Of a stretch of DNA of 28,274 bases, positions 1-28,274 are shown one piece after another; position 1 is the stretch's first letter, and the number at the start of each line of letters is the position of its first letter. The DNA lies in the IMG/VR virus record IMGVR_UViG_3300050821_011666, positions 1-28,274 of that record; one strand, written 5' to 3'. The DNA is from a virus. Both the position numbers and the translations under genes were made by a program. The notes under the pieces were generated by a model. The model made no database searches and was not told where the DNA came from. It saw nothing but the letters and a program-made list of their open reading frames with translations.

Positions 1-138
1 AGAGGGACGAGCCATGTGCTGGCCGAGATCCATCGCCAGGCTGTGCGGCAGGAGAAGCGGCGCAAAGCACAAGCTGTGGTTCCGGCCCTAGCAAGTAATG
101 ATCATCCTATCCGGGACATAGAAACGGAGCTCGCATGA
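1..138 (+). CDS. 3' end of an unrecognised protein (partial)
   Basis: An open frame runs from the first base to a TGA at 136-138, giving the last 45 residues of a protein whose start lies outside the window. The visible part is charged (QEKRRKAQA) and ends in ETELA. Its stop overlaps the ATG of the next gene (ATGA at 135-138), the usual sign of translational coupling in this region, which is the main reason to call it real. I do not recognise a family and cannot assign a function. Confidence 0.6.
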   Translation, partial: RGTSHVLAEIHRQAVRQEKRRKAQAVVPALASNDHPIRDIETELA

Positions 139-320
139 TCGGGATCGTCGCTGCAGTGGCTGCCATGTCGGTATTCTGGCTCGGCTATTTGATCGGCTGG
201 CAGGACGCGAAACGGGACCAGGAACTGTCCGATCTGTTTACTCGCGAGATCCGCAAGATAGAACTAAGCATTGCGGAAAATTTCAAACCACCAACTGAAG
301 AAGAAGGAAACAAGACATGA
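135..320 (+). CDS. small single-pass membrane protein
   Basis: A 61-residue protein. The first 22 residues form one hydrophobic segment (IVAAVAAMSVFWLGYLIG), and the rest is a charged, probably helical cytoplasmic tail ending in a Glu/Lys-rich stretch. A GGAG sits five bases before the ATG. The gene overlaps both neighbours by four bases (ATGA at each end), so it belongs to the early operon. Short N-anchored proteins are common in phage early regions and their roles are mostly unknown; the sequence does not show one here. Confidence 0.65.
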   Translation: MIGIVAAVAAMSVFWLGYLIGWQDAKRDQELSDLFTREIRKIELSIAENFKPPTEEEGNKT

Positions 321-985
321 AGAGCTTAAGAGAATCGCTGGTACTTTCCGGTGCGAAGGTACTCGGCCTGAACCAAACTGTCGTGAAAGGAGGCGACAGT
401 ACTTTTGTCCTGCACATAATCGGGCCACTTACGCCCGACTTAGCAGGGGCACTGAGATGCAGGAATCAGGTTTTTAACCTGAACGACAACCCATATCCCG
501 GACTAAAGAGTCTGGCACTTGATCACAAGATCTCGAACTCCGAGTTATCCGTGGCCGGCAGAACCAGCCTGTTCCCGGTCGTTGTAACCGGCTTCACCGT
601 CACGCCCGACGATGCCGCGGACGGCGCCGGCAAGCTCGAAGTCTCGTTCCGTCTGAAGTTTTCGTCGGGCAGAAAAGAGCTTCGTTCGCTGGTCGACGCG
701 GTGAAGGACAACGAGTTCGATCTGGCGCTGATGGCGATGCAGGGCGGCCTGTTCGACGAGCCAACCGCCAAAGGCGACGGGCCCGATGGTGGAACCAAGA
801 TCGACATGGGCCCGGGAACCGGCGACGACGAACCCGACGAGGAAGAGGAAGAGCCTCCTCTCCCGCTTGTGCGGGAAATAATGGACGGCAACGCCGGTCC
901 TGTGGATGAAGCAATCGGTTCAGGCGCTTTCAATCAACCCTCGAACCATGGCAAACGGGCTCGTCGGGCGCGAGGAGGCGGCTAA
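317..985 (+). CDS. hypothetical early protein with acidic C-terminal region
   Basis: A 222-residue protein of unknown function, preceded by a good ribosome binding site (AAGAAGGA about nine bases upstream). The first roughly 130 residues look like a beta-rich globular domain (alternating polar/hydrophobic segments such as LFPVVVTGFTVTP and KLEVSFRLKF). A Gly/Asp-rich linker follows and then an acidic run around residues 172-182. A globular domain plus a disordered acidic tail recalls single-strand DNA-binding and recombination accessory proteins, but no family motif is visible, so that is only an idea. It precedes a nuclease gene, which fits a DNA-metabolism block. Confidence 0.7.
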   Translation: MKSLRESLVLSGAKVLGLNQTVVKGGDSTFVLHIIGPLTPDLAGALRCRNQVFNLNDNPYPGLKSLALDHKISNSELSVAGRTSLFPVVVTGFTVTPDDAADGAGKLEVSFRLKFSSGRKELRSLVDAVKDNEFDLALMAMQGGLFDEPTAKGDGPDGGTKIDMGPGTGDDEPDEEEEEPPLPLVREIMDGNAGPVDEAIGSGAFNQPSNHGKRARRARGGG

Positions 986-995
986 GGCCATCTCG

Positions 996-1457
996 ATGCG
1001 GCATGAGCTCACCCTTCGGCCGACCGGCCTGACGGAAAGCGATGTCACCGGACAGGTGCGAGATTTCATGGAAGCGAAAGGCTGGCGCGCTGTGCGGATG
1101 CAGCGCACCATAGTTCCCGGCCAGTTCTCGACATGCGAACCCGGAACGGCGGACTTCCTGTTTCTTTACTATGCGGCCAGGGGTGCGGCTCTCGCGCTGT
1201 GGGTTGAACTCAAGAGGCCAAAGGCCCGCATGGTCTGCAAATGCCTGCAGAATCGGGGAACAAGAAAGCGGTGTACGATGTGCGACCAGATCAACTGGCG
1301 GCATAGGGAGCGAGCCCGCGGCGCCACGGTGTGGGCCGGCGTCGATAACATCGCCGCCTATATCGAGGCATACGAGAAATCGTATGGCTGGCTGCATGGC
1401 GGGCCGGCCGCGCGCGGGCAGTTGGATTTACTTGCGGGGATCAAGGAGAGTGCCTGA
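996..1457 (+). CDS. VRR-NUC-type nuclease with inserted Cys4 knuckle
   Basis: A small PD-(D/E)xK nuclease of the VRR-NUC type, a fold found in phage recombination nucleases and Holliday-junction-type resolvases. From the 996 start, the core is SDVTGQVRDFMEAKGW near residues 15-30, then GTAD (Asp53), WVELKRP (Glu71, Lys73) and the conserved Gln98 before the last helix (QINWRHRERARGATV). Between the E-x-K strand and Gln98 lies CKC (81, 83) and CTMC (93, 96), which looks like a zinc knuckle absent from the minimal fold. In-frame starts at 906 and 948 would overlap the previous gene. The 996 ATG has AAGG eight bases upstream and begins just before the domain. It likely processes phage DNA during replication or recombination. 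Confidence 0.75.
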   Translation: MRHELTLRPTGLTESDVTGQVRDFMEAKGWRAVRMQRTIVPGQFSTCEPGTADFLFLYYAARGAALALWVELKRPKARMVCKCLQNRGTRKRCTMCDQINWRHRERARGATVWAGVDNIAAYIEAYEKSYGWLHGGPAARGQLDLLAGIKESA

Positions 1458-1712
1458 ATGGCGACCAACACAAAGAATGCAGATTTCAGCCTGGCAGATC
1501 CGCGGGATAGCCTTTGTCGCTATCTGGCTCACGCTCGCAGCGTGCACATCGACTGGCGAGCGCGAAAGCGGCTCGCGGCCACTCTCGGCCTCGATGCGGA
1601 TTACAAGCTGGATTTGGCGATTTTCGATCTTTGGCGCAATGGCGTCGTGAGCGTCGATAACGACGTTCTCTGTCTCGCCAGGCCCGTCAGACAGGCGGCC
1701 ACAGCGGCATGA
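1458..1712 (+). CDS. hypothetical protein
   Basis: An 84-residue protein with AAGGAG placed well ahead of the ATG. It starts directly after the nuclease stop and ends in an ATGA overlap with the replication-type gene. The middle (RDSLCRYLAHARSVHIDWRA and KLDLAIFDLWRNG) looks helical and basic, so a small DNA- or protein-binding helical domain is possible. No motif identifies it. Confidence 0.65.
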   Translation: MATNTKNADFSLADPRDSLCRYLAHARSVHIDWRARKRLAATLGLDADYKLDLAIFDLWRNGVVSVDNDVLCLARPVRQAATAA

Positions 1713-2740
1713 AACGCGGAGCTCCGGACCATCCCAAGATGTTCGCACTCGCCGAGGCGCTCGGCGTCCGCAGGCCGATGGCTGTGGGATTGATCGAGAT
1801 GCTGATTCATTTCACGGCTCGGTATGCGCCGGAAGGCGACGTCGGCCGCTATAACGACAAGCGGATCGCGGCCGGCATGGACTGGGGCGGCAGCTCGCAA
1901 AAGCTGATCGACGCTCTTGTCGCCACCGGGTGGCTCGACCGCGACCAGGTCGCGAGACTGGTGGTGCACCACTGGGCCGACCATGCGGATAAAACGACGC
2001 TCCAACGCCTCTCCCGTCACGGGAAAAAGGCTCTTCAGGGTCAAGATACGGACGATCCAGCAGCCGATGCCGCACCTGGTAGCACTAGACCTGCAGGGGT
2101 GCAGCGACCGAGTAGTAATGGACCTACGAGGCTGCAGCGGCCTGATAGCGGCGTACCTACAGGGGTGAAGCAACCGAGTAGTGATGGACCGACAGGGGTG
2201 CAACGACCGAGCGACTCCGTTTTGACACAAAATGCGGCCTTGCCGAATCAACAAGATACGGCTGAGTTGTGCGCTCAAAGTGAGGTACACCGCGCGCGCG
2301 GCCTAGCCAGCGCCAAGCCAGCGCCTGTGCCAGAGCCAGCGCCAAGCCAGCGCCGCCCAAATGCGGCGCACGAGACATCGCTGGCTGGCTCGCTTGCCGG
2401 TTTTCCCCTCACTGCTTTTTCGGTCCGGAAAGCGTTCCCGGCCACGGAAGACCGCTTCGTCGTCAAGCTTGTGGCGGCCGTCGTGGAAAAGATCGGCACG
2501 CTCAACGAGTCGGTGCGCGAACAGGCAAGCGATGCCGTGATGGCCGATGCGGTTCGGCAGTGCCACGAAAAAAATCAGAAGACGGCGGGCCTCTTCCTTC
2601 GCACCGTTCCGCAATGCGTGGCGACCTGGCTGACACAGGGCCGGCCGCACGAAGACAGAGCTCGCCTGCCGCTTTCCGAGAACAGTCTGAAGGCCATTGA
2701 GTTCGAGGAAGCGATCAACCGGAGGCTCAGGAAATGCTAA
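1709..2740 (+). CDS. winged-helix, replication-initiator-like phage protein
   Basis: A 343-residue protein. Residues 1-105 (RGAPDHPKMFALAEALGV through GWLDRDQVARLVVHHWADHAD) match the general pattern of the N-terminal winged-helix domain in phage replisome-organiser/DnaD-like proteins: small helices, then a wing ending in a WADHAD-type motif. Residues about 127-171 are four 11-residue repeats, followed by a Pro/Ala/Gln-rich linker. A second helical domain (about 225-343: FVVKLVAAVVEKIGTLNESV onward) closes the protein. It overlaps genes on both sides, the downstream one being its probable partner. I infer a role in starting phage replication or loading helicase; the family is not certain. Confidence 0.6.
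   Translation: MKRGAPDHPKMFALAEALGVRRPMAVGLIEMLIHFTARYAPEGDVGRYNDKRIAAGMDWGGSSQKLIDALVATGWLDRDQVARLVVHHWADHADKTTLQRLSRHGKKALQGQDTDDPAADAAPGSTRPAGVQRPSSNGPTRLQRPDSGVPTGVKQPSSDGPTGVQRPSDSVLTQNAALPNQQDTAELCAQSEVHRARGLASAKPAPVPEPAPSQRRPNAAHETSLAGSLAGFPLTAFSVRKAFPATEDRFVVKLVAAVVEKIGTLNESVREQASDAVMADAVRQCHEKNQKTAGLFLRTVPQCVATWLTQGRPHEDRARLPLSENSLKAIEFEEAINRRLRKC
2089..2220 (+). repeat. four tandem 33-bp repeats inside the replication-type gene
   Basis: Four consecutive 33-bp units start at 2089, 2122, 2155 and 2188. Units share the core ACCTACAGGGGTGCAGCGAC and continue with a variable CGAGTAGTRATGG-type end. Unit length is a multiple of three, so each adds 11 residues (roughly GVQRPSSDGPT) without disturbing the frame. 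Such arrays change copy number easily, and the linker length could vary between relatives. As DNA, the units could also act as iterons for the initiator encoded around them, as in phages whose origin lies inside the initiator gene. Confidence 0.85.
2305..2354 (+). repeat. 21-bp direct repeat, two copies 29 bp apart
   Basis: The same 21 bases, beginning AGCCAGCGCCAAGCC, occur at 2305-2325 and 2334-2354. The 29-bp offset is not a multiple of three, so the copies are read in different frames within the Pro/Ala-rich linker. This suggests a slippage-prone, weakly constrained linker. Confidence 0.7.
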
Positions 2741-3375
2741 GCCCCGAAGAGGCGGTGGCGATCCGCGACCAGTTCACGCTGATGAAGTTCTTTCCGTCCG
2801 ATCCGGCCGCGCGTGCGGCATTGTCGCGATTACTGCAGCGGATGTGCGGATCGTTTGACCACGCGCAATGGCTCGTCGACAGAGCGCTCGAGGTTTATAG
2901 CGAGTGGCCTGGATCGAGCGAACTGCGGGCACTGTACTGTTCTCACTTCAAGCCACAGGACGGTATCGAGGTTGATTCGACAATCTTTCCCAACGGCTTT
3001 GTGAACGGGCGTCCCGCGAAAGATATCGATCAGGCGCCGCAACACCAGATCGAAGCGGGCGAGCCTGTCAGCGCCGATTTGGAATTTGACCAGGTCGTCG
3101 ATGTTATCGCTCCAGCCAAAACCCTGAATTTCTTTACGAAGAAGCCGAAAGTAACAAACGTTCGCGACGACGAAAGCGAATACAGCGCATTAGTCCGCGC
3201 CATCGGCGAAGAACAGATGGCGCGCGATGGCAGAATGGCTTTGCCGCCTTCCGAAGCTGAGATTGAATCGATTAAGCGCCAGCAGGCGGAATGCGCGAAG
3301 GAAGACACGACACGGCAGATCCTTCAGGCTCTTTCGACTGCTGCCGAGGAAGAGCAACTAACTCCGCAAAATTAA
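2734..3375 (+). CDS. hypothetical protein, probable partner of the replication-type protein
   Basis: A 213-residue protein starting at an ATG with GGAGG nine bases upstream and overlapping the previous gene by seven bases. The first roughly 75 residues are helical, with a recognisable phage-type segment (FDHAQWLVDRALEVYSEWPGSSELRALYCSHFKPQDG). This resembles the helical domains of small helicase-loader or replication accessory proteins that follow initiator genes in other phages. The C-terminal half is charged and probably a long helix (EAEIESIKRQQAECAKED). Placement after a winged-helix protein supports a replication accessory role. No catalytic motif is visible. Confidence 0.6.
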   Translation: MLSPEEAVAIRDQFTLMKFFPSDPAARAALSRLLQRMCGSFDHAQWLVDRALEVYSEWPGSSELRALYCSHFKPQDGIEVDSTIFPNGFVNGRPAKDIDQAPQHQIEAGEPVSADLEFDQVVDVIAPAKTLNFFTKKPKVTNVRDDESEYSALVRAIGEEQMARDGRMALPPSEAEIESIKRQQAECAKEDTTRQILQALSTAAEEEQLTPQN

Positions 3376-3397
3376 CGAAAAGCGAAACGGTAATTCG

Positions 3398-3673
3398 ATG
3401 CACACACCACTACCGCCCGGTTGTAGACGCTGCAAGTCGGCGGCATTCGTAGAAAGCTCGACCGGCGGCGCCGAACGATGCCAGTGCGCGCGCGGCCGGC
3501 GACTATTCGAACTGGATCAGGAACGAAAGGCAGGGAGGTCGGTGGCTCCGGGATCGCCCGCGAGCGCAGCAAGGCGGCGAGCTGCTGGCCGGGTGCGCAG
3601 CGGCAAGGATGCCGCGAAGGCCGCGGCCAACGACAAAGAGCAGGAGTTGTTCGGCAAGGAGACGGAAGGATGA
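3398..3673 (+). CDS. small basic protein with N-terminal Cys motif
   Basis: A 91-residue protein. The N-terminus carries CRRC (residues 9-12) and CQC (28-30), spaced like a small zinc ribbon, followed by a basic Ala/Arg/Lys-rich tail. It ends in an ATGA overlap with the cupin-like gene. It could be a nucleic-acid-binding zinc ribbon, but the function is unknown. Confidence 0.55.
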   Translation: MHTPLPPGCRRCKSAAFVESSTGGAERCQCARGRRLFELDQERKAGRSVAPGSPASAARRRAAGRVRSGKDAAKAAANDKEQELFGKETEG

Positions 3674-4167
3674 TCACGTGCATGCTTTCGCGCTTGTTTG
3701 GCGAGCCAGAGGAAATTAATGGAAGGAACCGCTGCCCGACGTACCTATACCGTTGGTTCCTGATTCGCACTCGCTGGTTCAAAGTCTATCTGCATAAGTT
3801 TGTCGCCGACGATTGGTCGCTCGATCTTCACGACCACCCGAAACGGTTCATCAGCATCGGACTGAAGGGCTCTTATATCGAATACACGCCAGACTGCTCT
3901 GTCGTTGGGCTTGGCGAGAAGTTCGAGATATTTAACGCTCCATGGGTCCGGTCGTTCCCGGCGGAGCACATTCACCGGATCACGATGGTTCGGTCCGGTG
4001 GGGCTAACGGCGTCCCGGAAAAGATTCACGCTTGCTGGACTCTTTGCATTGTGCTCCGCGGCAGCCGCGAATGGGGATTCTGGCACCTTGGAGAATTCAT
4101 ACCGTGGCTCAAATACGTACAGGGACACGCAGGCATTGCCGACAAGATGAAAGCGTGCAGCGAATGA
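3670..4167 (+). CDS. cupin-like phage protein
   Basis: A 165-residue protein. The ATG at 3670 is chosen because it has AAGGAG eight bases upstream and overlaps the previous stop (ATGA); a longer in-frame start at 3478 would run through that gene. The centre has a LHDHP motif (His54, His56) followed by a beta-strand series, then AEHIHRI (His100, His102) and a final strand pair (CWTLCIVLRGSREWGFW). Paired histidines on successive strands are typical of a metal-binding cupin barrel. Similar small cupin-like proteins of unknown substrate recur in phage genomes. I infer a metal site but cannot name a reaction. Confidence 0.6.
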   Translation: MITCMLSRLFGEPEEINGRNRCPTYLYRWFLIRTRWFKVYLHKFVADDWSLDLHDHPKRFISIGLKGSYIEYTPDCSVVGLGEKFEIFNAPWVRSFPAEHIHRITMVRSGGANGVPEKIHACWTLCIVLRGSREWGFWHLGEFIPWLKYVQGHAGIADKMKACSE

Positions 4168-4364
4168 CGATCACCAAAGCTCAAGCGAAGCAACTCGTCA
4201 GCCTGCTCAACATAGCCACTAAGTGTCTGGAGGCGGCAATTAAATCATCCCTTGTTCCAGGCACCGATCAAACGATGGAGGATGACATCGAGCAGGTGAA
4301 GCATGATCGCAGGAAATTGAAGCGCGTCGAGGACTGGAAGATCAGACTGGAGGCCGCGGAATGA
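4164..4364 (+). CDS. small helical protein
   Basis: A 66-residue protein starting at 4164, where the ATG overlaps the preceding TGA. The sequence is Lys/Glu-rich and mostly helical (LVSLLNIATKCLEAAI, then HDRRKLKRVEDWKIRLEA), suggesting a short coiled coil. It ends in an ATGA overlap with the next gene. No family is recognised. Confidence 0.55.
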   Translation: MTITKAQAKQLVSLLNIATKCLEAAIKSSLVPGTDQTMEDDIEQVKHDRRKLKRVEDWKIRLEAAE

Positions 4365-4591
4365 GAGGCCAGCACATGATGCGCAGCAGCCGCGCCACCC
4401 GCGAATTTCACAGCAGCGGCAAAGTCTCTATGATTTTTCCCTGCCTGACGTGCGGAGCAAAAGACTGCCGAGACAGTAAACACAAGCAGGGATGCCCGAG
4501 CCTGCCGCCGGTCTCGGCTACCAGGATGCACGAGCTTTCGGCGGCTGTAATCGAAGGCTGGCGATCGCGGATCTGCGAGGGGGCCGAATGA
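4361..4591 (+). CDS. small Cys/His-rich protein
   Basis: A 76-residue protein with a compact cluster CLTCGAKDC followed by HKQGC (residues 28-45), which could hold a zinc ion. The tail is helical. It is translationally coupled on both sides by four-base overlaps. It is one of several unrelated Cys-motif proteins in this early operon. Function unknown. Confidence 0.55.
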   Translation: MRGQHMMRSSRATREFHSSGKVSMIFPCLTCGAKDCRDSKHKQGCPSLPPVSATRMHELSAAVIEGWRSRICEGAE

Positions 4592-4821
4592 AGGTCTGGG
4601 CAGTCTTTGTGCAGTGCACGATACCGGGTCATGTCAGCCGGTGGATCGATAGCCTGTGGGCTGGCAGGGAACGTGCCAACGAGAGAGCGCGACAGCTCGA
4701 CGCGATATTGGGCAGTTTCGCGTTCGACGTGCCGGGGCACAAAACGCGCGTGATTGAGATGGAGGTGGCCGATGCCTCCATTCGCGAGAGCGAGCCGGAT
4801 AGCGCCGCCCCGCAGATCTAA
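4588..4821 (+). CDS. hypothetical protein with a short alpha/beta start
   Basis: A 77-residue protein starting at 4588 (ATGA overlap). It opens with a beta strand (MKVWAVFVQC), then a Trp-containing helix (SRWIDSLWAGRERANERARQLDAIL) and another strand (TRVIEMEVAD). This fits small phage proteins that begin with a MKVW/MKIF-type strand, but no function is known. It is the last gene before a non-coding gap. Confidence 0.55.
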   Translation: MKVWAVFVQCTIPGHVSRWIDSLWAGRERANERARQLDAILGSFAFDVPGHKTRVIEMEVADASIRESEPDSAAPQI

Positions 4822-4887
4822 GGCAAGAATCGCGCGTCCATGGGAATTCGCCTGGGAGACGGCGAGGTCAAAGCATGGCGCGGGATA

Positions 4888-4926
4888 CCTGGTCCGCATT
4901 CCTCGGGGGAGGTGATGCGGACCAGG
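4888..4926 (+). promoter_or_regulatory. strong hairpin in the 4822-4997 gap
   Basis: Perfect 12-bp arms (CCTGGTCCGCAT at 4888-4899 and its complement at 4915-4926) enclose a 15-base loop. The loop can fold again (CCTC/GAGG around GGGG). No T-run follows, so it is not a classical terminator. It lies just upstream of a promoter-like sequence. It could be a processing or attenuation structure, or the end of the upstream transcript. Confidence 0.65.
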
Positions 4927-4936
4927 GGGTTAGGCG

Positions 4937-4970
4937 TTTACAAACTCAAACCAGTCGATATAACATCGAC
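4937..4970 (+). promoter_or_regulatory. sigma70-like promoter with overlapping operator-like palindrome
   Basis: TTTACA (4937-4942) and TATAAC (4959-4964) are separated by 16 bases and each match the sigma70 consensus at five of six positions. Across the -10 box lies GTCGAT-ATAAC-ATCGAC (4954-4970), a perfect 6-bp inverted repeat around a 5-base centre, placed where a repressor would block RNA polymerase. The next gene has a strong GGGAGG ribosome binding site. This would start the 4998-6405 transcript. Confidence 0.5.
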
Positions 4971-4997
4971 AGGTGAAAAACGTCTGGGAGGCTGGCA

Positions 4998-5297
4998 ATG
5001 TGGATAAAAAATAGCACTTACAAGATCATCCGCGTCAACGGAGAAGAAGAACTTATCGAAGAGAAGCCATCTCTCAGTAAGATACGCGCTATCAGCGGCT
5101 GCGATACGCTCGACACGGTCATTCTTACGTACAAGCGCGGCGAGCCCGAGATTATCATGCCGGTGGACGATATTGGGATGCTCTGCCGCAAGCCGGTTAA
5201 CCCGAAAGCAACGGAACTATACCGCGCCGTTTGTAAACCGGGAACTCCGTTCTCAATCCACGGCGATGTGGCCATTGTGAACGACAAGGACTTCTAA
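4998..5297 (+). CDS. small phage protein (DUF3846-like)
   Basis: A 99-residue protein with GGGAGG ahead of the ATG. It is rich in beta strands and ends with NPKATELYRAVCKPGTPFSIHGDVAIVNDKDF. A similar terminal block (NPxATxLYxxVCxPGT…GDVAIV) recurs in small phage and plasmid proteins of the DUF3846 type, though I cannot confirm the family name. It is probably the first gene of the second early transcript and abuts the cysteine-cluster gene. Confidence 0.5.
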   Translation: MWIKNSTYKIIRVNGEEELIEEKPSLSKIRAISGCDTLDTVILTYKRGEPEIIMPVDDIGMLCRKPVNPKATELYRAVCKPGTPFSIHGDVAIVNDKDF

Positions 5298-5888
5298 GTG
5301 AGCTTCCGTCGCGTCTGGGTACAAGGTCTTGGCCGTCTGCTGTCGCGCCACGAACTGAGGCAACTTCGCTCGGTCTGGGATGCCGTGCCGCACGTGCGCT
5401 GCAAGGGCCTGTGCGCCGCGGCCTGCAAGCAGGTCCCGCTTTTTCCCGTAGAAGCATTCTTCCTGATCGAGAAGCGTGGAGCCGAGATAGAACCCGGAAC
5501 GCATCCGGCAACTCTGTCGAAGCGCGGCAATGCAGGCAATGGCGAGTACTTCATGGCACCGACGCTCGGAGCAGGCAAACCATGCCAGTTCCTCAAAGAG
5601 GACCGCTGCTCGATCTACGAGGACCGCCCGCTCATCTGCCGCCTTTACGGCCATCCGGTCGGAACCCTGCCTTGCAAGTATGGCTGCATCGTGAAAAACC
5701 CGCTCGATCCACTGCGCCTGGGCGAACTAATGATGCGCGTGGTCCGCATCCTGAATCCGGCAGTTTCGAAGGAGCCGAAGACGCAGGACGATTTCCGTCT
5801 GGGATTCGACGCTCTCTATCGCCAGTGGGACGATATGACGATTCTGGCGGAGGAAGATGAGGAGGCAACCGATCATGGCATTTGTTAA
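5298..5888 (+). CDS. YkgJ-type cysteine cluster protein
   Basis: A 196-residue protein starting at GTG 5298, immediately after the previous stop. Cysteines 35, 39 and 43 are followed by the hallmark segment CQFLKEDRCSIYEDRPLICRLYG (Cys96, 104, 114) and CKYGC (126, 130). This is the pattern of the YkgJ / zinc- or iron-chelating CxxxCxxC family (UPF0153-like). The family is thought to bind a metal or Fe-S cluster, and its phage role is unknown. The first Cys group is slightly more widely spaced than usual. The C-terminus overlaps the next gene by 14 bases. Confidence 0.75.
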   Translation: MSFRRVWVQGLGRLLSRHELRQLRSVWDAVPHVRCKGLCAAACKQVPLFPVEAFFLIEKRGAEIEPGTHPATLSKRGNAGNGEYFMAPTLGAGKPCQFLKEDRCSIYEDRPLICRLYGHPVGTLPCKYGCIVKNPLDPLRLGELMMRVVRILNPAVSKEPKTQDDFRLGFDALYRQWDDMTILAEEDEEATDHGIC

Positions 5889-6279
5889 CGCAATGTCGCC
5901 GTGTTATGGCTGCAAACGGATTTTCTCTTACAACCCAACGCGCGTTCCAAGTCTGACTATCGATGGAGTCAAGGAGCCTTTCTGCCAGAACTGCATCAAC
6001 CGGGCGAACCCAGTGCGTATCGCCAACGGCCTGCCGCCGATCATACCGGTTACTGGCGCATACGAGCCGTGCGACGAATCGGAACTGGACTTCTCATGTG
6101 GAGAATTGTTAGAACCGCCGATCCTGATACCGTCTCCTCGCGAGCAATTGCGGAGAGCGATCGTGAAGTATGCCAACGCTGAAGTGGCGCTGGCTATGAG
6201 CGAAAAAGCGAACATATTAAAAGCTGACGCCCAGTGGCGCGAGGTGAATCGGCTGCTGGAACTACTGGTGAGGGAATAA
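5875..6279 (+). CDS. small phage zinc-ribbon protein
   Basis: A 134-residue protein from ATG 5875, preceded by AGGAGG at a good distance; an in-frame start at 5857 is less likely. CYGC (10-13) and FCQNC (Cys37, Cys40) make a four-Cys zinc site around FSYNPTRVPSLTIDG. This block, followed by INRANPVRIANGLPPI, resembles a recurring phage protein of unknown function (CxxC…FSYNP…VP…C..C…RANP). The last 40 residues are a helical tail. It sits at the end of the early operon. Confidence 0.65.
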   Translation: MAFVNAMSPCYGCKRIFSYNPTRVPSLTIDGVKEPFCQNCINRANPVRIANGLPPIIPVTGAYEPCDESELDFSCGELLEPPILIPSPREQLRRAIVKYANAEVALAMSEKANILKADAQWREVNRLLELLVRE

Positions 6280-6285
6280 ACAAAA

Positions 6286-6405
6286 ATGAGCGCGGAAATC
6301 AGAACCATCAGGGAAGAGAATAACGGAAACGGCGACGGCGATTCGCTCGCCATCCGCGAAGTGACGATCGAGAACGTAAATCTGTTCCGGCGTGCTCTGA
6401 AGTAA
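6286..6405 (+). CDS. 39-residue small protein
   Basis: A short frame (MSAEIRTIREENNGNG… to …VNLFRRALK) begins six bases after the preceding gene, with GAGGGA about ten bases ahead of the ATG. It is hydrophilic with a short C-terminal helix. The spacing and ribosome binding site are the only support. No family is recognised. Confidence 0.4.
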   Translation: MSAEIRTIREENNGNGDGDSLAIREVTIENVNLFRRALK

Positions 6406-6409
6406 ACCC

Positions 6410-6440
6410 CTGGCCCCCGATTTCAGGCCAGAACATTTCT
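6410..6440 (+). terminator. possible terminator of the early operon
   Basis: CTGGCC (6410-6415) and GGCCAG (6426-6431) form a GC-rich stem four bases after the last early stop, followed by a T-rich but interrupted stretch. The rest of the 6406-6576 gap holds a second short hairpin (CACCTTT/AAAGGTG at 6478-6496) and no convincing gene or promoter. Confidence 0.4.
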
Positions 6441-6576
6441 ATATTTCAATGGTTTAGTGATATCGTAAGCGTCAGTACACCTTTTCACTAAAGGTGAGCG
6501 GTACGGGCCGCTATCGACAGAACTGGCTGTCTGAAACAACGCTCCCAGATCCCGGTTCACCGCTCCTGCTCTATCC

Positions 6577-6891
6577 ATGTTCAAAATTAAGTTCAAGCAT
6601 CGAGTCGCGGTTTATCGCCGCCATTCCGATTCCGTCTATCACGTCGCGCCGGCAGCCGCCGAGCACTTGCTGGCTTCCGGCCTCGCCACCGTTCGCCAGA
6701 AGGCGGCCAAGGTCATCGCGGAGATCGAGTTGACGGATGCCGCGACCGGTTACCAGCAAGGCCAGGTTGGCGCTGACCAGCTGGGCCTGCGGCCGGGTTC
6801 GTTCGGCATCCGAGTGGAGGATTTGCCATGCGGGCTTTGGTGTTACGACCACAGGAATGCATGGCATAAAGTGGCAGCCGCGCAAACATGA
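6577..6891 (+). CDS. hypothetical protein opening the lysis-type module
   Basis: A 104-residue protein beginning MFKIKFKHRVAVYRRHSDSVYHVAP, which reads as a beta hairpin followed by an Ala-rich helix (AEHLLASGLATVRQKAAKVI). No ribosome binding site is visible, so the start is uncertain. It ends in an ATGA overlap with the membrane protein gene, which supports it. Function unknown. Confidence 0.55.
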   Translation: MFKIKFKHRVAVYRRHSDSVYHVAPAAAEHLLASGLATVRQKAAKVIAEIELTDAATGYQQGQVGADQLGLRPGSFGIRVEDLPCGLWCYDHRNAWHKVAAAQT

Positions 6892-7613
6892 AAGTATTAC
6901 TTCTGTCGCTGATCGCACTGCTGCCGCTGATCGTACTGCTGGCGGCCGACAAGCCCGATGCTGCCCTTGTCAAAACTCTTCGGGATAAGGTCGCAAGCCA
7001 GGATCGAACCATCAGCGATCTGTCGGCGCAGTTGGATCGTTCCCGCTTTCAGGCCGACGGACGCGTGCAGGCGATGAAGGCAGCAGGCGATTCGCTGAAC
7101 CGTACGCTTCAATCCCAGTTGGATCAGGCTCGAACTGAAACCTATACCGCTCGAACCGTAAGTGCGAGCAAGGATGTCGTCATTCAGGAGTTGACCGCGG
7201 AACTGCGCAAAACCCAGTCGGATACTTCAACGAATGCTGTCGCTGCGGCTGTCCAGGATACGGCACTGAAGACTGCAGTAAAAGTCGCCAGCGTTCGTCA
7301 CGCGCAGGATGCGGCCGATCTGAAGGCGGGCATCTCGCTTGCCAGTGTGGCCGCGGCAAACTCTCAGCAGTCCGCGGAACTCAGTGCATCGAACAGCAAG
7401 GAGTTGCTGACGGCGACACGAGAGATCGCGCGGCTCACTGGCATCATTCAGGAAAACAACTTTACCGAGATGTGGGGCTGGCGGCTGATGGCGATCCTGG
7501 GTGCCGTAGTACTCGCTCAAACTATCGTCACTCTGCTTATGTTCTGGCAGTTGTATCGTATCGTGCGGCAGGAAAGCACGCTGATTTGTCCCTTGCCACA
7601 TTCGCAGCCTTAG
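6888..7613 (+). CDS. coiled-coil protein with a membrane segment at each end
   Basis: A 241-residue protein. Residues 1-19 are strongly hydrophobic (LLLSLIALLPLIVLLAA), either a signal anchor or a transmembrane helix. Residues 25-185 are a long Ala/Gln/Thr-rich helical region likely to be a coiled coil. A second transmembrane helix lies around residues 200-225 (RLMAILGAVVLAQTIVTLLMFW). The shape recalls a unimolecular spanin, but there is no lipobox cysteine, so that is not shown. It stands a few genes before a cell-wall hydrolase, so a lysis or envelope role is plausible. A host-independent structural role cannot be excluded. Confidence 0.6.
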   Translation: MKVLLLSLIALLPLIVLLAADKPDAALVKTLRDKVASQDRTISDLSAQLDRSRFQADGRVQAMKAAGDSLNRTLQSQLDQARTETYTARTVSASKDVVIQELTAELRKTQSDTSTNAVAAAVQDTALKTAVKVASVRHAQDAADLKAGISLASVAAANSQQSAELSASNSKELLTATREIARLTGIIQENNFTEMWGWRLMAILGAVVLAQTIVTLLMFWQLYRIVRQESTLICPLPHSQP

Positions 7614-7960
7614 CCTCGGTCGTCCTGGCGTTGTTCCTCGCCATGTGCACCGGCCTCGGGCTGTACGTGCATTTGATGTTCCGCGGCCAGCTTGGGAGTC
7701 TGCAGATCAAGCTTCACGGCGAGCTTGAGAATTTCAAAGAGGCATTACGAAAGGAACTGCGGGATGGATACGTCGATGCCAAGCTCGCAGATGCGCAGAT
7801 GCGACCGCTGTTGGTCGGTTTGGCTCGGATCGACGAAGTCGAGCGATACGCTCATCTGTGCCGTCACGACTGGGCAAACCAGGCGCTGGGACAGCAGATG
7901 AGTATGCACGCGATTGAAACACGTCTCGACAATCTGGAAAAGGTTCGCCAGCCAAGTTAG
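7586..7960 (+). CDS. small N-anchored membrane protein, holin-like candidate
   Basis: A 124-residue protein if it starts at TTG 7586, which has AGGAAAG nine bases upstream and overlaps the preceding gene by 28 bases; ATG 7643 is the alternative. A single transmembrane segment (LASVVLALFLAMCTGLGLYVHLMF) is followed by an amphipathic helical tail ending in HAIETRLDNLEKVR. One-helix proteins beside an endolysin are often holins or pinholins, and this is inferred only from context. Confidence 0.5.
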   Translation: MSLATFAALASVVLALFLAMCTGLGLYVHLMFRGQLGSLQIKLHGELENFKEALRKELRDGYVDAKLADAQMRPLLVGLARIDEVERYAHLCRHDWANQALGQQMSMHAIETRLDNLEKVRQPS

Positions 7961-7973
7961 GAGAAGCAAAGTC

Positions 7974-8438
7974 TTGACACCACAATCGCCAGCCACAATC
8001 ACGGAGCTTTACGTTTATCCGGTTCAGCAGTGGACTCCGGGATGCCCGGTGTTCAATCCCGCGCTGCCCGTGCAGCAGTGGGCGCGTCCGATGCAAGCCG
8101 GCGAAAACCCCGCGGAGCCTTTCTACTATCAGGGATGGACGGAGCAGGCTCAGCCGTATTACGGAGCGATGTCGAAAGGCCAGGCTGCCTTGCTGAATAT
8201 TCCCGAGCCCAGTGTAGTGTACGGCACGGGAAGTCTGATATCGGCCAATCCTTGTCCGTGCAGAACGCTCAATCCTGGCGAATCGGTTGTCGTCAACCCG
8301 CTCGCGCCGTTCGGAGGCCTTCCGCTGCTGGTTACTGCGGTTGCGGCGCCGCCTGCTGGCTCGGCGAATCCAACCCTGGCCGAAGTGAACACCGGGATCA
8401 ACGAGATCGAGAAATCCCTGAATCTGCCGCAGACCTAA
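7974..8438 (+). CDS. hypothetical Pro/Gln-rich protein
   Basis: A 154-residue protein from TTG 7974, which has AGGAG ten bases upstream; upstream ATG 7914 lies inside the previous gene. It contains a repeated VQQW element (YPVQQWTPGCPVF and LPVQQWARPM) and several aromatic residues (EPFYYQGWTEQAQPYYG). It has no transmembrane helix. The C-terminal piece (TLAEVNTGINEIEKSLNLPQT) is helical. Extended Pro- and aromatic-rich phage proteins are often minor virion or fibre-associated parts, but here the role is unknown. Confidence 0.5.
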   Translation: MTPQSPATITELYVYPVQQWTPGCPVFNPALPVQQWARPMQAGENPAEPFYYQGWTEQAQPYYGAMSKGQAALLNIPEPSVVYGTGSLISANPCPCRTLNPGESVVVNPLAPFGGLPLLVTAVAAPPAGSANPTLAEVNTGINEIEKSLNLPQT

Positions 8439-8439
8439 G

Positions 8440-8703
8440 ATGCAACCGATTTCGCCTGTTTGTCCGAATCTTGCCGATCTGCCGCTGACCACATATGCGA
8501 AAAATCAGCCGGAGTACCTGCCTTTACCTTCGTACCGCACTGAGGACGGAACTGTGGTCACACGCTGGCGCCTATCTTTGAGGGAACGCTTGGCAGTGCT
8601 GTTCAGAGGGAGTATTTGGCTTACAATCCTGACGTTCAATAGGCCGCTTCAGCCTGTGATGCTGGATGCGCATTGTCCCGTCAGAAAGGACAAATCGTGC
8701 TGA
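8440..8703 (+). CDS. conserved small phage protein of unknown function
   Basis: An 87-residue protein. The block PEYLPLPSYRTEDGTVVTRWRL, then RERLAVLFRGSIWLTILTFNRPLQPVML, matches a motif I know from many phage genomes (EYxPLP…DGxVxxxWRLxxxERLxVLFxGxxWxxxLTFxxPLQP). Its function has not been established to my knowledge. It is often found near lysis or replication genes. It overlaps the next gene's start by seven bases. Confidence 0.6.
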   Translation: MQPISPVCPNLADLPLTTYAKNQPEYLPLPSYRTEDGTVVTRWRLSLRERLAVLFRGSIWLTILTFNRPLQPVMLDAHCPVRKDKSC

Positions 8704-8834
8704 TAGTTCTTGTGATTCTTTTGCTCATTTTGTTCGGCGGCGGCGGGTACTACCAGTGGGGTCCAGGCGGCGGAATCGGCCTCGCCGTTATCGTGCTCCT
8801 GTTGGTCTTCCTGTTCGGGCGCGACCGGTTCTGA
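8697..8834 (+). CDS. 45-residue double-hydrophobic membrane peptide (DUF3309-like)
   Basis: GTG 8697 has AAAGGA six bases upstream. The peptide is two hydrophobic helices (LIVLVILLLILF and GLAVIVLLLVFLF) joined by a Gly-rich turn (GGGGYYQWGPGGGIG), ending GRDRF. This is the layout of the small DUF3309-type membrane proteins. A two-helix hairpin six bases ahead of an endolysin gene is also exactly what a class II holin could look like. I favour a holin or lysis-helper role from context, without proof. Confidence 0.6.
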   Translation: MLIVLVILLLILFGGGGYYQWGPGGGIGLAVIVLLLVFLFGRDRF

Positions 8835-8840
8835 CCCAAA

Positions 8841-9428
8841 ATGAAGGAATACGAATCCGACGAGCTCTTCCGGGATGCGGCTCGCGCCGCGGTTGCCTGC
8901 GAACTCGCGACCGGCTTTCCGGCCGATGCCGCACTGGCGATCTGGGCGAGCGAATCGGCCTGGGGGCAGAACCAAACCGGAAGCTTTAATTTCTTCGGCA
9001 TCACCGGTGTGCCGGAAAACGTCTCGTGTTCCAAGTGTCAGACTACAGAGGACATTTTCCCGTGGGATCTCAGACGGTTTCGGCCAGACGAGCAGAACAC
9101 TGCGGTGTGCCTCACTTCAGGCACTCTCTTGCCGGATCGCAAATATCGCTACAGTATGCGCCGATGGTTCCGTAATTTCCAGTCGATCGACGACGCCTTC
9201 TGCGAACTGGCCCGCTTCGTCATTGACTCCCCGCAGCGCTATGTCGCGGCATGGACTCGCTATACCGCTCAACGGCCCGGCCCCGCCGCGAGCCAGCAAC
9301 TGCTCGCCGATCTCGCAACGGCGGGTTATGCCACAGGCAGCGAACTTGCGACCGAGGACGCTATCGAGAAGCAAGCGAATATCGCGCACGCGATCGAGAT
9401 GGCGCGCAAGGAGACCCCGGCAAAGTGA
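8841..9428 (+). CDS. glucosaminidase-type endolysin
   Basis: A 195-residue peptidoglycan hydrolase of the mannosyl-glycoprotein endo-beta-N-acetylglucosaminidase / FlgJ-like muramidase type. The domain signature is visible: LATGFPADAALAIWASESAWG with the likely catalytic Glu38, then FNFFGITG (residues 49-56), and a Tyr- and Phe-rich C-terminal half (YSMRRWFRNFQSIDDAF…). A CSKC pair sits at 63-66 within the loop after FFGI. No signal peptide is visible, so it would need a holin. It follows several small membrane proteins, completing the lysis module. Confidence 0.8.
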   Translation: MKEYESDELFRDAARAAVACELATGFPADAALAIWASESAWGQNQTGSFNFFGITGVPENVSCSKCQTTEDIFPWDLRRFRPDEQNTAVCLTSGTLLPDRKYRYSMRRWFRNFQSIDDAFCELARFVIDSPQRYVAAWTRYTAQRPGPAASQQLLADLATAGYATGSELATEDAIEKQANIAHAIEMARKETPAK

Positions 9429-9460
9429 GTTCGACACTATATACGCGAACGGCGGCGATT

Positions 9461-9577
9461 GTGTGTCAAAAAAAACCATCCCATCGTCGGCTCCGACAGC
9501 GGGCAGCGGCGACACGTCAGAAACACGTCAGAAACTATTTCTGACGTATTTTGAGTTCGCCGGGAACTGCGGAAAGT
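9461..9577 (+). CDS. possible 38-residue ORF, perhaps a terminase-like remnant
   Basis: A GTG-started frame ends in ETRQKLFLTYFEFAGNCGK. The phrase RQKLFLTYFEFAGN is like the start of the helix-turn-helix domain of many small terminase or transposase-type proteins (RQKxFLxxFxxxGN). The frame then stops. It begins next to an A8 run and has no clear ribosome binding site. It may be a decayed fragment or chance; the strong palindrome inside it argues for a non-coding role. Confidence 0.2.
9513..9547 (+). repeat. three copies of ACGTCAGAAA, two direct and one inverted
   Basis: CACGTCAGAAA occurs twice in tandem (9513-9523, 9524-9534), and the complement TTTCTGACGT follows at 9538-9547. The last two form a perfect 10-bp inverted repeat with a 3-base centre. 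It lies between the endolysin and HNH genes. It could be an operator, an iteron-like site, or a terminator for the lysis transcript (ATTTTG follows, a weak T-run). The rest of the 9429-9624 gap shows nothing else. Confidence 0.75.
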
Positions 9578-9624
9578 GATCACTCTGGTCGGGCACGTGA
9601 TGCAAGTCCAAATACTAAGGCTTT

Positions 9625-10086
9625 ATGGCTTCTCTTCCGCTTCAACCGTGCAAGCGGCCAGGCTGCAAAGCCTTGTGCGAGTCGGGATACTGTGCGGTTC
9701 ATCGGCGGCAACAAGAGCAACAGCGAGGTACGACGGCGGAACGCGGGTACGGCGCCGACCACCGGGCGCTGCGGCTGCTTTGCTTCCAACGCGACGAGTG
9801 GCGGTGCGTGGATTGCGGCTGGGAACCGAACGTGGTGGTGGACTTCCGCAACTTCGGGCTGGGTTCGCCGCCGGCCGACCAAGTGCTGGCCGAGCTGCGG
9901 GACCGGTTCGCGAGGAATGAGCGGCATCTGCACATGGATCATCAGATTCCGATCACAATTCGCCCGGATCTGCGGCTTTCGCTCGATAACCTGCGAACCC
10001 GGTGCAATTCGTGCCATCGTGCGAAGACGTTCCGGGAATCGACGGCACAGCCGGCCAACCGTCCCAGTTTGGGGCATCCGTCCTGA
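9625..10086 (+). CDS. HNH endonuclease of the packaging module
   Basis: A 153-residue HNH nuclease. An N-terminal Cys/His cluster (CKRPGC…C…CAVH, residues 9-26) precedes the HNH domain: CVDCG (61-65), HMDHQIPI (His103, Asp105, His106), Asn122 and CNSCH (127-131). The four CxxC cysteines would hold the structural zinc. HNH proteins of this size next to terS/terL are a known part of HK97-like cos packaging machines, working with the terminase in cos cleavage. The position, directly before the candidate cos region and the small terminase, fits that role. Confidence 0.9.
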   Translation: MASLPLQPCKRPGCKALCESGYCAVHRRQQEQQRGTTAERGYGADHRALRLLCFQRDEWRCVDCGWEPNVVVDFRNFGLGSPPADQVLAELRDRFARNERHLHMDHQIPITIRPDLRLSLDNLRTRCNSCHRAKTFRESTAQPANRPSLGHPS

Positions 10087-10471
10087 AAGTGGCACCGTTG
10101 CAGCAGGCTGGTGGAGACGGCGCGACGTGGGGCGACGTGGGGCCTGCTTTGGGCCTTCCTTGGGGGGGAGGGCGGGTCAAATACCTACCAAGGGGCCCGC
10201 GGTGACCTATCGGCGCTCGAATACGAAAATCCGCGAAATTGAAATTTTCACTTTTGAACGGAATTCGGCAGATCGCCTTTGTTTTCGGCTTTTTTGAGCC
10301 AGATTGGTATTGGTACTTCCAGCTTTTCGGCTGACAACGCTGCTAAATTCTTTACGCAGTGGTTAAGTTTTAACGCAGGGATTAATTTTTCAGCACCTTT
10401 GTCGGCTACCGCCGAGGCTGAGAGTGTTACATCCGGCGTGACAAGTTGTTACACGAAATGTAACAGGGCAA
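10087..10471 (+). other. non-coding region, probable cos site
   Basis: A 385-bp gap between the HNH and small-terminase genes. From left to right it has a tandem 10-bp repeat (GCGACGTGGG at 10122-10131 and 10132-10141), a run of seven G (10162-10168) leading into GGGCGGGTCAAATACCTACC, then a GGGCCC palindrome (10193-10198) and GGTGACC. After that it becomes AT-rich (about 10220-10400) up to the operator-like repeats. The order G-run, GGTCAAAT, GACC, AT-rich, terS is what I recall of cos regions in HNH-carrying HK97-like phages. The exact cut is not visible. Confidence 0.5.
10425..10465 (+). promoter_or_regulatory. TGTTACA repeats upstream of the small terminase
   Basis: TGTTACA occurs at 10425-10431 and 10447-10453, exactly 22 bp apart (two helical turns). 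Its complement TGTAACA at 10459-10465 makes a 7-bp inverted repeat with centre CGAAA. The group ends seven bases before the terS ATG. This looks like a regulator binding array or a terminase recognition (R-site-like) array. Confidence 0.6.
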
Positions 10472-11014
10472 ATGAGAGGACGAAAGCCGAAACCGCTAAA
10501 GACTCAGCTCGCTGCCGGCGACCCGCGAAACAAAGGTGTTCACCGGCTGGAGCGGCTGCTCGCAGGCGAGCCGAAGGCTTCCCGCGGACTGCCGACGTGT
10601 CCGCGGCATCTGAAGGGGCGGGCGCGCGGAGCATGGATCTTCTGGGCGCGGGAACTGGAGGCGATGGATATCGACAGGCGGCCGGATGCGCATATGCTCG
10701 AAGGCGCCTGCGTTGCCTACGATGCCGCGGTGGCCAGCTACGAGACGATTCAGGCGCAGGGTAGGTTCATCGCGAAGAAGGCTCTCGACCCGAAAACAAA
10801 GGCTTTGGTGGTAGTGGACGTGAAGCCGCACCCGGCTGTGCGGCAGGGAACCCAGGCATGGCTTCTGATGCGGTCGTTCTGTTCGGAGTTCGGATTGTCC
10901 CCGGTGGCCAGGCTGAGGCTTTCGATAGAGAAGGAAGACAGCGGAGATGCGGACTTGTTCGAGCTGCTGGGGCGGCCGCGCGAGAAGCGAACGCCGCCAG
11001 CGTTGGTGCAGTGA
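10472..11014 (+). CDS. terS: terminase small subunit, P27 family
   Basis: A 180-residue protein opening MRGRKPKPLKTQLAAGDPRN, the typical basic start of the P27 (TIGR01558) small terminases. A helical core follows (PRHLKGRARGAWIFWARELEAMDI…LEGACVAYDAAVASYETIQAQGRFIAK). It ends with the FGLSPVARLRLS element, common in this family. The protein would recognise cos DNA and recruit the large subunit. In related phages the large subunit follows directly. Here about 1.7 kb with minus-strand genes separates them, which is unusual. Confidence 0.9.
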   Translation: MRGRKPKPLKTQLAAGDPRNKGVHRLERLLAGEPKASRGLPTCPRHLKGRARGAWIFWARELEAMDIDRRPDAHMLEGACVAYDAAVASYETIQAQGRFIAKKALDPKTKALVVVDVKPHPAVRQGTQAWLLMRSFCSEFGLSPVARLRLSIEKEDSGDADLFELLGRPREKRTPPALVQ

Positions 11015-11021
11015 AATGAAG

Positions 11022-11480
11022 CTATCTCCGACCCTCTTCCTCGTGTTCAGCCTTTTCGGTGCATTCGTCGCACACGCCGAGACTAAGATCCGCGGCGGGC
11101 GTGATGGCCTTGCCGCACTCGCAGCAGGTGGAAGCCGCACAAGTTTCGCAAGCACCATCTTGGTTCGTGGGCTTGCCGCAATCCGGACAGGCCGCAGGCT
11201 TCCAGCCACAACCGGCGCAATAGGGATTGCCGCCTGCTTCGTGGCACACAGGGCAGGCAGGTGCGGGACCAACCCACGTCAGCAGGTGGGCATTCTCCTT
11301 GATCAGGCCGGTGCTTTTCAAAACGCCAATGACCTGTTCGTACTGCGCGAAGCTGAGCTTGCTCATCAGGTTGGCATACAGATGGCCCGATGGAACCTCT
11401 TTCAGGTCGCGGATCGCATCGGCGACCGCCGTCAGTATCCCGAGAGCGGCCTTTACGTGAGGGGTCGTGATCTGTGTCAT
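11022..11480 (-). CDS. winged-helix plus triple zinc-ribbon protein
   Basis: A 152-residue minus-strand protein from the ATG at 11480, with GGTGA five bases upstream. Residues 1-70 form a small helical winged-helix-like domain (SGHLYANLMSKLSFAQYEQVIGVLKSTGLI). The rest holds twelve cysteines in three ribbons: 76/79/88/91, 98/101/111/114 and 119/122/137/140. The C-terminus is acidic. The N-terminal block resembles short phage/plasmid proteins of unknown function; adding three ribbons suggests a DNA- or RNA-binding regulator. It is convergent with terS (seven bases between stops) and coupled to the small membrane ORF upstream. It looks like a moron. Confidence 0.7.
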   Translation of the reverse strand: MTQITTPHVKAALGILTAVADAIRDLKEVPSGHLYANLMSKLSFAQYEQVIGVLKSTGLIKENAHLLTWVGPAPACPVCHEAGGNPYCAGCGWKPAACPDCGKPTNQDGACETCAASTCCECGKAITPAADLSLGVCDECTEKAEHEEEGRR

Positions 11481-11587
11481 TTGATCACCGGGTATAAGCA
11501 GACTGCAAGAACCAGGCAGGCAAGGGCCAGCCAGTAAGTCAAGTTGAATTCCGGTTCCTTGAGCGTTTCTTTTAGTGGTGTAAGCAT
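11477..11587 (-). CDS. 36-residue membrane peptide
   Basis: A minus-strand frame from the ATG at 11587 encodes a short polar start (MLTPLKETLKEPEFN), one transmembrane helix (TYWLALACLVLAVCLYPV) and a terminal IK. Its TGA overlaps the ATG of the zinc-ribbon gene, a coupling that supports both calls. It has no clear ribosome binding site. It is the promoter-proximal gene of minus-strand module 1. Confidence 0.5.
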   Translation of the reverse strand: MLTPLKETLKEPEFNLTYWLALACLVLAVCLYPVIK

Positions 11588-11600
11588 GGTGATCACAGCT

Positions 11601-11631
11601 TCGCTCTTGTGCCTGCGGCATGCAAGCTAAT
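11601..11631 (-). promoter_or_regulatory. bipartite upstream element, copy A
   Basis: Read on the minus strand, ATTAnCTTGCnTG, eight variable bases, then ACAAGAGCGA. The same two boxes with the same spacing recur at 12650-12680. Both copies stand in divergent gaps, with a minus-strand module on one side and a plus-strand packaging gene on the other. A shared promoter or regulator site is the simplest reading. Box 1 contains a TTGC resembling a -35, but no clear -10 follows. Confidence 0.55.
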
Positions 11632-11652
11632 CCAATGAATCTAAAGAAGATC

Positions 11653-11970
11653 ATGAAGATTGTCTTGTGGCCGACAGATAAGCTTATCCCCTATGCGCGG
11701 AACGCTCGGACGATCCCGCAGGCCGCTATCGACAAAGTCGCCGCCAGCATCAAAGAGTTCGGCTGGCAGCAGCCAATCGTCGTGGACGCCGAACGGGTCG
11801 TCGTCGCGGGCCACGTGCGCCTGCTGGCGGCAAAGCAGCTGGGGCTGGAACAAGTCCCGGTCCACGTTGCCACCGACCTTACGCCTGGCCAGATCAAAGC
11901 CTTCCGGCTGATGGATAACCGCAGCCACCAGGAGAGCGCCAGGAAATCGATTGGAGACCTTTCCAGATGA
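11653..11970 (+). CDS. ParB-like nuclease domain, truncated
   Basis: A 105-residue protein with a ParB/sulfiredoxin-type N-terminal domain: PTDKLIPYARNAR, AAIDKVAASIKEFGWQQPIVVD, and AGHVRLLAAKQLGLEQVPV with the GHxR motif (Gly53, His54, Arg56). Phage proteins of this type continue past DNRSHQES into a C-terminal domain or a fused methyltransferase. Here the family match ends at that point and the frame runs out after ARKSIGDLSR. ATG 11653 is preferred: AAAGAAGA lies just ahead, and upstream ATG 11620 falls inside element A. Such proteins commonly sit next to terminase genes. The gene is probably a 3'-truncated remnant. Confidence 0.65.
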   Translation: MKIVLWPTDKLIPYARNARTIPQAAIDKVAASIKEFGWQQPIVVDAERVVVAGHVRLLAAKQLGLEQVPVHVATDLTPGQIKAFRLMDNRSHQESARKSIGDLSR

Positions 11971-12007
11971 TCTCCAGTTCAATCTGGCTGAGTTTCATCG
12001 TTCTCAT
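11894..12007 (-). CDS. 37-residue truncated minus-strand ORF
   Basis: A minus-strand frame starts at 12007 with an excellent GGAGG (12016-12020) eight bases ahead, 27 bases after the DUF3489-type gene. Its first 19 residues (MRTMKLSQIELEIIWKGLQ) look like a real helical start. The rest is antisense to the conserved 3' part of the ParB gene (SWRSPGGCGYPSAGRL) and looks like read-through. The natural gene was probably cut at a junction near 11940-11955. Confidence 0.4.
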   Translation of the reverse strand: MRTMKLSQIELEIIWKGLQSISWRSPGGCGYPSAGRL

Positions 12008-12034
12008 CGTGTGATCCTCCGAAGCCGAGTGTGC

Positions 12035-12601
12035 TCAGGCCTGAAGCGAATACGTGCGCTCTCCCTTTTCGTTCTTGCTGGATACGACCGTCAGGCCATG
12101 CTTCTTCGCGAGCGAGCCGCCCGCGCTCATCAGCGCCCGCGTGGTGTGCTGCTGCCAGTCGAACTTGGCCATGAGTTCCTGCAGGGTCACGCCGCCTTCG
12201 CGCTTGAGCAGCGCGATAACCTGGCTGACCTTGCTGCCTTCGCGCGGGCTGGAGGAGGCTGTCTCGGCCGCTTTGGAAGCTTTCTTCGCGCGCTTGGCCC
12301 TGGTCTTCGCGGGAGCCTCTTCCGTCGCGGCGTTGGGCGTCGGTGGCGCAACCGGAGCCTCCAGTTTGTCGAGTTCGGCAAGGATGCGCTTCGAAGCGAC
12401 TGCATTGCTCTGGAACTTCTTCACCGGCGTGATGCCGGTCAGGCTGTTGTAAATGGCGACCAGGCGCTTGCTGTCGCCGCCGAGAAGCTCGGCCAGGTCG
12501 TCCGCATTGGTAAAGGCGATGCCGGAAGCAGCCTCTCTCGCTGCCTTAAAGGTTGCATAAACCGTGATGTTGTTCTCGGAGTCGATCGTAAAGGTCTTCA
12601 T
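12035..12601 (-). CDS. DUF3489-domain protein
   Basis: A 188-residue minus-strand protein. The C-terminal part (residues about 121-188: SKVSQVIALLKREGGVTLQELMAKFDWQQHTTRALMS…KHGLTVVSSKNEKGERTY) has the DUF3489 pattern, a winged-helix-like domain. The N-terminal part (about 1-80) is a separate small domain. A basic Ala/Lys linker (KTRAKRAKKASKAA) lies between them. DUF3489 proteins are common in phage, plasmid and genomic-island accessory genes, and their job is unknown; DNA binding is likely from the fold. Its reverse orientation inside the packaging operon marks it as a moron. Confidence 0.75.
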   Translation of the reverse strand: MKTFTIDSENNITVYATFKAAREAASGIAFTNADDLAELLGGDSKRLVAIYNSLTGITPVKKFQSNAVASKRILAELDKLEAPVAPPTPNAATEEAPAKTRAKRAKKASKAAETASSSPREGSKVSQVIALLKREGGVTLQELMAKFDWQQHTTRALMSAGGSLAKKHGLTVVSSKNEKGERTYSLQA

Positions 12602-12649
12602 GGTTGGTGGCTCTTTTCGGTCCCGGTCCAGCCGGGCTCATCACATGAA

Positions 12650-12680
12650 TCGCTCTTGTCGGCAGCACAAGCAAGTTAAT
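12650..12680 (-). promoter_or_regulatory. bipartite upstream element, copy B
   Basis: Second copy of the element at 11601-11631: 20 of 30 core positions match, concentrated in two blocks flanking eight unmatched bases. It lies upstream of the minus-strand DUF3489-type gene (start 12601) and 19 bases before the large-terminase start at 12700. A small hairpin (CCCGG/CCGGG, 12622-12636) lies between it and the minus-strand start. Confidence 0.55.
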
Positions 12681-12699
12681 TCGCTCTCGTTCAGAAAAT

Positions 12700-14298
12700 G
12701 TGCCTTTCTCACAGCAGCATGCAGATGCTGCTTGCAACTTCTTCGAGCTTGTGCTTCGGCACACGCAGGACGAATGGTTCGGTAAACCGTTCCTGCTCAT
12801 GCCCTGGCAGGAAGAAGCCGTCGCTCAGACGTTCGGCTTGATCGATCACTCGGGCAATCGAATCATTCAAATGGTCTACGAGGAAGTTCCGAAGAAGGCC
12901 GGCAAGACCGAGTGGGCGGCAGGCCTCGCGCTTCTGGTGCTCGTTCTGTCCAACGACCCCGGCTGCCAGGTCTACGGCGCCGCGGCCGCAACCAGGCAGG
13001 CCATGAACGTCTATCGCGCCGCCTGCAAGATGGTCGAGCAAAGCCCGGTGCTGAGGCGGCGCCTGCGCATCCTGCGCGGAACCAACCGGATCGTCAAACG
13101 CAGCGATCCGGACAGCTTTTACGCGGCCATCGCGGCCGACGGCGACTTCGGCGATGGCGTGAACCCGTCCTGCGTCATTGCGGACGAAGTGCACCGCTGG
13201 AAGACCCGAAAGCAACTCGAAAACTGGGACGTGCTCTCGAACGGCGGTTTCACCCGCAGGCAGACTTTAACCATCGCGATCACCACGGCGGGCGTGCAAT
13301 CGGAATCGCCGCTCGCCTGGCGGCTGCACGAGAAGACGCGAAGGGTCAACGATGGCGTCGTTCTCGATCCCACGTTCTTCGGCCGCATCTATGGAGCGTC
13401 CGTCGACGACGACCCGGCCGACCCAGCCACCTATATCAAGGCGAACCCGAGCCTCAAAGAGAATGGCGGCTTTCTCGATAAGGAAAAGATTCGCCAGCAG
13501 TACGTCTCGCACCTGGCCGAGGGCGACCTTGCAAGCTTCAAGAGGTACTTCCTGAATATCTGGGACCAGAAGGAAAATCGCGCCATCGATATGAACCTCT
13601 GGCGCGCGTGCCGGCGCGACTGGGATGCATCCGGGTGGCCGCTGCCCCACGAGCTGCTCGCCCGGTTCATCAACCGCAAGTGCTGGGTCGGGGTCGATAT
13701 CTCGATGACCACGGACTTGTCGGCGGTGGCCGCGGTGTTCCCGCGGGACGACGGAGGATACGACGTTCTTCCGTTCTGCTGGATGCCTGCGACAACGCTC
13801 AGGAAACGCCAGGTGCAGGACGGCATGCCTTACGAGCGATGGGTGGAAGAGGGCTGGATCGAGACCTGCGAAGGCCGCGTGATCGACAACGGCCTGATCA
13901 AAGCGCGGATTAAATACTGCCTCGAAATGTTCGACGTGCAGGAGGTTTGCTTCGACAGGTACAACTCGCGGGAGATGTCCACAAGCCTGGTCGAAGAAGG
14001 AGTTCCCTGCGTCGAAATTCCGCAAACCTGTCCCGGACTGAACGAGGCCACGAAGAAGCTGATCTCGCTTGTCGCGACAGGGGATCTCGTGCATGGCGGC
14101 CATCCGGTGATGGCTCACCATGCGAGCTGCCTTTGTACCAAAAGCGATGGAAACGATCTGATCAAGCCAGTCAAGCCAGACCGCGAGAAGGACTTCTCCC
14201 GCATCGATCTTCTCGCGGCCACTATCGACGGGCTGGCGCGGGCGCTGGTATTCGAGGACAAGACTGTGACCTATTCCGGACTGCGGAGTTTGGGTTAG
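12700..14298 (+). CDS. terL: terminase large subunit (HK97-like)
   Basis: A 532-residue packaging ATPase/nuclease. The ATPase Walker A is VPKKAGKT (63-70) and Walker B CVIADE (158-163), followed by a coupling-type motif (TIAITTAGV). The C-terminal RNase H-like nuclease has its first acidic residue in GVDISMTTD (Asp333), a second in CFDRYN (Asp419) and a third near the end (SRIDLLAATIDG). Length and N-terminus (ACNFFELVLRHTQDEWFGKPF) fit the HK97-like terminases. The GTG start at 12700 has no evident ribosome binding site, so translation may begin slightly elsewhere. The protein packages DNA into proheads and cuts it at cos with TerS and HNH. Confidence 0.92.
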   Translation: MPFSQQHADAACNFFELVLRHTQDEWFGKPFLLMPWQEEAVAQTFGLIDHSGNRIIQMVYEEVPKKAGKTEWAAGLALLVLVLSNDPGCQVYGAAAATRQAMNVYRAACKMVEQSPVLRRRLRILRGTNRIVKRSDPDSFYAAIAADGDFGDGVNPSCVIADEVHRWKTRKQLENWDVLSNGGFTRRQTLTIAITTAGVQSESPLAWRLHEKTRRVNDGVVLDPTFFGRIYGASVDDDPADPATYIKANPSLKENGGFLDKEKIRQQYVSHLAEGDLASFKRYFLNIWDQKENRAIDMNLWRACRRDWDASGWPLPHELLARFINRKCWVGVDISMTTDLSAVAAVFPRDDGGYDVLPFCWMPATTLRKRQVQDGMPYERWVEEGWIETCEGRVIDNGLIKARIKYCLEMFDVQEVCFDRYNSREMSTSLVEEGVPCVEIPQTCPGLNEATKKLISLVATGDLVHGGHPVMAHHASCLCTKSDGNDLIKPVKPDREKDFSRIDLLAATIDGLARALVFEDKTVTYSGLRSLG

Positions 14299-15686
14299 TG
14301 TTCCCTGAAATCGCGTCGCGCATCAAGGCGCTGATCGAGAACTACTCTTCCCGCTCGGAACCGCCATCGATCACGAGACTACCGGGCGAAACGAAGGAGG
14401 TGTTGAGCGTCGAGGCGATCACCACCGACTGGTATCTGCGGAACGGATATCAGCAAATTTATTCGGCTTTGGGCGGCTCGGGTATCTCCTGGTCGGGCGA
14501 GCGCGTCACGCTCGCGCGGGCGCTGAATCATTCGGTCGTGTGGGCCTGCAACCGGATCATCAGCGAGACTGTCGGATTCATTCCGCTGGTCATGCTGCAG
14601 GCCGACAAGGACCCCGACAAAGGCAAGGATCTCGCGCTGAAGCACCCGATGTATCAGGCGCTCAAAATGGCGCCCAACGACGAGATGACCGCCATGGGGT
14701 TCCGCGAGACGCTGACGAGCCACTGCGTCCTGCAGGGCAATGCCTATGCCCGCATTATTCGCCGCAGCGGGACCGGCGTCGCGATGGAAATGCAGCTTCT
14801 CCTGCCCAAACAGGTGCGCACTGGCAGAGACAAGGCCGGCCAGCTGGTTTACATCGTCAAGGATGGCAACCAGCAGGAGAAGAGTTTCACGCTCATCAAG
14901 AACAAGCCGCAGGACATCTTCCATATGAGAGGCCTCGGAGACAACGGGACCCAGGGCTTCTCGGTGATCTCGATGGCAGCACAATCGATCGGCACCGCGA
15001 TAGCGACCGAGAAAAATCTGGGCGAGTTCTTTCAGCACGGCGGCCGGCTGCCGTACGTGCTGGAGATGAAGCAGAAGTTCCGGAACCAGCAGGACTTCGA
15101 TCGTTTCCGGGCCGACTGGGAAGCGACGTACAGCATTCCGCACAAAGCGCCGATCCTCGAAAACGACACGATCTACAAACCGATCGGGCTAAGCGCGAAG
15201 GATGCGCAACTGCTCGAAACGCGGCTGTTCTCGATCCATGAGATTTGCCGCTGGTTCCTGGTCTCGCCGCATCTCGTCGGAGACCTCTCCCGCGCAACCT
15301 TTTCGAACATCGAGCAGCTCGCGCTTGAGTTTGTGAAGGTGACGCTCTCGGCATGGCTGACGCGGTGGGAGCAGGAGCTCTGGCGTTGCGTGCTCACTCC
15401 GGAGGAGAAGAGCCAGAGGTACCTCTGGAAACACAATCTGAACGCGCTGCTGCGCGGAGACTTCCCGAGCCGCATGGCAGGCTACGCGACGATGCTCCAG
15501 AACGGCATCGCGTGCCAGGACGAAGTGCGCGACCTCGAAGACTGGAACCCGATTCCAGGCGGCGCCGGATCCGCTTATCACATCCAGCTCAACATGCAGA
15601 CGCTGCCTCCGGAGGGCGGCGCTTTATTGCCGCCGGCCGCCGCCCAACCTGGCGCCGCGGACGTGGGCAACACTCCAGGGGCCTGA
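14298..15686 (+). CDS. portal protein (HK97 family)
   Basis: A 462-residue portal forming the dodecameric DNA entry ring of the capsid. The start is GTG 14298, overlapping the terL stop by one base (TAGTG) with CGGAG upstream. Family landmarks include NHSVVWACNRIISETVGFIPLVML, a conserved middle (CVLQGNAYARIIRRSG, DIFHMRGLGDNGTQGFSVI) and the clip/stem region IHEICRWFLVSPHLVGDLSRATFSNIEQLALEFV. The C-terminal tail is Pro/Ala-rich and probably disordered. Order terL-portal-protease-capsid is standard. Confidence 0.93.
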   Translation: MFPEIASRIKALIENYSSRSEPPSITRLPGETKEVLSVEAITTDWYLRNGYQQIYSALGGSGISWSGERVTLARALNHSVVWACNRIISETVGFIPLVMLQADKDPDKGKDLALKHPMYQALKMAPNDEMTAMGFRETLTSHCVLQGNAYARIIRRSGTGVAMEMQLLLPKQVRTGRDKAGQLVYIVKDGNQQEKSFTLIKNKPQDIFHMRGLGDNGTQGFSVISMAAQSIGTAIATEKNLGEFFQHGGRLPYVLEMKQKFRNQQDFDRFRADWEATYSIPHKAPILENDTIYKPIGLSAKDAQLLETRLFSIHEICRWFLVSPHLVGDLSRATFSNIEQLALEFVKVTLSAWLTRWEQELWRCVLTPEEKSQRYLWKHNLNALLRGDFPSRMAGYATMLQNGIACQDEVRDLEDWNPIPGGAGSAYHIQLNMQTLPPEGGALLPPAAAQPGAADVGNTPGA

Positions 15687-15718
15687 AGAAATAAAAACGC
15701 AGAGAGGAACGAAAACCA

Positions 15719-16711
15719 ATGAAAAAGCTTCTTCGCATGGCGATCAAGTCGGTCGCACAGGACGGCTCCTTCGAGGGCTCGCTCGCGGTCTATAACAATC
15801 TGGACCTTGGCGGCGACCTGATCGAGCCAGGCGCTTTCACGAAGACCATTCAGGACCACGGCAACGAAGTGCCGCTGCTCTGGCAGCACAAGACCGATAA
15901 ACCGATCGGCAAGCTGACGCTGGTCGACGGGCCCGCCGCGCTCAGCGTGAAGGGCCAACTCCTCATGGATCTCCCGGATGCGCGCAATGCTTACCTGCTC
16001 ATCAAAGCGAAGATCGTGAAAGGCCTCTCGATAGGATTCGACACCGTCAAGGATGCCATGGACGGCGCCACGCGCCGGCTCAAGGAAGTCCGGCTGTGGG
16101 AAGGCTCGATCGTCACCTTCCCCATGAACGAGCAGGCTCTCATCACGAGCGTCAAGCGCCGCCGGGAAGCAAAGGAAAAGAAAGAGGACTTCGACACTGA
16201 GTATGCCGAGGCGCTGCTGCAGGATGCCGCATACCAGATGTGGATCGCGCTTCGCTCCGCGCTCTGCGCGATTCCCTGGTCGGCCGATCTGTCCAAGGAA
16301 GAAAAGCTGGCGGCGTCCGAAGAAAGCATTCAGCAGTTCCTCGCAGCCTATATGGCAATGCTCCCCGCCTACATCGACTGGCTCGCCGAAGAGTATGGCG
16401 ACATGACCTATTACGGCCGCCAGCCAGGCGAAGTCAAAGAGCTCAAGACCGGCAAGACCATTTCTGCCGCCACAAAGAAAACCATTGGCGCCGCCACCGA
16501 CCACATGACAAAGGCCGGCGAGCACCAGAAGAGCGCCTCCGATATCCTGACCGCACTCTGCACCGACGAAGCCGCCGACGATGATCCCGACGCCGACACT
16601 TCGGAGGGCAAAGCCGCGGCCACACGTGTAACCGAGCCGGCGACGATAGACCACTCGGCAGCCAATCAAACCCTGATCGAGGAGATCAGGTCGTTAATTC
16701 CAGCCGCGTAA
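15719..16711 (+). CDS. prohead protease (HK97-type) with long C-terminal extension
   Basis: A 330-residue protein with AGAGAGGAA ahead of the ATG. The protease core is residues 1-150: GDLIEPGAF, the catalytic His57 in LLWQHKTDKPIG, Ser104 in KGLSIGF, and LWEGSIVTFPMNEQA (Glu128 region). This is the S78/U35 herpes-protease-like fold. It matures the capsid by removing scaffold regions. About 180 further residues follow, helical and Ala/Lys/Glu-rich (AYMAMLPAYIDWLAEEYG…). This tail is longer than in HK97 gp4 and may serve as a scaffold. Confidence 0.9.
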   Translation: MKKLLRMAIKSVAQDGSFEGSLAVYNNLDLGGDLIEPGAFTKTIQDHGNEVPLLWQHKTDKPIGKLTLVDGPAALSVKGQLLMDLPDARNAYLLIKAKIVKGLSIGFDTVKDAMDGATRRLKEVRLWEGSIVTFPMNEQALITSVKRRREAKEKKEDFDTEYAEALLQDAAYQMWIALRSALCAIPWSADLSKEEKLAASEESIQQFLAAYMAMLPAYIDWLAEEYGDMTYYGRQPGEVKELKTGKTISAATKKTIGAATDHMTKAGEHQKSASDILTALCTDEAADDDPDADTSEGKAAATRVTEPATIDHSAANQTLIEEIRSLIPAA

Positions 16712-16756
16712 AGTGCCGGAAACAATCAACACTTCCCAATAAATCAGGAGAAGCGA

Positions 16757-17962
16757 ATGGACGAAAAGTTAAAGGCTCTACAGGCCGAACTCAAATCGTA
16801 CTTCGAAAAGGCTGCTGAGCAACAGAAGGCGCACGGCACCGTTTCCGAAGAACTCAAAACCAAGATCGACGCGCTCCAGAAACAGGTGGACGCGATCGAC
16901 ACAAAGCTCGCCGGCCATATGCCTGGCGCGCCCGAAGAAGATTCGTTCGAAAAGCAGATGACGGAAGACGAATCCGTTAAGCGTCTGCTGAAAGACAAGC
17001 GCGGCAATGCGGTGATCAACTTCACCGGGAAGGCCGCGCGCGCGCCATTTGAGCGCAAGACGACAATCACGGACGTGGCTGTCGGAACCGCAACGTCGGG
17101 CGTTTTGCCGATCCAGCGGCTTCCCGACATCACGATGGAAGCGCGCCAGCAATTGACGGTGCGCGACCTTCTGACGGCGACTCCGACCACCTTCCAGGTG
17201 ATCGACTTCGTCAAGGTCAATGCGCCGATGGCGATTGCCTCGCCCGTTGCTGAGGCCGGCACGAAGCCAGAAAATGCGGTCACGTTCACGACAGTGTCGG
17301 AACGCGTGAAAACCATCGCCACCTGGGTCCCGGCTTCCCGGCAGGTGCTCGATGACATGAGCGAGTTGCTCACGTTCATCAAAACGATGATGCCGTATTA
17401 TGTGAACTTGGCGGAAGAGTTGCAGCTCTTGTCCGGTGACAACATCGGCGAGGACCTCCATGGGCTCATTCCACAGGCCAGCGCATTCACCACAGGGCTC
17501 CTCATCCTCGCCAAAGGCTGGAACAAGATCGATATCATCGGTCGCGCCATCCAGCAGATCACCAGTGCGAAGGAACTGCCTCCGAGTTTTCTGATACTTC
17601 ACCCGAGCGACTGGTGGGATATCCGGTTGACCAAGGACGGTTTCGGGCGCTACATCCTCGGCGACCCGCAGCAGGGTTCGCTGGCCGGTGTCGGGTTCGG
17701 AGTCATGAACCCAGGACAAAATCTTTTCGGTCTGGCTGTCTGCCCGACGACCAATATCGCCCAGGGCACGTTTTTGGTCGGCACCGGCAACCCGATCGCT
17801 TGCGAGATCCGGGACCGCATGGAAATGCAGATCGACATTTCGACCGAGCACAGCACATTTTTCACGCAGAACTTGGTGGCCATACGGGCAGAAAAACGGC
17901 TCGCACTCATCACGCGCAGGCCGGCATCGTTCGTGACTGGGACCTTCAACACTTCACCGTAA
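16757..17962 (+). CDS. major capsid protein (HK97 fold)
   Basis: A 401-residue protein with AGGAGAAG and an A-rich leader before the ATG, as expected for a highly expressed gene. Residues 1-55 are a predicted coiled coil (KLKALQAELKSYFEKAAEQQ…TKIDALQKQVDAIDTKL), corresponding to the delta/scaffold domain. The HK97 fold then follows, with the usual E-loop/spine pattern (VAEAGTKPENAVTFTTVSERVKTIATWVPASRQVLDD) and the A-domain (PPSFLILHPSDWWDIRLTKD). The C-terminus (STFFTQNLVAIRAEKRLALITRRPASFVTG) is typical of the HK97 superfamily. The neighbouring protease probably removes the N-terminus. Confidence 0.93.
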   Translation: MDEKLKALQAELKSYFEKAAEQQKAHGTVSEELKTKIDALQKQVDAIDTKLAGHMPGAPEEDSFEKQMTEDESVKRLLKDKRGNAVINFTGKAARAPFERKTTITDVAVGTATSGVLPIQRLPDITMEARQQLTVRDLLTATPTTFQVIDFVKVNAPMAIASPVAEAGTKPENAVTFTTVSERVKTIATWVPASRQVLDDMSELLTFIKTMMPYYVNLAEELQLLSGDNIGEDLHGLIPQASAFTTGLLILAKGWNKIDIIGRAIQQITSAKELPPSFLILHPSDWWDIRLTKDGFGRYILGDPQQGSLAGVGFGVMNPGQNLFGLAVCPTTNIAQGTFLVGTGNPIACEIRDRMEMQIDISTEHSTFFTQNLVAIRAEKRLALITRRPASFVTGTFNTSP

Positions 17963-17972
17963 AAAACAGTTT

Positions 17973-18009
17973 CGGGGAGCGACAACTAAGCCGCTCCCCG
18001 ATCCTTTTT
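17973..18009 (+). terminator. rho-independent terminator after the capsid gene
   Basis: CGGGGAGCG (17973-17981) pairs perfectly with CGCTCCCCG (17992-18000) around a 10-base loop and is followed by ATCCTTTTT. The stop codon of the capsid gene lies only about ten bases upstream. It would end or attenuate transcription between capsid and the following genes. It opens a 284-bp non-coding gap (17963-18246). Confidence 0.85.
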
Positions 18010-18024
18010 GTCCCATAGGGACCC

Positions 18025-18099
18025 TTACCTCGCCACGCCCAGCCGTACCGAACCATGCCAGGCCACGCCGAGCCCAGCCTCGCCACGACTTACCTTGCC
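18025..18099 (+). repeat. 75-bp array of fifteen pentamers (NNRCC)
   Basis: From 18025 the sequence divides into fifteen consecutive 5-base units: TTACC, TCGCC, ACGCC, CAGCC, GTACC, GAACC, ATGCC, AGGCC, ACGCC, GAGCC, CAGCC, TCGCC, ACGAC, TTACC and TTGCC. Fourteen of the fifteen units fit NN(G/A)CC; only positions 3-5 are constant while the first two vary freely. A 5-base period cannot encode a simple protein repeat. It lies between the capsid terminator and a palindrome. No coding frame here is convincing. Function unknown. Confidence 0.85.
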
Positions 18100-18114
18100 G
18101 TTACACAGTGTAAC
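18100..18114 (+). promoter_or_regulatory. perfect 15-bp palindrome GTTACAC-A-GTGTAAC
   Basis: GTTACAC (18100-18106) and GTGTAAC (18108-18114) are exact inverted repeats around one base, starting at the base after the pentamer array. The GTTACA/TGTAAC half-sites also make the inverted pair upstream of terS (10448-10464), with a different centre length. It is likely a protein-binding site. Confidence 0.65.
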
Positions 18115-18171
18115 CAAAAAACTCAACCAGAAAGGAGGCGCGGAAGATAGCCAGAGCAAATCGTTCGGATG

Positions 18172-18211
18172 CAGCCTGTTCGGAGCACTCCTGGCGGGGA
18201 GGAGCAGGCTG
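18172..18211 (+). promoter_or_regulatory. two-part hairpin in the leader before 18247
   Basis: CAGCCTG (18172-18178) pairs with CAGGCTG (18205-18211), and inside it CTCCT (18188-18192) pairs with AGGAG (18200-18204). A strong AAAGGAGG stands earlier, around 18131-18138, but no usual start codon is placed to use it. The structure may control translation or transcription of the next gene. The latter has no clear ribosome binding site of its own. Confidence 0.4.
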
Positions 18212-18246
18212 TCCCGGACGAACGACGTTCTTCGCGCTTTTGACAT

Positions 18247-18588
18247 ATGAGACTTATAGTGATCAGCCAGCAACTAACTGGTGAGTATGGAACGGTCGTC
18301 GCCGGCCAGGAGTTCGACTGCGACGATGCCGCGGCGTATCAACTCGTGACTGCGGGGATGGCCCGCAAGGCGGCGCCGCCCGCGGTGCGATACGAAACCA
18401 AGGTGATCGTGCCGGAAGCGCCCGAGGTGCGCGCGCGGGAGATGTTTCGTCACCTGCCTGTGTCTGACGCGGAACCGGCGACAGTGGCTTCCGAGGGCGA
18501 TCGCATGCTTTCAGCAACAGACCCATCGCCACGCGGAGCTGCTGATTCTGGCGGACGGAGAGGACGTCCGGGACCTGCTTCCCGATGA
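18247..18588 (+). CDS. small post-capsid protein
   Basis: A 113-residue frame. The first roughly 40 residues (MRLIVISQQLTGEYGTVVAGQEFDCDDAAAYQLVTAGMARKA) match the layout of short phage proteins that often follow the capsid gene: two strands, then a D-D-x-x-A-x-x-L-V-x-A-G-x-A helix. After about residue 65 the sequence becomes Arg/Gly/Ser/Pro-rich and overlaps, out of frame, the start of the glycosyltransferase. The natural end may therefore have been earlier, before a frameshift. The start lacks a clear ribosome binding site. Confidence 0.6.
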   Translation: MRLIVISQQLTGEYGTVVAGQEFDCDDAAAYQLVTAGMARKAAPPAVRYETKVIVPEAPEVRAREMFRHLPVSDAEPATVASEGDRMLSATDPSPRGAADSGGRRGRPGPASR

Positions 18589-19060
18589 CGACCGGATACG
18601 GCTTTTCCATCTCGAAGGCCCGGTTCAGATTGGCGACAAGCGGAATTTCGGATGCGAGCGAGCGGCGGGAGAGGTAATAGTTCACTGGGATGACGACGAT
18701 TATTCAGCGCCCGAACGCCTGGCGGATCAACTCGGCCGACTCGACGAGAGCGGCAAGAGCGTTACCGGCTACCATTCGATGCGCTTCACGGATGGCGCCG
18801 CGGCCTGGTGGAAATACACGGGCACCAGAGACTATGCACTCGGGACATCTCTCTGCTATCGGATCGCGTGGTGGCGGGCGAACCGTTTCCGAAGCGTGCA
18901 GGTCGGCGAGGACAACCAGTTCGTCAGAGATGCAGTGAACAGCGGGCAGCTTGCGACAGTCGATGCCGGCGACCTGATGTATGCGACCGTGCATCCCGGC
19001 AACACAAGTCCTCGCAACATGGGGAGTAGCTGGAAAGCTTTAGAGCCAACAAACATATGA
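18442..19060 (+). pseudogene. GT2-type glycosyltransferase with apparent one-base frameshift near its start
   Basis: A continuous frame from 18407 to TGA 19060 encodes VTCLCLTRNRRQWLPRAIAC, then LLILADGED, IGDKRNFGCERAAGEVIVHW and DDDDYSAPERL. This is a clear GT-A/GT2 nucleotide-sugar transferase domain with its acidic metal motif. No ATG, GTG or TTG exists in that frame before the domain. Removing one T from the TTT at 18445-18447 gives ATG 18442 followed directly by the domain (MFVTCLCLTRNRR), 205 residues, a normal start. So either a T was inserted, or the gene is expressed by frameshifting or slippage, or the sequence has an error. If intact it would transfer a sugar to an unknown acceptor. 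Confidence 0.7.
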
Positions 19061-19617
19061 AGATTTCAATCGCAGTTTTGATTCTGATCCCGTTCGCACT
19101 TTGCGCGCAGCGTCCGCCGGCCAGCGGACAGATCGTAGGTGTATCCGGTACCGGAAATACCTCGGTCACGACCACGGGACCGCAGACTCCGGGAGCGGCT
19201 GTTGTGATCGATGCCAACGGGAACCATGTTGCCGGAAGTTCAGGCGGTTCGGCGACGCATCTTTTCGGCGCTTCGTTCGGATCGACAGCATCCGGCGCGA
19301 CACCGCTCGCAGCCACTCAGAGTATTCCAGCCATCCTTCCGGCTGGCTTCACCGCTGCCGAGTGCGATATCACCGTCGTCCCGAACGACACAGCCACGTT
19401 CAAGGTTTATCGCATCGCGACCGGAGGCACGGCGGTTCCCACCTCCGGCAATTCGCTCAACACCTCGGGCATCTCGATCTCGACTGGAGGCCTCGCGCGC
19501 GTCACCACACTGACCGATTTCAGCAGCCTGGTTTTCGCGGCAGAGGATGCCGTCGTAGTCGCATTGACCGCCGTAGGAGGAACAGCCACTTATGCTTCGT
19601 TCGTTTGTCACAACTAA
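19057..19617 (+). CDS. exported Gly/Ser/Thr-rich protein
   Basis: A 186-residue protein whose ATG overlaps the glycosyltransferase stop (ATGA). A signal peptide is evident: Lys at position 3, hydrophobic core AVLILIPFAL, and a probable cleavage after LCA. There is no good lipobox. The mature part is rich in Gly, Ser, Thr and Ala with beta-strand character (FTAAECDITVVPNDTATFKVYRIATGG…VVVALTAVGGTATYASFVCHN), suggesting a small beta-sandwich or fibre-like domain. Exported proteins are unusual in a head operon. Many Ser/Thr residues next to sugar transferases make O-glycosylation of this protein conceivable, but that is inference. Confidence 0.7.
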   Translation: MKISIAVLILIPFALCAQRPPASGQIVGVSGTGNTSVTTTGPQTPGAAVVIDANGNHVAGSSGGSATHLFGASFGSTASGATPLAATQSIPAILPAGFTAAECDITVVPNDTATFKVYRIATGGTAVPTSGNSLNTSGISISTGGLARVTTLTDFSSLVFAAEDAVVVALTAVGGTATYASFVCHN

Positions 19618-20695
19618 ATTTCTTGCAGCCCTTCTTCTGGCCTCGCCCGCTTTCGCCACGGTCACCAACGTAACGACCGCGGCTGGCCTGATCAGTGCCG
19701 TTGGGACATGTGCCTCCGGCGACACTGTCAATGCGATATCTTCCGGCACTTACGTATTCACGACGACCCTTACGATCAACTGCACCATCATCACGATCTC
19801 GGGGTACCAGACCACGCCCGGAGACAACGGCACGAAGCCGGTCTTCACCACGGCGACTAACAGCACGCCCCTGTTCGGAATCAACGGGCACGTGACCTTC
19901 GAGAACGTGTCTTTCTCGAACACCGCCGCCACGAGCGCCGTGGCTATGTGGGCGGGAGGCACTCCCTATCTGATGTGCAACAGATGCGTGTTCACCGGGT
20001 TCACCGACGCGCTGAACGGCGATAACGGGGCGCACAACGTCTTCACTGATCTGTGGATATTTCTTACCGAGATTTACGGTAATCAAAGAGCCATAAGAAA
20101 CGCCGGAAACACTGTAATTGTTGGCTGCTATATCCATGGAAACTCCACCGCCGCGGCTAATTCCGGCGTTCTCGACTCGCAGAGTCAAGCCATGGTTATA
20201 GTGAACACTTTGATCGTCGGGAACACGGCGTCGGGATCACCGTCGGGAGTCATCTGGGGAAGTCAGGGCCATATCATCCTCGCGAACGACACCATCGCCG
20301 GAAATACGGGCGACGGGATCGACTCCGATTACATTTTTTCGACCAACACCATTTACTACGGCAACAGCGGATGGGCGATCCAGGGTGTAGACACCACCAC
20401 GCCTAACCTGATACTCGCGGACACGAGCAACGCTTTTGGGTCTAACACGAGCGGGAACATCCGTGGCCTGACTGTTTCAGCCAGCGATATTTCGGTTTCA
20501 GTCAGTCCATTCACAGCCTCCGGATCGGGCGACTATTCGCTCAACGCAGCTGCTACCGGCGGCGCACTCCTCAAGGGAGCCGCGACACCAAGCTTGTTCC
20601 CCGGCGGATTGTCGACCGGGCATGGCGACATCGGAGCCGTGCAGTCGGCGGGCGGAGCTGCGGCATCGGCTACCGCTTCGGCATTCGCATATTAA
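19592..20695 (+). CDS. exported right-handed beta-helix protein
   Basis: A 367-residue protein overlapping the preceding gene by 26 bases. A signal peptide (MLRSFVTTKFLAALLLASPAFA) is cleaved after AFA. The mature protein shows a repeated strand-turn pattern with Asn, Gly and aliphatic ladders (GHVTFENVSFSNT, NTVIVGCYIHGN, MVIVNTLIVGNTASG, HIILANDTIAGNTGDGI), typical of parallel beta-helix proteins of the pectate-lyase-like or chlamydial-polymorphic-repeat type. It ends DIGAVQ…, a common terminus of bacterial beta-helix surface proteins. It is probably a surface or polysaccharide-binding protein, or a depolymerase-like one; catalytic residues cannot be read off. Confidence 0.75.
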   Translation: MLRSFVTTKFLAALLLASPAFATVTNVTTAAGLISAVGTCASGDTVNAISSGTYVFTTTLTINCTIITISGYQTTPGDNGTKPVFTTATNSTPLFGINGHVTFENVSFSNTAATSAVAMWAGGTPYLMCNRCVFTGFTDALNGDNGAHNVFTDLWIFLTEIYGNQRAIRNAGNTVIVGCYIHGNSTAAANSGVLDSQSQAMVIVNTLIVGNTASGSPSGVIWGSQGHIILANDTIAGNTGDGIDSDYIFSTNTIYYGNSGWAIQGVDTTTPNLILADTSNAFGSNTSGNIRGLTVSASDISVSVSPFTASGSGDYSLNAAATGGALLKGAATPSLFPGGLSTGHGDIGAVQSAGGAAASATASAFAY

Positions 20696-20704
20696 CAAGG
20701 GCAA

Positions 20705-21163
20705 ATGAAACTCAATCTTGGGTGCTCGGACAGGCACATTCCAGGCTTCGTATCCGTCGATATCGTGGAGCCAGCCGACCAGCTTGTGGATCTCGCCGGC
20801 CTATGGCCTTGGGCAGACTCGACCATCGAAGCAGTCAGGGCACACGACGTTATCGAGCACATCGCAGATCGTATCCACTTCATGAACGAGCTGCACCGTG
20901 TGCTTCAGCCAGGTGGGAAGGCCACTATCGAGACGCCGAATGCGGCGCACGGGGCGGGATACTTTCAGGACCCGACGCATAAGTCTCCGTGGTGCCTCAA
21001 TTCGTTCCAGTACTTCGAGGTTGGTTCGTTCGCTCACAATCGGCTGGCCAAGGCGTACGGAATCAGAGCGGCGTTCCGAGTGGTTTCGCTCTGCGAGCGG
21101 TCATACCAGGATGTTCACGAGCCGGTTTGGAAGATCGAGGCAATTCTTGAGGCCGTGAAGTGA
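20705..21163 (+). CDS. class I SAM-dependent methyltransferase
   Basis: A 152-residue methyltransferase with AAGGG ahead of the ATG. Motif I is KLNLGCSDRHIPGFVSVD (residues 2-19, Asp19 for the SAM ribose). DVIEHI (48-53) and VLQPGG (66-71) are the usual motifs of the Methyltransf_11-type fold. The length is short, so only the Rossmann core and a small C-terminal part are present. Similar enzymes in glycan clusters methylate sugars or carry out related surface chemistry. Its GTGA overlap with the next gene ties it to the island. Confidence 0.8.
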   Translation: MKLNLGCSDRHIPGFVSVDIVEPADQLVDLAGLWPWADSTIEAVRAHDVIEHIADRIHFMNELHRVLQPGGKATIETPNAAHGAGYFQDPTHKSPWCLNSFQYFEVGSFAHNRLAKAYGIRAAFRVVSLCERSYQDVHEPVWKIEAILEAVK

Positions 21164-21879
21164 TCACCGTTTACACTGTCATCGTCAACGATTACGACAA
21201 CCTGCGCATGCACGGTCCGGCATCCGGGGATACTCGGTTCATCTGCTTCACGGACCGCCCGCGGCATGTCCATGGCTGGGAAATGCAGGCCTTTCCGCAG
21301 GTACTCAGCGATAACAAGAACTCACGGATTCCGAAGTGTCTGCCCCACCTGCTGCTCGATTCCGAGTTTTCCATCTATGTCGACGGCGCGTTTCGGGTTG
21401 ACCGAGATCCAATCTTTGCAATGCAAATGCTCGGCTCGGCCGATCTTGCGCTGTTCCGCCATCCTGGCGGGCACACTTCGATTCACGACGAACGTAATTT
21501 TTACCAAACACTTCACGGCTACGTGCCTGACGACGTCGAAGCGCAGTATCAAACTTATGTTGCAGGCGGACTGCCGACCACGGGGGAATTTTGGGCGGGA
21601 GGCTTTGTAGTAAGGCGCCACACGGCCGCGATCGAACGATTTAACGAACTATGGTTTCGGGAGTACCTGGCAGGATCGGCCAATGATCAATTTGCGCTTT
21701 ATGCGGCGGTCGTGAAAAGCGGAGTCAAAGTGGCTACCATCGACGGCGTGGTCACGCTCGACAGGCGCTTCCCTTACATGCTGCATGCAAACACCGGCTG
21801 CGCGGACAACCCGCAGTATGAAAAGGAAAACGAGCTGTGGGCTTCCCGGCGCCGACGGCTTGCGGATCTGATTCAATGA
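21160..21879 (+). CDS. glycosyltransferase-like protein (DUF616/TOD1-like)
   Basis: A 239-residue protein from GTG 21160, overlapping the methyltransferase stop. It opens ITVYTVIVNDYDNLR, then ICFTDRP, SRIPKCLPHLLLDSEFSIYVDGAF and HPGGHTSIHDERNFY. It has a GEFWAGGFVVRRHTAAIERFNELWFREYLAGSANDQFAL segment, a pattern seen in DUF616/TOD1/MUCI70-like glycosyltransferase-fold proteins. The YVDGAF stretch provides a D-x-D-like acidic site. It probably acts on a nucleotide sugar; donor and acceptor are unknown. Confidence 0.65.
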   Translation: MITVYTVIVNDYDNLRMHGPASGDTRFICFTDRPRHVHGWEMQAFPQVLSDNKNSRIPKCLPHLLLDSEFSIYVDGAFRVDRDPIFAMQMLGSADLALFRHPGGHTSIHDERNFYQTLHGYVPDDVEAQYQTYVAGGLPTTGEFWAGGFVVRRHTAAIERFNELWFREYLAGSANDQFALYAAVVKSGVKVATIDGVVTLDRRFPYMLHANTGCADNPQYEKENELWASRRRRLADLIQ

Positions 21880-22562
21880 TCAGCGTCGTTATTTCGAGCC
21901 GGTTGGCATCTAACCTGGTTCCGTGCATCGAGTCGGTGCGGTGTCGGGAACCGGCACTAAGAATCATCGTTGTCGACGACGGCCTCGACTTGTCCGAAGG
22001 GGACGCGAAGAGCAAAACCGAGTGCTTCTTATGCGATACGGATCCCGCTCTGCGCGTGGCAGGCGGTAAGCCGTTCGTCTATGCGCGGAACTGCAATATC
22101 GGCATTCGGGCCGCAGGCGACGACGATGTGATTCTGCTGAACGACGACGCGCTGCTGCGGACGCCGAACGGCTTTTCGCAGATGCAGACGATCACGAACA
22201 TTCATGAGGAGTGGGGGATTATCTCCGCGACCACAAACGTGGTCGGGAATCCCGCCCAGCAACAGCACGTCGGCAGAGGTTTGCGCGACGAGCCGAGAGC
22301 GGTGGCCTTCGTGTGCGTGCTCATTCCGAGGCGAACCATCGAGCGCGTTGGCCTGCTCGACGAGGACTTCACCGCCTATGGTTGGGAGGACAACGATTAC
22401 TGCAGACGCGTGCGCCATGCGGGGCTGAAGATCGGCATTTTCGACGGGTGTTACGTCGACCATGGTTCTCTGCAAAGCACCTTCCGCGGGGATCCGCGGT
22501 CTGCCGGCGACATTCGTGCGGGAGCCGAGATTTACAAATCGAAGTGGGGCGATCTCGCATAG
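21876..22562 (+). CDS. GT2 family glycosyltransferase
   Basis: A 228-residue GT-A fold enzyme starting at ATG 21876 (overlaps the previous stop). Strand-loop VVDDG (32-36) binds the nucleotide and LLNDDALL (87-94) is the metal motif. A late acidic motif, DEDFTAYGWEDNDYCRR (Glu171, Asp172, Asp174), is the usual catalytic-base region of GT2 rhamnosyl- or galactosyltransferase-like enzymes. There is no membrane segment, so it acts in the cytoplasm on a soluble or lipid-linked acceptor, or on a protein. Confidence 0.85.
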   Translation: MISVVISSRLASNLVPCIESVRCREPALRIIVVDDGLDLSEGDAKSKTECFLCDTDPALRVAGGKPFVYARNCNIGIRAAGDDDVILLNDDALLRTPNGFSQMQTITNIHEEWGIISATTNVVGNPAQQQHVGRGLRDEPRAVAFVCVLIPRRTIERVGLLDEDFTAYGWEDNDYCRRVRHAGLKIGIFDGCYVDHGSLQSTFRGDPRSAGDIRAGAEIYKSKWGDLA

Positions 22563-22615
22563 ATACATTCAAAAAAAACGAACGTAAGAAACAAAAGAAA
22601 AAGGAAGACACAAAA

Positions 22616-22855
22616 ATGAAACTAGACTGGGGCGCTATTCTTCGCCAGATCCTGCAGGGAGCCGCGGCCGGCTTTCTGCAGTCCGAAGCTTCCAACCCAA
22701 CCAACCTCGCGCAAAGCGGGATCTTCGCCGGAGTCGGCGGGCTGGCCGGCTTACTCACCGGCTTAAGCGCGCATCCCGCCGTCGTTGCCGCTAATGCCGC
22801 CAGTGCCGCCGCGGCTCCGGCAACGCCTGCGATGAAGCTGACGTTCGTGCCATGA
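22616..22855 (+). CDS. small hydrophobic Ala/Gly-rich protein
   Basis: A 79-residue protein from ATG 22616 with AAGGAAG nine bases upstream and an unusually A-rich leader (22571-22615). The region AAGFLQSEASNPTNLAQSGIFAGVGGLAGLLTGLSAHPAVVAANAASAAAA is Gly/Ala-rich and contains a hydrophobic segment that may insert in a membrane. Holin-like or minor virion protein are both possible. The leader resembles those of the capsid and tail-tube genes, so strong expression is likely. It ends in an ATGA overlap with the next glycosyltransferase. Confidence 0.6.
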   Translation: MKLDWGAILRQILQGAAAGFLQSEASNPTNLAQSGIFAGVGGLAGLLTGLSAHPAVVAANAASAAAAPATPAMKLTFVP

Positions 22856-23655
22856 CCGTTTTTGGATTGCTTCGAATCAAAAACGAGGCGCGGTGGATTG
22901 TCGATGTCCTCTTGTCGATACTGCCGCTGTGCGAGCGCATTTTCGTCCTTGACGACCACTCCGAAGACGGCACAGCGGAGTTGTGCGAAAAACTCGGCGA
23001 CCGCGTCATTGTGATTCGCTCGCAGTTCGATGGGCTTGACGAGCGAAGAGACAAGGACGTGCTTCTTACAAAGGCTATGGAACACGTCCCTTCCGTTCAT
23101 CTGGAGGAGGACGGCCGCTCGCCTTACTGGGCCATTGTGATCGACGGAGACGAGCTCCTCGATCCGGTTGGGGCGGACGTCATCGGCCGGCATCTGCCGA
23201 CGACCGCGAGTCATGCATTCAGGCTGCCTGTCCGCTATCTGTGGGACAGCGATCTGAAAACTTACCCGATGCGGAAACAAATCCGCGTGGACGGCGTTTA
23301 CCGCAATTTCGCGCGGCCGAGCATTTTCCGTCTTTTCAGTCGCGGGTTTCGCTTTCAGACGACGCCTGCAGCCGGCAATCTGCATTGCTCGTCGATCCCC
23401 GAGCAGCTCCTGCATCAGGCGCAGGAAACGCTCGATGCGCCTCTCTGGCATCTCGGTTACAACGATCGGGCGGACAGGCTCCGGAAGTATCGCTGGTACA
23501 ACTCTGTCGATCCGGGCAATGTGCTCGAAGACGGATACCGGCATTGCGTGCAGGGCGACGTTGCAGAGGTGCCGGCAGACGCCAGGCTGCGGCATGCTGG
23601 ACCGCTGGAGCTCGTCACGGTGGCAACCACGGAGGTTTCATGTTCGGCGGCATAG
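22852..23655 (+). CDS. GT2-like glycosyltransferase
   Basis: A 267-residue protein. It opens FGLLRIKNEARWIVDVLLSI, then IFVLDDHSEDGT (Asp34, Asp35), and has the metal motif AIVIDGDELLD (98-101) in a GT-A fold of the SunS/glycosyltransferase-2 type. It ends with a longer C-terminal helical part (PLWHLGYNDRADRLRKYRWYN), a piece seen in related phage and surface-glycan enzymes. Its end overlaps the connector gene (23640) by 16 bases, so it is translated with the head operon. Confidence 0.8.
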   Translation: MTVFGLLRIKNEARWIVDVLLSILPLCERIFVLDDHSEDGTAELCEKLGDRVIVIRSQFDGLDERRDKDVLLTKAMEHVPSVHLEEDGRSPYWAIVIDGDELLDPVGADVIGRHLPTTASHAFRLPVRYLWDSDLKTYPMRKQIRVDGVYRNFARPSIFRLFSRGFRFQTTPAAGNLHCSSIPEQLLHQAQETLDAPLWHLGYNDRADRLRKYRWYNSVDPGNVLEDGYRHCVQGDVAEVPADARLRHAGPLELVTVATTEVSCSAA

Positions 23656-24326
23656 GAGCCAATTTCTACGGCGCCTACAACGGCTACGGAACGCTTCAGC
23701 GTTTCAGTAATATCGACCTGACGGTTCAGTCTCCGCCGCAGTCGTTCGTCGAGCCAGTGACGCTCGAAGAAGTGAAGTCGTACCTGCGGCTTCCGGATCG
23801 GTCGCCAACCGATCCCGACGAGGACGCGGAGTTGCTGTCTCTTATTTCGGCCGCGCGCTTCCAGGCCGAGATCCTGCAGGGCCGCGATCTGGTGCGGAAG
23901 CAATGGGACATGACGCTGGATTTCTGGGTGGACTACTTCATCAGACTTCGGCCGCTGCTCGTATCCGTGGATCTTGTGCAGCTGCGGGATTCGACAGGGG
24001 TACTGGCAGTGCTCGCGGAGAACACGGATTACATCGTCGACACGGCAAAGCAACCAGGAGTGCTGGCGCCGCCCTATAACAGCGTGTGGCGCGTGTTTAC
24101 GCCCTGGCCTACTTCCGCCATCCTGATCCGCTTTACGAGCGGCATGGACCCCGATTCGGCATGGTGGAGTGCCGAGGGGCACCTGGTCAGAAGCGGCATG
24201 AAAGCGTTGATCTCCGACTGGTTCAACAACAGGCTGCCGTTCGCATTGGGGCTTGACCCGACCAAAGAATATCCATACTCGGTGTCGGCCAAGCTGCTGC
24301 AGGGAGCGGTCAGATTAGTCGGGTAA
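23640..24326 (+). CDS. head-tail connector protein (gp6-like)
   Basis: A 228-residue protein from ATG 23640, which has a GGAGG just ahead. The block VEPVTLEEVKSYLRLPDRSPTDPDEDAELLSLISAARFQAEILQGRDLV is the classic N-terminal helix pair of HK97 gp6/SPP1 gp15-like adaptors. The later strands (WDMTLDFWVDYFIRLRPLLVSVDLVQLRD…YIVDTAKQPGVLAPPYN) and LIRFTSGMD complete the family pattern. It forms the ring below the portal. The first 35 residues (Gly/Tyr-rich) are an extra N-terminal arm. Confidence 0.85.
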   Translation: MFGGIGANFYGAYNGYGTLQRFSNIDLTVQSPPQSFVEPVTLEEVKSYLRLPDRSPTDPDEDAELLSLISAARFQAEILQGRDLVRKQWDMTLDFWVDYFIRLRPLLVSVDLVQLRDSTGVLAVLAENTDYIVDTAKQPGVLAPPYNSVWRVFTPWPTSAILIRFTSGMDPDSAWWSAEGHLVRSGMKALISDWFNNRLPFALGLDPTKEYPYSVSAKLLQGAVRLVG

Positions 24327-24341
24327 AGAGCAAGGCGAACA

Positions 24342-24686
24342 ATGAAGTGGCCCACGCTCGACTCTGGCGAGATGCGCCACCAGATCACCATCCTCCAGCA
24401 GACAAAGTCGTCGGATGCCTCTGGAAACACGGTGGTGATGGCACCGCTGTACACCGGGGTGTGGGCGAAGATCGAGCCAGTCCGCGGCACCGACGTAATC
24501 CGATCCGGCCAGGTGACGACACAGCTTTTCCTGACCGTCTCTATCTGGTGGCAGGCGGGAATCATGGCCGACATGCAGGTGCAGACATTGAACGGCCTCT
24601 ATGTAATCCAATCGGTCGAGAATCTGCTCGAAATGGATGCCGTGCTGAAGCTGAACTGCGTGGCTCTTGGCCGGAACGACGACTAA
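24342..24686 (+). CDS. head closure protein (SPP1 gp16 / HK97 gp9-like)
   Basis: A 114-residue protein. SGEMRHQITILQQTKSSDASGNTVV, then YTGVWAKIEPVRGTDVIRSGQVTTQLFLTVSIWWQAGI and NGLYVIQSVENLLE, is the standard phage head-tail joining (head closure) barrel. It would plug the connector pore after packaging. It follows the connector by 15 bases. Confidence 0.85.
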   Translation: MKWPTLDSGEMRHQITILQQTKSSDASGNTVVMAPLYTGVWAKIEPVRGTDVIRSGQVTTQLFLTVSIWWQAGIMADMQVQTLNGLYVIQSVENLLEMDAVLKLNCVALGRNDD

Positions 24687-24692
24687 GCCAGG

Positions 24693-24812
24693 ATGACCGA
24701 TCAACAACTCGCGAAGGCGATCGCTGCTCTGCAGGCCTACCGGAAAGTGCTTATGCGCAGGATCGCGACATTGCGCGCCCGCATGAAGAAACGCCCGAAG
24801 AAAAATGCTTGA
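24693..24812 (+). CDS. 39-residue basic protein
   Basis: A short frame starts six bases after the head closure gene and overlaps the tail terminator start by eight bases. It is a helix followed by a strongly basic tail (MTDQQLAKAIAALQAY, then RIATLRARMKKRPKKNA). It lacks a proper ribosome binding site. A small basic gene at this spot is plausible; function unknown. Confidence 0.4.
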   Translation: MTDQQLAKAIAALQAYRKVLMRRIATLRARMKKRPKKNA

Positions 24813-25203
24813 ATCCGGCATCGTAAAACTCGTCATGGCCGATGCCGGCGTGCTCGCCATCTCTGCGACTGGCGGTTTTCTGCTGTCGCTGCCAAAGGAC
24901 GAAACGCTTCCGAGCTGGACTTATCAGGTCATTTCCGACGTTAGCAACTACACTCTGGACAAGGCGCATGGATTCGTGACGCGGCGCCTGCAGATCGATT
25001 GCTATGGCAATCAGCCGGGCGATGCCATGGGTATGGCAAAGGCGATCGACAACGTGCTGAGCGGCTATCAGGGAACGCTTGCCGACGTCGATGCGACCTA
25101 TGTCCACGGGTGTTTCCGGTCGGACGTGATGGATATGTTCGACGACGCCCGCCGCAGCTACCGGCGAATGCTTGAGTACGAAGTGCAGTTCCACGAATCC
25201 TGA
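24805..25203 (+). CDS. tail terminator / completion protein (DUF3168-like)
   Basis: A 132-residue protein. LVMADAGVLAISATGG, then SWTYQVISDVSNYTLDKAHGFVTRRLQIDCYGNQPGDAMGMAKAIDNVLSGYQG and YRRMLEYEVQFHES, has the DUF3168/gp17-type layout, a protein that caps the tail tube at the head-proximal end. Position between head closure and tail tube is the standard one. Confidence 0.8.
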   Translation: MLESGIVKLVMADAGVLAISATGGFLLSLPKDETLPSWTYQVISDVSNYTLDKAHGFVTRRLQIDCYGNQPGDAMGMAKAIDNVLSGYQGTLADVDATYVHGCFRSDVMDMFDDARRSYRRMLEYEVQFHES

Positions 25204-25244
25204 AGTAAAACGAACCAACAAAGAAAAAGGAGTAGTTCAAGAAA

Positions 25245-25688
25245 ATGCCCAGCTCTCTCGCAAACAGCGGCTACGGTGCAATCTTCTACACAGGAGACGC
25301 CGCCAGCCCAACCGGTTACACTGCGGTTCTCGAAATCGCCACAATCAACAAGAAGAACTTCACCGTCCCTGCTATCGACGTGACCCATCTGAAGTCGCCC
25401 AACACGACCGAAGAGATGATTCCCGGCATTCTGAAGCCCGGCGCCGTCGAGATCATGGGTAACTTTATCGGCGACGCCACGCAGCTCAATTTCGTCACTC
25501 TCGCGCAGGCGCAGACCGTCTTCCCCTGGAAAATCACCGCACCCATGCAGAAAGGAACAAAAACTCTTACTTCGACCGGGACCGCGTTCGTCACGGACTA
25601 CGAGAACGGACCGTTCGAGTCGAACAAGAAAATCGACTTCAAGGTCACGATGCAGGTGACCGGCACCATCACGGACACTGTAGCCTGA
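25245..25688 (+). CDS. major tail tube protein
   Basis: A 147-residue beta-rich protein with an A-rich leader and AAGGAG before the ATG, indicating high expression. The pattern (SLANSGYGAIFYTGDA…ATINKKNFTVPAIDVTHLKSP…MIPGILKPGAVEIMGNFIG…AFVTDYENGPFESNKKIDFKVTMQVTGTITDT) fits TP901-1/lambda-type tail tube proteins. Its location after the tail terminator and before the chaperones confirms it. No sheath gene is seen, so the tail is probably the long flexible type. Confidence 0.85.
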   Translation: MPSSLANSGYGAIFYTGDAASPTGYTAVLEIATINKKNFTVPAIDVTHLKSPNTTEEMIPGILKPGAVEIMGNFIGDATQLNFVTLAQAQTVFPWKITAPMQKGTKTLTSTGTAFVTDYENGPFESNKKIDFKVTMQVTGTITDTVA

Positions 25689-25695
25689 GCGATGC

Positions 25696-26358
25696 GTGGT
25701 CTCGATCGCGCACAGGCTTACGAGGCCGGTCGAGTTGTCGGCCGGCGGCGGCGCATGGCGTATTCTGTTCACGCACCGGGTGCTTCTCGACATCGAGGAG
25801 TTGACAGGGCTGAACGCCATGCAGGTGAATCTGGGGCAGCTTTCCGCACGCCTGCTGCGAGCCGTTCTGTTCGCAGTGCTCAGGGAAGCGGGAGCGCCGT
25901 TTTCGCTTGCAGAGGCTGGCGTGCTTTTGCTTCCGACAGATGTGGCGAGAATCCGCGGATCTCTTATCGAGGCGTGGCAAGCGTCGATGCCGGAGGCGGA
26001 TCCGGACGCAGAACAGGCATCGCCGGGGCGAAGCGAAGATGCGGTTCTGACGACGCTGGAGGCATGGGCCAGAGCCCGGTACGATCTCAGGCTGTCGGAC
26101 GAGGAGTGGCTCTCGATGACGCCGCGCATGGCGTATGCGCTCTTCGAACAGCGCCTGGAGCACATGCGGTGGAGCGAACTAATGATGGGCATTATTTGCG
26201 CGCACACCGTCAACAGCGGGTTCCGCGCCCCGCGGCGGCCGACTCAGCCTGCGTCTTACATGCTGCATCCATGGCCCGAGCGTGAAACCGTCCAGGCGAT
26301 TCATGGAGAGGACATCATGAGAGTTTTCGCGGATATTCCGAAGACGAGGCTGGCGTGA
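25696..26358 (+). CDS. tail assembly chaperone-like protein
   Basis: A 220-residue protein from GTG 25696. LSAGGGAWRILFTHRVLLDIEELTGLNAMQVNLGQLSARLLRAVLFAVL resembles the core helical segment of gene-transfer-agent/lambda G-type tail assembly chaperones, also seen in the gene at 26459. An extended region (LRLSDEEWLSMTPRMAYALFEQRLEHM) with a phage-type YALFEQR helix follows. It sits directly after the tail tube, the normal chaperone place. I see no convincing slippery site for the usual gpG-gpGT frameshift. Confidence 0.65.
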   Translation: MVSIAHRLTRPVELSAGGGAWRILFTHRVLLDIEELTGLNAMQVNLGQLSARLLRAVLFAVLREAGAPFSLAEAGVLLLPTDVARIRGSLIEAWQASMPEADPDAEQASPGRSEDAVLTTLEAWARARYDLRLSDEEWLSMTPRMAYALFEQRLEHMRWSELMMGIICAHTVNSGFRAPRRPTQPASYMLHPWPERETVQAIHGEDIMRVFADIPKTRLA

Positions 26359-26462
26359 TCGATTGGCTGACGGTCGCCGTCCCGGTGGAGCGCTGGATTT
26401 TTATGGTTTGCGCGATCGCCCAAATCTATCTGCTCGTGTGGTTCTTGAGGAGGCTTCCGTGA
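26355..26462 (+). CDS. 35-residue membrane peptide between chaperone genes
   Basis: GTG 26355 overlaps the chaperone stop by four bases, and the TGA at 26462 overlaps the next GTG start (26459) by four. The peptide (MIDWLTVAVPVERW, then IFMVCAIAQIYLLVWFLRRLP) is one hydrophobic helix followed by Arg-Arg. Overlaps on both sides argue it is translated. A GAGGAGG inside its end serves as the next gene's ribosome binding site. Unknown role. Confidence 0.45.
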   Translation: MIDWLTVAVPVERWIFMVCAIAQIYLLVWFLRRLP

Positions 26463-26818
26463 AGACTTCCATTTTGAAAGTTGACGGTAAAGAGTATGCA
26501 CTGGCTTACGACTTCAATGCCATCGCGGATGCCGAGCAGTCGGCCGGGTGCAACCTGCTCGCGGCTCTCGAAACCCTCTCTAATATAAGTGCTGTCCAGT
26601 TACGGGGGCTGCTCTATGCAGCCATCGTCCCGGAGCCGAAGGAGCCGAGGCTCACTCTCCTCGAAGCCGGTATGCTGATCCGCGTGGACACTATCGCGCC
26701 GATCACAAAGGCTTTGGCCGACGCTTACATGCTGTCGATGCCTGCCGCTCCCGTCGAGGATGCACCTGCTCCTGCTGCGGCTACCATCCCAAAAGAAAGA
26801 GTAAAGAACAATGCCTGA
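26459..26818 (+). CDS. tail assembly chaperone-like protein
   Basis: A 119-residue protein from GTG 26459, with GAGGAGG six bases ahead. The core KVDGKEYALAYDFNAIADAEQSAGCNLLAALETL, then AVQLRGLLYAAIVPEPKEPRLTLLEAGMLI, matches the GTA_TAC-type chaperone pattern (F-x-x-N-A-I-x-x-x-E…LR-x-L-L-x-A). It ends in a disordered Ala/Pro tail. Two chaperone-like genes in a row may be gpG- and T-like counterparts as separate genes. Confidence 0.75.
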   Translation: MKTSILKVDGKEYALAYDFNAIADAEQSAGCNLLAALETLSNISAVQLRGLLYAAIVPEPKEPRLTLLEAGMLIRVDTIAPITKALADAYMLSMPAAPVEDAPAPAAATIPKERVKNNA

Positions 26819-27269
26819 AACTCTTATCACTGTCCGCGGAATACCCGAGGTTCAGAGAAACCTGGCAGCCTTTCCGAAGGTGCTCGTCGTGCGATGTTTC
26901 GCAAAAGCGTTTTCCCGTGCCGCGGCTGTGTTCGAAGCGGAGCTGCGCATCCAGTGTCCGGAGTCGGACTTCTCGACGAGCAGCGAAGAGTACGGCCACC
27001 TGGTAGACAATCTGACGGACGAAATCACCATTGACACGCAGGGGCGCGGCGGCCACTGCCAGATTGGTTTCGGCCGCAAGGGATTTCTCGCACTCTGGAT
27101 CGAGTACGGCCATCGCATCGTGACTCGCAGCGGGAAGGATACCGGCAAGAGAGTGCCGGCTCAACCATTCATGCGCAAGTCCTTCGATATCGCAGCCGAC
27201 AAAGCGCTCGAAGTGTTCGTAGAGGCGGTGCAGGAATTCATGCGAGAAGATGCGCAGGTGGCGGCATAA
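26811..27269 (+). CDS. HK97 gp10-like tail/neck protein
   Basis: A 152-residue protein. ITVRGIPEVQRNLAAFPKVLVVRCFAKAFSRAAAVFEAELRIQCP, then HLVDNLTDEITIDTQGRGGHCQIGFGRKGFLALWIEYGHRIVTRSG and PAQPFMRKSFDIAADKALEVFVEAVQEFM, has the hallmarks of the HK97 gp10 family: RGxxEVxxxL start, W/FIEYGH centre, PAxPFMRxxFD end. It normally lies before the tail terminator; here it is after the chaperones. It overlaps both neighbours. Confidence 0.85.
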   Translation: MPETLITVRGIPEVQRNLAAFPKVLVVRCFAKAFSRAAAVFEAELRIQCPESDFSTSSEEYGHLVDNLTDEITIDTQGRGGHCQIGFGRKGFLALWIEYGHRIVTRSGKDTGKRVPAQPFMRKSFDIAADKALEVFVEAVQEFMREDAQVAA

Positions 27270-28274
27270 TGCCCAAGAAGGCCGGCACTGTCGTTATAGA
27301 CATCAGCGCCGGAACGGCCAAGTTCATCGCCGACATGGACTCGGCCAACGTCAAGCTGAAGCAGTTTGGCGCTGGCGCGGCCACCGCCGGCCATGGCGCT
27401 GCATCCAGCATGCAGGCTGCGAGCGGCGCCGTTCGTATCTTCGAAGGCAACATCACGAATAACGTGAGGGCCGTCGAAAGATTCCTGACCGGGACTCTCA
27501 AGCTCGGGCCCATCCTGCAGGCGGCATTTCCTCTTATTGGCGCTCTCGCCTTTGCGGGGCTCATCGGCAAGATCGGAGTCGAGGTTTATAACTTCTTCAA
27601 GAAAGTAGAGCAGGGGCCCGCTCGGATCGCCAATGCATTCCGCGACCTGAACGCTCCGCTTAAACTCACCAACGACGAGCTGGCCCGATCCAACGACCAG
27701 CTTGCGAACGATATCGCCAAGCTCGAAGGCAAGCGCCAGAACACGCTGCAGATCGCACTCGACGATGCCCGCATCGCCGCAGACAAACTGGCCGAGTCGC
27801 TGCACAAAGATCTGGACGCACTGAATAAGCTTCTGAAAGAAGAGGAGATCGGCTTCTTCAAGTCGTTCGTTTCCGGAGCGCGGACTGACGATCTGCGCAA
27901 AGAGTTGGGCGGCGCCACCGGGCACGGGGGATTCGCGGGGACCATCGACACCATCACGGACGAGGGTAATGCGAAGATCGATGCCGCGACCACGCTCAAA
28001 GAGAAGGATGCCGCACAGCTCGCACTCAATATCCGGCTGACGGAAGCATATGACAGGGAACTCGGGAAGCTGAATCAGAGGCTCGACGATGCCCAGCGCA
28101 AAGCGGGAAAGGGTCAGGCGCCGAGCTACCAGGCTTACGTCAAGAACCCGGCGCTGTATGCGCCATGGGGAGCGCAGGCTGGACAAGGAGACGAGACAGT
28201 AAATATCGAGGAAACTCAGGGTGCCATCCGCAGCCTTACGGCACAGCGCAGGAACATCGCTCTCACAGCGACCC
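27269..28274 (+). CDS. tape measure protein (partial, 5' part)
   Basis: The ATG at 27269 overlaps the previous TAA (TAATG), and the frame is open to the window's end: 335 codons and one base. The N-terminus (GTVVIDISAGTAKFIADMDSANVKLKQF) and hydrophobic segment (LGPILQAAFPLIGALAFAGLIGKIGVEVYNFF, residues about 82-113) are typical of tape measure proteins. Long coiled-coil stretches follow (ELARSNDQLANDIAKLEGKRQN…). The protein sets tail length and is carried inside the tube. The full length cannot be judged. Confidence 0.85.
   Translation, partial: MPKKAGTVVIDISAGTAKFIADMDSANVKLKQFGAGAATAGHGAASSMQAASGAVRIFEGNITNNVRAVERFLTGTLKLGPILQAAFPLIGALAFAGLIGKIGVEVYNFFKKVEQGPARIANAFRDLNAPLKLTNDELARSNDQLANDIAKLEGKRQNTLQIALDDARIAADKLAESLHKDLDALNKLLKEEEIGFFKSFVSGARTDDLRKELGGATGHGGFAGTIDTITDEGNAKIDAATTLKEKDAAQLALNIRLTEAYDRELGKLNQRLDDAQRKAGKGQAPSYQAYVKNPALYAPWGAQAGQGDETVNIEETQGAIRSLTAQRRNIALTAT

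Follow-up and report, generated by a model that had tools for sequence, protein, structure and literature searches.

The Viral Interference Programmable Repeat (VIPR) system, which consists of a Vipr protein and a vrRNA, has been studied by experiment in Escherichia phage SUSP1 and in a Pseudomonas fulva prophage (PMC13142463). The phage-encoded Vipr proteins are RAMP proteins, and the vrRNAs that they use comprise 9–16 tandem units, with a conserved GGY and hypervariable NN letters, followed by an invariable structured 3′ tail; double-stranded DNA is recognised through the NN letters in 1-nt-skip fashion, the skipped nucleotide being in most cases a codon wobble position, and the targets are mostly competing phages and satellites (PMC13142463). 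A vrRNA is transcribed as an RNA of ~100 nt, which co-purifies with Vipr (PMC13142463). VIPR resembles the crRNA of class 1 CRISPR–Cas, with its Cas7-type RAMP backbone, in that RAMP proteins line a guide RNA and pairing is interrupted periodically, and the authors of that study proposed VIPR as the ancestor of class 1 CRISPR (PMC13142463).

The DNA analysed here (the window) comprises the 28,274 bases of a virus record and encodes a large terminase, portal, protease and HK97-type major capsid protein, followed by glycosyltransferases, a connector and tail genes. The major capsid protein gene (phrog_10) occupies 16757–17962 on the plus strand, and a pentamer array sits in the spacer between it and the next gene, which begins at 18247. 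On the plus strand, positions 18025–18099 hold 15 NNRCC units (TTACC TCGCC ACGCC CAGCC GTACC GAACC ATGCC AGGCC ACGCC GAGCC CAGCC TCGCC ACGAC TTACC TTGCC), with CC in 14 of the 15 and G or A at position 3 in every one; the sole unit lacking CC, ACGAC at 18085, reads GTCGT on the minus strand and has lost its GG. Phased at period 5, RCC reaches a window maximum of 14 of 15 units, compared to 4–6 in 30 dinucleotide-preserving shuffles, and Tandem Repeats Finder does not call the array because the NN letters differ between units. Read on the minus strand, the same positions become (GGYNN)15, with GG in 14 units, Y in all 15 and varied NN letters (5′ to 3′: AA AA GT GA TG TC GT CT AT TC AC TG GT GA AA). 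The minus strand, with GGYNN as its unit, is the informative one, which the original prediction overlooked, and the variable letters are the message, i.e. a guide code. The view already taken there, that the period is maintained by selection and not slippage, is judged to be right.

Other repeat systems were also considered. A CRISPR array, with identical direct repeats of ~25–40 bp and spacers, is ruled out, as only pentamer units are present; the window contains no CRISPR repeats, no cas gene was found among the window proteins scanned, and the VIPR code, unlike that of class 1 CRISPR–Cas, is non-contiguous. The RNA targets of TRAP are NAG triplets with 2-nt spacers, and the window is alike in that its RNA would repeat every five bases, a fixed triplet being combined with two free letters; TRAP, however, uses a different triplet and a ring protein, has no guide function, and the window offers no trp context, so that a TRAP-type RNA target was dropped once VIPR was found. 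Elsewhere in the window, a period-6/11 repeat at 2301–2354 was examined as a further GGYNN array and rejected as not of that kind, and a 33-bp tandem repeat of 3.8 copies at 2088–2211, within the replication-initiation gene, may represent iterons of the origin.

Downstream of the array on the minus strand come GGGTCCCTATGGGAC, a 15-nt hairpin of five pairs (GGGUCCC-UAU-GGGAC; 18010–18024), and then a predicted intrinsic terminator at 17972–18001, with a 12-pair stem and a T-rich tail, which is probably the 3′ end of the RNA. As far as can be read from the sequence, array, hairpin and terminator are arranged like the parts of a small RNA whose transcription runs leftward, toward the capsid gene. 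Because the informative strand is the minus strand, the palindrome GTTACACAGTGTAAC at 18100–18114 lies on the 5′ side of this transcript, directly 5′ of the guide, where it may be an operator or promoter element; no consensus sigma-70 promoter was found for the minus-strand RNA. No Rfam family reached its gathering score, the sub-threshold match being to sroE at 16.7 bits against a cut-off of 51.

The tail hairpin is common to several phages. When IMG/VR was searched for GGGTCCC preceded by four GGYNN units, a query derived in part from the window, ten stretches were returned, among which the real arrays with this tail, besides the window's twin, were L174/L175 (one record), L176, L177, L178 and L181. 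The GGGAC half of the hairpin, which was outside the search pattern, follows its own loop at all of these tail places except that of L174. Vipr is encoded in the records of L174/L175, L176, L177 and L178, and none was found in the record of L181. A covariance model built from L176–L178 alone, with the window left out, matched the window at 18039–18010 with 43.2 bits (E=6e-10); all pairs are maintained in 8 sequences, with one compensatory change, from U–A to C–G, in the second tail of L177. The last unit of arrays carrying this tail is nearly always AA, GA or AT (in few arrays), and may belong to the handle. The window shares both the tail hairpin and the GGYNN grammar with the vrRNAs of L176, L177 and L178, but these arrays are multi-guide and adjoin a vipr gene, and the window array differs from them in both respects.

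The association of such arrays with Vipr was examined in loci chosen by array alone, IMG/VR being scanned for (NNGCC)7 and 120 loci being taken among the matches listed. The reference was ALH47069 of SUSP1, a protein equated with Vipr on the basis of the locus description in PMC13142463; its family, phrog_4652, is annotated as of ‘unknown function’. A homologue was detected by HMM in 82 of these 120 array-selected loci (among the IMG/VR matches listed), the median distance from vipr to the nearest array was 33 bp, and 293 of 301 arrays read GGYNN on the strand of vipr; the same HMM found no match in the scanned loci outside the array set, which were mainly capsid relatives. The expectation that arrays of this kind occur in other phages is thereby borne out, as they recur widely beside Vipr genes. 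As in SUSP1 and the P. fulva prophage, the window has phage-borne GGY/NN repeats with a structured 3′ tail, and its 15 units fall within the published range of 9–16 (PMC13142463); given its sequence grammar, which is that of the published vrRNAs and of the Vipr-adjacent arrays, and its shared tail, we regard its membership of the vrRNA class as established by sequence. It differs from these two systems in being one solitary vrRNA, antisense behind a capsid gene, with neither a Vipr nor a Vap gene in the record, and in its tail, which reads as the short GGGUCCC–GGGAC hairpin with a terminator after it and no apparent pseudoknot.

BLASTN of the window spacer gave a weak match (E=0.3), located on the array, in Gordonia phage ODay; the place matched is a gap free of annotation that contains pentamer arrays and adjoins a gene with a score of 1e-48 against phrog_4652. 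In ODay (MW534375, 10343–11150; about 4910–5075 of L172) the arrays are next to gene 19, which is homologous to phrog_4652 (Vipr), is annotated as hypothetical and is located between the tail chaperone and tape measure genes. The family was also matched in the control genomes of Caulobacter vibrioides and Thermotoga maritima. At positions 6311–7010 of another locus (L009), about 140 GGYNN-type units stand beside a Vipr gene, far above the published 9–16 per vrRNA, and this run is perhaps a staggered array.

For comparison of the surroundings, 15 viral loci were retrieved with the window's capsid protein. One of these (L128), an all but identical stretch from the same virus, carries the array; no array follows the capsid gene in the other capsid-protein relatives. 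In L131, L133 and L134 a short spacer without array separates the capsid gene from the next gene, and the terminator hairpin is present after the capsid gene of L133. Since L133 keeps this hairpin, the array and the next ~130 bp constitute an insertion between the hairpin and the next gene, and the array-free spacers of the three relatives bear out the earlier suggestion that the array had arrived at this place. It had also been proposed that an array occurring only here, without conserved position, would be incidental; among close relatives it does occur only here, but ‘incidental’ does not follow, because the array class is widespread and common beside Vipr genes. The remainder of the insertion (18115–18246, plus strand), which is likewise absent from the relatives, folds as a long stem-loop when read as plus-strand RNA (z-score −3.5, against −0.5 for the minus strand); it may act as a structured leader for the gene at 18247, and may or may not belong to the VIPR element. 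The window also carries auxiliary genes at 3478–4164, 5298–5885 and 20705–22559, encoding a cysteine-dioxygenase-like protein (phrog_4786), a CxxCxxCC metal-chelating protein (PF03692), and a methyltransferase-like and two glycosyltransferase-like proteins, the last three of which are encoded among the structural genes.

The best 1-nt-skip site for the guide within the window itself lies in the capsid gene, at 17819–17862 on the plus strand, with 21 of 30 letters over the 15 units, and the skips coincide with the wobble positions of the codons for ...QIDISTEHSTFF. Skips of 0, 2 and 3 gave at best 17, 18 and 19 letters, respectively, in the window, where 21/30 was reached by 18 of 2000 permuted guides. 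At the homologous place in the capsid genes of L149, L150 and L151, which share ancestry and encode capsid proteins about 30% identical to that of the window, the eleven 5′ units (a cut chosen post hoc) are matched exactly, 22/22 letters, with skips again on wobble positions; the L151 site reads GTC GAG ATC AGC ACC GAG CAC TCG ACG TTC TT. The four 3′ units have no match in these three capsid genes, and the full 15-unit score there is 22–23/30, which is ordinary for a 1.5-Mb search space. The same eleven units in reversed order found no match in the same collection, and permuted 11-unit guides reached 15–18/22 letters in 1 Mb. No exact 12-unit target was found in viral contigs, and no exact 10–11-unit targets in the bacterial genome collection. 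When 247 other guides were decoded against 1.5 Mb of fetched loci there was no 1-nt-skip excess, which is unsurprising because the search space is small, and this result serves as background. Three of the eleven units are mismatched by the window's own capsid gene (ATC for GTx, TCG for AGx and AGC for TCx), which at this site encodes isoleucine in place of valine and draws its serine codons from the other family; with only 8 of the 11 matched, it is a poor target. Judged from these matches, the target of the array is probably the capsid gene of other phages. In its putative 1-nt-skip pairing with another phage's gene, the skips being at wobble positions, the guide resembles those of VIPR, although the predicted target is a capsid gene here and a satellite or lysogeny regulator there.

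Considering these observations together, it is highly likely that the array serves as the guide in a single VIPR vrRNA on the minus strand, the NN letters of which are probably aimed at the capsid gene of rival phages. It would be an unlikely but not extravagant coincidence if this were a vrRNA whose true target lies outside the collections and whose capsid match is fortuitous: the full-length score is of an ordinary size and the 3′ units are unmatched, yet eleven contiguous, mismatch-free and codon-phased units recur in three contigs, at a site homologous to the window's own best site, and neither the reversed nor the permuted guides do as well. A relic, i.e. an inserted guide that has fallen out of use and is drifting with no effector, would fit a solitary array in a record lacking Vipr and the unit GTCGT with its lost GG; we consider this distinctly improbable, as GG is kept in the other 14 units and Y in all 15, the tail hairpin and terminator are intact, and the record is apparently incomplete.

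Readings in which the array has a role other than as a guide fare less well. The original prediction had offered a binding track for a packing or capsid protein and a recombination hot spot between modules, and the position of the array, adjoining the capsid gene and at the edge of an insertion, is what such a DNA element might suggest. Such arrays are, however, found elsewhere beside vipr and on its strand, the conserved tail and terminator are strand-specific, and close relatives have no array at this place, which leaves a DNA element of either sort very improbable; the accompanying idea that CC faces alternate sides of the helix is likewise wrong or unsupported. A role in late-leader RNA, also suggested, is at odds with the coding strand of the array, which runs opposite to the late leader. 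Chance or low-complexity sequence has nothing in its favour beyond a GC content of 59%, was already refuted by the shuffles, and in view of the tail match can be practically dismissed.

The 28,274-base record yielded no homologue of Vipr in searches by phmmer, HMM, profile–profile comparison (hhalign) and PHROG, and none was found in the window's relatives. The record apparently is incomplete: because it ends within tail genes, and tape measure, fibre, lysis and integration genes were not found in it, the absence of Vipr is weak evidence, and the profile used may miss other Vipr types. What is claimed for the window is the vrRNA alone and not a complete VIPR system. An open reading frame at 317–985 with an apparent beta-strand pattern was considered as a divergent Vipr and rejected, having no profile support and no relatives. 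A similar search for divergent Vipr near arrays without a recognised one gave weak matches, the best at 15.7% probability (L093). For 23 array-bearing records with no Vipr in the fetched locus, the whole record was found to contain one in 4 and none in 19. Records of this kind without recognisable Vipr (L011, L030, L036, L066, L086, L100, L104, L118, L120 and others) could harbour solitary vrRNAs or other types of Vipr; some of their arrays are low-complexity or inside open reading frames, and in L036, L066 and L100 solitary-looking arrays precede a terminator-like hairpin. Guides lacking an effector gene may be a wider phenomenon, and Vipr types outside the profile used could also explain such arrays.

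A mechanism can be proposed on this basis. A single vrRNA would be transcribed leftward on the minus strand, from near 18100 to the terminator at about 17970, and several Vipr (RAMP-like) subunits would bind its GGY motifs and present the NN letters, which would pair with DNA of the form NNxNNx..., where x are codon wobble positions. The eleven 5′ units spell the conserved V-[DE]-[IM]-S-T-[DE]-[HQ]-S-T-F-F codons of HK97-type major capsid genes, so that a competing phage sharing the cell would have its capsid gene blocked by the loaded complex, and codon differences in the phage's own capsid gene would provide self-avoidance. Vipr itself might be encoded in the unsequenced part of the phage, or be supplied by the host or a co-resident element. 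The proposal builds on the repeat grammar, tail homology, terminator, insertion and target match, all read from the sequence, while transcription, Vipr loading, DNA binding, repression, self-avoidance and the source of Vipr are the steps that we infer. More tentatively, and at rather long odds, solitary vrRNAs may travel without vipr, parked in a structural-gene spacer, and use the Vipr of a host or co-resident prophage against capsid codons of rivals that are spelled differently in their own gene.

The VIPR identity accounts for a class of cryptic pentamer arrays that is common in phage metagenomes, and the tail family shared by several phages makes vrRNAs findable by sequence alone. ODay, a cultured SEA-PHAGES phage, is a ready laboratory model. 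The window offers an example of a guide without an effector gene in the available record, and the target predicted for it, at conserved codons in the C-terminal part of the major capsid gene, is concrete enough to be testable by one reporter assay.
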